From the NCBI GenBank assembly GCA_022827685.1, contig JAJEIH010000131.1:1-64000 (forward strand): 64,000 bases of DNA. The letters are read 5' to 3'. The translations under genes were made by a program, and so were the position numbers. The notes beneath the pieces were generated by a model. That model saw only the letters and a list, made by a program, of their open reading frames with translations. It was not told the origin of the DNA and searched no databases. Below, in pieces: positions 1 to 64,000 of the stretch. Every line of letters begins with the position of its first letter. The stretch's first letter is position 1. This DNA comes from Alphaproteobacteria bacterium. GTDB taxonomy: Bacteria; Pseudomonadota; Alphaproteobacteria; Bin95.

Positions 1-412
1 CCGCCGCATTGCGCGCCACATTGAACGAGCCCTTGAGATGCACCGAGATCACCGCATCCCAGTCCGCCTCGCTCATCTTGTGGAAGATCACGTCGCGCAG
101 GATGCCGGCCACATTCACGACCCCGTCGATGCGCCCGAAGGTCTCCACCGCCTGGCTGACCATCCGGCCCGCCGCCTCGTAGTCCGCAACGCTGTCGCCG
201 TTGACGACCGCCTCGCCGCCCGCCGCCTCGATCATGGCCACGGTCTCCTGCGCCGGCGTCGCATCCGCCCCCGCCCCGCCGACATCGCCGCCGAGATCGT
301 TCACGACCACCTGCGCGCCCTCGACCGCCGCCAGAACCGCTACCTCGCGACCGATGCCCCGGCCCGCCCCCGTCACAAGAACAACCTTGCCTTCCAATAC
401 TCCCTCGGACAT
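1..412 (-). CDS. SDR-family NAD(P)-dependent oxidoreductase (3' end outside window)
   Basis: The N-terminal 137 residues of a short-chain dehydrogenase are visible; the gene runs off the left edge. The dinucleotide-binding motif TGAGRGIGR lies near residues 14-22, a VVNDLGG segment follows at about residue 37, and the NVAG motif that replaces NNAG is near residue 100. The NDLGG segment is typical of the (3R)-hydroxyacyl-CoA dehydrogenase branch (MFE-2/17beta-HSD4-like), so an acyl-CoA substrate is a reasonable inference. The catalytic YxxxK is beyond the window. The ATG at 412 is preceded by an AAGGAAGGG purine run. It is transcribed in the same direction as the DUF4175-lysA-argH block, 63 bp downstream of it. 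Family certain, substrate unknown. Confidence 0.85.
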   Translation of the reverse strand, partial: MSEGVLEGKVVLVTGAGRGIGREVAVLAAVEGAQVVVNDLGGDVGGAGADATPAQETVAMIEAAGGEAVVNGDSVADYEAAGRMVSQAVETFGRIDGVVNVAGILRDVIFHKMSEADWDAVISVHLKGSFNVARNAA

Positions 413-475
413 ATGTCCCAGCCCTTCCTTGCTTCGTAAGTGAGACCGGGCAGTCATAGCCCGTCCGGCGCTCCG

Positions 476-2863
476 CTAAAACCGGCGAAGCAGCCTTTCG
501 ATATAGTCGCGCTCAGGAAGCGGGCGGGCCGCGTCCCCTGCGCGCCGGCGCAATTCGTCGCGGATATCCCGCGCGCGCTGGAAATTGTCTTCCTCGGGCA
601 ATACGACATCGCTGCCGTCCGGCATGAAGCCGCCATCGCGGCGGCCGAGTGGATCGAATTCGGATTGGCCGCCCATCATGTCCCCCGGCCCCCCGCCCTC
701 GCGCGCAAAGCTTTCAAGCAGCGCTTCGCCGGCCTGCTGAAGGTCCTGCAGCGCCTGGCCCTGCGCTTCCAGCGCCTCGCCCCGATTTCCGGCCCGAAGC
801 GCGCCGGAAGCGCCACGCATCGACCTGTTGGCCTGTCCCAGTTCCTGCGGCACCCGTCCTGCGTCCGACCCGAGGCCGCGCATAAAGTCGCCAAGGCGCC
901 GACGCAGCGCCTCCTGCGCCCGCTGTAAGTCCGGATATCCGCTGTCAGCGCCCGGCCGGACGCCTTGCGGGCCTTTGCGCTGGCCCTCCGGCGGCGGGCG
1001 TCCCTGGCGAAAGGTGCGGTCCAGCAGGTGTTGCTGGTCGCGGCTCAACTCCCTCAGCTCCCTGAGCTTCTGCAGCATGTCCGCCTGGCGCTCGGCCTGA
1101 CCCTCGCCCATGCGCGCCAAGCGAATGTTCTCCAATATGTTCTGGAGTTGCGACAGCAGCTCTCTAGCATCGTCGCGCGCGCCCGCTTCCCACAGCCGGC
1201 GGATTCGTTCGACCATCTGCTGCAGCCCCTCACGGTCCACCAGACGGTCCAGCTCCTGCCCGCCGGGGGCCGGCCGGGCCTCATCGCCGGAGTCCCCGGC
1301 CCTCGAGGCGAGTTCGCGCAACAGGCGGTCGATAGACCGGCGCAACTCGTCGAACAGCCTGTCGATCTCCTCCGCCGGAGCGCCTGTCTCAAGCGCCCGC
1401 ATGATGGCGTCCTGAGAAGCGCGAAGTTCGCGGTCCGCCAAGGCGAGGCCGCCGTCTTCCAGCCGGAGCGCGGTCTTCCACAGCAGACTCCGCACGCTTG
1501 TGAGCGCCGGCTCCGCCGTCTCCGCCCGCCGAAGCCGCTCGGAGGCCACAGCCAGCGCGAGCGTCACGGCGGGGTCCCGGTCGTAAAGCTCCGTGCCCGC
1601 GGCAATGCCGTCCAGCCGTTCCGCCGAAGCGTCCTTGCCTTCCCAGCGCAATATCTTGCGCTCCCCGACAATGGCCCGCGCCACAGGGTGCTTGAACTTC
1701 CGTTCAGGCAGCACGAACCGGAGAGGCGGCCCCTCCCCTTCCTGTCCGGCGCCGTCCACGGCAAACAGCTGCATGACAACCTCGCGGCCGGCCCAGATAT
1801 GGGCGGTAAGGTCGAAATAGGCATTGCCGCGAGGCGCTACGGGTTCCCCCAGCACCGGCAGGGGCAGAACCAGCGGTTCGGCCGTTGGCTCGTCCCTCGG
1901 AACCGCTTCGACCCGCATGACGGTGACGCCGTAGTCATCGCTCCCGCCATATTCGATGCGCATTGCATGGCGCTGGGTCGCAAAAGGCGGCAACTCGAAA
2001 TGGGCGGTAGGCGGACTGTCGGGAATCACCGTAACCGGCCAGCCGGCCAGTTCGCGGTCTCCGGCGAACACGGCGATGCGTCCGCCCATCCGGATCGGCA
2101 TGCTGCCTTCCGCAACCGCGCCGGAACGCTCCAGCGTTGTGTTGTCCGGTCCCGCAGCCAGTGTCACCTCCTCGTCCACTCCCGTGACACGTGCATGGAC
2201 CCTGCTTCCTTCGGGCAGGTCGAAGCCCGTTCCCCCGGTCCCGGCGAACAGCGCCGGCCGGCCGGTATAAGCAGGCGGTTCGATCCACATATCGACGGAG
2301 ACCGGCACAACTGCACGCGCCGCAGCGAAGGACGGCGCCAGCGCCCTCCCGAGCCGGTCGCCGGCCTCACCGCCGACAAGGCCGAAGGCCGTAGCCAGAC
2401 AGACCAGTGTGAGGATGCGCAGGGCCCAGGGGTCCTGCGCCGGCATGACGCCGGCCGGCCAGCCCGCCCGCAACCGGCGAATTCGACCGGAAATCCGGGC
2501 CAGATGCTCTCCCCAGAGCGCCCGCGCCGCCGGTTCCGCCGCTGCCGGACGGTCCTCCAGGCTCGCCAGCGGACGGTGCCTGAGACCGCTTGCCCGCTCG
2601 ACCTGGCGGTCCGCGGCTTCGCGCGTCGGCGGGCGGAACCGCCTTGCGGCCCGCCAGACCATCCATCCGAGCGCGGCCGCCAGCGCCGAGAGCACGGCCG
2701 AATGGGTCCAGCCGTCCAGCCGGGGCAGCGCGTCACTCAGCGCCAGAAGCAGGAAGGCCCCGAGAATTGCCTGACCCGGCCAGAAGGCCGACCAGAGCGC
2801 CTGGCCGACCAGCACCAGGCGCGCCTGCAGGCGCGCCCGCGCGAGCCGGCGGCGGAGGCTCAT
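476..2863 (-). CDS. DUF4175 / TIGR02302 family membrane protein
   Basis: Alphaproteobacterial protein of about 795 aa and unknown function. The N-terminus carries two or three hydrophobic segments (about residues 20-75), another hydrophobic stretch follows near residue 150, then a periplasm-like beta-rich region with a WIEPPAYTGRPA segment, and a long acidic/arginine-rich, Gln-rich helical C-terminal third with predicted coiled-coil character (repeats of LRELSRDQQ type). This matches the TIGR02302 layout. I chose the ATG at 2863 because its ATGA overlaps the lysA stop, a translational-coupling arrangement seen through this block; an ATG at 2890 would add nine Arg/Pro-rich residues. The conserved position after lysA is known for the family, but no biochemical role is established. 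Confidence 0.85.
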   Translation of the reverse strand: MSLRRRLARARLQARLVLVGQALWSAFWPGQAILGAFLLLALSDALPRLDGWTHSAVLSALAAALGWMVWRAARRFRPPTREAADRQVERASGLRHRPLASLEDRPAAAEPAARALWGEHLARISGRIRRLRAGWPAGVMPAQDPWALRILTLVCLATAFGLVGGEAGDRLGRALAPSFAAARAVVPVSVDMWIEPPAYTGRPALFAGTGGTGFDLPEGSRVHARVTGVDEEVTLAAGPDNTTLERSGAVAEGSMPIRMGGRIAVFAGDRELAGWPVTVIPDSPPTAHFELPPFATQRHAMRIEYGGSDDYGVTVMRVEAVPRDEPTAEPLVLPLPVLGEPVAPRGNAYFDLTAHIWAGREVVMQLFAVDGAGQEGEGPPLRFVLPERKFKHPVARAIVGERKILRWEGKDASAERLDGIAAGTELYDRDPAVTLALAVASERLRRAETAEPALTSVRSLLWKTALRLEDGGLALADRELRASQDAIMRALETGAPAEEIDRLFDELRRSIDRLLRELASRAGDSGDEARPAPGGQELDRLVDREGLQQMVERIRRLWEAGARDDARELLSQLQNILENIRLARMGEGQAERQADMLQKLRELRELSRDQQHLLDRTFRQGRPPPEGQRKGPQGVRPGADSGYPDLQRAQEALRRRLGDFMRGLGSDAGRVPQELGQANRSMRGASGALRAGNRGEALEAQGQALQDLQQAGEALLESFAREGGGPGDMMGGQSEFDPLGRRDGGFMPDGSDVVLPEEDNFQRARDIRDELRRRAGDAARPLPERDYIERLLRRF

Positions 2864-4134
2864 CCGCCGCCGTCCGGGCCGCGGAGCCACTCAGGCAGCC
2901 GCTCCAGCGCCAGGTCTTCCTCGAAGGTCGGGCGGGCGCGAACCACATCGAACCGGCCGCCCCGCACCAGCACTTCCGGCACGAGCGGGCGCCCGTTATA
3001 GGTCGAGGCCATTACGGCGCCATAGGCTCCGGCCTCGCAGAAGGCCACGAGGTCGCCCGCCTCCAGTGGCGGCAGCAGGCGCTCGTCCGCGAATTTGTCC
3101 GTCGTCTCGCAAACCGGCCCCACCACATCCGCCGGCCGGTATTCGGCTCCTTCCGGCGGAGCCGCGAGAGGCAGGATATCGTGCCAGGCCCCGTACATCA
3201 TTGGGCGGACCAGATCGTTCATGCCGGCATCGACAATAACGAACCGGCGCGCCGGTGTCTCCTTGACGGCAACCACCCGCGCGAGCAGGACGCCGGCCGG
3301 CCCCACCAGCCGCCGGCCCGGCTCCACCACCAATTCGCAGCCGAGGCCGCCGACCTCTTCTTCAACGACCTTTGCATAGCCGGCAAGCGGCAAGGGCGTC
3401 TCGTCGCGATAGCGGATGCCGAACCCGCCGCCGAGGTCGAGACGCCTGATGGCGACGCCGTCGGCCGCCAGCATGCGGGCGAGCTCGGCGACGCGGCGAA
3501 AGGCGCGACGGTACGGCTCCAGCTCGCCCAGCTGCGAGCCGATATGCACCGCAATCCCTTCCATCGACAGGCCGGGAAGCCCGGCGGCCTCGCGAAACAG
3601 GACCGGCGCCTCCGTCCACGCCACCCCGAACTTGTCGGTCTTGCGGCCGGTGCTGATCTGGTCGAGCGTGCCGGCGTCCACATCGGGATTGATCCGGAGC
3701 GCGACGGACGCCGTCAGGCCGAGGCGCGATGCTATGCGCGACAGGCTGCGGACTTCCGATGCGCTCTCGCAATTGATCTGGAGGATGCCGCTCCGGAGCG
3801 CGGCCTCCATTTCCGCGTCGGTCTTGCCGACTCCGGAGAAGACGATCTTTTCCGGCGGAATGCCGGCTGCAAGCGCGCGCCGGAGTTCACCCTCCGACAC
3901 GACATCCGCGCCCGCTCCGAGCCCGGCCAGCAGCCGCAGCACCGCGAGGTTGCCGTTCGCCTTCATCGCATAGCAGATGCGCGCCGGGGCCAGCGCCGCC
4001 TCGAACTCGCGATAGGCGGCCTCGATGGCATCGGCGGAATACACATAGACGGGCGTTCCGACCTCGGCCGCGACGTCCGCCAGCCGAACCGGCCCTGCCG
4101 ACAGGCTGCCGCCGATATAGTCGAAGGGCCTCAT
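2860..4134 (-). CDS. lysA: diaminopimelate decarboxylase
   Basis: Converts meso-diaminopimelate to L-lysine, the last step of lysine biosynthesis; cytoplasmic and PLP-dependent. The 424-aa product has the fold III barrel N-terminus with the PLP lysine in CYAMKAN (Lys58), HIGSQ in the barrel, the GGGFG phosphate-binding loop and the C-terminal CEAGAYG motif that contributes the active-site Cys across the dimer. The ATG at 4134 overlaps the stop of the upstream lipoprotein gene (ATGA) and gives the usual family length; the open frame extends 69 codons further upstream only because it is antisense-free GC-rich sequence. Coupled downstream to the DUF4175 gene. Confident assignment. Confidence 0.97.
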   Translation of the reverse strand: MRPFDYIGGSLSAGPVRLADVAAEVGTPVYVYSADAIEAAYREFEAALAPARICYAMKANGNLAVLRLLAGLGAGADVVSEGELRRALAAGIPPEKIVFSGVGKTDAEMEAALRSGILQINCESASEVRSLSRIASRLGLTASVALRINPDVDAGTLDQISTGRKTDKFGVAWTEAPVLFREAAGLPGLSMEGIAVHIGSQLGELEPYRRAFRRVAELARMLAADGVAIRRLDLGGGFGIRYRDETPLPLAGYAKVVEEEVGGLGCELVVEPGRRLVGPAGVLLARVVAVKETPARRFVIVDAGMNDLVRPMMYGAWHDILPLAAPPEGAEYRPADVVGPVCETTDKFADERLLPPLEAGDLVAFCEAGAYGAVMASTYNGRPLVPEVLVRGGRFDVVRARPTFEEDLALERLPEWLRGPDGGG

Positions 4135-4262
4135 CTGGTGGGATAGGTCTTCGGGAAAGTCGCCTCCGACTCCGGCGGGTGTTCGAGATCGCTCTTGCGC
4201 CCGCAGGCGGAGAGCGCGGCTGAAAGCGCCGCGAACAACAGAATCCAGCGCAAGGTCTTCAC
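4131..4262 (-). CDS. lptM: small lipoprotein, LptM (YifL)-like
   Basis: A 43-aa lipoprotein squeezed between argH and lysA. It starts with GTG at 4262 (GTGA overlap with the argH stop) and ends in the ATGA overlap with lysA. The product begins [10 protein letters not shown], has a hydrophobic h-region and a lipobox LSAC with Cys20 as the predicted lipidation site, then a short polar tail [10 protein letters not shown]. In other proteobacteria this argH/lysA-linked lipoprotein is LptM/YifL, a factor that helps mature the LptD-LptE LPS translocon. Assignment rests on position, length, lipobox and the GxKxxL start of the mature part; sequence beyond that is not strongly conserved. A GGAG lies upstream of the GTG. 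Confidence 0.8.
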
Positions 4263-5665
4263 AGGAAACGCTCCCGCGCGGCCGCTGCGGCGCGGCGGAC
4301 ATTCTCCGGCGCGGTGCCGCCATAGCTGGTCCGCGCTGCAATCGACCGCTCTATGGAAAGGACATCGTACACGCTTTCGTCGATGCCGGCCTCAACCGCC
4401 TGCATGGCGTCGAGCGGCAATTGGGGGAGCGCCAGCCCGCGCCGGTCGGCCTCGGCCACCAGCTCCCCCGTCACGCGGTGCGCCTCCCGGAAGGGCATGC
4501 CGAGTCGGCGCACCAGCCAGTCGGCAAGGTCGGTAGCGGTGGGATGGCCGACCTCGGCCGCGGCCCGCAGCCGCCCGGGGTCCGGCTCCATGTCGCGCAC
4601 CATGCCGGCGGCCGCTGCGATGGCCAGCATCAGCGAGTCGGCCGCCTCGAAGGTCGGCTCCTTGTCCTCCTGCATGTCCTTGCCATAGGTGAGCGGCAGG
4701 CCCTTGAGCACGGTCGCGAGCGCCGTGAAGGCCCCGAGCAGCCGGCCCGGCTTGGCCCGCACCAGCTCCGCCGCGTCCGGGTTGCGCTTCTGCGGCATGA
4801 TCGAGCTGCCCGTGGTGAAGGCGTCGGAGAGGCTGACGAAACGGAACTGCGCGCTCGTCCAAAGCACGACCTCTTCCGCGAACCGGGAAAGGTGCAGCGC
4901 CGTAATCGCACCCGCCGCCAGGAACTCCAGCGCGAAGTCGCGGTCGGAAACGGCGTCCATGGAATTGGCCGCCGGCCGGTCGAAGCCGAGCGCGGCGGCG
5001 GTCATTTCCCGCTCGATGGGAAAGGGCGTGCCGGCCAGTGCCGCCGCGCCCAGCGGCGACTCGTTCAGGCGGCGCCGGGCGTCGGCGAAGCGCCCCCGGT
5101 CGCGGCCCAGCATCTCGACATAGGCGAGCATGTGGTGACCGAATGTGACCGGCTGGCCGTTCTGCAAATGGGTGAAGCCCGGCATGGGCAGGTCCGGCCA
5201 GGCCTCGGTCTTCTCGATGAACGCGGCCTGCGCGTCGGCGAGCGCCGCGTCCACCGCATCGATCTCCTCCCGCACCCAGAGCCGGAAGTCGGTCGCCACC
5301 TGGTCGTTGCGCGAGCGCGCCGTGTGCAGGCGGCCGGCGACGGGGCCGACCAGTTCCGCCAGCCGGGCCTCGATGTTCATGTGGATGTCCTCAAGCTCCG
5401 GCTTGAAGACGAAGCGGCCCGCCGCTATCTCCTGCCCGACCCGGTCGAGGCCCCCGCGGATCGCTGCGGCGTCGGTCGCGCTCACGATGCCGGCGGCTTC
5501 GAGCATGTCCAGATGGGCATGCGAGCCCCGGATATCCTGGGCGTGGAGGCGCCGGTCGAAGCCGATGGAGGCGTTGATCGCGGCCATGATGTCCGACGGC
5601 CCGCCGGAGAAGCGCCCGCCCCACATGGCGTTGGCGGGCGGGCCGGAACTGCGGGAAGGTGCCAT
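4259..5665 (-). CDS. argH: argininosuccinate lyase
   Basis: Cleaves argininosuccinate to arginine and fumarate (arginine biosynthesis); homotetrameric cytoplasmic enzyme of the fumarase/aspartase superfamily. The 468-aa product carries the superfamily signature [10 protein letters not shown] at about residues 286-295, the HTARSRNDQ segment near 114-122 and [10 protein letters not shown] near 163-172. Start choice is uncertain: the ATG at 5665 overlaps the divergent tlpA ATG by two bases, whereas an internal ATG at 5626 begins directly at MWGGRFS, the usual family start, and would leave 37 bp between the genes. It heads the argH-lptM-lysA-DUF4175 unit with 4-nt overlaps throughout, so the products are probably translated from one mRNA. 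Confidence 0.96.
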
Positions 5666-6212
5666 GCTGCGCTCGCTTCTCCTGGTCCTCTGTATCGCCG
5701 CCGGAACCGCCGCGGCGGCGGAAGGCTGGCTGCAAAACTACCGGAAGACGGACCCGCCGGCACCCGCGCCGGACGCCGCCTTCACCGGGCCCGACGGCGG
5801 CGAGATAACGCTCGCCCGGTTCGGCGGCAAGCTGGTGGTGCTGAATTTCTGGGCCACCTGGTGCGCTCCCTGCCGGCGCGAAATGCCCTCTCTCGACCGG
5901 CTGCAGGGCATGCTCGGCGGCGAAAGGCTGGAGGTCGTGGCGCTTTCCATAGACCGGGGCGGGGCCGAGCGGGTGGACCCGTTCTTCGAGCGGCACGGCA
6001 TTGCGCGGCTGAAGCGCTATCTCGACCCCCGCAACGCCGTGGGAAGCGCGATGAATGTCCGCATCCTGCCGACGACCGTCCTGGTCGACACGCAAGGCCG
6101 CGAGGTCGGCCGCCTCGAAGGCCCGGCGGAATGGGATGCGCCGGAAATCCTGGCGCTCCTCCGCGATCAGCTCTCCGGCAGGGACTCCGGAGGCTTGCCG
6201 CCGCCGAAGTAA
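5664..6212 (+). CDS. TlpA-like periplasmic thioredoxin
   Basis: Thiol-disulfide oxidoreductase of the TlpA/ResA type, 182 aa. The first 19 residues form a signal peptide ([10 protein letters not shown], cleavage after AAA). The thioredoxin fold follows with the redox motif WCAPC (Cys67, Cys70) and the cis-proline segment RILPTT. Such proteins reduce apocytochrome c or cytochrome oxidase copper sites in the periplasm; no cytochrome maturation gene is adjacent, so the client is unknown. The ATG shares two bases with the divergent argH ATG, and the 3' end overlaps the convergent mscS gene by 46 bp, so both ends are unusually tight. A TlpA gene divergent from argH is common in alphaproteobacteria. 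Confidence 0.92.
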
Positions 6213-8299
6213 ACCGTCCGGTGCGGAAACGGGATTTCGATCCCGAGCTCGTCGAAACGCTTCTTCATCCGGCGGCGGAACTCGCGCGCGACTGCCCATT
6301 GTCGCATGGGCGGCGTCTTGAACCGGCAACGGACGACAACGGCCGAGTCGCCAAGCTCCTGGACGCCGAACACCTCGAAGGGCGGGATGACGCGGTCCCG
6401 CCAGTCCTCGTCGCTTTCCATGCTTGCCGCGACCTCGCGCAGCACGTCGCTTACCCGGTCGGTATCCTCGCCGTAGCCGACGCCCGCATCGATCACCGCG
6501 TAGGAGTAGTCGCGCGTCAGGTTCTCGACCGTGCCGACCTCTCCGAACGGCACGACATGGACGGTTCCGGACAGGTCGCGCAGCCGGATCGTGCGAATCG
6601 AGAGCGCCTCGACGATGCCGGAATGACCGGCCACCGACACATATTCGCCCACCGCCACCTGGTCTTCCATGACGATAAAGAGGCCGGTGATGACATCCTT
6701 CACCAGTGTCTGCGCCCCGAAACCGATGGCGAGGCCGGCAATGCCGACGCCGGCCAACAGCGGCGCGATGTCGATGCCGAGCTCGGAGGCGGCCGTCAGC
6801 ACGCCGACCGTCAGCAGCAGAATGGCGCTCGCCCGGCGCAGCAGCGGCAGCAGCGTCCGCGCCCGGCCGCCGCGCTCGACCGGATTGCCGTCCTCGTCGC
6901 GCGCGTCCAGATAGCGCTCTATGGCAAGGCAGATCGCCTCCCACAGCACCAGGAAGAGGCCGAAGACGAGCGCAATCCGGACCAGCGCCCCGATGACGCG
7001 CTCGCCCACGGGCGACGCCAGCAGGTCCAGCGCCGGGGCGCGCCACGCCTCCAGCACGGCAATGGCGGCGATGAGCCAGACCGCCGCTCTGAAGCATTTG
7101 CGCAGCACGGGCATATAGCGTTCGGCGCGCGCCTTCACGCCGGGCAACCGGCTGTCGGCCCGGAGTTCCCAACGAGCCGCGGCATCGATGAGCCGCAACA
7201 CGCCGAGGTCCGCCAGCCGTCCGGCGGCGACCGCCGCGACAGTCCAGGCCGACGCTTCCCCGATATAGGCGAAGCCGCCCTCGACGGCGGCCGCCCAGAC
7301 GAGGAAGACGGCAGCCAGATAGGCCACGGCAACGACGTGCCAGATGTCCGCGAGCCGGGCCCCGATCCCGCCTCCCCCGCCGCGCAGGCGGTCCCGGACC
7401 GCCTCGCGGTTGCGCAGCACCATCGCCACCGCCACCGCCAGAACGGCCAGCCCGACAAGATCGACCAGCAGGCCGTAGGGAGCCGGCGGCAGCGCCAAGA
7501 TGCGCGCCGCCTCGCAAACCAGCCAGCCATAGGCGACCGCGAGAACCAGACGGCGCAGCCAGGCCAGCAGGCCGGCGGCATCGGCATCGTCCAGCGGCGC
7601 GAGTCGCGCGCCGGCAGTCTCCGGGGCCAGAACGGCCCGCAGCGCCAGCACGGCGAGCCGCGCCGCGATGCTCGCATAAATGACGGCGAGCACCAGTTCC
7701 GCCGCCGTTTGCGGCAGCGCCACGACGGAAAGCGCGGCAAAGCCGGCAACCGCGAACGCCGCCAGCGGCACGACACCGAGCAGGAGGCCGAGAACCGCCG
7801 CCAGCAATCTCTCGCCGACGGTCCCGGACACGGGCCGCTCCGCCCCCTTGCGCAGGCCCGCCATGAGGCGCCGCACCGCGACCTCGACGACCAGTGCCGC
7901 GAGCAGCGCCAGCAATGCCTGGCCGAGCACGGTCCAGAAGGGCGCGCCGCTTGCGGGATCCCTGAAGCCCTGCTCCAGCCATTGCCGGAACACGCCCGGA
8001 TCGAACGCGAAGGACAGCGACCCGGCGACGTCGCCGCCAAAGGCCACAATGCTGTCCGTGACGGAAGCGAGAGGCCCCCGCGCCGGTTCCTCCGCTTCCG
8101 GTTCGTCCCCGCGCCGCGCCGCCGCCAGCATCTCGATGCGGCGGACCAGTTCCGCGCGCTTCGCCTCGTCCTTCAGATCGGCAGCCAGCGCCTCCAGCTC
8201 CGCCGCTTCCGAACCTGCCGGCGCCTCCTGCGCCGCCATGCCGGCCGGCCAGCCCCACAAAACAGCAACGACGGTCAGAATCCCGAGCGCGCGAATCAT
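6167..8299 (-). CDS. large MscS-family mechanosensitive channel
   Basis: 710-aa channel protein of the long (YbiO/MscM-like) MscS subgroup, inner membrane. It has a signal-like N-terminus (MIRALGILTV, cleavage near AQEA), a charged periplasmic helix, roughly ten hydrophobic segments between residues 120 and 470, then the MscS pore helix with the Gly/Ala-rich GVGIAGLAIGFGAQ and VKDVITGLF segments, the beta domain and the alpha/beta vestibule. Such channels open under hypo-osmotic membrane tension. The last 15 codons overlap the end of the convergent tlpA gene, and the C-terminal tail [12 protein letters not shown] in that overlap is low complexity and likely dispensable. No cotranscribed partner is seen. 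Confidence 0.92.
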   Translation of the reverse strand: MIRALGILTVVAVLWGWPAGMAAQEAPAGSEAAELEALAADLKDEAKRAELVRRIEMLAAARRGDEPEAEEPARGPLASVTDSIVAFGGDVAGSLSFAFDPGVFRQWLEQGFRDPASGAPFWTVLGQALLALLAALVVEVAVRRLMAGLRKGAERPVSGTVGERLLAAVLGLLLGVVPLAAFAVAGFAALSVVALPQTAAELVLAVIYASIAARLAVLALRAVLAPETAGARLAPLDDADAAGLLAWLRRLVLAVAYGWLVCEAARILALPPAPYGLLVDLVGLAVLAVAVAMVLRNREAVRDRLRGGGGGIGARLADIWHVVAVAYLAAVFLVWAAAVEGGFAYIGEASAWTVAAVAAGRLADLGVLRLIDAAARWELRADSRLPGVKARAERYMPVLRKCFRAAVWLIAAIAVLEAWRAPALDLLASPVGERVIGALVRIALVFGLFLVLWEAICLAIERYLDARDEDGNPVERGGRARTLLPLLRRASAILLLTVGVLTAASELGIDIAPLLAGVGIAGLAIGFGAQTLVKDVITGLFIVMEDQVAVGEYVSVAGHSGIVEALSIRTIRLRDLSGTVHVVPFGEVGTVENLTRDYSYAVIDAGVGYGEDTDRVSDVLREVAASMESDEDWRDRVIPPFEVFGVQELGDSAVVVRCRFKTPPMRQWAVAREFRRRMKKRFDELGIEIPFPHRTVYFGGGKPPESLPES

Positions 8300-8336
8300 G
8301 CCGGCAGTTTACACGAGGTCGCGCCCGTCGGCCGCC

Positions 8337-8771
8337 TCAATCCCGTGAAGCGGATTCGCGCCACACCGCAAGGAAACCCGCAGGCGTCAATACCGGAATG
8401 CCCTTGAACGGAGACATTTCCAGCAGGTCCCGATCTCCGGTAATCAGGCAGTCCGCACCGCCAACAAACGCCGTTTCAAGGAATTTATCGTCATCCGGGT
8501 CCCGGCAACCCATACGGACGCCCGAAATCGCAACCCACTCGGCGACATCCGCTATCTGGACGAGATAGGCTTTGCGTCTGTTTTCTCGCAGATAACGGGC
8601 AAATTTGCGGTATCGGAGCGTTGTGCTCAGTTCCTCGAAAGTCTCTTCGCAGAACAACAAAGATGCTTCCGCCGCCTGCAGAACATTAAGCACCGTGCGC
8701 GGTATCCCTCGGGAGCGAAGGGCGGCACTGATCAGAACATTCGTATCGACGACCGCACGCCTAACTTTCAT
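8337..8771 (-). CDS. PIN-domain ribonuclease toxin (COG1569 type)
   Basis: 144-aa putative toxin of a type II TA pair. The PIN fold is shown by VVDTNVLISAAL at the N-terminus (Asp9), an acidic helix EETFEEL, the DPDDDKFLETA segment and the C-terminal ITGDRDLL motif, which together supply the metal-binding carboxylates of the nuclease. This pattern is that of the 'putative toxin, PIN family' group (COG1569), cousins of VapC; substrates in the family are tRNA or other structured RNA, but none can be read here. The ATG at 8771 overlaps the antitoxin 3' end by 11 bp, the usual antitoxin-first order. Downstream neighbour mscS is unrelated. Confidence 0.88.
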   Translation of the reverse strand: MKVRRAVVDTNVLISAALRSRGIPRTVLNVLQAAEASLLFCEETFEELSTTLRYRKFARYLRENRRKAYLVQIADVAEWVAISGVRMGCRDPDDDKFLETAFVGGADCLITGDRDLLEMSPFKGIPVLTPAGFLAVWRESASRD

Positions 8772-9012
8772 CGGCCAGAAGCGCTTCGAGTTTCGCTTCC
8801 GTCAGGCCGTTGGCCGCTGCCTCTTTCGACATTGCATCCATCGTCTCCGCGAGCCGGTCCCAGGCGGCTCTGCGAAGGCGTTCATATTGCTCCAGGGACA
8901 TCGCAACGCAGACGGCCCCGTCTTCCCCGGCAAGGCGGACCGGCGCTTTCCGCGCCGCATCGAAAAGCGGGCGGAGTCCGTCTTCTGCGTCCTTGACGGC
9001 GATTTCCTTCAT
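8761..9012 (-). CDS. Phd/YefM-like antitoxin
   Basis: 83-aa partner of the downstream PIN toxin. The N-terminal half resembles the Phd/YefM DNA-binding fold: a short strand (MKEIAVKDA), a helix ending LFDAARKAPV, then RLAGEDGAVCVAMSLEQYERL, the typical 'xxxxxVLvs.eeye.l' ending. The C-terminal third is an Ala/Glu-rich helix (TEAKLEALLADES) of the kind that wraps the toxin. The ATG at 9012 gives the usual length; the frame is open further upstream but without family similarity. Autorepression by the TA complex is expected for the family, and a dyad lies between candidate promoter hexamers just upstream. Confidence 0.8.
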   Translation of the reverse strand: MKEIAVKDAEDGLRPLFDAARKAPVRLAGEDGAVCVAMSLEQYERLRRAAWDRLAETMDAMSKEAAANGLTEAKLEALLADES

Positions 9013-9019
9013 GGTCCCG

Positions 9020-9048
9020 AATATGCTTGTCCGCCTGACAGGATGCAA
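9020..9048 (-). promoter_or_regulatory. candidate promoter with operator dyad for the PIN TA pair
   Basis: On the minus strand a -35-like TTGCAT (9048-9043) and a -10-like CATATT (9025-9020) are 17 bp apart. The spacer is filled exactly by an imperfect dyad, arms CTTGTC (9026-9031) and GACAGG (9037-9042) around 5 bp. The implied start of transcription is within a few bases of the antitoxin ATG at 9012, so the message would be nearly leaderless. This is inference from motif spacing only. Confidence 0.35.
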
Positions 9049-9136
9049 CCGTCGCCCGCTGCCGTCTTCCGCCCGCGCAGCCGCGCGGCTATGGTGGCGG
9101 CGTCGAGCGGGGGCCTGTCCAGGGAATGCTTGCATC

Positions 9137-11140
9137 ATGTTCCGGCGGCTGCTGATCGCCAATCGCGGCGAGATCGCCTGCCGCATCGCCCAGACCGCGA
9201 AGCGCATGGGGCTCCGCATCATCGCCGTGCACTCGGAGGCGGACGCCCGCGCGCGCCATGTTCGGACCGCGGACGAGAGCGTGTGCATCGGCCCGGCGCG
9301 CGCGCAGGCGAGCTATCTCGATATCGACGCGCTGATCGACGCGGCGCGGCGCACCGGTGCGGAGGCGGTGCATCCCGGCTACGGTTTCCTCTCGGAGAAC
9401 GCCGAATTCGCGGAGCGCGTCGCCGCGGCCGGGCTCGTCTTCGTCGGCCCGCCGGCGAAAGCGATCCGGGCCATGGGGTCGAAGAGCGCCGCAAAGAAGA
9501 TTGCAGCCGACGCGCAAGTGCCCCTGGTGCCGGGCTTTCACGAGTCCGACGCGACGCCGGAGCAGCTCGCCGAAGCGGCCGGGGAGATCGGCTATCCGGT
9601 GCTGGTCAAGGCGTCGGCCGGCGGCGGCGGGCGCGGCATGCGCATCGTCGAGCGCGCGGAGGACCTGGCCGGGGCGCTCGCGGCCGCGGAGCGCGAAGCC
9701 GCCGCGGCCTTCGGCGACGGCGCGCTGCTGCTGGAACGCTATATCGCCCGCCCCCGCCATGTCGAAGTGCAGGTGCTGGCCGATGCGCATGGCAAGGTGC
9801 TGCACCTGCTCGACCGGGACTGCTCGATCCAGCGCCGGCACCAGAAAGTGATCGAGGAAGCGCCGGCGCCGGGTCTGCCGGACTCCCTGCGCGCGGAAAT
9901 GGGCGCAGCGGCGGTCAGGCTCGCAAAGGCCATCGGCTATGCAGGCGCAGGCACGGTGGAGTTCCTGGTCGAGAACGACAGCGCCTTCCATTTCATCGAG
10001 ATGAACACCCGCCTCCAGGTGGAGCATCCGGTGACGGAGATGGTGACCGGGCTCGATCTGGTGGAATGGCAGCTTCGCATCGCCGCAGGGGAGCCGCTTG
10101 CGCTCTCCCAGGATGAAATCGCGGCTTCGGGCCATGCCGTCGAAGCGCGGCTCTATGCCGAGGACCCGGCCAGGGGCTTCCTGCCGCAAACCGGGCGGCT
10201 CGCCCATCTCGCCTTTCCCGAGGGCCGGCCGGGCGTCCGTATCGACAGCGGCGTCGAAACGGGCGACGAAATCACGCCTTTCTACGATCCGATGATCGCC
10301 AAGGTCGTCACCTGGGGCGAGGACAGGGAGCGTGCGCGGCTTGCGCTTGCGGACGCACTGGCCGACACGCGCATCGCCGGCCTGGGCACCAACCTTTTCT
10401 TCCTCGAGACGCTGGTTCGCCATCCGGACTTTGCGGACGAAGCCCTTCACACGCATTTCATCGACGAGCACGGCATTGCGGCCGTCGAACCGCCCGCCGG
10501 CGACCCGGACGCCATGCAGGCATTCGCGGCCGTCGCCGTTCTCGAAGACCGGACGCGGCGGCTGAAGGCGCGGCAGGACGCGGCGCCCGACCGCTTCTCG
10601 CCCTGGGGCCGGGCCGACGCCTGGCGGCTCAACAACCGGGGCAGCGACCGGCTGGAGTTCGACCACGGTGGCGAGACCGTGGCGTGCGAGGCCTTCCATA
10701 CCGGCAGCGGCTACCGGCTGCATGACGGCGAGCGCGTTGTTTCTGTCTCCGGCGTGGCGCGCAGCGCAGATGGCGGCCTGACCGCGGAGATCGACGGCCG
10801 GCGGCGGAGCGGGGCCGTGCTCGCCGATGGCAACCGGCTCACGGTGTTCCTCGACGGCACCCGCCGGGACGTCACGCTCATCGAGCCCGGCGCGGCGGCG
10901 ATGAGCGCCGAGGCGGCCGGCGGACGGTTGACCTCCCCCATGCCCGGCACGGTGGTGCGGGTGCTGGTCGAGGCCGGCCAGGCGGTTCGCAAGGACGCAC
11001 CGCTGATCGTGCTTGAGGCGATGAAGATGGAACACACCATCGCCGCGCCGGCCGACGGCACGGTCGAGTCCCTGCCCTTCGCGGTTGGCGACCGGGTGGA
11101 GGAAGGCGTCGAGCTCGTGGGCTTCAGGGCCGCCGCGTGA
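9137..11140 (+). CDS. biotin-dependent acyl-CoA carboxylase alpha subunit (MccA-like)
   Basis: 667-aa biotin carboxylase plus biotin carrier subunit. The N-terminal biotin carboxylase domain (MFRRLLIANRGEIACR, HPGYGFLSENAEF, ATP-grasp glycine loop KASAGGGGRGM, EMNTRLQVEHPVTE) is followed by a middle domain and a C-terminal biotinyl domain with EAMKMEH (biotin lysine Lys630). It carboxylates biotin with ATP and bicarbonate; the CoA substrate is set by the beta subunit. Overall length and domain order fit 3-methylcrotonyl-CoA carboxylase alpha, but geranyl- or other acyl-CoA carboxylases look alike, and no carboxyltransferase beta gene is in the window. Start at ATG 9137 gives the family start; the stop overlaps the pyrF GTG. 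Confidence 0.93.
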   Translation: MFRRLLIANRGEIACRIAQTAKRMGLRIIAVHSEADARARHVRTADESVCIGPARAQASYLDIDALIDAARRTGAEAVHPGYGFLSENAEFAERVAAAGLVFVGPPAKAIRAMGSKSAAKKIAADAQVPLVPGFHESDATPEQLAEAAGEIGYPVLVKASAGGGGRGMRIVERAEDLAGALAAAEREAAAAFGDGALLLERYIARPRHVEVQVLADAHGKVLHLLDRDCSIQRRHQKVIEEAPAPGLPDSLRAEMGAAAVRLAKAIGYAGAGTVEFLVENDSAFHFIEMNTRLQVEHPVTEMVTGLDLVEWQLRIAAGEPLALSQDEIAASGHAVEARLYAEDPARGFLPQTGRLAHLAFPEGRPGVRIDSGVETGDEITPFYDPMIAKVVTWGEDRERARLALADALADTRIAGLGTNLFFLETLVRHPDFADEALHTHFIDEHGIAAVEPPAGDPDAMQAFAAVAVLEDRTRRLKARQDAAPDRFSPWGRADAWRLNNRGSDRLEFDHGGETVACEAFHTGSGYRLHDGERVVSVSGVARSADGGLTAEIDGRRRSGAVLADGNRLTVFLDGTRRDVTLIEPGAAAMSAEAAGGRLTSPMPGTVVRVLVEAGQAVRKDAPLIVLEAMKMEHTIAAPADGTVESLPFAVGDRVEEGVELVGFRAAA

Positions 11141-11829
11141 CCGATCCGCGCGACCGCCTGATCGTCGGCCTCGACACGCCGGACTGCGACAGCGCCCGGC
11201 GGATCGTGGAGCAGATCGGCGGTGCCGCGCGCTTCTACAAGATCGGCCTCGGCCTCTTCTATATCGGCGGCATCGAACTCGCGCGCGAGCTCGTGGCGGA
11301 GGGCTGCAGGCTGTTTCTGGACGCCAAGGCTTACGACATCGACCAGACAGTGGAGAACGCCGCGCGGGGCGCTGCGACACTCGGCGCCCATCTGCTGACG
11401 GTCCACGGAGACCGGCGCATTATGGAGGCCGCCCGCCGCGGCCGGGGCGAGACGGCAACACGCCTGCTCGCCATCACCGTGCTCACCAGCATGGACGAGG
11501 CGAGCATTCGCGATCTTGGCTGGCGCGGCACGGTCGAGGAGCTGGTGCTGGCGCGCGCAGGCCACGCCAGGGCGGCCGGCATGGACGGCGTGGTCGCCTC
11601 GGGCCGGGAGGCCGCCATGCTCCGCGAAGCATTGGGGCCGGACATGCTGATCGTCACCCCCGGAATCCGCCTGCCCGGCTCTTCCGCCGATGACCAGAAG
11701 CGGATCGCGACCCCGCGCGCCGCCATCGCCGCCGGCGCCGACCACCTCGTCGTAGCCCGCGAAATCCTCCGCGCCCCCGACCCCCGCGCCGCCGCGCTCC
11801 GCTTCCAGGAGGAGATCGCCGCGGCATAA
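11137..11829 (+). CDS. pyrF: orotidine 5'-phosphate decarboxylase
   Basis: Decarboxylates OMP to UMP, the final step of de novo pyrimidine synthesis. The 230-aa TIM barrel has YKIG (Lys35), the catalytic Asp-Lys-Asp array in FLDAKAYDI (Asp62, Lys64, Asp67; canonical members read DLKLHDI), a VTPGIR phosphate loop and GADHLVVAREI near the C-terminus. The GTG start shares GTGA with the carboxylase stop, implying coupled translation with an unrelated catabolic subunit; such hitch-hiking is odd, because pyrF is usually unlinked or follows dnaJ/pepN in relatives. pyrC lies 23 kb away. Confidence 0.95.
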   Translation: MTDPRDRLIVGLDTPDCDSARRIVEQIGGAARFYKIGLGLFYIGGIELARELVAEGCRLFLDAKAYDIDQTVENAARGAATLGAHLLTVHGDRRIMEAARRGRGETATRLLAITVLTSMDEASIRDLGWRGTVEELVLARAGHARAAGMDGVVASGREAAMLREALGPDMLIVTPGIRLPGSSADDQKRIATPRAAIAAGADHLVVAREILRAPDPRAAALRFQEEIAAA

Positions 11830-11843
11830 TGCTGAAACCGGCA

Positions 11844-11861
11844 AAGGGCGTGTCCGCCCTT
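11844..11861 (+). terminator. short hairpin after pyrF
   Basis: Arms AAGGGCG and CGCCCTT form a perfect 7-bp stem around the tetraloop TGTC, 14 bp after the pyrF stop. No T-run follows directly, though ATTTT comes about ten bases later, so it is at best a weak intrinsic terminator or a 3'-end-stabilising hairpin. Confidence 0.4.
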
Positions 11862-12333
11862 GCAATGTTCACTAATTTTGAAAAAATTCAGAATATGGAC
11901 TTGAAATAAAAAATTTTATCCTGATATAGGACCGAAGGAAGGAAGCGGCATCCATGGGGCCGCTTCGTTTCGCCGTTCGCGCCGGCGCGAAAAAACCCCT
12001 GAGAAACGCACGGGAGACGTGCGCCCTGAGACTCGCGCGCGCAATCAGGCGCACGAGCCGCGCCGCCGCGAAACGCGCGCCGGCGCGCGCGCAGGCACCC
12101 GCGCAGGATACGCGCAAAACAGGGTCCCGACGACCCGGAGCGAGAGGGAGGCAGGGCATGAACGGAAGGAAACGAAGCAGGAGCGGAAACGAAGCCGATG
12201 CGAAGCATGACGAGGATGAGGAACCCATGCGGAGACGGACGGCAAGGGGTCTTTCGGAACGCCGCCGCCGGGGAAGCGGTTGCGGTTGCCGGCAGCGGGC
12301 CGCATCCTGCCGCCGGGAGGAGGCGCAGGCGTC
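11862..12333. other. gene-free stretch between pyrF and the cysteine hydrolase
   Basis: No convincing gene is visible in these 470 bases. An AT-rich patch (about 11870-11930, unlike anything nearby) is followed by a perfect 16-bp palindrome with half-site TTCGCGCC (11976-11991) that abuts an A-run, then a strongly GC-alternating stretch (12030-12110) and a purine-rich stretch (12135-12210). Open frames here translate to Arg-rich low-complexity peptides with no family likeness. The AT-rich patch could hold a promoter. An unannotated small RNA is possible but not shown. Confidence 0.5.
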
Positions 12334-12921
12334 ATGGACCCGGACCTGAACCTGATCGAGCGGGACTGTTCCTGCCTTCTGGTCATCGACGTGCAGCAGC
12401 ATTTCCTCGACAAGCTGCCGCTCGGCTGGCGCGGCCCGATGGTCGGGCGGATTGCATGGCTGATGCGGGCGGCGGGTGTGCTCGGCGTCCCCGTCGTCGC
12501 CACCGCCGAAGACATGGAGCGCCTTGGCCCACTTGTGCCGGCGCTCGCCCGCTGTCTTCCCGCTAATGCGCCGCCGGTCTTCGACAAGAGGGTCTTCGGG
12601 CTCTGGGGCCAGGCGGACATCCGCGCCGCGCTGGAAGCCCTGGGGCGGGACTGCTTCGTGCTGGCCGGGCTGGAGACGGATGTGTGCGTGGCGCAATCGG
12701 CGCTCGGGCTGCGCGCGGCGGGCTACCGGGTGGCCGTGGTCGCCGACGCCTGCGGCTCCCCGCCGCCGAACCACGAACACGGCCTCCGGCGCCTCGCCGG
12801 CACGGGGACCGTGCTCACCACCGTCAAGGGCGTGTTCTACGAGTGGACGCGGGACGTGGAGACCGCGTCCCGCATACGCGCGGACCTGGGCGCGCCGGAC
12901 CCGCCGGGGCTCACCCTGTAG
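12334..12921 (+). CDS. isochorismatase-family cysteine hydrolase
   Basis: 195-aa hydrolase of the isochorismatase/nicotinamidase superfamily. The Asp-Lys-Cys catalytic triad is visible: Asp19 in VIDVQQHF, Lys85 in FDKRVFGLW and Cys118 in GLETDVCVAQS, preceded by the usual cis-peptide region. The family hydrolyses amides, ureides or N-carbamoyl compounds; the closest group by length is the YcaC-like set of unknown substrate. GGGAGGAGG at 12315-12323 is a strong ribosome site for the ATG at 12334. It stands alone after the long gap and before cysS; a GC-rich palindrome (GCGCTGCAGCGC, 12942-12953) lies just downstream. Confidence 0.88.
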   Translation: MDPDLNLIERDCSCLLVIDVQQHFLDKLPLGWRGPMVGRIAWLMRAAGVLGVPVVATAEDMERLGPLVPALARCLPANAPPVFDKRVFGLWGQADIRAALEALGRDCFVLAGLETDVCVAQSALGLRAAGYRVAVVADACGSPPPNHEHGLRRLAGTGTVLTTVKGVFYEWTRDVETASRIRADLGAPDPPGLTL

Positions 12922-12962
12922 GCGCGTTCCGGCGGCGAGCGGCGCTGCAGCGCGGAGCGCCT

Positions 12963-12989
12963 CATGACAAAACATGACATTCCATGACA
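12963..12989. repeat. three CATGACA heptamers at exact 10-bp spacing
   Basis: CATGACA occurs at 12963, 12973 and 12983, one helical turn apart, between the cysteine hydrolase and cysS. Three perfect heptamers on the same DNA face look like a multi-site operator. The cysS start is 111 bp downstream of the last copy. Confidence 0.55.
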
Positions 12990-13099
12990 GTCCCGGTGCC
13001 CTCCCCCTCCGCGCCCGGCAAGGACATATACGCGGGCGCTCGCTTGCCCTATATCCGCCTGCCGATGACCACCCGCCGAACGGAGCCGGAGACGAAACC

Positions 13100-14458
13100 G
13101 TGACCCTCACCGTCCACAACACGCTGGCGCGCGCCAAGGAGCCCTTCGAGCCGCTCGATCCCGAGCATGTGCGCCTCTATGTGTGCGGGCCGACGGTCTA
13201 TGACCTCGCGCATATCGGCAATGCGCGCCCCGTGGTCGTCTTCGACGTGCTCTACCGCCTGCTGAAACGGCTCTATCCGCGCGTGACCTATGTGCGCAAC
13301 ATCACGGATGTGGACGACAAGATAAACGCCCGCGCGAAGGAGACGGGCGAGGCCATCGAGCGCATCACGGCGCGGACGACCGAGGCCTTCCATGCCGACA
13401 TGGCGGCGCTCGGCGCGCTGGCGCCCGATATCGAGCCGCGCGCCACCGCGCATATCGGCGAAATGATCGAGATGATCGAGAGGCTGATTGCCGACAACCA
13501 CGCCTACGAGGCGGACGGGCATGTGCTGTTCCATGTGCCCTCCATGCCGGATTACGGGCGGCTCTCGCGCCACTCCCGCGAGGAGCTGATCGCGGGCGCG
13601 CGCGTCGATGTGGCGCCCTACAAGCGCGACCCGGCGGACTTCGTGCTCTGGAAGCCGAGCGCCGACGACCTGCCCGGCTGGCCGAGCCCCTGGGGCCGGG
13701 GCCGGCCCGGCTGGCATATCGAATGCTCGGCCATGTCGCGCGCCTATCTGGGCGACGCCTTCGACATTCACGGCGGCGGGGCGGACCTGATCTTCCCGCA
13801 CCATGAGAACGAACTGGCGCAGAGCGTCTGTGCGCACGGCCCGCCCTTCGTGCGCTACTGGATGCATAACGGCTATCTGGTCGTGAAGGGCGACAAGATG
13901 TCGAAATCGCTCGGCAATGTGCTGACGGTGCGCGAACTGCTGGCCGACGCGCCGGGCGAGGCGGTGCGCCTGGCCCTGCTGCAGGCGCATTACCGCGCGC
14001 CGCTCGAATTCGGCCCCGACACGCTGGCGGAGGCGAAGGCCGGCCTCGACAGGCTCTACCGGGCGCTCAGGGATGCGGGCGCGCATGAGCCGGGCGAGCT
14101 CCCGCCGGCCGTGCTGGAGGCGCTGCTGGACGACCTCAACACGCCGGCCGCCATCGCCGCCATGCACGAGGCCGCGACGGCGCTCAACCGGTCGGAGGAT
14201 GCCGGGGAGAAGGCGGCGCTTGCAGGCGCGCTGCTGGGCGCGGGCGAATTGCTGGGCCTGCTCCGCGAGGACCCGACGGCCTGGCTCCACGGCGAAGGCG
14301 ACGACGCGGAGGAGATCGAGGCGCTGGTGGCGGAGCGCGGCGCGGCGCGGCGCTCGCGGGATTTCGCGCGCGCGGACGCGATCCGGGACGGTCTGGCCGC
14401 GCGCGGCATCGCGCTCGAGGACGGGCCGGACGGCACCGCCTGGCGGCGAACGGCCTGA
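13100..14458 (+). CDS. cysS: cysteinyl-tRNA synthetase
   Basis: Charges tRNA-Cys; monomeric class I synthetase, 452 aa. Visible are the Zn ligand in LYVCGPTVYD, the HIGH-equivalent HIGN, GWHIECSAMS and HGGGADLIFPHHENE (remaining Zn ligands and active-site floor), and the KMSKS loop as KGDKMSKSLGN. The C-terminal helical domain and DALR-like end are present. GTG at 13100 with an upstream GGAG gives the normal family start (LTVHNTLARAKEPFEP); the frame is open for another 42 codons upstream but these look non-coding. Possible regulation through the phased heptamers upstream is inference. Confidence 0.96.
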   Translation: MTLTVHNTLARAKEPFEPLDPEHVRLYVCGPTVYDLAHIGNARPVVVFDVLYRLLKRLYPRVTYVRNITDVDDKINARAKETGEAIERITARTTEAFHADMAALGALAPDIEPRATAHIGEMIEMIERLIADNHAYEADGHVLFHVPSMPDYGRLSRHSREELIAGARVDVAPYKRDPADFVLWKPSADDLPGWPSPWGRGRPGWHIECSAMSRAYLGDAFDIHGGGADLIFPHHENELAQSVCAHGPPFVRYWMHNGYLVVKGDKMSKSLGNVLTVRELLADAPGEAVRLALLQAHYRAPLEFGPDTLAEAKAGLDRLYRALRDAGAHEPGELPPAVLEALLDDLNTPAAIAAMHEAATALNRSEDAGEKAALAGALLGAGELLGLLREDPTAWLHGEGDDAEEIEALVAERGAARRSRDFARADAIRDGLAARGIALEDGPDGTAWRRTA

Positions 14459-15436
<978 letters not shown>

Positions 15437-15546
15437 CTGCATTGGCCTGCTTTGGTAGGCTGCACTTTCGCCTCGATGCACCAAGCGATAGGCACGGTGA
15501 TTCTACGAAGTCTCACAGAAATTCCGATCATCAACGGAGGAGGATT

Positions 15547-16218
15547 ATGCGATTTAGACTTCACGACGCCGAGGGCGTCGCGGAAATCGAGGTCCCGGTC
15601 TCCGTCATCGTCATCGCCGGCTGGTCGGGGCGCGACGAGGCGGCGGTGCAGGAGCATATCGACGAGCTGAAGGAGATCGGCGTGGCGCCGCCCTCGCAAA
15701 CGCCGCTCTACTACCGGGTCGGCGCATCGCTCGCGACGCAGGCCGGGCGCATCCAGGTGCTGGGCGAGGGAAGCTCCGGCGAAGCGGAGGCGGTGCTGAT
15801 CGGCTCCGCCCGGCACGGGATGCTGGTGGCCGTCGGCTCCGACCACACGGACCGCGACTTCGAGGCGCAGTCGGTCGCCGTCTCCAAGCAGATGTGCCCG
15901 AAGCCGCTCGGACGCGATGTCTGGCGCTGCACCGATGTCGCCGCGCGCTGGGACAGGCTCCGGCTGGAGAGCGACATGGACGGCGAGCCCTACCAGCGCG
16001 GCACGATGGCGGCGGTCCGGGAGCCCGTGGAGCTCATCGCCGACTATTTCCAAGGCTACAAGACGGTGCCGCCGGAATTCGCCATGTTCCTCGGCACGAT
16101 CCCGGCAATCGGCGGCGTGCGTCCCGGCAGGAGGTTCAGCGCCCGCCTCGCCGACGACGAGACGGGGCGCATGCTCTCGCTCGACTACGAGACGGTGACC
16201 TTGCCCATCGTTTCGTAA
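15547..16218 (+). CDS. DUF2848 family protein (fumarylacetoacetase-like fold)
   Basis: 223-aa protein of the DUF2848 family, which is distantly related to the fumarylacetoacetate hydrolase fold and occurs near amide, hydantoin and aromatic catabolism genes in alpha- and betaproteobacteria. Recognisable segments are VIVIAGWSGRDEAAVQEHI near residues 20-38, GSDHTDRDFE near 98-107 and EFAMFLGTIPAIGG near 178-191. No reaction is established for the family; hydrolysis or decarboxylation of an acylpyruvate-like compound is inference. GGAGGAGG sits ideally before the ATG at 15547. It converges on the CoA-transferase gene with only 12 bp between stop codons. Confidence 0.82.
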   Translation: MRFRLHDAEGVAEIEVPVSVIVIAGWSGRDEAAVQEHIDELKEIGVAPPSQTPLYYRVGASLATQAGRIQVLGEGSSGEAEAVLIGSARHGMLVAVGSDHTDRDFEAQSVAVSKQMCPKPLGRDVWRCTDVAARWDRLRLESDMDGEPYQRGTMAAVREPVELIADYFQGYKTVPPEFAMFLGTIPAIGGVRPGRRFSARLADDETGRMLSLDYETVTLPIVS

Positions 16219-16230
16219 GGCGCAGCCGTC

Positions 16231-17427
16231 TCAGGCGGCGACGCCGTCGGCGCGGAAGCGGGCGATCTCCTCCGCGTCGTAGCCGAAGGCGGCCAGCACC
16301 TCGTCCGTATGCTGGCCGAGCGTCGGCGCGGCGACGGGCGCGGCGGTCGGGGTGGCGGAGAGATGGACCGGCGAGGCGACCGCCTCGAACCGGCCGGCCT
16401 TCGGGTGGTCCACGGGCTGCACCATGCCGCGGGCGCGCACTTCCGGCGCGGCGAGCGCCTCCGAGATGCTCCGGACCGCGCCTGCGGGGACGCCGGCGGC
16501 GCGGAACTTCGCCATCCAGCCGGCGCGGTTGTCGGCGGCGAAGATCCCGGCGAGCAGCGCGCGGTTCGCGTCGCGGTTGGCGAGGCGGGCGGCGTTGTCG
16601 CGGAAATGCGGGTGGTCCACCAGGTCCGGGCGTCCGATCACGTCCCGGCAGAAGCGCTCCCACTGGCGGTCATTGCCGATGACGAGGTAGAGCGGCCCGT
16701 CGGCGGTCTCGGCCAGCCCGAACGGCTCCAGGAACGGGTGGTCGTTGCCGTAGCGGCCGGTGTCCCGGCCGGTGACGAGCGTCACCTGCGCCTGGTTGGC
16801 GAGCGAGGCCACCGCGCCGTCCAGAAGCGCGATGTCGATGGCCTGGCCCTCGCCGGTCCGCTCACGGTGATAGAGCGCGGCAAGAATGCCCTGCAGGGCG
16901 TTGTATCCGCTGAATATGTCGGCATAGGAGATGCCCGTGCGCAGCGGCCCGCCATCCGCCTCGCCGGTAATCGCCATCATGCCGCCCTCGGCCTGCGCCA
17001 CCGGGTCGTAGCCGGCGACTTCCCGCAAGGGGCTCGCATGGCCGTAGCCGGAGATCGAGCAATAGACGAGGCCCGGATTGGCCTTGTGGAGGCTCTCGAA
17101 GTCGAGCCCGAGCCTCGCCATCACGCCGGGACGGAAGTTCTCGACCAGGATATCGGCGCGGGCGGCGATCCGCCGTGCGACCTCCCGGCCTTCCGGCGCG
17201 GCGATATTGAGCGCGAGGCTCTTCTTGTTGCGGTTGGCGAAGACGAAATAGGCGCTCTCGCCGGCCAGCTCCTCGCGCACGTCGAAACGGCGCGTGTCGT
17301 CGCCGCCCTTCGGGTTCTCGATCTTGATGACCTCGGCGCCGAGATCAGCCAGCGCCAGCGTGCACCAGGGGCCGGCGAGCACGCGGGTGAAATCGAGCAC
17401 CGTGACGCCGGCAAGCGGACCGGTCAT
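16231..17427 (-). CDS. CaiB/BaiF (class III) CoA-transferase
   Basis: 398-aa family III CoA-transferase, moving CoA between a donor acyl-CoA and a free acid. The N-terminus (PLAGVTVLDFTRVLAGPW), ENFRPGVMARLG, and GYDPVAQAEGG with the conserved catalytic Asp (Asp141) are intact. Members act on formate/oxalate, carnitine, succinate/mesaconate, bile acids and others; the substrate is not readable. It is the last gene of the minus-strand run ABC importer - enoyl-CoA hydratase - CoA-transferase - CoA-transferase, separated from its paralogue by 35 bp, so a role in activating an imported carboxylic acid is likely. Confidence 0.93.
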   Translation of the reverse strand: MTGPLAGVTVLDFTRVLAGPWCTLALADLGAEVIKIENPKGGDDTRRFDVREELAGESAYFVFANRNKKSLALNIAAPEGREVARRIAARADILVENFRPGVMARLGLDFESLHKANPGLVYCSISGYGHASPLREVAGYDPVAQAEGGMMAITGEADGGPLRTGISYADIFSGYNALQGILAALYHRERTGEGQAIDIALLDGAVASLANQAQVTLVTGRDTGRYGNDHPFLEPFGLAETADGPLYLVIGNDRQWERFCRDVIGRPDLVDHPHFRDNAARLANRDANRALLAGIFAADNRAGWMAKFRAAGVPAGAVRSISEALAAPEVRARGMVQPVDHPKAGRFEAVASPVHLSATPTAAPVAAPTLGQHTDEVLAAFGYDAEEIARFRADGVAA

Positions 17428-17462
17428 GGAATGCCCCCGGTTCTTTTGGGAAATGAGAGGCT

Positions 17463-18674
17463 TCAGATGATCTTGCGTTCGCTGAGACAGGCGAGAGCCG
17501 CCTCGTCATAGCCGAGGCGGCCGAGTATCTCGGCATTGTGCTCGCCGAGCTTCGGCGCGACGCCGATCTGCGCCGGGGTTTCCGAGAACCGCCAGGGCGT
17601 GCCGTGGACCTTCAGCGTCTCGTCGATTTCCGGATAGTGCTTCTCGGCCACATAGCCGTTCGCCAGCACATCGGCATCGTTGGACGCTTCCAACAGCGTG
17701 TTGATCGGCGCGGACACGATATCGGCGGCGCGCAGCAGTTCCACCCAGCGGTCGCGGCTGGCGGTCGCGAACAGTTCGGCGAGCGTGGAGAGGATCAGGT
17801 CCTTCTTCTCTTCCGACACGATCGCCAACCCGAGGTCTTCGGCGCCGCGCTCCTTCAGCACCGCATAGAAGCCGAGCGCTTCCATGGCGCGCTTCCAGTC
17901 CCGGTGGCCGAGCTGGAAGACGAGCGGGCGCCCGTCGATATCATTGAAGCTGGCGGCGATGCCGGGGCGCTCGCGCGTGCCGTTGATCCGGGTGCCGGTG
18001 ATCGGGTTGCGGTTCCGCCACATCGTCGTGGTGAGGGTCCAGCCCATCAGGCGGACAACGCCGGCCACCAGCGAGGTTTCGACCTTCTGGCCGACGCCGG
18101 TCGCCTTCGCGTGATGCAGCGCCGCCAGGAGGCCCCCGAAGGCCAGCAGCGCGCAGGATTCGTCCGCGACCGACACGATGCCGGTCCGCATGGACTCGCC
18201 GGGTCCCGCATAGGCCTCCGTCACGCCGCCGAGCGCCTGCCCGACCGCGTCCGTGCCCGGCAGGTCCGCATGCGGGCCCGCCTGCCCGTAGCCGGATATG
18301 GACACATAGACCAGCGCGGGATTGATCGCCTTCAGCGTCTCGTAGTCGAAGCCGTTCTTCTCGGCGACGCCCGGGCGGAAGTTCTGCCCGAAGACATCGG
18401 CCTCCGCGACCAGCCTGTGCAGGATCGCGCGCCCCTCGTCGGATTTGAGGTTGAGCGTCAGGCTCTTCACGCCCCGGTTGTTGGTCTCGAAGAAGGAGCT
18501 GACGCGGCCCTTGAGCTCGCCGGCCACGCGCGACCCGTCGCCCGTGCCGGGCACTTCGATCTTGATGACCTCGGCGCCCAGGTCGGCCATCAGCATGTAG
18601 GGCACCGTGCCCGCCTGCGCGGTCGAGCAGGCGACGGCCTTGACGCCCGCAAGCGGGCCCGGGCGACCGGTCAT
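17463..18674 (-). CDS. CaiB/BaiF (class III) CoA-transferase, divergent paralogue
   Basis: 403-aa second CoA-transferase of the operon. Family features: DLGAEVIKIEVPGTGD, QNFRPGVAEKNGFD, SISGYGQAGPH and LPGTDAVGQALGG with the conserved Asp142. Its start (LAGVKAVACSTAQAGTVPYMLMA) departs from the usual LDxTRVLAGP motif, unlike the downstream copy, so the two are not recent duplicates and probably differ in substrate or form distinct dimers. Two adjacent family III CoA-transferases are a recurrent arrangement (for example mesaconyl/succinyl transferases). ATG 18674, 46 bp after the enoyl-CoA hydratase stop. Confidence 0.92.
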   Translation of the reverse strand: MTGRPGPLAGVKAVACSTAQAGTVPYMLMADLGAEVIKIEVPGTGDGSRVAGELKGRVSSFFETNNRGVKSLTLNLKSDEGRAILHRLVAEADVFGQNFRPGVAEKNGFDYETLKAINPALVYVSISGYGQAGPHADLPGTDAVGQALGGVTEAYAGPGESMRTGIVSVADESCALLAFGGLLAALHHAKATGVGQKVETSLVAGVVRLMGWTLTTTMWRNRNPITGTRINGTRERPGIAASFNDIDGRPLVFQLGHRDWKRAMEALGFYAVLKERGAEDLGLAIVSEEKKDLILSTLAELFATASRDRWVELLRAADIVSAPINTLLEASNDADVLANGYVAEKHYPEIDETLKVHGTPWRFSETPAQIGVAPKLGEHNAEILGRLGYDEAALACLSERKII

Positions 18675-18720
18675 GGAAGCAGCTCCTTGGGTTGATGTCG
18701 TTCTGGGGGAACCGGGAGGG

Positions 18721-19533
18721 TCAGTCGTCCCCGGCCATCACGGATTCCAGCGTCGGCATCCGGTAGCGGTCCGCCGGGTCGTTCCAGCCCTTGAACTCGG
18801 GCTTGCGCTTCTCCGCGAAGGCGCGGCGGGATTCCATCCGGTCCTCAAGGCACCCGTGCTCGTGCAGCGCGGCGGCCAGACGCTCGTGCGACGGCGTCAC
18901 CTTCGGGCGCATCTGGCGCATCATGTAAAGCGTGTTGACGCGCGAGGCCGGCGGCAGGCTGAGCAGATGGTCAGCCATCTCCATCGCCGTCGGCATCAGC
19001 TCCTCTGGCTCGACCAGCCGGTTGACGAAGCCGAGCTCGTGGAAGCGCTCGGCCGTGAAGCGGAAGCCGAAGGCCATCTCCATCGCGACCGGATAGGGCA
19101 GGTTGGCGATGAAGCCGTGATTGTAGCCGCCGAGCAGCCAGCGCTTCGCTTCCGAAATCTCGAAGAGCGCGCCCTTGACCGCGACGCGCAGATCCGTGCG
19201 CTCGACCAGCATGAAGCCGCCGCCCATCGCGAAGCCGTTGACGGCGGCGATGACGGGCTTCTGCAGCGTGCCGTCGGCGAAGGGGTCGTCAAGATCGTCG
19301 TCGGGCGACCCCACGCCGCCGCGCTCGACGGATTCCTTCATGTCCTCCCCGGCGCAGAAGCCTCTGCCCGTCCCGGTCAGGATTGCGACTTCGAGACCGT
19401 CATTGTCGCGGAACTCCGAGAACGCCTCCGCCATGCCCTGGCGGATCACCGTGCTGAGCGCATTCAGGCGCTCCGGCCGGTTGAGCCGGACGACCATGGT
19501 CTGGCCGTGGATTTCCGTTTCGACAAACGCCAT
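18721..19533 (-). CDS. enoyl-CoA hydratase/isomerase family protein
   Basis: 270-aa crotonase-fold enzyme. The CoA-oxyanion motif GRGFCAGEDMKE and the second oxyanion region AVNGFAMGGGFML are clear, followed by DLRVAVKGALFEISEAKRWLLGG, where hydratases usually carry the second catalytic Glu (Glu in FEISEAK). Hydration of an alpha,beta-unsaturated acyl-CoA is the default reaction, though isomerase, hydrolase or decarboxylase activity cannot be excluded. Sitting between the importer ATPase and two CoA-transferases, it probably processes the CoA ester they make. Confidence 0.9.
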   Translation of the reverse strand: MAFVETEIHGQTMVVRLNRPERLNALSTVIRQGMAEAFSEFRDNDGLEVAILTGTGRGFCAGEDMKESVERGGVGSPDDDLDDPFADGTLQKPVIAAVNGFAMGGGFMLVERTDLRVAVKGALFEISEAKRWLLGGYNHGFIANLPYPVAMEMAFGFRFTAERFHELGFVNRLVEPEELMPTAMEMADHLLSLPPASRVNTLYMMRQMRPKVTPSHERLAAALHEHGCLEDRMESRRAFAEKRKPEFKGWNDPADRYRMPTLESVMAGDD

Positions 19534-19582
19534 GACTTAGCCTCGCAATGCTGTGGAGCGGCGGGAATGGAACCGCCCCTGT

Positions 19583-20557
19583 TTACTCCTCGAGATGGCA
19601 GGCCGCCAGATGGCCGGACTCCGACTCCGTCAGCGCCGGCACCACCTGCGAGCATATGTCCATCGCAAACGGACAGCGCGTGTGGAACCGGCAGCCGCCC
19701 GGCGGGTCGAGCGGGGACGGCACCTCGCCGGTGAGCACGATGCCTTCCTCCTGCCGGTCCGGATGGTCCGGGAGCACGGCCGAGAACAGCGCCCGCGTGT
19801 AGGGATGGCGCACATTCTCGAAAAGCGCTTCCGTCGGCGCATATTCCACGATCTGCCCGAGATACATCACGGCCGTCCAGTTGGACATGAAGCGCACCGT
19901 GGCCAGATCGTGGGCGACCAGGAGATAGGCGACGTTGTCCTGTTCCTGGACGTCCTTCAGCAGGTTCATCATCTGGGCGCGGATCGACACGTCCAGCGCT
20001 GAGACCGGCTCGTCCAGCACGATCAATTTCGGGCCGATGGCGAGCGCGCTTGCAAGCGCGATACGCTGGCGCTGGCCGCCGCTGAACTCATGCGGATACT
20101 GGCGCGCGTGCTCCGGGCGCAGCCCGACCTCGACCAGCAGCGCCGCAACGCGCTCTTCGATCTCGGCGCGCGTGCCCCACTTCGCGATCCTGAGGGACTC
20201 CCCGACGATCTCGCCGACATGCATTCGCGGGTTGAGCGACGACCACGGGTCCTGGAACACCGCCTGCACTTTCGCGTGGTAGTCCTGCCGCGCCTTGCCC
20301 GTGAGGTTCTGCCAGGACTGGCCTTCCAGCCGGACATCCCCCGCCGTCGGCGCTTCGAGGCCCAGCACCAGCCTCGAGGTCGTGGTCTTGCCGCAGCCGG
20401 ATTCGCCGACGAGGCCGAGCGTTTCGCCTTCCCGGATCGAGAAGTCTATGCCATCGACCGCCCGGACCCGTCCGACCTCCCGCGAGAACAGGATGCCCTT
20501 GCGGACCGGATAGTGCTTCTCGAGGCCGGTCACCTCCAGGATGGGGGCGGTGCTCAT
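19583..20557 (-). CDS. oligopeptide/dipeptide-type ABC transporter ATPase (DppF/OppF-like)
   Basis: 324-aa ATPase of the peptide/nickel/opine importer class. Walker A GESGCGKTT, the Q-loop QDPWSSLNPR, signature FSGGQRQR, Walker B LIVLDEPVSALD and the H-loop HDLATV are all intact. The C-terminal oligopeptide-transporter extension holds spaced cysteines (GGCRFHTRCPFAMDIC) of the type that bind an iron-sulfur cluster in DppD/DppF. ATG 20557 overlaps the stop of the upstream ATPase (ATGA), so the two subunits are translationally coupled, as expected for a heterodimeric ATPase. The same reading frame continues open far upstream but that is antisense-free GC-rich sequence inside other genes. Confidence 0.95.
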   Translation of the reverse strand: MSTAPILEVTGLEKHYPVRKGILFSREVGRVRAVDGIDFSIREGETLGLVGESGCGKTTTSRLVLGLEAPTAGDVRLEGQSWQNLTGKARQDYHAKVQAVFQDPWSSLNPRMHVGEIVGESLRIAKWGTRAEIEERVAALLVEVGLRPEHARQYPHEFSGGQRQRIALASALAIGPKLIVLDEPVSALDVSIRAQMMNLLKDVQEQDNVAYLLVAHDLATVRFMSNWTAVMYLGQIVEYAPTEALFENVRHPYTRALFSAVLPDHPDRQEEGIVLTGEVPSPLDPPGGCRFHTRCPFAMDICSQVVPALTESESGHLAACHLEE

Positions 20558-21525
20558 GCCGCCAGCCAGCAACTGGCGGTATGGTTTTCGCCGACGCTGA
20601 CGGCCTCGGGATATTTTTCGAGGCAGCGTGGTTCCGCATGGGGGCAGCGGTCGGCGAACCGGCACCCCACCGGAAGATCGGACAGCGCCGGCGGCTGGCC
20701 TTCGATGGCCCGCAGCCGTTCGGCAGTGTCCCGCAGTTTCGGCACCGAGGCGATCAGGGCCTGCGTGTAGGGATGCACCGGGTTGTCGAAGATCTCGCGC
20801 ACGGGCCCCGTCTCGACGATCCGTCCGGCATACATGACCGCGACCCGGTCGCACATCCGGGCGACCACGCCGAAATCGTGGGTGATGAACAGGATGCCCA
20901 TGCCGAGCGAGGTCTGGAGCTCCTTCAGCAGGTTCAGATATTGAAGCTGGATGGTGACGTCGAGCGCCGTCGTCGGCTCGTCGGCGATCATCACCTCGGG
21001 CGCGCAGCTGATCGCGATAGCGCCGACGACCCGCTGCTTCATGCCGCCGCTCAGTTCGTGCGGATACTGGCCGATGCGTTGTTCGGGCGCTGCCAGCCGC
21101 ACCTGGCGCAGCACGTCCACGGCCCGCTCCCTGAGCGACCGGCCCCTTTCGTCCGGCCGCCGGGCGAGCGCCTCGTGCAGCTGGTTGCCGATGCTGAACA
21201 CCGGATTGAGCGAGGTCTGCGGGTCCTGGAGGATCATGGCGATGCGCTGTCCGCGCACCTCGCGCATCTCGCCGGCGGACTTGGCAAGCAGGTCTTCGCC
21301 GTCCAGAAGCACCTGCCCTTCGACCGTTCGCGCAGCCTCCTGCGGCAACAGACGCAGGATCGAGAGCGCGGTCAGGCTCTTGCCGCAGCCGGACTCGCCG
21401 ACAAGGCCCAGCACCTCTCCCCGCTTCAGCGAGAAGGTGACGCCGTCCACCGCCTTGACCACACCGCGCCTCAGGAAGAAGTGCGTGTGCAGGTTCCGGA
21501 CTTCGAGAACCGGGGCGCTGTCCAT
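20554..21525 (-). CDS. oligopeptide/dipeptide-type ABC transporter ATPase (DppD/OppD-like)
   Basis: 323-aa first ATPase of the importer. Walker A GESGCGKSLTAL, Q-loop QDPQTSLNPVF, signature LSGGMKQR, Walker B VMIADEPTTALD and H-loop HDFGVV are present, then the C-terminal extension with VGCRFADRCPHAEPRC cysteines. It pairs with the coupled downstream ATPase to energise the two permeases. It follows the second permease by 18 bp. Confidence 0.95.
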   Translation of the reverse strand: MDSAPVLEVRNLHTHFFLRRGVVKAVDGVTFSLKRGEVLGLVGESGCGKSLTALSILRLLPQEAARTVEGQVLLDGEDLLAKSAGEMREVRGQRIAMILQDPQTSLNPVFSIGNQLHEALARRPDERGRSLRERAVDVLRQVRLAAPEQRIGQYPHELSGGMKQRVVGAIAISCAPEVMIADEPTTALDVTIQLQYLNLLKELQTSLGMGILFITHDFGVVARMCDRVAVMYAGRIVETGPVREIFDNPVHPYTQALIASVPKLRDTAERLRAIEGQPPALSDLPVGCRFADRCPHAEPRCLEKYPEAVSVGENHTASCWLAA

Positions 21526-21543
21526 GCTGTCCTCGGGCTCCCG

Positions 21544-22368
21544 CTAGAGTTGACGCAGCTTCGGGTCGAGCCGGTCGCGCAGCCAGTCGCCGAAGAGGTT
21601 GAAGGAGAGCACCACGAGCGTGATGGCGATTCCCGGAATGAGCGACAGCCACCAGGCGCTGGTGATCTTGCCCCGGCCCTCGGCCACCATCAGGCCCCAG
21701 GAGGGCGTCGGCGGCGGCACGCCCGCGCCGAGGAAGCTGAGCGACGCCTCCGCCACGATGATGACCCCGACATTGAGGGTAAGCAGCACCATGAAGGTGT
21801 TGAGCACATTGGGCAGGATATGGATGAACATGATCCGCGCCGGCGAACTGCCGTGGACCCGCGCCAGCGCCACGAAATCGCGCTGCTTGATCGCCAGCAC
21901 CTCGCCGCGGATGACGCGCGCGAAGCCGGCCCAGAGAAAGAGGCTGAGCGCAATCACCAGCGTATCCATGCCCTGGCCCATGGTCACGGCCAGCAGCAGC
22001 GCGAACAGGATCGTCGGAAAGGCGAACGCCGCGTCCACGACGCGCATCAGGAAGGCGTCCAGCTTGCCGCCGACATAGCCTGAGACAATGCCGAGCACGA
22101 GGCCGACGCCGCCGCCCACGCTCAACGCCAGCGCCGTCACGATCAGGCTGACCCGCGCCCCGTAAAAGAGCCGGGTCAGCAGGTCGCGGCCGAATATGTC
22201 GGTGCCGAGCAGATATTCCGTCGTGCCGCCCTCCTCCCAGAAGGGCGGCAGCAGCTTGTTCGGCAGCGACTGGTCGATGGGCGAATGGGGCGTGAGCCAG
22301 GGCGCGAACACGGCGACGAAGACCATCGTGCCGATGATTGCGAAGGAAGCGAGGGGGAGCCGCCGCAT
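21544..22368 (-). CDS. ABC transporter permease (DppC/OppC-like)
   Basis: 274-aa inner-membrane permease with about six transmembrane helices; the N-terminal cytoplasmic segment is short (MRRLPLASF followed directly by the first helix). The EAA loop that docks the ATPase is seen as AIKQRDFVALARVHGSSPARIMFIHILPN. The periplasmic segment after the first helix (LLGTDIFGRDLLTRLFYGARVS) is diagnostic for DppC/OppC. It forms the translocation pore with the DppB-like protein encoded 9 bp upstream. Confidence 0.95.
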   Translation of the reverse strand: MRRLPLASFAIIGTMVFVAVFAPWLTPHSPIDQSLPNKLLPPFWEEGGTTEYLLGTDIFGRDLLTRLFYGARVSLIVTALALSVGGGVGLVLGIVSGYVGGKLDAFLMRVVDAAFAFPTILFALLLAVTMGQGMDTLVIALSLFLWAGFARVIRGEVLAIKQRDFVALARVHGSSPARIMFIHILPNVLNTFMVLLTLNVGVIIVAEASLSFLGAGVPPPTPSWGLMVAEGRGKITSAWWLSLIPGIAITLVVLSFNLFGDWLRDRLDPKLRQL

Positions 22369-22377
22369 CGCGTGGCC

Positions 22378-23295
22378 CTACTCGAACCGGATTCGGGGGT
22401 CGACATAGGCATAGAGGATGTCGACCAGCAGGTTGATGAACAGGATGAAGATCGCGTCCATGATGATGACCGCCTGGAGCAGCGGATAGTCCCGGAAGAT
22501 GACCGCCTCGTAGGTCAGCCGCCCGATGCCCGGCCAGGCGAACACGGTTTCGGTGACGATTGCCCCGGTCACCAGCCCGCCCATGAACACGCCCCAGAGG
22601 CTCAGCACGGGGATGAGCGCATTGCGCAGGCAGTGCTTCCACACAATCGCGGTTTCGCTCACGCCCTTGATCCGGGCGAGCTTGACGAACTCGCTGTCCA
22701 GCGTTTCCAGCATGCTGGAGCGGATCAGCCGCATGAACCCGGCGACCAGGAAGGTACCGAGCGTGACCGTCGGCATGATGTAGTTGAGCGGCCCGCCCAT
22801 CCGGCTTGAAGGCAGCCATCCCCAGGTCACGCTGAACAGGTAGATCAGCACGATGCCGAGCCAGAAATTGGGCGTGGATATGCCCAGCACCGCAATGGTA
22901 GCGGATATTCGGTCGATTATGCCGCCCCGGCGCAGGGCCGAAAGGATGCCCAGCGGTATCGCCATCGCGATAGCCAGGATCATCGCCGGCGGTATCATTG
23001 CCAGCGTGTTCGGCAGGCGCGAGAAGAAGATGTCGGTCGCCGGCTGCCGGTAGCGGATCGAGGTCCCGAGGTCGCCCTGGACGGCATCGACGATGAAGAC
23101 GCCGAACTGGTCCATGACCGAGCCGTCCAGCTCCAGGCGCTCGATCATGTCCTGGCGGTCTTCCTCCGTGGCGTCCTCCGGCAGCATCATGTCGACCGGA
23201 TTCCCGGTCATGCGCCCGATGAAGAAGACGACCGAGGTCACCACGACGAGCAGGATCACGCCCTGAACGAGGCGCTGCAGGATGTAACGCTGCAT
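22378..23295 (-). CDS. ABC transporter permease (DppB/OppB-like)
   Basis: 305-aa inner-membrane permease with about six transmembrane segments. The start MQRYILQRLVQGVILLVVVTSVVFF and the SSMLETLDSEFVKLARIKGVSETAIVWKHCLRNALIPVLS EAA-type loop are characteristic of DppB/OppB. It pairs with the DppC-like permease. Between it and the upstream substrate-binding-protein gene lies an 89-bp spacer containing a strong hairpin, so it may be expressed at a lower level than the binding protein. Confidence 0.95.
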   Translation of the reverse strand: MQRYILQRLVQGVILLVVVTSVVFFIGRMTGNPVDMMLPEDATEEDRQDMIERLELDGSVMDQFGVFIVDAVQGDLGTSIRYRQPATDIFFSRLPNTLAMIPPAMILAIAMAIPLGILSALRRGGIIDRISATIAVLGISTPNFWLGIVLIYLFSVTWGWLPSSRMGGPLNYIMPTVTLGTFLVAGFMRLIRSSMLETLDSEFVKLARIKGVSETAIVWKHCLRNALIPVLSLWGVFMGGLVTGAIVTETVFAWPGIGRLTYEAVIFRDYPLLQAVIIMDAIFILFINLLVDILYAYVDPRIRFE

Positions 23296-23336
23296 GGGGC
23301 TACCCCGCTCGGTGCACCGGCCCGGTTCGGAAAGTG

Positions 23337-23364
23337 CCGGTTCCCGGCCGAAGCCGGGAACCGG
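23337..23364 (-). other. intercistronic hairpin between binding-protein and permease genes
   Basis: Perfect 12-bp arms CCGGTTCCCGGC and GCCGGGAACCGG enclose a 4-nt loop. It starts 20 bp after the dppA-like stop and ends 41 bp before the dppB-like start. No T-run follows on the transcribed strand. Hairpins here commonly protect the upstream message from 3' exonucleases and so raise the binding protein over the membrane subunits; that role is inferred. Confidence 0.6.
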
Positions 23365-23384
23365 TCACAGGCTGGACCGCAACC

Positions 23385-25019
23385 TTACCAGGGCTTCTGC
23401 TCGGGCCTCGGCATGCGCTCGAACACGTCGCCAAACTCGTGACGACCCGGGATCGGCTTGAATGCGCCGACTTTCTCCGGATTGACGGCCCAGTAGCCCA
23501 TGCCCTCGATGATCGGCACGGCGATCCAGGAGTCCGCGACCATGGTAAGCATCTCGTCCGTCTTACGGGCGCGTTCCTCTGAATCCTGAGCGGTCACGAC
23601 CTCCTGGTGCAGCTTGTCGTAAGCCTGGCAGAAGTCGTTGCAGTCGCCTTCTTCGCCGAAGAGGTGGTGGCCGCCCTTGCTCGTGAACCCGCCCGAATAG
23701 CGGGCGACGGCGACCGGGCGTCCGGCGGTGCGGAACATCGAGGCCGCACCGGTAAGCGCCTTCTGATCGCCGCGATAGAGCAGCCGGAAGGCACCCCATT
23801 CATAGTGCTTGATGTCCACATTGACGCCGATCTTCTGCCAGAAGTCGGCCACGGCGATGCCGATCTGCGTCATGTAGGGCGTGCCGGGCAGGGCGGTGTT
23901 GGCGAACTTCAACTCGAACCCGTCAGGATACCCTGCCTCGGCAAGAAGCTCCTTCGCGCGTTCGGGGTCGTAGCGCAGCGCTTCGCGGCCCCAAGCCTGC
24001 CACTTCTCGATATCCGTATCGACGGCGTAGGGGAAGGTGGCGAACGGCATCGGCCAGCGTGCCTGCCCGTACATCACATGGTCGATGATCTGCTGGCGGT
24101 CGATGGCGAGCGACAGAGCCTCGCGCACACGCACGTCGGCCAGCGGAGAGTCCTTCTGGGAGTCCTTGTACATTCCCCAGAACTGGTAGATCGCCTGCAT
24201 GGTCGCCGGGACGCTGATGAGCTTGAGGTTCGCAGCCTCGACCTCGCGGATCGATTCCGGGCTGATGGAGGCGATCGCCGCCTCGCCCGTGCGCACCATG
24301 GCGACGCGGGTGCTCTCTTCCGGCACCAGCAGGATGCGCAGGCGCTTGAAGTTGGGTGTGCCGCGCCAGTGCGGTCCTTCGACGGCTTCGAACTCGACAT
24401 AGTCGCCGGGCACGCTCTCGACGAACTTCCACGGGCCGCTACCGACAGGCTCTTCCCGGAACTTTTCGACACCGACCGTCTCGATGTAATTCTTGGGCAT
24501 CAGCTGCCCTTCCTGGAACACGGCCCGGCTGAGACCCGCCGGGAAGTGGACCTGGACGCCCTTTGTGTAAACGCGGACGGTGTGGTCATCGACGACCTCG
24601 ATGCTCTTCACGTTGCGGCGCAGCGCGGCGGCCCGGGAGGACAGCGACTCTTCGGACATGGTGCGTTCGAGGCTGAACTTCACGTCATGCGCGGTGAGCG
24701 GGTCGCCATTGTGCCATTTGAGTCCCTTCTGGAGGTGGAAGACCCAGCTCAACCCGTCTTCCGCCAGCTCCCACTTTTCGGTCACGCCAGGGCCGAGGCC
24801 GCCCTGCTCGAAATTGAACCCGATCAGCGCATCGAAGATCGGCGCCTGGTAGTGGGCATGTGGGGCCCGGTCTTCCAGAATCGGATCCATGGTCTGACCG
24901 CCCAGCGTTTCGAGCGCCACGACCAGGGTGCCCTCCTGATGGTCCGCTGCGTGCGCGACGGAAAACGCGGCAAGCACCGAGGCGGCCACGCCTCCAAGTA
25001 AACGGCTTCGGCGAAGCAT
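23385..25019 (-). CDS. periplasmic substrate-binding protein of the peptide/nickel class (SBP_bac_5)
   Basis: 544-aa cluster C binding protein. The first ~24 residues are a Sec signal peptide (MLRRSRLLGGVAASV, cleavage near AHA-AD). Family features include the N-terminal LDPxx-like region (MDPILEDRAPHA), a WVFHLQKGLKWHNGDPLTAHDVKFSLER block and VREALSLAIDRQQI. The ligand could be a peptide, opine, glycoside or other oligomeric compound; pocket residues cannot be read by eye. ATG 25019 is preceded by GGAGGAG; an in-frame ATG 15 codons upstream would destroy the signal peptide. It is the first gene of the importer/CoA-enzyme operon and is divergent from soxB. Confidence 0.93.
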   Translation of the reverse strand: MLRRSRLLGGVAASVLAAFSVAHAADHQEGTLVVALETLGGQTMDPILEDRAPHAHYQAPIFDALIGFNFEQGGLGPGVTEKWELAEDGLSWVFHLQKGLKWHNGDPLTAHDVKFSLERTMSEESLSSRAAALRRNVKSIEVVDDHTVRVYTKGVQVHFPAGLSRAVFQEGQLMPKNYIETVGVEKFREEPVGSGPWKFVESVPGDYVEFEAVEGPHWRGTPNFKRLRILLVPEESTRVAMVRTGEAAIASISPESIREVEAANLKLISVPATMQAIYQFWGMYKDSQKDSPLADVRVREALSLAIDRQQIIDHVMYGQARWPMPFATFPYAVDTDIEKWQAWGREALRYDPERAKELLAEAGYPDGFELKFANTALPGTPYMTQIGIAVADFWQKIGVNVDIKHYEWGAFRLLYRGDQKALTGAASMFRTAGRPVAVARYSGGFTSKGGHHLFGEEGDCNDFCQAYDKLHQEVVTAQDSEERARKTDEMLTMVADSWIAVPIIEGMGYWAVNPEKVGAFKPIPGRHEFGDVFERMPRPEQKPW

Positions 25020-25065
25020 TGAACTCCTCCCTCTCTGTTGTCCGGCCTTCCCGGAACGACGCAAC

Positions 25066-25095
25066 TATTCAGGAGGCGCTGAGACGGGCTGTCAA
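25066..25095 (-). promoter_or_regulatory. candidate sigma70 promoter for the ABC importer operon
   Basis: On the minus strand a perfect -35 TTGACA (25095-25090) is followed after 18 bp by a weak -10 TGAATA (25071-25066). It lies about 50 bp upstream of the binding-protein ATG in the 184-bp gap shared with soxB. No equally good promoter was seen for soxB on the other strand (best is TTGAAG at 25142 with a poor -10). Confidence 0.4.
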
Positions 25096-25203
25096 GCGAG
25101 CGCCGCCTGTCGCAATTGCACAGGTTCCGGACGCGCAATAGGTTGAAGGCCGGGAGCCGCCGGGGTTATGTGGGACCCGTTCGCTCGCGGGGAGCGTCCG
25201 TTC

Positions 25204-26454
25204 ATGGCGCGTTACTCGATCTTCTCTCTGGCGCGCAATGCGCTGACCGGCCACCGGGACTGGCCCGAGCTCTGGCGCTCGCCGGAGCCGCGGCCGGCCT
25301 ATGAGGTCGTGATTGTGGGCGGCGGCGGCCACGGGCTGGCGACGGCCTACTATCTGGCGAAGGAACACGGCGTCACCGATGTCGCTGTCGTCGAAAAGGG
25401 CTGGCTTGCGGGCGGCAACATCGCGCGCAACACGACCATCATCCGCTCCAACTATCTCTGGGACGAAAGCGCGGCGATCTACGAGCACGGGCTGAAGCTC
25501 TGGGAAGGCCTTTCCCGCGAGCTCAACTTCAATGTGATGCTGCGCCAGCGCGGCGTGATGAACCTGGCGCATACCGAGCACGACGTCCGGGAGTCCATCC
25601 GCCGGGTGAACGCCAACCGGCTGAACGGCGTGGACGCCGAGTGGCTGGACGCGGAGGGCGTCAAAGCCTTCTGCCCGCCGATCTCCATCTCGCCCGACGT
25701 GCGGTACCCGGTGCTCGGGGCGACCTTGCAGCGGCGCGGCGGCGTCGCCCGGCACGACGCCGTGGCGTGGGGCTATGCGCGCGGGGCCGATGCGCGCGGC
25801 GTCGATATCGTCCAGCATTGCGAGGTTACCGGCATCAGGCGGGTGCGCGGGCGCGTCACGGGCGTCGAGACGAGCCGGGGCTTCATCGGTGCGAGGAAGG
25901 TGGCGCTGGTGGCGGCCGGCCATTCCTCGGTGCTGGCGCAAATGGCGGGCCTGCGCCTGCCGGTCGAGAGCCACCCCTTGCAGGCTATGGTCTCCGAGCC
26001 GCTGAAGCCGGTGCTCGACTGCGTCGTCATGTCGAACGCCGTGCATGTCTATATCAGCCAGTCCGACAAGGGCGAGCTTGTGCTGGGCGCCGGCATCGAC
26101 GCCTTCAACAGCTACGGCCAGCGGGGCGGGCTGCATGTGCTGGAGGACCAGCTTGCGGCGCTGATGCAGCTCTTTCCCGCCTTCAGCCGGGCGCGGCTGC
26201 TGAGAAGCTGGGGTGGCATCGTCGATGTCTGCCCGGACGCCTCGCCCATCGTCTCGAAAACGCCGGTCGAGGGCCTCTATATCAATTGCGGCTGGGGCAC
26301 GGGCGGCTTCAAGGCGACGCCGAGCTCCGGGTGGGCCTTCGCGCACACCATTGCCCGCGACGAGCCGCACAAGCTGAACGCGCCCTTCGCTCTCGACCGC
26401 TTCACCTCCGGCGCGCTGATCGACGAGCACGGCGCCGCCGCCGTCGCGCATTAG
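25204..26454 (+). CDS. soxB: sarcosine oxidase beta subunit
   Basis: 416-aa flavoprotein subunit that oxidises the methyl group of sarcosine in the alpha-beta-gamma-delta sarcosine oxidase. The FAD-binding GxGxxG-type motif is [16 protein letters not shown] (about residues 36-51), the family [15 protein letters not shown]-like segment follows ([16 protein letters not shown]), and RHD (residues 183-185) contains the histidine expected to carry covalent FMN. The C-terminal end [13 protein letters not shown] is also typical. The ATG at 25204 with a GGGGAG upstream matches the usual MxRYSxFSLxRNAL start. First gene of soxBDAG. Confidence 0.96.
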
Positions 26455-26468
26455 GAGAGGGGCCGGCC

Positions 26469-26759
26469 ATGATGCGCATCGAATGTCCCTGGTGCGGCGG
26501 GCGCGACGAAACGGAGTTCCACTACGGAGGCGAGGCGCATATCGCACGGCCCGAGGACCCGGACGCGCTCTCCGACGAGGCCTGGGCCGACTACCTGTTC
26601 ATGCGCGCCAATCCCAGGGGCGTCCATGCCGAGCGCTGGATGCACGCCCAGGGCTGCCGGCGGTGGTTCAACGTGCTCCGCCATACGGCGAGCCACGAGG
26701 TGGTCGCCGTCTATCCCATGGGGGCGCCCCGGCCCGACCTCCCGGAGACGGCGGCGTGA
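26469..26759 (+). CDS. soxD: sarcosine oxidase delta subunit
   Basis: 96-aa small subunit that binds zinc and caps the complex. MMRIECPWCGGRDETEFHYGGEAH shows the CxxC pair and nearby His, and a third Cys occurs in QGCRRWFNVLRHT, completing a Cys3His-type site. The DPDALSDEAWADYLFMRANP segment is highly typical. It starts 14 bp after soxB and its TGA overlaps the soxA GTG (GTGA). Confidence 0.95.
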   Translation: MMRIECPWCGGRDETEFHYGGEAHIARPEDPDALSDEAWADYLFMRANPRGVHAERWMHAQGCRRWFNVLRHTASHEVVAVYPMGAPRPDLPETAA

Positions 26760-29677
26760 CAGGGCCGCGCCGCCTGCCGGCCGGCGGCCGGATCGACCGG
26801 TCGCGCACCGTCGCGTTCCGTTTCGACGGCAGGCGCTACACCGGCCATCCCGGCGACACGCTCGCATCTGCCCTGCTGGCCAATGGCGTGCGGCTCTTCG
26901 GCCGCAGCTTCAAATACCACCGGCCGCGCGGCGTGATGGCCGCCGGGGCGGAGGAGCCGAACGCGCTCGTCCTGCTGGAGCCGGGTCCTTTCGCGGAGCC
27001 CAATCTGCGCGCCACCGAAATCGGGCTTTACGACGGGCTCGCCGCCGAGAGCGTCAACCGCTGGCCGTCGCTCCGCTTCGACCTGGGCGCGCTTACAGGG
27101 CTGGCGTCCGGCCTGTTCGTCGCCGGCTTCTACTACAAGACCTTCATGTGGCCGCCCTCCTGGTGGAATCGCATCTACGCGCCCGCAATCCGGCGCATGG
27201 CGGGCCTGGCGCGCGCACCGCGCGAACCGGACCCCGAGAGCTATGAGCACCGCCATGCCCATTGCGACGTCCTGGTCGTGGGCGGCGGACCGGCGGGCAT
27301 CGCGGCGGCCCATGCGGCCGCTGCTTCCGGCGCGCGCGTCGTGCTGGCGGACGAGCGCCCGCATCCCGGCGGCTCACTGCTGGACGGTCCCGAGCGCGTC
27401 GAGGACAAGGACGGCGCCGCATGGGCCGAACGGATGCTGGCCGGCACATCCGCGCTGCTGCTGCCCCACACCACGGCCTTCGGTTATTACGACCATAATT
27501 TCGTGGCGCTGGCCGAGCGGCTGACGGAAGGCCTTTCGCCCTCGGAACGCGCCGGCCGGCCGCGCCAGCGCATATGGCATGTCCGCGCCCGCCGGGTGGT
27601 GCTGGCGACCGGCGCGCATGAGCGTCCGCTGGTCTTTCCCGGCAATGACCGTCCGGGCGTCATGCTGGCGCGTTCCGTCACCGCCTATATCCATCGCTAC
27701 GGCGTATTGCCGGGCAGCCGCGCCGTCTTTCTCGCCAATGATGACTCCGTCTATGCCGCCTCCCGCGAATTCGCCCGGCACGGCGGCGAGGTCGCGGCGT
27801 TTGTCGATCTGCGCGCGGACAGCACGGCAGACGCCGACGATCTGCCCGTGCTGCGCGGCGCGGTTCCCTTGCGAACCCTCGGGCGCCGCGCCGTAACCGG
27901 GATCGAGATCGAGTCGGAGGGGGCCGCGCGGCGGATCGCCTGCGACCTGATTGCCATGGGCGGCGGCTGGAACCCGGCAGTGCATCTCTTCAGCCAGTCC
28001 CGCGGGACGCTGCGCTGGGACGACCGGTTGCAGACATTCGTTCCCGGTCGTTCGGCGCAGGCGGAGCGGTCCGTCGGCGCGGCGGCCGGCCGGTTCGATC
28101 TCGAAGGCTGCATCGCGGAGGGAGCGGAGGCGGGCGCTGCCTTCGCCCGCGAGCTCGGCTTCGATGCGCCGGCGCCGCCGGCCCCGCCCGAACGCCCGCA
28201 GCGTCCGGCGCTCGCGCAGACTGCCCCGCCCGCCGGCCGCAGCAAGGCGTTCGTCGATTTCCAGAACGATGTGACCGCCGCCGATGTCGCGCTTGCCAGA
28301 CGCGAGGGCATGCACTCGGTCGAGCATCTCAAGCGCTGGACGACCCTCGGCATGGCGACCGACCAGGGCAAGACCTCCAACGTCAACGGGCTCACGCTGA
28401 TGGCGGCCGGGCTGGGAAGGCCCCCGGCGGAAGTCGGCCATACCACTTTCCGCCCGCCCTACACGCCGGTGCCCTTCGGCGCGCTGGCGGGGCGCAATAT
28501 CGCCGCGCTCGCCGACCCGGTGCGCCGCACGCCGATGCAGGACTGGCAGGAGGCCAACGGGGCCGTGTTCGAGCCGGTCGGCCAGTGGCGCCGGGCGCGC
28601 TACTACCCGAGGGGCGGCGAGACCATGCGCGAGGCGGTCACGCGCGAATGCCGCGCCGTACGCGAGGCTGCCGGCATTCTCGACGCTTCCACGCTCGGCA
28701 AGATCGACATTCGCGGCCCCGATGCGGCGGAGCTCCTGAACCGCATCTATACGAACGGCTGGAAGACGCTGGCCGTCGGACGCTGCCGCTACGGGCTGAT
28801 GCTCGGCGAGGACGGCATGGTGTTCGACGACGGGGTCACGACCCGGACCGGCGAGCACCGCTACCTGATGACCACGACGAGCGGCAATGCCGCCGCCGTG
28901 CTGGAATGGCTGGAGGAATGGCTCCAGACCGAGTGGCCGGGCCTTCAGGTCTATTGCACTTCGGTGACCGAGCAGTGGGGCACGATCACCGTCTCGGGGC
29001 CGCAGGCGCGGGCGCTGCTGGAGCCCCTTGTCGAGGATATCGACCTGGACCCGGCGGCCTTCCCCTTCCTGTCCATGCGCGAGGCCCGGATCGGCGGCGC
29101 GCCGGGCCGCATTTTCCGCATCGCCTTCACCGGCGAGCTCTCCTACGAGGTAAACCTGCCCTGGCGGCGGTGCCTGCCGGTCTGGGAGCGCCTGGTCGAG
29201 GCCGGCGCCGTGCCTTACGGCACCGAGGCGATGCATGTGCTGAGGGCCGAAAAGGGCTTCATCGTCGTCGGCCACGAGACCGACGGCACGGTGACGCCAG
29301 TCGATCTCGGAATGGAACGGATGGTCTCCTCCCGCAAGGACTTCATCGGCCGCCGCTCCCTCGCCCGCCCGGACAGCCGGAGGCCGGACCGCAAGCAACT
29401 GGTCGGACTCCTGCCGGAGGATCCGGCGGAAGTGCTTCAGGAGGGGGCGCAGATTATCGAGACGCCGCGAGGGTCTCCGCCCGTGCCGATGCTGGGCCAT
29501 GTGACCTCCAGCTACTGGAGCGCGGCGATGGGGCGCGGCTTTGCGCTAGCGCTCGTCAAGGGCGGGCGGGCGCGCCACGGCGACCGGGTCTGGGCCTCGG
29601 CCACGACGGGCGAGAGCCGGGTGCAGATCGTCGATCCGGTCTTCTATGACCGCGAAGGAGCGCGGCTCGATGGCTGA
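26756..29677 (+). CDS. soxA: sarcosine oxidase alpha subunit
   Basis: 973-aa subunit of heterotetrameric sarcosine oxidase. Order of parts: an N-terminal ferredoxin-like small domain (about 18-100, the HcnA-type fold), an NAD(H)-binding domain with VVGGGPAG (about 174-181) and a second dinucleotide region, then a GcvT-type tetrahydrofolate-binding C-terminal domain (from about residue 600; GEDGMVFDDGV, GELSYEV). The enzyme yields glycine, H2O2 and 5,10-methylene-THF (or formaldehyde without folate). GTG at 26756 gives the full-length family start and couples to soxD. The 3' end overlaps soxG by 8 bp. Confidence 0.96.
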   Translation: MTGPRRLPAGGRIDRSRTVAFRFDGRRYTGHPGDTLASALLANGVRLFGRSFKYHRPRGVMAAGAEEPNALVLLEPGPFAEPNLRATEIGLYDGLAAESVNRWPSLRFDLGALTGLASGLFVAGFYYKTFMWPPSWWNRIYAPAIRRMAGLARAPREPDPESYEHRHAHCDVLVVGGGPAGIAAAHAAAASGARVVLADERPHPGGSLLDGPERVEDKDGAAWAERMLAGTSALLLPHTTAFGYYDHNFVALAERLTEGLSPSERAGRPRQRIWHVRARRVVLATGAHERPLVFPGNDRPGVMLARSVTAYIHRYGVLPGSRAVFLANDDSVYAASREFARHGGEVAAFVDLRADSTADADDLPVLRGAVPLRTLGRRAVTGIEIESEGAARRIACDLIAMGGGWNPAVHLFSQSRGTLRWDDRLQTFVPGRSAQAERSVGAAAGRFDLEGCIAEGAEAGAAFARELGFDAPAPPAPPERPQRPALAQTAPPAGRSKAFVDFQNDVTAADVALARREGMHSVEHLKRWTTLGMATDQGKTSNVNGLTLMAAGLGRPPAEVGHTTFRPPYTPVPFGALAGRNIAALADPVRRTPMQDWQEANGAVFEPVGQWRRARYYPRGGETMREAVTRECRAVREAAGILDASTLGKIDIRGPDAAELLNRIYTNGWKTLAVGRCRYGLMLGEDGMVFDDGVTTRTGEHRYLMTTTSGNAAAVLEWLEEWLQTEWPGLQVYCTSVTEQWGTITVSGPQARALLEPLVEDIDLDPAAFPFLSMREARIGGAPGRIFRIAFTGELSYEVNLPWRRCLPVWERLVEAGAVPYGTEAMHVLRAEKGFIVVGHETDGTVTPVDLGMERMVSSRKDFIGRRSLARPDSRRPDRKQLVGLLPEDPAEVLQEGAQIIETPRGSPPVPMLGHVTSSYWSAAMGRGFALALVKGGRARHGDRVWASATTGESRVQIVDPVFYDREGARLDG

Positions 29678-30161
29678 GGTCCGCGAGATTGACGGCCTCA
29701 GCCTAACGATATTGCGGGGCGGTGGGGCGGAATTTCATACCGCCGTCTCCGGTGTGCTGGACGCCGATTTGCCCGGGACGCCGAACACGACGGCAATGGG
29801 GCGGGCCTTGTGGCTCGGACCCGACGAATGGCTGGTCGTGTCGGAGGCGGAACTGGCCGGTGCGCTGGAGGAGGCGCTTGAGGGGCAGCATGCCGCCGTC
29901 GTCGATGTGAGCGAGGCCCGCGCGGTTCTCGAACTCTCGGGCTCCGGCGCGACGGAAGTCCTGGCCTCCGGCTGCCGGCTCGATCTCGACGCGCTTCGGC
30001 CCGGCTCCTGCGCACAAACCGCCCTCGCACGCGCGCATGTGCTGCTGGAGCCGCGCGGAGGCGGCATCTGGCGCCTCTATGTCGGCCGCTCCTTCGAGGC
30101 CTATGCGCGCGCCTGGCTCGAGGACGCCATCGCCTTGCAGGCTATTCCCGCGTCTCCCTGA
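29670..30161 (+). CDS. soxG: sarcosine oxidase gamma subunit
   Basis: 163-aa gamma subunit, the usual last gene of soxBDAG. Diagnostic segments: ALWLGPDEWLVVSE, VVDVSEARAVLELSG, LASGCRLDLDALRPGSCAQTALARAHVLL and the GFxxYA-like RSFEAYARAW. It starts inside the end of soxA with AAGGAG upstream and overlaps the convergent glycosylase gene by 20 bp. No glyA, folD or purU follows, unlike many sox clusters. Confidence 0.94.
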   Translation: MAEVREIDGLSLTILRGGGAEFHTAVSGVLDADLPGTPNTTAMGRALWLGPDEWLVVSEAELAGALEEALEGQHAAVVDVSEARAVLELSGSGATEVLASGCRLDLDALRPGSCAQTALARAHVLLEPRGGGIWRLYVGRSFEAYARAWLEDAIALQAIPASP

Positions 30162-31353
30162 TCCAGCCGTTTTCGAAGACCGGGCCGTCGCAGCCGGCGA
30201 AACGGGCGATGCGGCCGAGCTCACGACCGATGCGGTCCATCCGCCCCTTGCCGAGACGCACGCCCCGCTCCGGCCAGAGCGCACTGACGCGCAGCCGGCC
30301 TTCCTTGCGCCGCATGTCGATGCGCCCGATCAGCCGGTCGCCTTCCAGCAGCGGGAAGACGTAGTAGCCGTATTCGCGCTTGGCCTCCGGCACGAAGATT
30401 TCGATACGGAATCGGAAGCCGAAGAGCCATTCGGCCCGCCTGCGGTCCCGCAGCAGCGGATCGAAGGGGCTCAGCACCCGCACGCCGCCGGGCGGTTCGG
30501 GCGCCCGTTCCGCCTGCTCGCCTATGTCCGGCCGCGCGAACAGCCGGCGTATCTGGCCGGGCCGGGCGCCTTCCACTTCGACCTCCATCAGCATGCCGGC
30601 ATCCTGCGCGGCGCACCAGACGCGCGCCTCCGCGAGCGAGGTCGTATCCCAGAAGGACGCGATCTCCCGGGGCGTGGCGAAGCCGAGCCGGTCGAGCGCT
30701 CCCGAACAGGCCCAGTCGAGCGTTTCCTCCTCGCCCGGCGCCATACTCCGGTAGGCGTCGGGCACAACCCGCTCGGCAAGGTCGAAGACCTTCTGGAAGC
30801 CTTCGCGCCGGGAGATCGCCAGCGAGCCCGTGCGCCAGAGGAATTCCAGCGCCGTCTTGGAGGGGTGCCAGTCCCACCAGCCCGCCTCCGTGCGTTGCCG
30901 GCCGCCCTCGAAGTCGCGCACCATGACGGGCCCATGCTCCCGAATCCGCTCCAGCACGTCGTCGAACCGCTCCTCGAACCCCGCGCGCCGCCAGCTGCGC
31001 CAGCGCGCCCGCAGCATTTCGGCATCGCGGCGGAAGCGCAGCCGCCAGTGGGGATAGAACGACATCGGGATGACCGAGGCATCGTGGGTCCAGTGCTCGA
31101 AGAGGGCCCGCCGCCGTTCCAGCAGGTGGTCGAGCTGCTGCGGCCGGTAGCTCCTGCGCCGCGAGGCCAGGATCATGTGGTGGGCGCGCTCGACCGTGGC
31201 GATGCTGTCCACCTGCACGAAGCCGAGGCGTTCGATCAGCCCGGCAAGGCCCTCGCCCGGCGGCGGCCGGCAAAGGCCGTGCCGGTCGAGAAACAGCCTT
31301 CTGGCAGCCCGGTTGGAAATGCGGAGCGGCAGCCCGCCCCCGGTGTCACCCAT
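30142..31353 (-). CDS. YcaQ/AlkX-type DNA glycosylase (HTH_42 winged-helix family)
   Basis: 403-aa protein of the winged-helix family that includes E. coli YcaQ (AlkX) and Streptomyces AlkZ, which unhook DNA interstrand crosslinks and remove bulky N7-alkylguanine. The catalytic motif position reads FVQVDSIATVERAHHMIL: Gln-Val-Asp, the YcaQ-type QxD rather than the AlkZ-type QxQ. Other family marks are EHWTHDASVIP near residue 85, the winged-helix core and the C-terminal LSPFDPLLRDRRR and DRLIGRIDMR segments. The 3' end overlaps soxG by 20 bp. It is unrelated to sox function as far as can be seen. Confidence 0.88.
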   Translation of the reverse strand: MGDTGGGLPLRISNRAARRLFLDRHGLCRPPPGEGLAGLIERLGFVQVDSIATVERAHHMILASRRRSYRPQQLDHLLERRRALFEHWTHDASVIPMSFYPHWRLRFRRDAEMLRARWRSWRRAGFEERFDDVLERIREHGPVMVRDFEGGRQRTEAGWWDWHPSKTALEFLWRTGSLAISRREGFQKVFDLAERVVPDAYRSMAPGEEETLDWACSGALDRLGFATPREIASFWDTTSLAEARVWCAAQDAGMLMEVEVEGARPGQIRRLFARPDIGEQAERAPEPPGGVRVLSPFDPLLRDRRRAEWLFGFRFRIEIFVPEAKREYGYYVFPLLEGDRLIGRIDMRRKEGRLRVSALWPERGVRLGKGRMDRIGRELGRIARFAGCDGPVFENGWIRETRE

Positions 31354-31542
31354 CTATCCGGTCCGATCCCTCAAATGTCCACCGCGTCTGTACCCCTTCG
31401 AGCGCCCTGCCCCAACCCTGTCCGGAGGGAACGAACAGGCTGCCAACCGCAGGACAACGGGGGAATTGGCACGGCGGTAAACCGTCCTCTCGTGCTATTA
31501 AGGCATCTGCTCCTCTGCCGGCCGCGTTCTGGGAGTCGGACA

Positions 31543-32580
31543 ATGCAATTTTCCTTGTTCGTCCACATGGAACGGCTGACCCCGGACCGCGACCATGCCG
31601 AGCTCTACCGGGAGTCCCTGGAGCTCTGCCGGATGGCGGACGAGGGCGGCTTCGAGGCCATCTGGACGGGTGAGCATCACGGGATGGATTTCACCATCAC
31701 GCCGAACCCGTTCATCACGCTCGCCGACATCGCCAACAGGACGAAACATGTCCGCCTCGGCACCGGAGCCATCGTGGCGCCCTTCTGGCACCCGATAAAG
31801 CTCGCGGGCGAGGCGGCGCTGGCCGATATCGTGACAGGTGGGCGGCTGGAGCTCGGGATCGCGCGCGGCGCCTACAGCTTCGAATATGAGCGGTTGTCTC
31901 CGGGCCTCGACGCCGCTTCGGCGGGCGCGGCGCTGCGCGAGACGGTGCCGGCGGTGAAGAAGCTCTGGCAGGGCGATTACGAGCATGACGGAGAGCGCTG
32001 GCAGTTCCCGAAGACCACCTCTTCCCCGAAACCAGTCCAGAGCCCGCATCCGCCGCTGTGGATTGCCGCCCGGGACCCCGAGAGCCACAAATTCGCCGTC
32101 GCCGAGCGGTGCAATGTGCAGGTGACGCCGCTCTGGCAGGGCGATGACGAGGTGGAGCGGCTGATGCAGCGCTTCGAGGATGCCTGCGCCGCCCACCCGG
32201 AAGTCCCGCGGCCACGGATCATGCTGCTGCGCCACACCCATGTCGCGGCCGACGAGGAGGCGGTAGAGGCCGGAGCGCGGGCGCTCAGCCGGTTCTACTG
32301 CCATTTCGGCGCCTGGTTCCGCAATGAGCGGCCCATCGACCAGGGCATGATCCAGCCGCTGACGGAAGAGGAGATGGCAAAGCTCGACATGTTCTCGCCG
32401 GACAAGATGCGCGCCAACAATGTCGTCGGCACGCCTGAGCAGGTGATTGCCCGGCTCAAGACCTACGAGGCGATGGGGTTCGACCAGTACAGCCTCTGGA
32501 TCGACAACGGGATGCCCTTCAGCGAGAAGCAGGAGTCGCTCCGCCTGTTCATCGACGAAGTGGTGCCCGCCTTCGCATGA
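31543..32580 (+). CDS. LLM-class flavin-dependent oxidoreductase
   Basis: 345-aa bacterial-luciferase-like monooxygenase (TIM barrel, FMN/F420-type fold; in proteobacteria FMNH2-dependent). Family segments: MADEGGFEAIWTGEHH near residue 30, LGTGAIVAPFWHPIKLAGEAALADIVTGGRLELGIARGAY, and PPLWIAARDPES near residue 175. Substrate unknown; relatives oxidise alkanesulfonates, nitrilotriacetate, long alkanes and others. ATG 31543 is preceded by GGGAG. The TGA overlaps the following hydrolase ATG (ATGA), suggesting a two-step pathway with it. Confidence 0.9.
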   Translation: MQFSLFVHMERLTPDRDHAELYRESLELCRMADEGGFEAIWTGEHHGMDFTITPNPFITLADIANRTKHVRLGTGAIVAPFWHPIKLAGEAALADIVTGGRLELGIARGAYSFEYERLSPGLDAASAGAALRETVPAVKKLWQGDYEHDGERWQFPKTTSSPKPVQSPHPPLWIAARDPESHKFAVAERCNVQVTPLWQGDDEVERLMQRFEDACAAHPEVPRPRIMLLRHTHVAADEEAVEAGARALSRFYCHFGAWFRNERPIDQGMIQPLTEEEMAKLDMFSPDKMRANNVVGTPEQVIARLKTYEAMGFDQYSLWIDNGMPFSEKQESLRLFIDEVVPAFA

Positions 32581-33338
32581 GCGCCGACGGCACGGCCGAC
32601 GGGCTCCCGCCCCTCGTTCTGATTCACGGGGTCGGCCTCGACCGGTCCATGTGGGGCAGGGTCATGCGCTGCCTCTCCGGCAGGCTCGACTGCACCGCTT
32701 ACGACACGCCCTGCCACGGTGAGGCCGGAATGCCGGCCGGCGAGGTGACGCTGGCGACCTTTGCCGATGCGCTGGGCGAGGTCGTGAACGGCCTCGATGG
32801 CGCGCCGGTCATCGTCGGCTTTTCCATGGGCGCGATGGTGGCGCAACGCTTCGCGCTGGACAGGCCGGACGCGCTCCGGGGTCTGGTGCTGATGAACGCC
32901 GTGTTCGACCGGGACGAACGGCAGCGCGCCGCCATTATGCAGCGCCTCGCCGCGGTAGAGCGGGACGGCCCCGCCGGCATGGCGGATTCGGCCATCGAAC
33001 GATGGTTCACGGAAGAGTTCCGTAGCCGCTCGCCGGAAGTTGTCGAGCCGGTTCGCCGCCGCCTGCTGGCCAACGACCCCGCCGCCTATCTCGCCGCCTA
33101 CCGGGTATTCGCGACGGCGGACGCCGAACTCGCGCAGGAAGCCGGGCGCATCGCCTGCCCTACCCTCGCCATGACAGCCGAGCATGACATCAATTCCACC
33201 CCTGCCATGAGCCGCGCGCTTGCCCGGACCATTCCGGATGCCCGGGCCCTGGTGCTGGACGGCCTCGCCCATGGCGCCCCCATCGAGGCGCCGGAGCGGG
33301 TGGCCGACGCGATATTCGATTTCGCCGCCCGGCTATAG
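32577..33338 (+). CDS. alpha/beta hydrolase
   Basis: 253-aa alpha/beta-fold hydrolase of the enol-lactonase (PcaD)/haloperoxidase-like group. Oxyanion motif HGVGLDRSMW near residue 17, nucleophile elbow GFSMGAM with the catalytic Ser in the middle, an acid residue in TAEHDINST and the catalytic His in GLAHGAPIEAP. It is translationally coupled to the LLM flavoenzyme upstream, so hydrolysis of the oxygenase product (ester or lactone) is a plausible inference. Confidence 0.88.
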   Translation: MSADGTADGLPPLVLIHGVGLDRSMWGRVMRCLSGRLDCTAYDTPCHGEAGMPAGEVTLATFADALGEVVNGLDGAPVIVGFSMGAMVAQRFALDRPDALRGLVLMNAVFDRDERQRAAIMQRLAAVERDGPAGMADSAIERWFTEEFRSRSPEVVEPVRRRLLANDPAAYLAAYRVFATADAELAQEAGRIACPTLAMTAEHDINSTPAMSRALARTIPDARALVLDGLAHGAPIEAPERVADAIFDFAARL

Positions 33339-33358
33339 GCGCAGAGGAGTCTCACGAC

Positions 33359-33958
33359 ATGGAAGTGACCCTGTTCGGCACCGGCACCAACCGGTCCGCG
33401 CGTTGCCAGTGGACCCTGCAGGAAGCGGGGATCGACTATGCCGCGATCGACCGGCGCGACATGACGAGTCTGGAGGAAATGCGCCGGTATCATCCTCTGG
33501 CGAAGATACCGGCGGCGGTCATCGACGGGCGGCCGCTGTTCGAGTCCACGGCCATCTGCACTCACATCGCCGACCGCGCGCCCGCCGCAAACCTGATCGC
33601 CGCGCCCGGCACGTTCGCGCGCGCCGAGCACGACCAGTGGGTCGCCTTCTGCCTCGCCGAGATGGAGGCGTGGCTCTGGAATAACGCCGTCAACCAGTAT
33701 GTGCTGCCGGAGGAAAAGCGCATTACCGCCGCCTTCGAGCAGAACGTGAAGATGTTCAAGCGCAGCGCGGCGGTGCCGGAGGCGCATCTGGCGCAGCATG
33801 ACTATCTGGTCGAAGACCGGTTCACCGTGACCGACATCATCGTCGGCTGGTGCCTCAACTGGGCCCGGCGGCTCGGGCATCTCGAAGAATTCCCGGCGCT
33901 CCGCCGCTATGTCCAGCGCCTCCTCGCCCGCCCCCTGTGCGCACTTGCGCGCGACTAG
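33359..33958 (+). CDS. glutathione S-transferase family protein
   Basis: 199-aa GST with an N-terminal thioredoxin-like domain (TLFGTGTNRSARCQWTLQEAGI, KIPAAVIDG with the cis-Pro, ESTAICTHIAD) and a C-terminal helical domain (VTDIIVGWCLNWARR). The ESTAI motif contacts the glutathione gamma-glutamyl moiety. Ser/Cys rather than Tyr is likely to activate glutathione. It follows the LLM/hydrolase pair by 20 bp and is probably cotranscribed; a xenobiotic or thiol-ester step is possible but not shown. Confidence 0.9.
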   Translation: MEVTLFGTGTNRSARCQWTLQEAGIDYAAIDRRDMTSLEEMRRYHPLAKIPAAVIDGRPLFESTAICTHIADRAPAANLIAAPGTFARAEHDQWVAFCLAEMEAWLWNNAVNQYVLPEEKRITAAFEQNVKMFKRSAAVPEAHLAQHDYLVEDRFTVTDIIVGWCLNWARRLGHLEEFPALRRYVQRLLARPLCALARD

Positions 33959-33977
33959 GGCGACAGGCCGATCGTCT

Positions 33978-34409
33978 TCAGGGCGGCGCGGTATGCGGCA
34001 GGCGCTGCATCGCCGCATCGAAGGTATAGACCGTCAACTCTTTGCCCTCGTCCGCTGCCGCCTGCATGGCCTTGTACACGATCAACGCATCGGCGAAGCC
34101 GACGCTCCTGGCCGATCCGGCCTCGCCCGCCGGCGCTGCGCTCCGGAATGCCTGCAGGGCGCGCCACACGGCCCGGTTGTCCTCGAAACGGATATACGGA
34201 TCGCTGAACAGCCGTTCGAGAGTGGCCATCAGCTTTGTCTCCGTCAGCCGGTATCTGCGGCCGGCAAGCGTCCACACGGTTTCCGCCAGCACGACATCCG
34301 TGACCAGAATGGTCTCTCCCGTCTCGAAAACGGCCTCCGCGCGCGTTGCCTGGGCTTCGTCGTCATGCAGCAAATACCGGAGCAGGACATTCGTATCGAC
34401 AGCGATCAA
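33978..34409 (-). CDS. VapC-like PIN-domain toxin
   Basis: 143-aa PIN ribonuclease. All four acidic active-site positions are visible: Asp5 (AVDTNVLLRYLL), Glu43 (VLAETVWTL), Asp107 (VGFADALIV) and Asp131 (YTFDAAM). This is the VapC layout; family members cut tRNA or the rRNA sarcin-ricin loop, target here unknown. The ATG at 34409 overlaps the antitoxin stop (ATGA). It differs from the other PIN protein of the window in length, motif spacing and antitoxin partner, so the two TA pairs are independent. Confidence 0.9.
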   Translation of the reverse strand: MIAVDTNVLLRYLLHDDEAQATRAEAVFETGETILVTDVVLAETVWTLAGRRYRLTETKLMATLERLFSDPYIRFEDNRAVWRALQAFRSAAPAGEAGSARSVGFADALIVYKAMQAAADEGKELTVYTFDAAMQRLPHTAPP

Positions 34410-34633
34410 GGCGCCGACCTGTCAAGCGCATCCTCCAGGGATTCCTCGTCGCTGACGGCCGGGTCGCTGACAACGTCCCGCAGAAACCCTTTTGCCGCAC
34501 CGGGAGTCATCCGCACGATGGTGATATGGCCGTCCGCGACATAGCTGCGATATTCGTCCCCCGGCCCGATCCCGACTTCCCTGCATTGATCGACAGGCAG
34601 CGTAATCTGGCGTTTGGCGCTCACCCGCGGCAT
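34406..34633 (-). CDS. AbrB/MazE-fold antitoxin
   Basis: 75-aa antitoxin with a SpoVT/AbrB swapped-hairpin DNA-binding domain (MPRVSAKRQITLPVDQCREVGIGPGDEY) and an acidic C-terminal toxin-binding tail (VSDEESLEDALDRSAP). ATG at 34633 has GGAAGGA upstream and matches the family start; an upstream in-frame start would add 21 residues without similarity. It is the first gene of the pair and is expected to autorepress the promoter just upstream. Confidence 0.85.
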   Translation of the reverse strand: MPRVSAKRQITLPVDQCREVGIGPGDEYRSYVADGHITIVRMTPGAAKGFLRDVVSDPAVSDEESLEDALDRSAP

Positions 34634-34668
34634 GAGGCTTTCCTTCCCGACATGACCGATTCCAACGC

Positions 34669-34707
34669 ACGATACCATTTCTTTACAAATAGTCAATTAG
34701 TAAAGAA
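34669..34707 (-). promoter_or_regulatory. promoter and operator dyad of the AbrB/VapC pair
   Basis: In an AT-rich island, perfect 8-bp arms TTCTTTAC (34679-34686) and GTAAAGAA (34700-34707) flank a 13-bp centre. On the minus strand a -35 TTGACT (34696-34691) sits inside that centre and a -10 TATCGT (34674-34669) follows after 16 bp. The dyad begins on the base after the pyrC stop codon. A repressor on the dyad would cover the -35, fitting TA autoregulation. Confidence 0.55.
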
Positions 34708-35733
34708 TCAGGATTCCGCAATCCGCCATTCCAGACGTTCGCCGGCGCGGAAGGGGAGGATGGCAGCGCCGCCGACGGCGAGAGCGCCGGGCGCTTCCCA
34801 AGTGCGGCGTTCCAGAACCATACGCTCTTCGTTCGGCGGGAGGCCGTAGAAGGCGGGGCCGTTCAGGCTCGCAAAGGCTTCCAGGCGGTCGAGCGCGCCT
34901 TCCTCGTCAAAGACCTGGGCATAGACCTCCAGAGCCGTTGGCGCGCAGAAGATGCCGGCGCAGCCGCAGGCGGTCTCCTTGTCGCTGACGGCATGGGGCG
35001 CGGTATCGGTGCCGAGGAAGAAGCGCGGGCTGCCGGAGACTGCCGCCCGGCGCAGCGCGTCCCGGTGGCGGCGGCGCTTGGCGACCGGCAGGCAATAGAG
35101 ATGCGGGCGGATGCCGCCCACCAGCAGGTCGTTGCGGTCTATGACGAGATGGTGCGGGGTGATCGTGGCGGCCGTCGGCCCGTCCGCTTCCTCGACGAAA
35201 GCGACGCCGTCAGCCGTGGTGACGTGCTCCAGCACGATCTTCAGTTCCGGGAAGTCGCGCCGGAGCCCGGCCAGCACCGTCTCCACGAACACCGCCTCGC
35301 GGTCGAAGACATCGACTTCGGGATGCGTCACCTCGCCGTGGATGAGCAGCGGCTTGCCGATCCGCTGCATCCGCTCCAGCACCGGGCGCAAGGCGGCAAT
35401 GTCGGTCACGCCGTGGGCGGAATTGGTGGTCGCATGGGCCGGGTAGAGCTTGGCGGCGGTAAAGACCTCGTCCTCCATGACCGCCGGGTCGAGGCCGTCC
35501 GTCAGGTAGCAGGTCATCAGCGGCTCGAACCCCGAGTCGGGAGGCAGGGCGGCCAGGATTTCGTCGCGGTAGGCGCGGGCGCGGACGCCGTCCGTCACCG
35601 GCGGCACAAGGTTCGGCATCACGATGGTGCGGGCGAACTGCCGCGCCGTGAACGGCACGACCGCGCGCAGCATTTCGCCCTCGCGGAAATGGACATGCCA
35701 GTCGTCCGGGCGGCGTATCTCCAGTCGGTCCAT
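34708..35733 (-). CDS. pyrC: dihydroorotase (class II, PyrC type)
   Basis: 341-aa zinc amidohydrolase cyclising carbamoyl-aspartate to dihydroorotate in pyrimidine synthesis. Metal ligands are recognisable in [11 protein letters not shown] (His13, His15), the carboxylated lysine in [15 protein letters not shown] (Lys95), LLIHGEV, LEHVTT, and [10 protein letters not shown]. Length and the DWHVHFR motif are those of the E. coli-type class II enzyme. It is divergent from ygfZ with 49 bp between starts, and its 3' end abuts the TA operator. Confidence 0.96.
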
Positions 35734-35782
35734 GGTCTCTCATCCCTTGCGCGCCGGAGCGGGAAAGGCGACAAAGGCGACC

Positions 35783-36634
35783 ATGATCCCCGCCTGCATT
35801 CCCCTGCCCCACCGGGGCGTTCTGGCGCTTTCGGGCGAGGACGTCCACGGCTTTCTGCAGGGCCTGTTGTCGAACGACATGGAACGGGTGCGCGCCGGAA
35901 GCGCCGTCTATGCCGCGCTGCTGACCCCGCAGGGCAAGTTCCTGCACGACGTCTTCGCGGTGGAATGCGGGAGCACGGTCTATCTCGACGGCGAGTCGGA
36001 CCGGTTGGACGATCTCTCGAAGCGGCTCAGGCGCTACCGGCTGCGGGCGAAGATCGCCATCGAGGATGCAAGCGCCGGCTGGACGGTGGAGGCCGCGCCG
36101 CTGGGGGCGGAGCATTTCGGCCTCGCCGGCGCCGGGCCGGGCGAGGCCGCGCGCTCCGGCGCCGGCATCGCCTATGTCGATCCGCGCGACGGCAGGTTCG
36201 GGGTGCGGCTGCTGCGCCCGGCGGACGCGCCGACCGGCCTGCCGGAAGGAAACTTCGCCGACTATGAGGCCCTGCGCTACCGGCTGGGCGCTCCGGACGG
36301 CTCGCGCGACATGCCGGTCGGCCAGGCCTTCCTGCTGGAAAGCGGGTTCGAACGGCTGAACGGCGTGGACTGGGAGAAGGGCTGCTATGTCGGCCAGGAA
36401 GTCACGGCGCGCACCCACTATCGCGGCGCCGTGCGGAAGCAGCTCGTGCCGGTGGCGCTCGACGGCCCGGTCGAGCCGGGCGCGCGAATCGCGGTTGCCG
36501 GACGCCCGGTCGGGGAAATGCGCTCCAGCCTGAACGGGCTCGGCCTCGCGCTGCTGCGCCTCGACCGCATCGGGGACGGCGCCGGGCTGGAAGCCGACGG
36601 CGCGCCCCTCCGGGTTCTCGAAAAAGGACTCTGA
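35783..36634 (+). CDS. ygfZ: YgfZ/GcvT-family folate-binding protein
   Basis: 283-aa protein of the COG0354 group, needed with tetrahydrofolate for maturation or repair of certain iron-sulfur enzymes. The signature KGCYVGQE (residues 199-206, conserved Cys201) and the GcvT-like N-terminal domain (VLALSGEDVHGFLQGLLSND, LTPQGKFLHD) are clear. ATG 35783 chosen from family alignment by eye; the frame is open upstream across the pyrC start. Divergent from pyrC, and only 7 bp from the convergent SDR stop. Confidence 0.93.
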   Translation: MIPACIPLPHRGVLALSGEDVHGFLQGLLSNDMERVRAGSAVYAALLTPQGKFLHDVFAVECGSTVYLDGESDRLDDLSKRLRRYRLRAKIAIEDASAGWTVEAAPLGAEHFGLAGAGPGEAARSGAGIAYVDPRDGRFGVRLLRPADAPTGLPEGNFADYEALRYRLGAPDGSRDMPVGQAFLLESGFERLNGVDWEKGCYVGQEVTARTHYRGAVRKQLVPVALDGPVEPGARIAVAGRPVGEMRSSLNGLGLALLRLDRIGDGAGLEADGAPLRVLEKGL

Positions 36635-36641
36635 ATCCGGA

Positions 36642-37412
36642 TCAGCTCGGCACCAGCCCGCCGTCCACGTTCCAGGCCTGTCCGGTGACATTGCGCGAGC
36701 CCGGCCCGGTCAGGAAGACGCAGAGCGCCGCGATATCCGCGGGGTCGTTGCCGCGCCCGATGGGAATCGGCGCCTCCATGCTGCGGCGCATCTCCTCCGC
36801 CGAAATGCCGCGCGCGGCCGAGCGGTCGCGGACGAGCTGCTCCACGAGCGCGGTGAATGTGACGCCCGGACAGACGGCATTCACATTGATGTCGTATTGC
36901 CCCAATTGCTGGGCGGCGGTCTTGGTGAGCGAGATGACCGCGCCTTTGCTGGCGGCGTAGGCGGCGTTGGAGGTGCCCTTGAAGCCGCGCCCCGCAATGG
37001 AGGCGATATTGACGATCCGCCCGCCCCGGCCCTGGGCGATCATTTGCCGCGCCACGCTCTGCAGGCAGAAGAACACGCCCTTGGAGTTGACCCGGTGGAT
37101 GCGGTCCCAGTCCTGCTCGGTGAGTTCCATGATGTCCGCGTGGCGGGTGACGCCGGCATTGTTGACCGAGGCGTCGAGGCCGCCAAGCGCGCTTGCCGCC
37201 GCTTCCACCATCGCCTCGATGGACGCGACATCGCCGCAATCGGCCTCGATCACGGCCCCGACACCGCCGCAGGCCTCCGCCACCCGCTCGGCCGCCGCCT
37301 TGTCGATATCGGCAAGCGCGAGCCGCGCGCCGGCGGCGGCGAACGCATGCGCGCAAGCCTCGCCGATGCCGCTGCCGGCCCCGGTAATCAGAACCGCCTT
37401 GTCCTTCACCAT
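36642..37412 (-). CDS. SDR-family oxidoreductase
   Basis: 256-aa classical short-chain dehydrogenase. TGAGSGIGEA (10-19) binds the dinucleotide, ADIDKAA after the second strand favours NAD, NNAG is at 84-87, and the catalytic Ser138, Tyr152 and Lys156 (YAASK) are intact. PGVTFT-type region follows. Similar enzymes oxidise polyols, hydroxybutyrate or sugar acids; substrate not readable. It starts 5 bp after gatB and is probably the last gene of the gatCAB transcript, although functionally unrelated. Confidence 0.92.
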   Translation of the reverse strand: MVKDKAVLITGAGSGIGEACAHAFAAAGARLALADIDKAAAERVAEACGGVGAVIEADCGDVASIEAMVEAAASALGGLDASVNNAGVTRHADIMELTEQDWDRIHRVNSKGVFFCLQSVARQMIAQGRGGRIVNIASIAGRGFKGTSNAAYAASKGAVISLTKTAAQQLGQYDINVNAVCPGVTFTALVEQLVRDRSAARGISAEEMRRSMEAPIPIGRGNDPADIAALCVFLTGPGSRNVTGQAWNVDGGLVPS

Positions 37413-37417
37413 TCCCT

Positions 37418-38857
37418 TTAGACCTCCAGTTTTGAGCGCAAAAGTTCATTCACCACTTTCGGATTGGCCTTGCCGCCGGTCGCCTTCATCACCTGCCCGA
37501 TGAAGAAGCCGAGGAGCTTGGTCCTGCCGGCGCGGTATTCCGCCGCCTTGTCTGCCTCGCAGGCCAGCAATTCGTCCACAAGGCCCTCGAGCGCGCCCGT
37601 GTCCGAAATCTGCTTGAGGCCCCGCTCCTCGACGATGGCGGCAGCGGGTTTACCGGTTTCCCACATCGCCTCGAACACCTCCCGGCCCATGCGGCCGGAG
37701 AGCGTGCCGTCGCCGACAAGGTCGACAAGCTCGCCGAGCCGGGCCGCCGGGATGGGCGCCGCTTCGATCTCCAGCCCTTCCCTGTTCAGCCGGCCGAGAA
37801 GCTCGCCCGCAACCCAGTTGGCAGCCTGCTTGGCGTCCCGCCCTGCCGCGGCGGATTCGAAATAGTCCGCCCGGGCGCGTTCCGCCGTCAGCAGGTCTGC
37901 ATCGTAATCGGAGAGGCCGAGTTCCCCGGTAAAGCGGCTGCGGCGCGCTTCCGGAAGCTCCGGCATGGCGGCGCGGATTTCCTCGATGAAGTCCTCGTCG
38001 AGTTCGAGCGGCAGCAGGTCGGGGTCCGGGAAATAGCGGTAGTCGTGCGCATCTTCCTTGGTGCGCATGGCCCGGGTCTCGCCCCGGTCCGGGTCGAAGA
38101 GCCGCGTCTCCTGCTCGATCTCCCCGCCGCCTTCGATGACCTCGACCTGGCGCTGCCCCTCGAATTCGATGGCCTCGCGCAGGAAGCGGATCGAGTTGAG
38201 GTTCTTGATCTCCGTCCGCGTGCCGAGCTCGGCGCCGGGACGGCGCACCGACACATTGGCGTCGCAGCGCAGCGACCCCTCCTGCATGTTGCCGTCACAG
38301 GTGCCGAGCCAGCGCAGGAGCGCGCGGAGGCGCGTGAGAAAATCGGCGGCCTCTTCCGGGCTCCGCAGGTCCGGCTCGCTCACGATCTCCATGAGCGCCA
38401 CGCCGGCGCGGTTCAGGTCGATCAGGGTCCGGTCCGGGTCCCGGTCGTGAACGCTCTTGCCGGCATCCTGCTCCAGGTGCAGGCGGGTGATCCGCACCGT
38501 TCGACCGGGAATCTCCACCGACCCGCCGGACACGATGGGCTGCGTGTATTGCGATATCTGGTAGCCCTGCGGAAGGTCCGGATAGAAGTAGTTCTTGCGG
38601 TCGAACACCGAGTGGCGGGCGATGGCGCCGCCAAAACCGAGGCCGGTTCGCACCGCCTGCTCGATGCAGACCCGGTTGATGACAGGCAGCATGCCCGGCA
38701 TGGCGGCATCGACAAGGCTGACCTGGGTGTTGGGGTCCGCGCCGAAGGTAGCCGGCGCCCCGGAAAACAGCTTCGCGGAGGAGGCCACCTGCGCATGGAC
38801 CTCGAGTCCGATGGTGTATTCCCACACGCCGTCCCGGCCTTCGATGAGGGCGCTCAC
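37418..38857 (-). CDS. gatB: aspartyl/glutamyl-tRNA amidotransferase subunit B
   Basis: 479-aa kinase-like and tRNA-binding subunit of GatCAB, which converts Glu-tRNA-Gln (and Asp-tRNA-Asn where needed) to the amide form. GLEVHAQV at the N-terminus, [17 protein letters not shown], the [10 protein letters not shown] region and the C-terminal YqeY/GatB helical domain ending [13 protein letters not shown] are all typical. The ATG overlaps the gatA stop (ATGA). Its presence implies the organism makes Gln-tRNA indirectly. Confidence 0.97.
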
Positions 38858-40323
38858 CGCACGAACTCCGGCTCGGCGTCGAACCCGGCAGCGGCTTCCA
38901 GCGCCTCGGCCGCGCGCAGCACCGTCGCTTCGTCAAACGGCCGGCCGATAAGTTGCAGGCCGAGCGGCAGGCCCGCGCCGTCGAGTCCCGCAGGCACCGA
39001 GACCCCAGGCAGGCCCGCCAGGCTCGCCGGCACGGTAAACACGTCGTTCAGATACATCGCAATCGGGTCGTCCATCTTCTCCCCGAGCGGGAAAGCGGCG
39101 GTCGGCGCGGTCGGCGTCAGCACGGCATCGACTTTCCCGAACGCCTGCTCGAAGTCACGGGCGATCAGCCGGCGCACCCGCTGCGCCTTGGCATAATAGG
39201 CGTCGTAATAGCCGGCCGAGAGCACATAGGTGCCGATCAGCACCCGCCGGCGCACCTCGGCCCCGAATCCGGCGCGGCGGGTGCGCGCATATTGCTCCTC
39301 GACGACTTCGGCCGGGGCGCGGAGACCGTAGCGCACGCCGTCGTAACGGGCGAGGTTGGATGACGCCTCGGCAGGCGCCACGATGTAATAGGCCGGCAGC
39401 GCATAATGTGTGTGCGGCAGCGAGATATCGACGATCTCCGCGCCGGCCTCCTCCAGCCAGCGGGCCCCCTTGCGCCAGAGCGCGTCCAGAGCGTCCGGCA
39501 TGCCGTCCACCCGGTATTCCCGCGGCACGCCGACGCGCAGGCCGCGCACGCCGCCGCCGAGCGCGGCCTCGAAATCCGGCACGGCCTCGCGCGCGCTGGT
39601 CGAGTCCTTCGGGTCATGGCCCGCCATGGCGGCGAGCAGGATGGCCGCGTCGCGCACGCTCCGGGTCAGCGGCCCCGCCTGGTCGAGCGAGGAGGCGAAG
39701 GCAACGATGCCCCAGCGCGAGCACCGCCCATAGGTGGGCTTGAGGCCGACAACGCCGCAAAAGGCCGCCGGCTGGCGGATCGAGCCGCCGGTATCGGTGC
39801 CGAGCGCGGCCGGCACGACGGAGGCCGCGACCAAGGCCGCCGACCCGCCCGAGGAGCCGCCCGGCGCGCGCGGGCGTGGATCGCCTGTCGCTTTCCAGGG
39901 ATTGACCGCGGGGCCGAAATGCGAGGTCGCGGTGGAGGAGCCCATGGCGAACTCGTCGAGATTGGTCTTGACGGCAAGCGCCGCGCCGGCTGCGACGAGA
40001 TTGGCGGTCACCGTCGACTCGTAGGGCGGGACGAAGTCCTCCAGCATGGCCGACGATGCCGTGGTGCGCACGCCCTCGGTGCAGAACAGGTCCTTCACCG
40101 CAACCGGCACGCCGTCGAGCGGCAGCGCCGCTTCCCCCGCCGACCGCCGACGGTCCGCCGCCCGGGCCGCTTCCAGCGCCCGCTCCGGCATAAGCGTGAC
40201 CGCGGCATTCAGCGTTTCGGCGCCCTCCAGTGCCGCCAGCCGGTCCTCCACCAGCTCGACCGCCGAGAACTCGCCGCTTGCGAGGCCCGCGCGAATGTCC
40301 GCCACGCCGAGGCGGCGCATCAT
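38854..40323 (-). CDS. gatA: aspartyl/glutamyl-tRNA amidotransferase subunit A
   Basis: 489-aa amidase-signature subunit that releases ammonia from glutamine. The Ser-cisSer-Lys triad is in [10 protein letters not shown] (Lys), [12 protein letters not shown] and [12 protein letters not shown]. Two consecutive ATGs (40323 and 40320) overlap the gatC stop; either could be used. Ends in a 4-nt overlap with gatB. Part of gatC-gatA-gatB-SDR. Confidence 0.97.
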
Positions 40324-40607
40324 TCCACCACCTTGGGCACGGCGAAGAAGGCGCCGGCGGCATCGGGCGCATTGAAGAGGATGCGGTCCGGGTAGCCGCC
40401 GTCGTTCACCTCGTCGGCGCGCCAGGGCAGGCTGTGGCCGCCAACCGAGGTCATCGGCGCGACATCGGCGGTATCGACCTCGTTCAGGGTTTCGACCCAG
40501 CCCAGGATTGCGCCGAGTTCGGCGGCGAGCGCGTCCGCCTCCTCTTCGGCGATCTCGATGCGGGCGAGCGCGGCAATGCGCTCGACGGTCGCGCGGTCCA
40601 ACGCCAT
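40320..40607 (-). CDS. gatC: aspartyl/glutamyl-tRNA amidotransferase subunit C
   Basis: 95-aa stabilising subunit of GatCAB. Family features: [19 protein letters not shown], an [32 protein letters not shown] core and the C-terminal [24 protein letters not shown] at 40607 has a GGGGGA-type purine run upstream and the expected length. First gene of the operon; the 200-bp gap before it is shared with the divergent higBA genes. Confidence 0.95.
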
Positions 40608-40700
40608 CGGCGCCGCTCCCCCCGGGGAAATTCCAGCCGCACCGATACCCCGTCCGCCCCACGGCTTCAAGGCAGGCCGGGAGCATAGCGCGGCTCAACA

Positions 40701-40776
40701 GATAAATTCACCCAATATGGGATAATTCAATTGACAACTTGTTTTGGAATACTTACGGTCTATCCCTGATAAGGGA
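40701..40776 (+). promoter_or_regulatory. candidate higBA promoter and operator region
   Basis: A perfect -35 TTGACA (40731-40736) with a weak -10 TACGGT 17 bp on (40754-40759) lies in an AT-rich island. The 8-bp palindrome TCAATTGA (40727-40734) overlaps the -35, direct repeats GATAA(A)TTCA start at 40701 and 40721 (two turns apart), and a TCCCT-GATA-AGGGA hairpin (40763-40776) falls at the expected transcript start. The palindrome is a reasonable HigA operator. Confidence 0.45.
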
Positions 40777-40819
40777 GGATTAAGGATCATGCGCCAAATA
40801 ATTCAAGAGGAATTCACAT

Positions 40820-41116
40820 ATGAAACTTGCAGGCCGACGCCATATCGATGCTGCAATCCAGAAACATTCCGATTTGATCGGGCCTTTGCGAGCGTGGACA
40901 GCGGAGATCGAGGGTGCATCGTGGAAAACACCGCTCGACATTACATCGCGTTATCCGAGAGCATCCATCCTGCCCGGAGGCCAACGGATCGTTTTTCGGA
41001 TCAAGGGAAATCGATACCGGTTGATCGCGGTAGTCGCGATTGCCGAAGGAATCGTCCAAGTCCGATGGATCGGCACCCATGCTGAATATGACCGCATCAA
41101 TGCCAACACCGTTTGA
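40820..41116 (+). CDS. higB: HigB-family mRNA interferase toxin
   Basis: 98-aa toxin of the HigB group (RelE superfamily; the COG4680/PF09907 'HigB_toxin' type). Diagnostic pattern: ALRAWTAEIE-like helix, WKTPLDITSRYPRASIL, then strands RIVFRIKGNRYRLIAVVAI and the C-terminal RWIGTHAEYDRI. Such toxins cleave mRNA on the ribosome. AGAGGAA precedes the ATG at 40820. Toxin-first order is normal for hig loci; the stop lies 20 bp before the antitoxin start, with an SD between. Confidence 0.9.
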   Translation: MKLAGRRHIDAAIQKHSDLIGPLRAWTAEIEGASWKTPLDITSRYPRASILPGGQRIVFRIKGNRYRLIAVVAIAEGIVQVRWIGTHAEYDRINANTV

Positions 41117-41136
41117 GAACAGAGGAGAACAAACCC

Positions 41137-42375
41137 ATGAGCATCGTCCGTCCCGTCAGGACGGAAGCAGACTACGAACCGGCGCTGGAAAAACTTGACG
41201 CCCTCATGGTTCTGCAGGACCGCAGTCCTGACCAGCAGGATGAACTGGAGATGCTGGCCCTGGCGATCGAGGCTTACGAACGCCGCGCAACCCCGATCGG
41301 GCCTCCCGACCCGATCGACGCGATCCGCTTCCGAATGGACCAGGCTGAACTTACGGCTGCCGATGTGGCCCCCTATTTCGGCGGACGCAACCGCGTCTAT
41401 GAGGTCTTGAACGGCCGACGCGACCTGACCCTGGGCATGATCCGCGCCCTGCACATTCATCTCAGCATCCCGGCCGACATTCTTCTGGGACGGCCGGGCG
41501 CATCCCTGCCGGGGGCCTCCGCCTGGGACTGGAACCGCTTCCCGGTTCGGGAAATGATCCGGCGTGGCTGGCTGCCTGCGGTGAAAGCCGTTTCGGACAA
41601 GAAGGAGGAGTTAGTCCGTTCTTTTCTGACCGATGCATTCGGTTCGGATAGCGGTGCTGCGTCGTTCCGCCGTGGCGCGCGCGAAAATGCGATGGCGGAG
41701 CCCCATGCGCTCACGGCCTGGTGCGCACAGGCTGTAAGAATGGCGAACGAGGATCGGCCGCTTGATGCAAGCTTCGACGCCCGCGAGATTGACGGTTCCG
41801 CCTTCCTGCGCGAACTCGCCGGACTGAGCGCCGAGCCAGACGGACCTCGAAAGGCGGTCGCCCGGATGCGCAAGGCCGGTATCCGCTTTCTGGTGCTCCG
41901 CCACCTTGACAGAACCTATCTGGACGGCGCTGCGATGTACAGTCCGGATGGCGCGCCCCTGGTCGCCCTTTCCCTGCGTTATGACCGCCTCGACAATTTC
42001 TGGTTCTGCCTGCTGCACGAATTGGCCCATGTGTTTCTGCATCTCGACGATGCGGCGGGCGAAGGTTCTCCCATTTACGTGGACGACATGTCCTTGGGCC
42101 AACCGGAAGACGGCAATGGCGAGGCGGAACGCGAGCGGGAGGCCGACACCATGGCCGGAGACGCCTTGATTCCGCCGAAACTGTGGCAGACGTTCGACAC
42201 AGGGGAAGCCACCGCTTTGCGAATTATCGCCCTGGCGCGGGAAGCGGGGGTTCATCCCTCCATCGTGGCCGGGAGGGTTCGACACGAACTGGGAAACTAT
42301 CGCCGGTTCGCGGAATTGATCGGAAATGGCCTCGTCCGCCCATTCTTCCCGAAGGACGGCGTATATCCGGGCTAG
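41137..42375 (+). CDS. HigA-type antitoxin fused to an ImmA/IrrE metallopeptidase
   Basis: 412-aa two-part protein. Residues 1-118 are a COG5499-type HigA antitoxin: a helical start (YEPALEKLDALM), a DPIDAIRFRMDQAELTAADVAPYFGGRNRVYEVLNGRRDLTLGMIR helix-turn-helix. Residues about 240-350 are an M78 peptidase of the ImmA/IrrE family: HELAH (His294, Glu295, His298) and the third-ligand region EREADTMAGDALIP (Glu335). The zinc site looks intact. ImmA-type peptidases cleave phage-like repressors under stress, so the peptidase may regulate the linked repressor or another target; this is inference. GAGGAG before ATG 41137 decides the start over the TTG that overlaps the higB stop. Confidence 0.85.
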   Translation: MSIVRPVRTEADYEPALEKLDALMVLQDRSPDQQDELEMLALAIEAYERRATPIGPPDPIDAIRFRMDQAELTAADVAPYFGGRNRVYEVLNGRRDLTLGMIRALHIHLSIPADILLGRPGASLPGASAWDWNRFPVREMIRRGWLPAVKAVSDKKEELVRSFLTDAFGSDSGAASFRRGARENAMAEPHALTAWCAQAVRMANEDRPLDASFDAREIDGSAFLRELAGLSAEPDGPRKAVARMRKAGIRFLVLRHLDRTYLDGAAMYSPDGAPLVALSLRYDRLDNFWFCLLHELAHVFLHLDDAAGEGSPIYVDDMSLGQPEDGNGEAEREREADTMAGDALIPPKLWQTFDTGEATALRIIALAREAGVHPSIVAGRVRHELGNYRRFAELIGNGLVRPFFPKDGVYPG

Positions 42376-42443
42376 AGGCCTGAAGACAAATTCGGCCCGG
42401 CCGCCAATCTGGCCGCCCCTGTGACGGCAATGCGGACGGGTTT

Positions 42444-42460
42444 ATGCTGGATGCCAGCAT
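42444..42460. promoter_or_regulatory. 17-bp operator-like dyad before the CoA-transferase operon
   Basis: Perfect arms ATGCTGG and CCAGCAT around ATG lie 24 bp upstream of the CoA-transferase start; outer TGCGG (42431) and CCGCA (42461) extend the symmetry unevenly. The size suits a GntR- or TetR-type dimer, but no regulator gene is adjacent. A leader hairpin is the alternative. Confidence 0.4.
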
Positions 42461-42484
42461 CCGCAACCGGGGGCCGCTTTGCCC

Positions 42485-43666
42485 ATGACGACCCAGCAGA
42501 CCACGGGGCCGCTCAGCGGCGTCACCGTCATCGACCTCACCCGCGTGTTGGCGGGGCCGTATTCCACCATGATCCTGGCCGAGCTCGGCGCCCGCGTCAT
42601 CAAGGTGGAGACGCCCGGCCGCGGCGACGACGCCCGCGAATACGGCCCGTTTGTCAACGGCAAGTCGGCCTATTTCATCTCCGTCAACCGCGGCAAGGAG
42701 AGCATCGCGCTCGACCTCAAGGACGACGGCGACCGCGCGGTTTTCGAGGCGCTGCTTGCCGGCGCCGATGTGGTGGCGGAGAATTTCCGCCCCGGCACGA
42801 TGGAGAAGCTCGGCTATGGCTGGGATGACCTGAAGGACCGCTACCCGGCGCTGATCTACGCCGCCTGCTCCGGCTTCGGCCATTCAGGCCCCCATTCCAA
42901 GCGTCCGGCCTATGACATGGTGGTGCAGGCGATGGGCGGCATCATGTCGATCACCGGCCAGCCGGGCCAGGAGCCGACCCGCGTCGGCATGTCCATCGGC
43001 GATATCGGCGCCGGATTGTTCACGACCGTCGGCATCGTGACGGCGCTCTACGACCGCGCCCGCACCGGGCGGGGCCGGAAGCTCGACGTTTCTATGCTCG
43101 ACTGCCAGATCGCGCTCTGCGAAAACGCGGTCGCCCGCTTTGGCGCGACCGGCGTGTCGCCGGGGCCGCTCGGCGGGCGGCATCCCTCGATCACGCCTTT
43201 CCAGACCTTCCGCACACTGGACGGCTGGATGGTCGTCGCGGCGGGCAACGACATCATGTTCCAGCGGTTCTGCGACATTCTCGACCGAGCCGACCTGAAG
43301 GACGACCCGCGCTACGCCTCCAACAATCTGCGGAATGAAAACCAGGCGAGCCTCGAAGCCGAGATCGAGACCATCCTCGCCGCCCGCAGCACGGCCGACT
43401 GGCTCGCCCTGCTCGACCCGGCCGGCATACCGGCAAGCGGTATCAACGATATCGGGACCGTGATGGCGCATCCCCAGGTGGAGCCGCGCAACATGGTGGT
43501 CGAGGTGGACGACCCGACCGCTGGCCGGCTCAAGGTCGCGGGCAACCCGATCAAGCTTTCCGGCTATGACGACCCGGCGTCCCGCGCCACGGCCCCGGAC
43601 GTCGATCAGGACCGGGAGCGAATCCTAGGGGAGCTGGCCGCGCGTACTGTCGCGGCATCCGCATGA
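42485..43666 (+). CDS. CaiB/BaiF (class III) CoA-transferase
   Basis: 393-aa CoA-transferase with the full family pattern: PLSGVTVIDLTRVLAGPYSTMILAELGARVIKVE, AENFRPGTMEKLG, SGFGHSGPHSKRPAYDMVVQAMGG with the catalytic Asp144. It resembles the 16.2-kb paralogue more than the divergent 17.5-kb one. It leads a tight plus-strand run with the acylase (10-bp gap) and threonine dehydratase (4-nt overlap). Substrate unknown. Confidence 0.93.
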   Translation: MTTQQTTGPLSGVTVIDLTRVLAGPYSTMILAELGARVIKVETPGRGDDAREYGPFVNGKSAYFISVNRGKESIALDLKDDGDRAVFEALLAGADVVAENFRPGTMEKLGYGWDDLKDRYPALIYAACSGFGHSGPHSKRPAYDMVVQAMGGIMSITGQPGQEPTRVGMSIGDIGAGLFTTVGIVTALYDRARTGRGRKLDVSMLDCQIALCENAVARFGATGVSPGPLGGRHPSITPFQTFRTLDGWMVVAAGNDIMFQRFCDILDRADLKDDPRYASNNLRNENQASLEAEIETILAARSTADWLALLDPAGIPASGINDIGTVMAHPQVEPRNMVVEVDDPTAGRLKVAGNPIKLSGYDDPASRATAPDVDQDRERILGELAARTVAASA

Positions 43667-43676
43667 GCGGGCTGCC

Positions 43677-45851
43677 GTGAACATCCGGCGGCGGTTGCGG
43701 CGCTGGACGCTGCGCCTCGCCGCCGCCCTGCTGGTTGCCGTAATTCTGGCGGTCGGAGCCGGGTTGCTCTGGCTGCGCACCTCCCTGCCCGAACTCGACG
43801 GCGAACTACGCCTGCCGGGCCTCGAAGGGCCGGTCCAGATCCTGCGAGACCGCTATGGCGTCCCGACGATCCGGGCCGGCAATTCTGCCGACGCCGCATT
43901 CGGCCTGGGTTATGCCCATGCGCAGGACCGGTTTGCGCAAATGGAGCTGATGCGGCGCGGCGGGTCCGGCCGCATGAGCGAACTGGTCGGGAGCATCGCG
44001 CTCGACTTCGACAGCTATGCGCGCGGTCTCGCCCTTCGGCATCAGGCGGAAAGCCAGGCGGCCGCGCTGCCTCCCGACCTGCGGCGGGTTACGGAGGCGT
44101 ACGCCGCCGGCGTAAATGCCTGGCTGGGCGCGCGCGACGGGGCGCTCCCCTGGGAACTCGCAATCCTGTTCTACGACCCCGAGCCGTGGAGCGTCGCGGA
44201 TTCGATGCTCTGGGGGCGGGTCATGGCCTTCAGGCTGATCGGCAATTGGCGGGCCGAGGCGCTGCGCGCGCACATGGCGGAGCGGCTGACGCCGGAGCAG
44301 ATAAGGGACCTGTGGCCGCCCGCCTCGGTGGACGATCCGGTGACCCTGCCGGGCCTCGGCGGCAGCGGCGCCTCGAATGTCTGGGCCGTAAGCGACCCGG
44401 CGGCGCTTGCCAATGACCCGCATCTCGGCCTGACGATCCCGAACACCTGGTACTTGGCGCGCATCGAGACGCCGGAAGGCGTGCTGGCGGGCGCCACGGC
44501 CCCGGGTATCCCCTTCATGGTGCTGGGACACAATGGCAGCATCGCCTGGGGCCTGACCACGCCCTACACCGACACTGCGGATATCGTCACGCAACCGGAG
44601 GTCGTCGCGATCCGCCGCGAGGAGGTGGCGGTGCGCTGGGGGGACAGCGTCGGACTTGAACTGCGCCGCACCCGAAAGGGCGTGGTCGTCTCCGATTTCT
44701 CCGATGCGCTGCCCGAAGGCTGGGCGGTCGAGAGCCCGGCTTTCCGCGACGACGACCGGACCGCCGAGGCTCTCGGTCGATTGAACCGGGCGCGCGACTG
44801 GCCGGAGTTCCTCGCCGCCCTTCGCAATTTCCACTCCCCGCAGCAGAACATCGTCTATGCGGACAGGACCGGCCGCATCGGCATCGTCACGCCCGGCCGG
44901 GTTCCGGACCGGCGCGGCGGCTTCGAAGTGTCCGGGGAGACGACATGGTCCCGCCTCATCCCCTTCGACCGGCTGCCGCGGCGGACCGATCCCCGTTCCG
45001 GGCGCATCGTCAACGCCAATAACCGCCTCGTGGACGAGACCTATCCTTACTATCTCGGCCGCGAATGGAATGCGCCCTACCGCGCGATCAGGATTCACGA
45101 ACTGCTCAACGCGCAAGCGGACCATGCAACGATACAGAACGATACGGTGTCGCTCTCGGCGCGCGAATTGCTGCCTCACCTGCTGGCTGCGGTTCCCGAT
45201 ATGCGCCTCCGGGCGTGGGACGGCGACATGGACCGCCATAGGCCGGAGCCGCTGATCTACATGGCCTGGATGCGAGAGGCCGTGCGCGCCGTGTTCGCCG
45301 ACGAGCTGGGGCCGCTGTTCCACGACTGGTGGGCATACCGGCCGCTGGTGCTCCGCCGGGCGTTGCTCGACCGCCCCGCCTGGTGCGACGATGTCCGCAC
45401 GAAACCGAAGGAAACCTGCCACGATCGGCTCGCGCTGGCGCACCGCCGCGCCGTTGCGTTCCTCCAGAACCGCTACGGCAGCGAGACTCCGCCCTGGGGG
45501 GAGGCGCACCGCGCCCGCTTCTCGCACCCGCTCGCAGGGCGCATTCCGCTGTTGGGGAGCCTCCTGAACCGCGAGATCGCGACCAGCGGGGGCCCGACCA
45601 CGGTGAACCGGGGCGGCTCGCGCTTCCGCGATGAGCGCGACCCGTTCCGCCATGCCCACGGCGCCGGCTACCGGGCCATATACGACCTGGCAGACCCTGA
45701 CAGGTCCCGGTTCATCCAGTCCGTCGGCCAGTCAGGCAACCCGTTCTCGCCGCATTACGACGATCTTGTGGAACTCTGGCGGGACGGCGCCTATATCTCC
45801 CTCGATCCGGCCCGGGCGCCGGTCCATCACCTGATTCTGCGGCCCGAATGA
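43677..45851 (+). CDS. penicillin-acylase-family (S45) Ntn hydrolase
   Basis: 724-aa amidohydrolase precursor. An N-terminal hydrophobic anchor/signal (residues about 10-34) directs it to the periplasm. The alpha-chain pattern RDRYGVPTIRAGNSADAAFGLGYAHAQDR is followed by the autocleavage site GSGA-SNVWAV, placing the catalytic nucleophile at Ser233 as the new beta-chain N-terminus; beta-chain features include NGSIAWGLTT and HSPQQNIVYAD. Substrates in the family range from penicillins and acyl-homoserine lactones to other N-acyl amino acids. Start GTG 43677. Its coupling to a CoA-transferase and a threonine dehydratase suggests hydrolysis of an N-acylated amino acid, with both halves consumed; that is inference. 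Confidence 0.92.
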   Translation: MNIRRRLRRWTLRLAAALLVAVILAVGAGLLWLRTSLPELDGELRLPGLEGPVQILRDRYGVPTIRAGNSADAAFGLGYAHAQDRFAQMELMRRGGSGRMSELVGSIALDFDSYARGLALRHQAESQAAALPPDLRRVTEAYAAGVNAWLGARDGALPWELAILFYDPEPWSVADSMLWGRVMAFRLIGNWRAEALRAHMAERLTPEQIRDLWPPASVDDPVTLPGLGGSGASNVWAVSDPAALANDPHLGLTIPNTWYLARIETPEGVLAGATAPGIPFMVLGHNGSIAWGLTTPYTDTADIVTQPEVVAIRREEVAVRWGDSVGLELRRTRKGVVVSDFSDALPEGWAVESPAFRDDDRTAEALGRLNRARDWPEFLAALRNFHSPQQNIVYADRTGRIGIVTPGRVPDRRGGFEVSGETTWSRLIPFDRLPRRTDPRSGRIVNANNRLVDETYPYYLGREWNAPYRAIRIHELLNAQADHATIQNDTVSLSARELLPHLLAAVPDMRLRAWDGDMDRHRPEPLIYMAWMREAVRAVFADELGPLFHDWWAYRPLVLRRALLDRPAWCDDVRTKPKETCHDRLALAHRRAVAFLQNRYGSETPPWGEAHRARFSHPLAGRIPLLGSLLNREIATSGGPTTVNRGGSRFRDERDPFRHAHGAGYRAIYDLADPDRSRFIQSVGQSGNPFSPHYDDLVELWRDGAYISLDPARAPVHHLILRPE

Positions 45852-47065
45852 GCATTTCCCTTGCAGACATCGAGGCAGCCGACCGTCTGCTGGAGGGGCG
45901 TATCGTCCGCACGCCGTTCCTGCGGTCGGAGACGTTGAGCGCGATCTCCGGGGCCGACCTCTTCCTCAAATTCGAGAACCGGCAATACACCGCCTCGTTC
46001 AAGGACCGGGGCGCCTACATCTATCTCGCCGAGCTCGACGAGGCCCAGCGCCGGGCCGGGGTCATTGCGCTTTCGGCCGGCAACCATGCCCAGGGCGTCG
46101 CCTACCACGCCGCGCGGATGGGCGTTCCGGCCACCATCGTGATGCCGGAGGCGACGCCGTTCAGCAAGGTCCGGGCGGCGGAGTTCCTCGGCGCGGAAGT
46201 CATCCTGAGAGGAGAGACCATCGCCGAGGGCGAGACGTTCATTCACGAGCGCGCGGAGGAGGAGGGCCTCACTTTCGTGCATCCCTATGACGATGCGCGC
46301 ATCGTTGCGGGCCAGGGCACGGTGGGGCTCGAAATGCTGCGCGCCGTGCCCGGCCTCGATTTCCTCGTTGTGCCCATCGGCGGCGGCGGGCTCATCGCGG
46401 GCATTGCGATTGCCGCAAGGGCCCTCAGCCCGGAGACCCGCGTGATCGGCGTCGAGGCTTCCGGCTATCCCTCGATGCACCACGCGCTCAGGGACCTGCC
46501 GGCGCCGCCGGGCGGCCCGACCATCGCCGAAGGCATCGCCGTCAAGCGGCCGGGCGCGCTCACCCTGCCGGTGGTGCGCGAACTGGTCGAGGACATCCTG
46601 CTGGTGGACGAGGCGGCCATGGAGCACGGCGTGCAATTGCTCGCCGAAATCGAGAAGACCGTGGCGGAGGGCGCGGGAGCCGCCGCGCTTGCCGCGGTGC
46701 TCTCCCATCCCGAGCGTTTCCGCGGCCGCCGCGTCGGCCTCGTCGTCTCGGGCGGCAATATCGACGCGCGCATACTCGCCTCCGTGCTGATGCGCGGCCT
46801 TGTGCGGAGCGGGCGGCTCGTCCGGCTGCGCATCGAGATACAGGACCAGCCCGGCGGGCTTGCCCGCGCCGCCGCGGCCATCGCCGGGGCCGGCGGCAAT
46901 ATCGTCGATGTCCAGCACCAGCGCTGGTTCGAGGATGTGCCGATCAAGCTCACCGACATCGAGGTCGCGCTCGAAACGCGCGACGAGGCCCATGTCGGCC
47001 AGGTGCTGGAAGCCCTGCAGGCCGCCGGCATGCGCGCGGTCCGGCTCAGTTCGCGTTCGGTCTGA
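45848..47065 (+). CDS. threonine ammonia-lyase (biodegradative type with ACT domain)
   Basis: 405-aa PLP enzyme converting threonine (or serine) to 2-oxobutyrate (pyruvate) and ammonia. PLP lysine in ASFKDRGA (Lys52), SAGNHAQGVAYHA, the glycine-rich phosphate loop GGGGLIAGIA and a single C-terminal ACT-like domain (about 325-400: RIEIQDQPGGLARAAAAIAGAGGNIVDV). One ACT domain marks the TdcB/catabolic-like class rather than biosynthetic IlvA. Translationally coupled (ATGA) to the acylase; its 3' end overlaps the convergent asmA gene by 20 bp. Confidence 0.93.
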   Translation: MSISLADIEAADRLLEGRIVRTPFLRSETLSAISGADLFLKFENRQYTASFKDRGAYIYLAELDEAQRRAGVIALSAGNHAQGVAYHAARMGVPATIVMPEATPFSKVRAAEFLGAEVILRGETIAEGETFIHERAEEEGLTFVHPYDDARIVAGQGTVGLEMLRAVPGLDFLVVPIGGGGLIAGIAIAARALSPETRVIGVEASGYPSMHHALRDLPAPPGGPTIAEGIAVKRPGALTLPVVRELVEDILLVDEAAMEHGVQLLAEIEKTVAEGAGAAALAAVLSHPERFRGRRVGLVVSGGNIDARILASVLMRGLVRSGRLVRLRIEIQDQPGGLARAAAAIAGAGGNIVDVQHQRWFEDVPIKLTDIEVALETRDEAHVGQVLEALQAAGMRAVRLSSRSV

Positions 47066-49841
47066 CGAGGCCCGCCAGCCCCGCGGAGAGCAGCAGCGCC
47101 TCGACGGCCTCCACTTCCGCCACGCGGTCGGGATCATGCAGCGGGCCGGCCACCGAGAACCCGAGCGGCGGCGTATCCGGCCGGTCCGGAAAGGCAAGCC
47201 GGCCGGTGAGGTCCAAAAGGCGGCGCCCCAGATCGGCAGACCCGGAAACCGCAACCCGGCCGGCCGCAAGCGCAATATTCCCCGCGACGGGCCGGGCAAC
47301 GCCGCTCTCCATGCGGGCCTCGAAGCGTCCGGAGACAAGTTGCCCGCTTCCGGAAACCAGCGCCTGCCGCAGCCGGCGCAGGAGTTCGGCCGCACTCGAC
47401 GATTCGTCCAGCGCGCTCTCTGCCGCGGCCGGGTCGAGGCCGTTCAGCCGCCCGCCCGAGAATTCAAACCGCGCCTTGCCCGAAAGCGTCGATACGAGTT
47501 CATGCGGGCTGCGGCCTTCCGCCGCCAGATCCAGAAGCGCGTTGGTCCGCGCGCCGCTCGGGCCAGGGCCCGCATGGTCCGGCAGAACGGCGTCGCGCAC
47601 TTCCAGTCTGATCCCCGCGCGCCCGTCCTCGGCCAGATAGCCGCCATCGAATGCGAGCCGCCCGCCCCGCCAGTCCGCCGTGGCAGCCTTCACCAGCCAC
47701 GCCTCTGGGGACAGGGCAAGGCCGAGCTTCACGTCTTCCAGCGTCTCCGCGCCGATGCCGAGCGCCTCCACCCCGAGGTCCAGCTCGAGATCGAATGCCC
47801 CGAAGCGGCCGGTTTCGAGCGGCCTGCGCCGCCAGACCGGGATATTCGGGGAGGGCGCCGGCAAATCGACACGGCCCGCCGCCAGCGCGGCCCGCACCGC
47901 CGGCCGCCCGCCGTCCAGCGAGAGGGTGCCGGTCCCCTGCACCCGAACCCTGCCGAGACGAAACTCGATATCCGTGAAATCGGCGCGGTCGCGCCCGGCC
48001 GACACCGACGCCGCCGCCACCACGGGACTGTCATTGTCCGGCGGCTGCAGACGCGGCGGCAGCGGGCCTTCGAACCGGACGCGCCCCGCGAAACGCTTCC
48101 ATTCGGAGAGCTCGCCCGAGAGACGCAGCGTCCGGCCGCCGGCCTCGGCCCGGACGTCTATCGGCAGCAGGTCCGACAGGCCCTTGCCGCGGCCTTCGAA
48201 TTCGACGGCGTCCAGACCCCGCGCGACAACGGGAAGCGGCAAGCCGTAAAGGCGGGCGCTGCGGTCGAGGTCAGTCGTCCGGCCGGCGACCCGGAACGAA
48301 ACGGTTTTGCCGCCGAACCTGCCGCTCGCCTCGCCCGAGACGCCGCCCGCGTCCTCGACAGCCAGCCGGGTCAGAACGATGTCTCCCTCCTCCCCCAATT
48401 CGGCGGCCAGTTGCATCCTGGCTGCGGGAACGCCGAGCAACCGCGTCCGCGCAAGGTCCAGATGCAGCCTGCCCGGATACAGGCCGCGACCCTCCAAAGC
48501 CGGCCTGTAGGCGTCGAGCGGCAGGTCTTCGGCCTCCAGCCGGGCTTCGAATTGTCCCTTCTGCCGCCCGAAACCGCCTTCGATCCGGGCGCCATCGAAA
48601 CGCCCGCGAACCTCCTCGATCGCAAAATCGGCGCTTTCGAACCGCGCCCGCAGCGCCTCCGGCGAAACGCCCCGTCCGGCAAGCCGCAACCGTCCATTCG
48701 CTTCCAGTCCGCGCAGGCGCGCCTCTTCCACCGCGCCGGGGTCGATCCCGAGCCACTGCAGCAGGGCGCGCAGGTTTCTGGTCTTCAGCGAGAAGGCGGC
48801 GCTCTCATGCCCCTCTCCCGCCAGTTCCACCCGCGTTCCGCCGGGCAGCGCTGCGGCCAGGCGTTCCATCCGGAACCCGTCCGCGTCGCCCCGAAACGCC
48901 GCTTCGACCTTTCGCGCCGTCCGGTCTCCGAACCGGACGGCGCCGGCATTGAGCGCAAGCCGCAGGCTCGCGCCCGGCGTCCAATCGGCGAGTTGCGGCA
49001 GCAGGTCGCGCCACTGGTCGAATAGCAGCACACGCGTGGAGAGGCGCGCGTCGATCTCGGTCCCTCCCCGCCAGTCCGCCCGAATCGCGCCGGTGAACCG
49101 CTGGTCCGCTACAACGGCATCGATCCCCGTGAAACGCGCCCCGTCGGGGCCGAGCAGGAACTCCGAATCCAGCTTGCCGTTCCACGCCGACCCGGCAGCT
49201 CCTCGCAGGGAGAACCGCCCGGAGAAGACAAAGCCGGCCGCCGGGTTCTTCTCGACCGCGCCGGCGGCGACCGCCTCGATGCCGCCGTCGCCGACAGAAA
49301 CGGTAACGGATGTGCGGTCCCGCCATTTCCCGACCGAGCCCGTGACATCGACAGGCCGGCCGTTCAACGCCGCTTTCGCTTCCAGCCGGTACGGGCCTTC
49401 CGGCCCCCTGACCGTCAATGTCGCGGTTTCGACAGGCACCACCGCATCCCCGAAAGCGATGCTGCTGTCCTCGAAACGGATGTGCTGCGCGGGAAGCGGC
49501 GGCAGCGGTCTCACAAGGGACCGGTCGAAGGTCAACTCGACCCCGGAGAACTCCAGCCTGTCGATCTCGAGGCTGCCGGCCAGCAGGGCCCCGGTATCCA
49601 GAACCGCCCTCGCCTCCCTCACGCTGATGTCGATGGCGGAGATGCCGGCAACCGTCAGAACGGGCCTTGGCAACAGGTCCAGCCGGACGGGGCCGTCAAG
49701 GGAAACCTCCCGGCCCAGCGCTTCCTGGAGGCGAGGCTCCAGATGGGACCAGTCGAGAGCGCGCGGACCCTGCCACGCGATGGCCGCAAGGCCGGCAGCG
49801 GCCAGCACAACGGCGATCGCGATGACGGAAAGTCTGCGCAT
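47046..49841 (-). CDS. AsmA-family protein
   Basis: 931-aa envelope protein of the AsmA-like family. A single N-terminal membrane anchor (MRRLSVIAIAVVLAAAGLAAIAW) is followed by the AsmA start (EALGREVSLDGPVRLDLLPRPVLTVAGI), a very long beta-rich repeat body and the AsmA_2-type C-terminal region (LSGKARFEFSGGRLNGLDPAAA, VRFDRVGGTL-like turn RVAVSGSADLGRRLLDLTGRLA). Large relatives form bridges that carry lipids between membranes; family members are otherwise linked to outer-membrane homeostasis. Stands alone on the minus strand, divergent from DUF4169. Confidence 0.9.
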   Translation of the reverse strand: MRRLSVIAIAVVLAAAGLAAIAWQGPRALDWSHLEPRLQEALGREVSLDGPVRLDLLPRPVLTVAGISAIDISVREARAVLDTGALLAGSLEIDRLEFSGVELTFDRSLVRPLPPLPAQHIRFEDSSIAFGDAVVPVETATLTVRGPEGPYRLEAKAALNGRPVDVTGSVGKWRDRTSVTVSVGDGGIEAVAAGAVEKNPAAGFVFSGRFSLRGAAGSAWNGKLDSEFLLGPDGARFTGIDAVVADQRFTGAIRADWRGGTEIDARLSTRVLLFDQWRDLLPQLADWTPGASLRLALNAGAVRFGDRTARKVEAAFRGDADGFRMERLAAALPGGTRVELAGEGHESAAFSLKTRNLRALLQWLGIDPGAVEEARLRGLEANGRLRLAGRGVSPEALRARFESADFAIEEVRGRFDGARIEGGFGRQKGQFEARLEAEDLPLDAYRPALEGRGLYPGRLHLDLARTRLLGVPAARMQLAAELGEEGDIVLTRLAVEDAGGVSGEASGRFGGKTVSFRVAGRTTDLDRSARLYGLPLPVVARGLDAVEFEGRGKGLSDLLPIDVRAEAGGRTLRLSGELSEWKRFAGRVRFEGPLPPRLQPPDNDSPVVAAASVSAGRDRADFTDIEFRLGRVRVQGTGTLSLDGGRPAVRAALAAGRVDLPAPSPNIPVWRRRPLETGRFGAFDLELDLGVEALGIGAETLEDVKLGLALSPEAWLVKAATADWRGGRLAFDGGYLAEDGRAGIRLEVRDAVLPDHAGPGPSGARTNALLDLAAEGRSPHELVSTLSGKARFEFSGGRLNGLDPAAAESALDESSSAAELLRRLRQALVSGSGQLVSGRFEARMESGVARPVAGNIALAAGRVAVSGSADLGRRLLDLTGRLAFPDRPDTPPLGFSVAGPLHDPDRVAEVEAVEALLLSAGLAGLVRPNAN

Positions 49842-49906
49842 CGGGCTCCCGCGGTGCTAGGGTCCGGACCGGCGAAAACGGGAACTTACACGAAGCGGGC
49901 GGACCG

Positions 49907-50083
49907 TTGGCGGAGATCGTCAATCTGAACAAGGCGCGCAAGGCTGCGGCCCGCGCGTCCAGAAAGAGCAAGGCGAAGGAGAGGCGCGCCCGGCGGGGCG
50001 CAGCCCGTCCGGACCCGGATGCGCCGCGCCGCGAACGGGAACTCGACGGCAAACGCCTCGATGAGTCCGAAGACGGCGCCTGA
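49907..50083 (+). CDS. DUF4169 family small protein
   Basis: 58-aa highly charged protein starting at TTG 49907 (LAEIVNLNKARKAAARASRK). The AEIVNLNKARK start, Lys/Arg/Ala-rich helix and ending RERELDGKRLDESE match DUF4169, a short alphaproteobacterial family of unknown function whose members usually read MGEIVNLRRARK. The unusual TTG start is chosen because it sits exactly at the conserved N-terminus; the ribosome site is weak (GGGCGGA). Confidence 0.75.
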   Translation: MAEIVNLNKARKAAARASRKSKAKERRARRGAARPDPDAPRRERELDGKRLDESEDGA

Positions 50084-50175
50084 AGGCCTCCCCCCGCGCG
50101 CCGGAACGGCGCACCTTGCGGCGAAGCCGGGCCTGCGCCATGTTCCGCGCCGCTTCGCAGCCGGGGGACGCGAGA

Positions 50176-50511
50176 GTGACGATTTCCTTCGACGACTTTC
50201 TCAAGGTCGATATCCGGGTGGGCACCGTCACGCGCGCGGAGCCCTATCCCGAGGCGCGCCGGCCCTCGATCAAGCTCTGGGTCGATTTCGGCCCCGGGAT
50301 CGGCGAGCGCAAGACCTCCGCCCAGCTGACGGCCCACTATGAGCCGGAAGCGCTGGTCGGCCGGCAGGTGGCGGGCGTGGTCAATTTCCCGGCGAAGCAG
50401 ATCGGCAAGTTCATGTCGGAAGTGCTGGTGCTGGGCTTCCCCGACAAGGATGGCGAGGTGGTGCTGCTCGCCCCTGAACGCCCGGTTCCCGACGGCGGGC
50501 GGATGTTCTGA
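50176..50511 (+). CDS. CsaA-like tRNA-binding protein
   Basis: 111-aa protein with a tRNA-binding OB-fold domain as in the C-terminus of bacterial MetRS. ISFDDFLKVDIRVGTVTRAE, KLWVDFGPGIGERKTSAQL, GRQVAGVVNFPAKQIGKFMSEVLVLGF are the conserved blocks of CsaA/YgjH. CsaA has been described as chaperone- or export-related, but its clear property is tRNA binding. Start GTG 50176 with GGGGGA upstream gives the family length. Confidence 0.9.
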   Translation: MTISFDDFLKVDIRVGTVTRAEPYPEARRPSIKLWVDFGPGIGERKTSAQLTAHYEPEALVGRQVAGVVNFPAKQIGKFMSEVLVLGFPDKDGEVVLLAPERPVPDGGRMF

Positions 50512-50584
50512 GGCGGGCCGTCGGGGCTGCTTGTGTTGGCGGGGCGAAGGCCGTAGCTTCGCCGGCGGGCCAGGGAGGGACGTG

Positions 50585-51754
50585 ATGCGGATCGACATTG
50601 CCGACCGGGACCGCGCCTTCCGCGACGAGGTGCGCGCCTTCATCCGGGAGCGGCTTCCGCAGGATGTGCGCGACAAGGTAAGGGACGGAAGCCTGCTCAC
50701 GCGCGACGATGTCGTGGACTGGATGCGCGCCGTCTCGGAACGGGGCTGGATGTGCCCCAACTGGCCGGAAACCGCCGGCGGGCCGGGCTGGACGCCGTCG
50801 CAGAGGTTCATCTTCGAGGAGGAAAGCTACCTCGCCTGCGCGCCGGCGCCGGTGCCCTTCGGCCCGCAAATGGTGGGCCCCGTGCTGCTCGCCTTCGGCA
50901 CCGAGGAGCAGAAGGCGCGCCACCTGCCGGGCATCCTCTCCAGCGGGACCATCTGGTGTCAGGGCTATTCGGAGCCGAATTCCGGCTCGGACCTGGCCTC
51001 GCTCGGCTGCCGGGCGGTGCGCGACGGCGACCACTACATCGTCAACGGCCGCAAGATCTGGACGACCAACGCCGACTGGGCGGACTGGTGCTTCGCGCTG
51101 GTGCGCACGGACAATTCCGGCAAGAAGCAGGACGGCATCTCGGTGCTGCTGATCGACATGAGCCTGCCCGGCGTGACGGTGCGCCCGATCGAGCGCTTCA
51201 GCCGCATGTCGGACTTCAACGAGGTGATCTTCGAGGATGTCCGCGTGCCGGTCTCCGAGCGCGTTTACGACGAGGGCAAGGGGTGGACCTGCGCCAAATA
51301 CCTGCTCGGCCACGAGCGCTCCGGCACGGCTGGCGTCGGGCTCTGCCGCCAGCGCCTGGACCGGCTGGAGGAGATCGACGACGGGCGCGACCCGGAGTTC
51401 TCGCGCCGTATCGCGGAGACCGGCGCGGCGCTCGAGGACCTCCGCTGGTCATTCCTGCGCATGGTGGCGGCGAAGGAGGCCGACGACGAGATCGGCCCGG
51501 AAGCCTCGCTGCTCAAGATACGCGGCACCGAAATCCAGCAGGACGTCATGGAGCTGCTGATGGAGGCGCAGGGCTATTTCGCGCATCCCTTCATCGAGCG
51601 CGCGCTCGCCCAGGGCTGGAACGAGCCGCCCGTCGGGCCGAGCGAGGCGGCCGGTGCCACGGCCTTCTATTTCGACTGGCGCAAGGCCTCCATCTATGGC
51701 GGCTCGAACGAGATCCAGCGCAATATCATCGCCAAGGCCGTGCTCGGCCTTTAG
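50585..51754 (+). CDS. acyl-CoA dehydrogenase (large-type subunit)
   Basis: 389-aa acyl-CoA dehydrogenase-family flavoprotein. The FAD-binding QGYSEPNSGSDLASL block, IVNGRKIWTTNADWADW and the C-terminal SIYGGSNEIQRNIIAKAVLGL are clear. At the position where medium-/short-chain enzymes carry the catalytic Glu (YEGT) this protein has YGGS, so the base must come from elsewhere (helix G, or a partner). It lies 48 bp before a second, shorter homologue, an arrangement typical of heteromeric enzymes acting on branched, cyclic or steroid side-chain acyl-CoAs. ATG 50585; GTG 50582 is also possible. Confidence 0.93.
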   Translation: MRIDIADRDRAFRDEVRAFIRERLPQDVRDKVRDGSLLTRDDVVDWMRAVSERGWMCPNWPETAGGPGWTPSQRFIFEEESYLACAPAPVPFGPQMVGPVLLAFGTEEQKARHLPGILSSGTIWCQGYSEPNSGSDLASLGCRAVRDGDHYIVNGRKIWTTNADWADWCFALVRTDNSGKKQDGISVLLIDMSLPGVTVRPIERFSRMSDFNEVIFEDVRVPVSERVYDEGKGWTCAKYLLGHERSGTAGVGLCRQRLDRLEEIDDGRDPEFSRRIAETGAALEDLRWSFLRMVAAKEADDEIGPEASLLKIRGTEIQQDVMELLMEAQGYFAHPFIERALAQGWNEPPVGPSEAAGATAFYFDWRKASIYGGSNEIQRNIIAKAVLGL

Positions 51755-51802
51755 GCGTTTCCGGAGACGGCACCCGAGGACGGGAAGGAACAGGGACAGG
51801 CC

Positions 51803-52924
51803 ATGGACTTCGACTATTCCGAGGACCAGCAGCTCCTGCATGAGAGCGTGCAGCGCTTCGTGCGCGAGAACTACAGCTTCGAGGCGCGGCGCCAATTGGT
51901 TGCCACCGAGCAGGGCTGGTCCGACGCGCACTGGGCGCAGTTCGCCGAACTCGGCTGGCTCGGCATCCCCTTCCCGGAAGAGCATGGCGGCCTCGGCATG
52001 TCCGGCGTCGAGACGATGGTCGTCATGGAGGCCATCGGCAACGGGCTGGTGGCGGAGCCTTATCTCTCCACTGTGGTCATGGGCGGCGGCGCGGTCGCGG
52101 CTGCCGGGTCTGACGAGCAGAAGGCCGAAATCCTGCCGGCCGTTGCGGAAGGCAAGTGCAAGCTCGCCTTCGCCTTCGCCGAGCGCCAGGCCCGTTACAA
52201 CCTCCAGGATGTCGAAATGCGCGCCGAGGCCGCGAATGGCGGCTACAGGCTCTCCGGCATGAAGAGCGTCGTCTTCGGAGCGCCGACCGCCGACCGGTTC
52301 GTCGTGTCGGCGCGCACGGCGGGCGGCTCGCGCGATGCGGACGGCATCACCCTCTTCCTGGTGGACAAGGAGGCGGCCGGCCTTTCCGTGCGCGGTTACC
52401 CGACCGCCGACGGTCTCCGGGCCGGCGAACTGACGCTGGACGGCACGCCGGGCGATGTGCTCGGTGAAGTGGACGGCGGGCTCCCGGCCGTCGAGGAAGT
52501 GGTGGACCGGGCGATTGCGGCCGTGTCGGCGGAGGCGGTCGGCCTGATGGGCACCTTGAACGACATGACGCTCGAATACCTCAAGACGCGCGAGCAGTTC
52601 GGCCAGCCCATCGGCCGCTTCCAGGTCCTCCAGCACCGCATGGTGGACATGTTCATCGCGCATGAGGAAGCGAAGTCGATGGCGATGATGGCGGCCATGC
52701 GGATCGACGAGGAGGACGCGGACGCCCGCAAGAAGGCCATGTCCGCCGCCAAGGTGCAGATCGGCAAGTCGGCCCGCTTCGTCGGCCAGCAGTCGATCCA
52801 GCTTCACGGCGGCATCGGCATGACCGACGAATACGCCGCCGGCCACTACTTCAAGCGCCTCACCATGATCGACCGCAGCTTCGGCGACAACGACTACCAC
52901 CTCCGGCGCTACGCGGCGCTGTAG
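51803..52924 (+). CDS. acyl-CoA dehydrogenase (partner subunit)
   Basis: 373-aa paralogue of the preceding gene. N-terminal MDFDYSEDQQLLHESVQRFVREN and the C-terminal IQLHGGIGMTDEYAAGHYFKRL are family blocks; the middle FAD-loop is degenerate (FAFAERQARYNLQDV instead of the usual TEPxxGSD), and no YEGT-like motif follows. Such incomplete flavin and catalytic motifs suggest it works as the second chain of a heteromer with its neighbour. GGGAAGGAAC precedes ATG 51803. Repeat elements follow immediately downstream. Confidence 0.92.
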   Translation: MDFDYSEDQQLLHESVQRFVRENYSFEARRQLVATEQGWSDAHWAQFAELGWLGIPFPEEHGGLGMSGVETMVVMEAIGNGLVAEPYLSTVVMGGGAVAAAGSDEQKAEILPAVAEGKCKLAFAFAERQARYNLQDVEMRAEAANGGYRLSGMKSVVFGAPTADRFVVSARTAGGSRDADGITLFLVDKEAAGLSVRGYPTADGLRAGELTLDGTPGDVLGEVDGGLPAVEEVVDRAIAAVSAEAVGLMGTLNDMTLEYLKTREQFGQPIGRFQVLQHRMVDMFIAHEEAKSMAMMAAMRIDEEDADARKKAMSAAKVQIGKSARFVGQQSIQLHGGIGMTDEYAAGHYFKRLTMIDRSFGDNDYHLRRYAAL

Positions 52925-52958
52925 GAGGGGTTAAACGCGGCTGGTGTCGCGCACCCTT

Positions 52959-53016
52959 CGTCACCCCGGATCAAGTCCGGGGTGACGAAAAAACCTGTCC
53001 TGAGCTTGTCGAAAGG
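52959..53016. repeat. pair of dispersed extragenic repeat units
   Basis: Unit 1 (52959-52987) is a perfect inverted repeat, arms CGTCACCCCGGA and TCCGGGGTGACG around TCAAG. Unit 2 (52994-53016) runs CCTGTCCTGAGC to GTCGAAAGG. Both resemble short repeats scattered through many alphaproteobacterial genomes, often side by side as here. They sit between convergent genes. No T-run follows on either strand, so they are not classical terminators. Confidence 0.7.
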
Positions 53017-53052
53017 GGCGCAGAGCGCGGCGTAACCGGACCGGCGGGCGGA

Positions 53053-54588
53053 TTACGGCTCCCCGAAGCTCTCCGCATAAAGCCGCTCGACGCGGGCGGC
53101 CTCGTCGTCGGTCAGGGCCTCGAATTCCCGGCTGCGGGCGCGCGCCGAAAGCCTGCCGCCGTTCTGCTCCAGGAAACCGCGCAGCAGTTCCATGCGGCGG
53201 TCCGGCATGTCCGCAATGTCCTTCACGCCGGCGGCGAAGCGGTCGAAGGCGACGAGGAAACCGATTTCGCGCGGCAGGTCTTCTTCCACCGTCCGTTCGA
53301 TGCATCCGTAGAGGAACTCGGCATGGGCCGTCGCGTCGAAATAGCGGTAGAAGGCGGCCGTGTCGTTCAGCACCTCGACATTGCCGCCCTCCGTCGCCCG
53401 CCAGTCGATGAAGGGCAGCATTGCGGACGAGCGGGATTCGAGCACCCGGCGGTAGTCCTCGATGCGGCTCAGGATGGCGGCGCTGACCGGGAACACGACT
53501 CCAGGCGGCGTGTAACCCGCCGCGGCCAGCACATGGTGGATCAGCCAGCGGTGGATGCGGCCGTTGCCGTCTTCGAACGGATGGACATAGACGAACCCGA
53601 AAGCCGCAACTGCGGCGGCCACGACAGGGTCCAGCCCGCCCGCGACTGCGCGGGCGCAGTAAGCGGCGATGCCTTCCACCAACCCCGGCAAGTCCTGCGG
53701 ACGGGCGCTGACATGGTCCGGCAACGGCGAGCGGTCGATCCGGTCGTGATGCCCTACGAAGCCGCCCTCGCTGCGCAGGCCGAGTTGCACGAAGCGCGCA
53801 TCCTCAATGACGATACGCTGAAGGCGCTCCAACTCCGCGCGGTCTGGCGCTCGCTGCCCGGCCTCGGCGATGGCCCGGCCCCACCTGGCGGCGCGGACAT
53901 TCGACGGCCGCTCGCCCTCGATGGCGAAGGACGACTTCGTGTCGTTGAGCAGGAGGAAGGAGGCCGCCCGCGCCATCAGGTCGGGATGCACGCGGCCTGC
54001 GGTGTCGCGGGCGCGCGCGTCGAGTTGCAGGGCGCGAGCCGCATCGAGCGCCGGCGTGCGCCGCACCATCGGGCAGAAGGCAGGCGTGCCAGGCAGGTTG
54101 TCGAGCACCTTGTGGCGGCGCGACCGCTCGCCCCCGAACAAGGCGAATTGCAAGCGCGTGTCCACTACCGGGACATAACGTGCCGCGCCGGAATCCGGCA
54201 GGTCGAGCCGCTCGCCGGCCAGCCACTCATAGATGAACCAAAGCCGGCGGGATAACGCCCCGGCCGGCTGCGCGCGTACCGCAGCCGCTACCTCCTCGGC
54301 GGGTAGGACTGCAAACAGGGCGTCGAGCACGGAAAGGTCGATTCCTTCCCGCCGGAGGGCGAATGCCAAATGCTCCGCCAGCGTCGGTTGCGGGCGGCGG
54401 GGGGGCGGCAACAACAACCAGTCGGTCGTCGAGTGCGGGTGGTCGCGCCGGGCAATTGCGAATAGTCGCGGAGGCAAGGGAAGATTGAGATCGTAACGGT
54501 CGATCAGCCACGAATAACCAGCCGGCTCCGCCGGTTCCGGCAATGCGCGGCCGTGCAAATCGGTCATTTCGCGTGTTATGCTGTTCAA
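53053..54588 (-). CDS. Fic-domain protein (AMP-transferase-like), class II inhibitory helix
   Basis: 511-aa Fic protein. The active-site motif HPFEDGNGR (residues 336-344) is canonical, so nucleotidyl transfer (usually AMPylation) is likely. An inhibitory S-x-x-x-E-G helix, SFAIEG (Ser220-Gly225), lies N-terminal to the Fic core, the class II autoinhibited type. An N-terminal DUF4172-like/Fic_N region (TDWLLLPPP) precedes and a helical C-terminal domain ends RARSREFEALTDDEAARVERLYAES. TTG 54588 is supported by AGGAAG nine bases upstream; ATG 54567 is the alternative. No antitoxin gene is adjacent. The leader carries a striking 10-bp-phased repeat. Target unknown. Confidence 0.88.
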   Translation of the reverse strand: MNSITREMTDLHGRALPEPAEPAGYSWLIDRYDLNLPLPPRLFAIARRDHPHSTTDWLLLPPPRRPQPTLAEHLAFALRREGIDLSVLDALFAVLPAEEVAAAVRAQPAGALSRRLWFIYEWLAGERLDLPDSGAARYVPVVDTRLQFALFGGERSRRHKVLDNLPGTPAFCPMVRRTPALDAARALQLDARARDTAGRVHPDLMARAASFLLLNDTKSSFAIEGERPSNVRAARWGRAIAEAGQRAPDRAELERLQRIVIEDARFVQLGLRSEGGFVGHHDRIDRSPLPDHVSARPQDLPGLVEGIAAYCARAVAGGLDPVVAAAVAAFGFVYVHPFEDGNGRIHRWLIHHVLAAAGYTPPGVVFPVSAAILSRIEDYRRVLESRSSAMLPFIDWRATEGGNVEVLNDTAAFYRYFDATAHAEFLYGCIERTVEEDLPREIGFLVAFDRFAAGVKDIADMPDRRMELLRGFLEQNGGRLSARARSREFEALTDDEAARVERLYAESFGEP

Positions 54589-54600
54589 GATAAATTACTT

Positions 54601-54710
54601 CCTGCTCATTCCCGCGCATTTTTGCCATTTTCTGCCCATTCACGTCATTTCCTGCTCATTCCCATACAATTTTTCTGTTTTCCGCTCATTTACGCGCATT
54701 TTGCTATTTT
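54601..54710 (-). repeat. eleven 10-bp-phased degenerate repeats in the fic leader
   Basis: The 110 bases split into eleven consecutive 10-mers. On the fic strand the consensus is AATGNGCRGR; units at 54601, 54611, 54631, 54651, 54681 and 54691 carry AATG(A/C/G)GC exactly, the others are degenerate. Units at 54601 and 54651 are identical. The period equals one helical turn and is not a multiple of three, so it is a DNA-level signal rather than a peptide repeat. It ends 12 bp upstream of the TTG. Confidence 0.7.
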
Positions 54711-54754
54711 CGTCCACTCCTCAATAGGGATCGGAGCGACCGTCCCGGCCGCCC

Positions 54755-58336
<3,582 letters not shown>

Positions 58337-58410
58337 GCCGTCCCTCTCCGCCGTATTTCCGGCGCTTTCCGCTGCCGCACCCCGTTGAACTCGGCCCCCG
58401 TCGCCGCTAT

Positions 58411-58435
58411 ACACTCCGGCGCACGGCCGGAGTGT
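58411..58435 (+). repeat. hairpin overlapping the tRNA-Pro 5' end
   Basis: Arms ACACTCCGGC (58411-58420) and GCCGGAGTGT (58426-58435) pair perfectly over 10 bp with a 5-nt loop. The right arm contains the first eight bases of the mature tRNA, so the pre-tRNA leader could pair with the 5' acceptor strand. The left arm mimics the tRNA 3' strand CACTCCG. Confidence 0.65.
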
Positions 58436-58504
58436 AGCTCAGCCTGGTAGAGCACTGTCTTCGGGAGGCAGGGGCCGCAAGTTCGAATCTTGCCACTCCG
58501 ACCA
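58428..58504 (+). tRNA. tRNA-Pro, anticodon CGG
   Basis: 77-nt cloverleaf with encoded CCA. The acceptor stem is CGGAGTG paired with CACTCCG; the D arm holds AGCCTGGTAGAGC; the anticodon stem-loop has loop TTCGGGA with CGG at positions 34-36 (reads CCG); the T arm contains GTTCGAATC. It is the only stable RNA gene seen. Downstream TCTTTT could help termination. It stands between the divergent oxoprolinase gene and a PLP enzyme gene on the same strand. Confidence 0.97.
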
Positions 58505-58579
58505 ATCTTTTCAAACGCCTGAATGCCGCCCCCGCCGGCCGGCGACAGGATGGCCTCCGGGACAGGCGGGGAGGACGAC

Positions 58580-59635
58580 ATGGCGGTGGCGACGGCGCAT
58601 GCCGGGGCAGCGATGACGAGGGACGACCTCGCCGCCCGCATCGCGGCGCTGCCGCGCGTCCGGCTCGGGCAGCTGCCGACGCCGCTCGACCCCTGCCCCC
58701 GGCTTGCGGAGGCGCTTGGCGTGGGCGCCCTCTACGTCAAGCGGGACGACCTGACGGGCCTGGCCTTCGGCGGCAACAAGACCCGCCACCTCGAGTTCAC
58801 CTTCGCCGACATCCTCGAATCCGGCGCCGACACCGTGGTGGCCGGCGCCTATACCCAGTCCAACTGGTGCCGGCAGATCACCGCGGCGGCGCGCAAGCAC
58901 GGCCTCGCGGTCTCCCTCGTGCTGATGCAGGGCGTCAAGGGGCCGGGCCTCCAGGGCAACCTGCTGCTCGACAGCCTGATGGGCGCCGATGTGACGGTGA
59001 TCGACATCGGGTCGATGGAGGACATCCAGCCCCATCTCGACGCGAAGGCCCGGGAGCTGGAGGCCGCCGGGCGCCGGCCCTATGTGATCGCCCCGTTCGG
59101 CCTCGACCAGCAGGTGCGCGCCGCGCTCGGCTATGTGGACATGGCGGTTGAACTCGATGCCCAGCTCGACGAGGCCGGGATCGATCCCGACCATGTCTTC
59201 GTCGCGGGCGCCAACAACACGCCGGCCGGCCTCGTCACCGGCCTCAGCGCGCTCGGCCGCCGGGCGCGGGTCACGTCGATCAGCCCGATCCGCTGGCAGG
59301 AGGAGCGGGCGCTCGACATCGCGCGCATCGCCACCGCGACCGCGCGGACGCTCGGCCTCAACCTTGCAATCGACCCGGCCGATTTCGTCGCGGATGAAGC
59401 CTTTGCCGGCGAGACCTACGGCCTGCTCACGCCGGAGGCGCATGCGGCGCTCAGGCTCGCCGCGGAGACCGAGGGCATCCTTCTGGACCCGGTCTATACC
59501 GGCAAGGCCATGGCCGGGCTCATCGACTATGCGAAGCGCGGCCTTGTAGGGGCCGGCGAGACGGTCGTGTTCGTCCACACCGGCGGCCAGCCGCTCCTCT
59601 TCGCCTATGCCGGGGAGCTGACCGAAGGCGGCTGA
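58580..59635 (+). CDS. PLP-dependent D-cysteine desulfhydrase / ACC deaminase family enzyme
   Basis: 351-aa fold II PLP enzyme. GGNKTRHLEF carries the PLP lysine (Lys67); QSNWCRQITAAARKHG and the LQGNLLLDSLMGAD block follow, and the C-terminal VFVHTGGQPLLFAY is the phosphate-loop end typical of the DcyD/ACC deaminase/L-cysteate sulfo-lyase (CuyA) group. Members eliminate sulfide, sulfite or ammonia from small amino acids; the QSNWCRQ segment (Gln-Ser-Asn) is shared by the desulfhydrase and CuyA branches, so either is possible. GGGGAGG before ATG 58580 decides the start. Confidence 0.9.
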   Translation: MAVATAHAGAAMTRDDLAARIAALPRVRLGQLPTPLDPCPRLAEALGVGALYVKRDDLTGLAFGGNKTRHLEFTFADILESGADTVVAGAYTQSNWCRQITAAARKHGLAVSLVLMQGVKGPGLQGNLLLDSLMGADVTVIDIGSMEDIQPHLDAKARELEAAGRRPYVIAPFGLDQQVRAALGYVDMAVELDAQLDEAGIDPDHVFVAGANNTPAGLVTGLSALGRRARVTSISPIRWQEERALDIARIATATARTLGLNLAIDPADFVADEAFAGETYGLLTPEAHAALRLAAETEGILLDPVYTGKAMAGLIDYAKRGLVGAGETVVFVHTGGQPLLFAYAGELTEGG

Positions 59636-59656
59636 GCCCGGCTTCGCCTTCCCGGC

Positions 59657-61321
59657 CTATTCGTGGCCATAGTCCCGCCGCGCGCCCTCGGGCGTCACAT
59701 AGCCCGCCCGGAGGTCCGCCTCGATGCGTTCGCGCGGGCGCCTTGCGGGGTCGCCGTGCCCGCCGCCGCCCGGCAGCCTGAGCCGCACGGTGTCGCCTTC
59801 GCGGAAGGTGATGTTCGGCGAGCTCGACGGCGCAATCGCCTCGCCGTTGACCTCGATCGCGCCGAAAGAGCCGTCCCTGCCGCCAAGCAGCCCCTGCGGC
59901 GGAAAGCGCATGCGCCCGGCCGAGCCGGACAGCACCAGCGGCTCGCCCGCCCCCACCCGTCCGGGATACGCCTTCAGCACCAGCTCCTGGCCGAGACCGC
60001 CCCGGAACTCGCCCGCCCCGCCGGAATCCGGGATGAGCTCGCGCGCCTCGTAGAGCACCGGCGTCTCCATCTCCGACCACTCGATGGAAACGTCGCGCAC
60101 ATTGTAGGGGAAGCTCACCGAGGCAAGCCCGTCATCGCCCGGCCGGCCTCCCATGCCGCCGAAGGCGTGCTGGTGCAGCGCGAACGCCTCGCCGTCCGGG
60201 CGCACGCCGTTCACATAGAACTGCCATGTCGGCATCGAGCCGGAGTCGGCCGGCACCCGGTCCGGGGCGATGCGCGCCAGCACCCGGAACATCAGCTCCG
60301 AGACCAGCATCCCGGCCGACAGGCGCCAGAAGCAGGCCGCCGGAAAGGTCGGGTTGAGCAGCGTGCCTTCGGGCACGGACAGGTGCAGCGGCTCGTAGGT
60401 CCCCTGGTTGTTCGGCAGGATCGGGTCGCACACCAGCTTGAGCGGCAGCGCCACATAGGCGCGGGTGTAGTTGATGGGGCAGTTGACCGGCCGGCGCACC
60501 TGCGGCGAGGTGCCGGTAAAATCCGCGTAGATGTCGCTTCCCTCGATCCGCACCGTGACCGCGAGCGTCTGCGGCTCCGCAATGCCCTCGATCTCCATTT
60601 CCATCTCTTCGCGGTATTCGCCGTCGGGAAGCGCGGCGATCCCGGCCCGCATGCCGGCCTCCGTGCGGCGCATGATCTCGTCGGCGTGGCCGCGCAGCGA
60701 GTCGAGGCCGAACTCCGCCGCCAGCCGCTCGAGTTCGCGGCTGCCGGCCCAGCCCGCCGCCACCTGGGCGCGCAAATCGCCGATCATCTTCTCCGCGAAG
60801 CGCACATTGCGCCTGAGCAGCTGGAAGAGCTGCTCGTTCGGCTCGCCGTCGTCATAGAGCCGGAGCGGCGGAATGATGAGCCCCTCTTCATAGACCTCCT
60901 CGCTGAGGCCCGATCCCTTGCGCCCGCCGATATCGACATGGTGGACGCTGTTGATGGAGAAGCCGATCAGCCGCCCGCCGTGGAAGGCGGGCGTGGTGAT
61001 GAAGACGTCCGCCGTCTGGCCGTTGCAGATCCAGGGATCGTTGCAGATGAACACGTCGCCCGGCCGGACCGTCTCGGGCGGGAAATATTCCAGCAGGTTC
61101 CGGCCGTAAACCGGCATGACGCCGGTATGCCCGGTCGCGCCGAGCCAGGTCTGGCCGATGAGGCAGCCCCGGTCGTCATAGAGCCCGGTGGACATGTCAT
61201 GCACTTCGACGACATCGTGGGAGAACGCCGTGCGGAACATGGTCGTCGCCATCTCGTCGGCAATGGCGATCAGGCGCGGCCAGACGATGTCGAGCGCTTC
61301 GGGCGGCTCGTTGGGGCTCAT
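59657..61321 (-). CDS. hydantoinase B / oxoprolinase family subunit
   Basis: 554-aa HyuB subunit. DIVWPRLIAIADEMATTMFRTAFSHDV at the N-terminus, FICNDPWICNGQTADVFI, SVHHVDIGGRKG and the terminal LRLPGGGGHGDPARRP are conserved blocks. With HyuA it forms an ATP-dependent lactam/hydantoin hydrolase (for example N-methylhydantoinase, acetone carboxylase relatives). It is encoded after and coupled to hyuA (ATGA). Its sequence is only moderately like the HyuB half of the fused gene, so the two systems probably differ in substrate. Confidence 0.93.
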   Translation of the reverse strand: MSPNEPPEALDIVWPRLIAIADEMATTMFRTAFSHDVVEVHDMSTGLYDDRGCLIGQTWLGATGHTGVMPVYGRNLLEYFPPETVRPGDVFICNDPWICNGQTADVFITTPAFHGGRLIGFSINSVHHVDIGGRKGSGLSEEVYEEGLIIPPLRLYDDGEPNEQLFQLLRRNVRFAEKMIGDLRAQVAAGWAGSRELERLAAEFGLDSLRGHADEIMRRTEAGMRAGIAALPDGEYREEMEMEIEGIAEPQTLAVTVRIEGSDIYADFTGTSPQVRRPVNCPINYTRAYVALPLKLVCDPILPNNQGTYEPLHLSVPEGTLLNPTFPAACFWRLSAGMLVSELMFRVLARIAPDRVPADSGSMPTWQFYVNGVRPDGEAFALHQHAFGGMGGRPGDDGLASVSFPYNVRDVSIEWSEMETPVLYEARELIPDSGGAGEFRGGLGQELVLKAYPGRVGAGEPLVLSGSAGRMRFPPQGLLGGRDGSFGAIEVNGEAIAPSSSPNITFREGDTVRLRLPGGGGHGDPARRPRERIEADLRAGYVTPEGARRDYGHE

Positions 61322-63408
61322 GGCGCTTCCTCCGGATCGACGGCGATGACCAGCGAGCCGTATTCATCGACCTCCGCCGCCGCGCCCTCGTCGATGATCG
61401 TGGTCGCGGACGCCTCCTCGACGATGGCCGGCCCGGAGAAGGCCGCGCCCGGACCCAGCCGGTCCCGGTCGAAGACGCTGAACGGGCGCATGCGGCGCTC
61501 GCGCGCCGACCATGCCGGCCGCGTGCCGGACGGGGCCGCCTCCTTGCCCGGGGCGAGCGGCTCGAATCCGAGCTCCCCGCCCACCAGCTCGCCCAGCACC
61601 CGCAGGTTGACGATCTCAGCCGGCACGTCGTCGTAGAAATAGCCGTATTTCTCGCGGTAGAGGGCGGCGAAGGACCGCCAGACCGCCTCGCGGTCCACCA
61701 CCGCGCCGTCGAGCGGCACCGTCACCTGGTAGCTCTGGCCGACATAGCCGACATCGATCCCGCGCCGGAAGCGCAGCTCGCCTTCCGCGCCGAGCCTTGC
61801 CAGCAGCGCTGCGACCCGGTCCGCCATCTCCTCCAGCAGCGCCCCGGTCGCCGCCTCGTCGAGGTCGGCGAGCGGCGCCTTGAGGGTGCGCACGATGTCG
61901 TAGGCCGGCGGCGCGACCAGCAGGCCGAGCGCGGACAGCACGCCCGCCCGGAGCGGAACCATGACCCGCCCGATCCGGAGTTTCGCCGCGAGGTGGCAGG
62001 CATGCAGTGGCCCCGCGCCCCCGAACGCGACCAGGGTCGCCTGCCGGGGATTGCCGCCGCGCTCCGTGATGTGCATGCGCACCGCCGCCGCCATGGTCTC
62101 GTTGACCACGTCATGCACCGTCCAGGCCGCTTCGAGCGCCGACTGTCCGCGCGGGCGCGCAAGCTGTTCCTCGATGCCGGCCCGCGCCGCCTCTTCGTCG
62201 AGGCGCATCGAACCGCCGGCGAAATTGCCGGGATTGAGATAGCCCAGCAGCAGGTCGGCGTCGGTCACGGTCGGCCGGGTCCCGCCGCGGGCATAGCAGA
62301 TCGGCCCCGGGTCGGCGCCGGCGCTTTCCGGCCCGACCTGCACGAGCCCCATTTCGTTGATGCCGGCGATGCTGCCGCCGCCCGCGCCGATCTCGATCAT
62401 GTTGACCGCCGGCACCGCCACCGGGAAGCCGCTGGAGCGCGTGAACCGCCGGGACCGCGCCACTTCCAGCTCGTCCGTGATCGGCAGCGCCCCCTCCCGG
62501 ATGAGGCACGCCTTGGCCGTCGTTCCGCCCATGTCGAAGGAGAGCACTTCGGGCAGTTCGAGCAGTTCGGCGATCCGGCGTCCGACAATGGCGCCCGCCA
62601 CCGGCCCCGACTCGATGAGCCGGAGCGGGAAGTCTCCCGCCGTCTCGGTCGAGCCGAGGCCGCCATTGGAGAGCATCACGCGCAGCGGCGCGGCATAACC
62701 GGCGCCCGCCAGCCCGCCGTCGAGATTGCCGAGATAGCGCTGGACGAGCGGCTTCACATAGGCGTTGACCACCGTGGTGCTGGTGCGTTCGTACTCCTTG
62801 ATCTGCGGCAGCACGTCGGCCGAGGCGGTCACCGCGATTTCCGGCGCAAGCTCGCGCAGGAGCCGCGCCGCTTCCCGCTCGTTTTCGGGATTGACGTAGG
62901 AGTGCAGGAAGGCGACCGCGACCGAGCCCACACCTTCAGCCCGCATCAGCGCAACGGCCGCCTCGATCTCCTCCGGGGACACCGGACGAAGGACCGTGCC
63001 GTCGCTGTAGGTCCGCTCGCCGATGGGGAGTCTCAGATGCCTCGGCACCAGCGGCGCCGGGGGGTCGGCCCAGAGTTCGTAGGTCGTCACCCGGACATGG
63101 CGGCGAAGCTCCAGCACATCGCGGAAGCCCCGGGTCGCGAGAAGCGCCGTGCGGGCGCCCTTGCGCTCGATGACCGCGTTTGCAACCAGCGTCGTGGCAT
63201 GCGCGATGCGGCGGGTGCGGGCGACATGCTCGGGGTCGATGGCGCCGAAGGCCCGCAGGCCCTCCAGAACGCCCACCGACGGATCGGCGGGGGTCGTCAG
63301 GCATTTCTCCGTATGGATGGCGCCCGAACGCTCGTCGTAGAGCACGAAATCCGTGAAGGTGCCGCCTACATCGCAGCCCAGCCGGTAGGCCGTCTGTCCC
63401 TCGCTCAT
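61318..63408 (-). CDS. hydantoinase A / oxoprolinase family subunit
   Basis: 696-aa HyuA subunit of the actin-like ATPase fold. LGCDVGGTFTDFVLYD at residues about 10-25, HATTLVANAVIERKGARTALL, LSFDMGGTTAKACLIREG, IGAGGGSIA and VAFGGAGPLHACHLAAKL are present. It phosphorylates the amide oxygen of the substrate for HyuB to hydrolyse. The position between a 2-hydroxyacid dehydrogenase gene and hyuB suggests one minus-strand transcript. Specific substrate unknown. Confidence 0.94.
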   Translation of the reverse strand: MSEGQTAYRLGCDVGGTFTDFVLYDERSGAIHTEKCLTTPADPSVGVLEGLRAFGAIDPEHVARTRRIAHATTLVANAVIERKGARTALLATRGFRDVLELRRHVRVTTYELWADPPAPLVPRHLRLPIGERTYSDGTVLRPVSPEEIEAAVALMRAEGVGSVAVAFLHSYVNPENEREAARLLRELAPEIAVTASADVLPQIKEYERTSTTVVNAYVKPLVQRYLGNLDGGLAGAGYAAPLRVMLSNGGLGSTETAGDFPLRLIESGPVAGAIVGRRIAELLELPEVLSFDMGGTTAKACLIREGALPITDELEVARSRRFTRSSGFPVAVPAVNMIEIGAGGGSIAGINEMGLVQVGPESAGADPGPICYARGGTRPTVTDADLLLGYLNPGNFAGGSMRLDEEAARAGIEEQLARPRGQSALEAAWTVHDVVNETMAAAVRMHITERGGNPRQATLVAFGGAGPLHACHLAAKLRIGRVMVPLRAGVLSALGLLVAPPAYDIVRTLKAPLADLDEAATGALLEEMADRVAALLARLGAEGELRFRRGIDVGYVGQSYQVTVPLDGAVVDREAVWRSFAALYREKYGYFYDDVPAEIVNLRVLGELVGGELGFEPLAPGKEAAPSGTRPAWSARERRMRPFSVFDRDRLGPGAAFSGPAIVEEASATTIIDEGAAAEVDEYGSLVIAVDPEEAP

Positions 63409-63424
63409 CGCGCCGGACGGCAGG

Positions 63425-64000
63425 TCAGGAATCCGCGGCGGACCAGCCGGCGAAGCGGCCGGGCCAGACCTTCGGATCGACCATGCTGCGCGGCGGTTCC
63501 CCGGCGATCACCTGGGCGATCTGGTCGGCGACCCCGTGCATCATCGCGTGGACGCCGAGGTCGGTATTGGACGCGATATGCGGGGTGACGATCACATTGT
63601 CCATCGCCAGCAGCGGGTTGTCCGGCAGCGGCGGTTCGGGGTCGGTCACGTCCAGCGCCGCGCCGGCCAGGTGTCCGTCCTGCAGGGCCCGGATCAGCGC
63701 CTGCTCGTCCACCACGGGCCCGCGCGAGGCGTTCACCAGGTAGCCGCCCTCGGGAATGAGGCCGAGCTCCCGCGCGCCGACCAGATGGCGGGTGTCCGGC
63801 GTCAGCGGCACATGCAGGGTGACGAACTTCGCGTCCGTGAAGACGGAATCGAAATCATCGGTCAGCGTCACGCCCTCCGGCGTCTGCTGCCGAAGGTCCA
63901 CCAGGGGGTCGCAGACACGGACATTCATGCCGAGCCCGAGCGCGCAGGCCGCCGCCACGCGCCGCCCGATGCGCCCGTAGCCGACGACACCCAGATTGCG
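63425..64000 (-). CDS. D-isomer-specific 2-hydroxyacid dehydrogenase (5' end outside window)
   Basis: C-terminal ~191 residues of an NAD-dependent D-2-hydroxyacid dehydrogenase, cut by the right edge. The Rossmann motif NLGVVGYGRIGRRVA begins at the edge, then FVTLHVPLTPDTRHLV, VNASRGPVVDE, ALDVTDPEPP and the catalytic His in VIVTPHIAS. Resembles the catalytic/NAD half of SerA-like or hydroxypyruvate reductase-like enzymes; no ACT domain follows. It lies 16 bp upstream of hyuA and is probably cotranscribed with hyuAB. Confidence 0.9.
   Translation of the reverse strand, partial: RNLGVVGYGRIGRRVAAACALGLGMNVRVCDPLVDLRQQTPEGVTLTDDFDSVFTDAKFVTLHVPLTPDTRHLVGARELGLIPEGGYLVNASRGPVVDEQALIRALQDGHLAGAALDVTDPEPPLPDNPLLAMDNVIVTPHIASNTDLGVHAMMHGVADQIAQVIAGEPPRSMVDPKVWPGRFAGWSAADS

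What the first reader, a model, noticed from the sequence alone, without database searches (positions are those of the whole stretch)
40820..42375. HigB toxin paired with a HigA antitoxin fused to an ImmA/IrrE metallopeptidase
The HTH half (residues 1-118) is a complete HigA-type antitoxin, and the C-terminal half keeps an apparently intact zinc site (HELAH plus EREADTMAGDALIP). ImmA/IrrE peptidases elsewhere destroy repressors on a stress cue. A peptidase on the antitoxin chain offers a built-in switch: self- or trans-cleavage could free HigB, or the peptidase could link TA activity to DNA damage or phage. HTH-ImmA fusions are known, but how this three-part module works is, to my knowledge, not settled.
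Basis: partly seen in the sequence, partly recalled or inferred. Interest (0 to 1): 0.68.

Follow-up and report, generated by a model that had tools for sequence, protein, structure and literature searches.

The report
Toxin–antitoxin pair with built-in peptidase
This is a two-gene bacterial toxin–antitoxin cassette whose antitoxin carries a protease domain: the arrangement was described in 2009 and a relative is a proven anti-phage system, so this copy is one more member, but comparing them shows that the tested relative belongs to a side branch in which the HigB toxin has lost its active site.

Summary
ORF 40820-41116 is a HigB toxin (Pfam, 81.9 bits) with its conserved residues kept. ORF 41137-42375 is one chain with a HigA-type half and an ImmA/IrrE (M78) peptidase half; its AlphaFold2 model (pLDDT 89) matches E. 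coli HigA and PprI/IrrE plus CapP. Zinc residues H294, E295, H298 and E333 are invariant in 83/83 relatives, and both halves are under purifying selection. The pair is a discrete ~1.7 kb insert: present in 3 and cleanly absent from 4 genomes of its genus.

It is not new as a kind. Makarova 2009 described Xre-Zn-peptidase fusions beside RelE/PIN toxins and proposed antitoxin cleavage. Vassallo 2022 showed the E. coli relative PD-λ-2 to be anti-phage; PADLOC's PD-Lambda-2_B model matches ours at 413 bits. RosmerTA is similar.

Added here: "PD-λ-2" lumps two clades. E. coli-type loci (19/19) have a HigB-fold protein stripped of its active site, plus gene C. The window's clade, found in many phyla, keeps HigB intact and lacks C (32 genomes tested). 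Hence PD-λ-2's odd result, B toxic and A the antidote, probably does not transfer to this locus. Protease activity, trigger and substrate are untested.

The parts
40820..41116 (+). HigB-family (PF09907) RelE-fold toxin, 98 aa; conserved F59, N64, R67, H87, Y90 present
   Evidence: Pfam 81.9 bits; PADLOC PD-Lambda-2_A 103 bits; column comparison with 60 relatives and E. coli HigB
41137..42375 (+). HigA-M78 fusion (antitoxin-peptidase), 412 aa, ATG start with AGGAG upstream
   Evidence: PADLOC PD-Lambda-2_B 412.9 bits; AF2 pLDDT 89.1, pTM 0.81; Foldseek HigA plus PprI/CapP
41137..41496 (+). HigA-type half (residues 1-120), HTH antitoxin
   Evidence: phmmer to 5ycl_A/5ifg_B; Foldseek 6kml_B prob 1.00; dN/dS 0.09-0.12 against two congeneric copies
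41842..42372 (+). ImmA/IrrE (M78) peptidase half (residues 236-412)
   Evidence: Foldseek 8slm, 8sln, 3dte, 7t5t prob 1.00; dN/dS 0.14-0.18
42016..42030 (+). HELAH zinc-binding motif (residues 294-298)
   Evidence: H294, E295, H298 invariant in 83/83 aligned proteins
42133..42147 (+). EREAD (residues 333-337); E333 is the candidate third zinc ligand
   Evidence: E333 and A336 invariant in 83/83
40711..40721 (.). CCC-N5-GGG inverted repeat, candidate operator; outer CCC and GGG kept in both 91%-identical relatives
   Evidence: alignment of three upstream regions; weak, three sequences only
40761..40766 (.). TATCCC half-site, candidate operator; ATCCC kept in both relatives
   Evidence: weak
40685..42412 (.). 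extent of the insert relative to the empty site between gatC and a CoA-transferase gene (ends approximate, within about 20 bases)
   Evidence: blastn against G454, G449, G451, G448

Best explanation
A two-gene type II toxin-antitoxin cassette of the HigBA type. HigB is a ribosome-dependent mRNA endonuclease held by the HigA half of its partner, which also represses the operon. The ImmA/IrrE peptidase half is a stress- or phage-activated protease that, once triggered, cleaves the HTH antitoxin half (its own or a neighbour's in the complex). This releases HigB and derepresses the operon, so an infected or damaged cell stops growing. Shown here: gene order, folds, intact active-site residues in both proteins, purifying selection, and gain or loss as a unit. 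Inferred from relatives: toxin action, antitoxin action, autoregulation, defence role. Inferred without direct evidence in this branch: proteolysis, its substrate and its trigger.
For: HigB conserved residues are kept in the window and across the C-less clade: F59 60/60, N64 59/60, R67 59/60, H87 59/60, Y90 58/60. Zinc residues are invariant in 83/83, kept in 16/16 unsplit fusions in a profile search (about ten of them new), and HExxH in 14/14 viral-contig copies. The HigA half matches E. coli HigA, and the peptidase half matches PprI and CapP; both cleave HTH repressors and are activated by ssDNA (PMC10904395). E. coli HigB of the same Pfam family cleaves translated mRNA, and HigA/HigBA bind operator palindromes (PMC11980606). 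dN/dS of the peptidase half is 0.14-0.20. A HigB-like gene sits directly upstream in 77/80 relatives. PD-λ-2 and RosmerTA, which share the architecture, defend against phage.
Against: No cleavage, toxicity or defence assay exists for this branch. In PD-λ-2 the fusion protein itself was toxic and A was the antidote, the reverse of this model, although A there has lost its active site. The same genome holds a second higBA without any peptidase (L002), so the peptidase is not needed for a HigBA pair as such. No defence genes were recognised next to the cassette; its neighbours are gatCAB and a CoA transferase.
Confidence: 0.55

Rival explanations
1. PD-λ-2-like polarity: the HigA-M78 chain is the toxic effector through its protease, and HigB serves as its brake, so the names toxin and antitoxin are swapped.
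For: In E. coli PD-λ-2, B alone was toxic and A rescued growth (PMC9519451). The window B matches the PADLOC B model, named for that system, over its full length.
Against: The E. coli-type A proteins are HigB folds (TM 0.86 to 5ifg_A) that have lost the conserved R, H and Y and the C-terminal end in 19/19 loci, whereas the window keeps them. The two types are separated by one branch with SH-aLRT 100. C, required for PD-λ-2 defence, is absent here.
Confidence: 0.17
2. The peptidase half is a sensor or structural cap that works without proteolysis: binding of ssDNA or a phage protein loosens the HigA-HigB contact.
For: M78 proteins bind or respond to ssDNA (PprI, CapP), and antitoxins can release toxins by conformational change (general knowledge).
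Against: All four zinc-site residues are invariant across many phyla, which is more than a pure binding role should need.
Confidence: 0.15
3. A plain HigBA addiction module in which the peptidase is a passenger with no present role in this organism.
For: Closely related HigA proteins without peptidase are common: in 398 genomes of the phylum, 10 full-length fusions against several dozen HTH-only matches. A peptidase-free higBA sits in the same genome.
Against: Peptidase half dN/dS 0.14-0.20; zinc site never lost in 83 aligned relatives; the fusion label changes only about twice on a tree of 117 HTH halves.
Confidence: 0.13

Closest known systems
PD-λ-2 (Vassallo et al. 2022, PMC9519451)
   Same: HigB-fold A directly upstream of a HigA-M78 fusion B; full-length match of B to the PADLOC model; same order and strand
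   Different: PD-λ-2 has a third gene C (Pfam Beta_protein) required for defence; E. coli-type A has lost the HigB active site; the window has neither feature and lies on the other side of a fully supported branch
Xre-COG2856 fusions next to RelE/PIN toxins (Makarova et al. 2009, PMC2701414)
   Same: architecture and proposed mechanism: a protease cleaving the HTH antitoxin in a three-part module
   Different: a prediction covering many toxin types; the text searched does not mention HigB by name
RosmerTA (RmrT/RmrA; discussed in PMC10440598)
   Same: ImmA-type peptidase plus HTH antitoxin paired with a toxin; anti-phage; HTH cleavage suggested
   Different: its toxins are varied (one tested toxin depolarises membranes); RmrA models score only weakly against the window B (16 bits)
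HigBA of E. coli K-12 (PF09907 HigB)
   Same: toxin family, toxin-first order, HigA fold of the N-terminal half
   Different: no peptidase
CapP/CapH of CBASS and PprI(IrrE)/DdrO
   Same: fold and zinc site of the peptidase half
   Different: protease and HTH substrate are separate proteins; no RelE-type toxin

Membership tests
HigBA type II toxin-antitoxin (PF09907 branch) | HigB-fold toxin above the family cut-off with conserved R, H, Y residues | tested here: met
   81.9 bits against cut-off 27; R67, H87, Y90 present
HigBA type II toxin-antitoxin (PF09907 branch) | HigA antitoxin fold encoded directly downstream | tested here: met
   Foldseek to HigA prob 1.00; 20 nt between the genes
HigBA type II toxin-antitoxin (PF09907 branch) | toxin toxic alone and neutralised by the partner | not testable with these tools
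   needs expression assays
PD-λ-2 | A + B pair of the PADLOC models | tested here: met
   103 and 412.9 bits
PD-λ-2 | third component C (Beta_protein, PDLC03983), required for defence | tested here: not met
   absent from the window's genome; the same search finds it in 17/17 E. coli-type genomes; no such gene follows B
PD-λ-2 | A of the E. coli type (HigB fold without active site) | tested here: not met
Xre-COG2856 (M78) fusion next to a RelE-fold toxin | HTH plus HExxH peptidase on one chain beside a RelE-type toxin | tested here: met
ImmA/IrrE (M78) peptidase | HExxH plus downstream Glu, and the PprI/CapP fold | tested here: met
   invariant residues; Foldseek; note that the Pfam M78 score of 18.5 is below its cut-off of 22
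ImmA/IrrE (M78) peptidase | proteolysis of an HTH repressor | not testable with these tools
   needs biochemistry
RosmerTA | match to RmrA over its length | tested here: inconclusive
   only residues 239-309 match, 16.3 and 14.8 bits

The most novel reading that the evidence does not exclude
HigB switched sides in one lineage. From a two-gene system like the window's (active HigB, HigA-protease), the PD-λ-2 clade arose by loss of the HigB active site and gain of gene C. The former toxin became the antidote and the former antitoxin-protease became the toxin. This would explain the unexpected published finding that PD-λ-2B is toxic and PD-λ-2A rescues, and predicts opposite polarity at the window locus.
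Probability: 0.4. Interest if true: 0.68.

Novelty: new member of a known kind. Interest (0 to 1): 0.42.

Why it matters
As a locus it adds one clean, minimal example: two genes, both active sites intact, an empty site in sister genomes. Its larger use is comparative. It shows that the defence-annotation label 'PD-Lambda-2' joins two systems likely to differ in which protein is the toxin. That gives a direct test of how a toxin can turn into an antitoxin, and of whether the fused protease is the switch, as proposed since 2009 and, in the papers I found, not tested.

Tried and rejected
NCBIfam gave no match. A sigma-70 promoter scan found none, and terminator-like sites were at chance level. 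Inverted-repeat search upstream of the window gene gave only short palindromes. The zinc-site count was seeded partly by a peptide that ends four residues before HELAH (YDRLDNFW), so I rechecked it on fusions found by profile without that seed. A tree of the HTH halves is too short (121 columns) to say whether the peptidase was gained once; one row (L124) had a wrong start and was dropped. Complex prediction of HigB with HigA-M78 was not possible (single chains only). Phages: no GenBank phage record covers 80% of B, though 14 IMG/VR contigs carry near-full-length relatives.

Full report
WHAT IS THERE. The window holds two genes on the + strand between a gatCAB operon (- strand) and a CoA-transferase gene. 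The first, 40820-41116, encodes 98 residues that match Pfam HigB_toxin at 81.9 bits. The second, ATG 41137 to stop 42375, encodes 412 residues. Pfam sees its HTH and M78 parts only below threshold (13.3 and 18.5 bits), but the PADLOC model PD-Lambda-2_B covers it end to end at 412.9 bits. AlphaFold2 on a 60-sequence alignment gives pLDDT 89.1 and pTM 0.81. Foldseek places the N-terminal half on E. coli HigA (6kml_B) and the C-terminal half on PprI/IrrE (8slm, 8sln, 3dte) and CapP (7t5t), all with probability 1.00. E-values there are modest (2e-4 to 1e-2) because each match covers only part of the chain.

IS THE ZINC SITE INTACT. H294, E295 and H298 of HELAH and E333 of EREAD are identical in 83 of 83 aligned proteins. 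That set was partly collected with a peptide pattern close to the motif. A search with profiles instead gives 16 of 16 unsplit fusions that keep HExxH and the downstream Glu; about ten of these are new, the rest are E. coli and congeneric copies already in the set. Fourteen IMG/VR contigs keep HExxH too. Against the two 91%-identical congeneric copies, dN/dS is 0.09-0.12 for the HTH half and 0.14-0.18 for the peptidase half. The other half of that test, dispensability, is mixed: peptidase-free HigA relatives outnumber fusions in the phylum, and one sits in the same genome beside an intact HigB (L002).

A DISCRETE INSERT. In four congeneric genomes (G448, G449, G451, G454) the flanks 39.3-40.68 kb and 42.41-44.2 kb join directly, while G450 and G452 carry the cassette at the same place. 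The unit gained or lost is about 1.7 kb and contains only these two genes; no integrase and no third gene come with it. The direction (gain or loss) was not determined.

RELATION TO KNOWN SYSTEMS. Makarova et al. 2009 (PMC2701414) described Zn-peptidase (COG2856)-Xre fusions in operons with RelE or PIN toxins and argued that the protease cleaves an Xre repressor that may be the antitoxin. Vassallo et al. 2022 (PMC9519451) found PD-λ-2: a HigB-like A, a HigA-peptidase B and a P4-antitoxin-related C, giving abortive-infection defence; B alone was toxic, A rescued, and C was required for defence against λvir. Work on RosmerTA (PMC10440598) describes ImmA-HTH antitoxins and suggests HTH cleavage. 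PprI and CapP, the nearest solved peptidases, are activated by ssDNA and cleave DdrO and CapH (PMC10904395).

TWO LINEAGES UNDER ONE NAME. Of 80 relatives in GTDB genomes, 77 have a HigB-like gene directly upstream. They fall into two kinds. In 17 of them, plus two E. coli loci, A is about 84-97 residues from the conserved Met, lacks the conserved R67, H87 and Y90 and the C-terminal end, and L068's copy scores below the HigB cut-off (25.5 bits against 27). It still folds as HigB: AF2 pLDDT 94.9, TM 0.86 to E. coli HigB 5ifg_A. All 17 genomes have C by profile search, and the two E. coli loci are annotated with a Beta-family C gene just downstream. In the other kind, to which the window belongs, A keeps these residues (R67 59/60, H87 59/60, Y90 58/60), and C was absent from all 32 genomes of that side tested, from L063 and from the window's own genome. 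On the B tree the two kinds are separated by one branch with SH-aLRT 100 (the root is unknown). The window kind is spread over Cyanobacteriota, Spirochaetota, Chloroflexota, Acidobacteriota, Myxococcota and others; the C kind is nearly all Pseudomonadota. Exceptions on the C-less side are L031, with a degraded A, and L009, L021 and L063, without a detected A (L021's contig starts too close to B to tell). I infer, but did not prove from the paper's own accession, that the tested PD-λ-2 is of the E. coli C type.

MECHANISM. The best-supported reading for the window is an ordinary HigBA pair with an added protease that destroys the antitoxin half on a stress or phage cue. Steps shown: folds, intact residues, gene order, selection. 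Steps inferred: toxicity, neutralisation, autoregulation (a CCC-N5-GGG repeat at 40711-40721 and TATCCC at 40761-40766 are only partly conserved in three sequences), proteolysis, trigger. The PD-λ-2 polarity is the main rival and looks less likely here because HigB is intact.

VERDICT. A real, well-conserved system; a new member of a known kind. The locus alone is of modest interest. The split into an active-HigB lineage and a dead-HigB lineage with C, which fits the puzzling published toxicity result, is the part worth following.

Noticed in passing
L002:2-745 (G000 contig C68): A second higBA in the same genome, intact HigB (101.7 bits) and a 124-residue HigA without peptidase: a natural control for what the peptidase adds.
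   Followed up: partly
L105:1117-2565: A HigB of the other family (PF05015) is paired with its own HTH-M78 fusion carrying HELEH, so the peptidase has been joined to two different HigA types.
   Followed up: partly
L100:578-3403: DUF6932 protein, Xre-M78 fusion and a Beta_protein in a row: gene C travels with other Xre-peptidase proteins too.
   Followed up: partly
L120:5695-8655: In E. coli C the PD-λ-2 type locus is followed by a SIR2 gene and a tyrosine recombinase next to rcnR, which looks like a small integrated element.
   Followed up: no
L122:1995-3142: On a Mesorhizobium plasmid the fusion is split into overlapping HTH and peptidase ORFs; a frameshift or a natural two-chain form.
   Followed up: no
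L003:4684-6236 and L004:3462-5015: Between these two congeneric copies synonymous divergence is 0.38 in A, 0.07 in the HTH half, 0.01 in the middle and 0.10 in the peptidase half, which suggests recombination within the cassette.
   Followed up: no
window 42479-43666 and the whole genome: The neighbour is one of 43 CoA-transferase (CaiB-like) matches in this genome, an unusually large set.
   Followed up: no
L031:4642-4998: A degraded HigB-like A without gene C in an alphaproteobacterial MAG: a possible intermediate or an independent decay.
   Followed up: no
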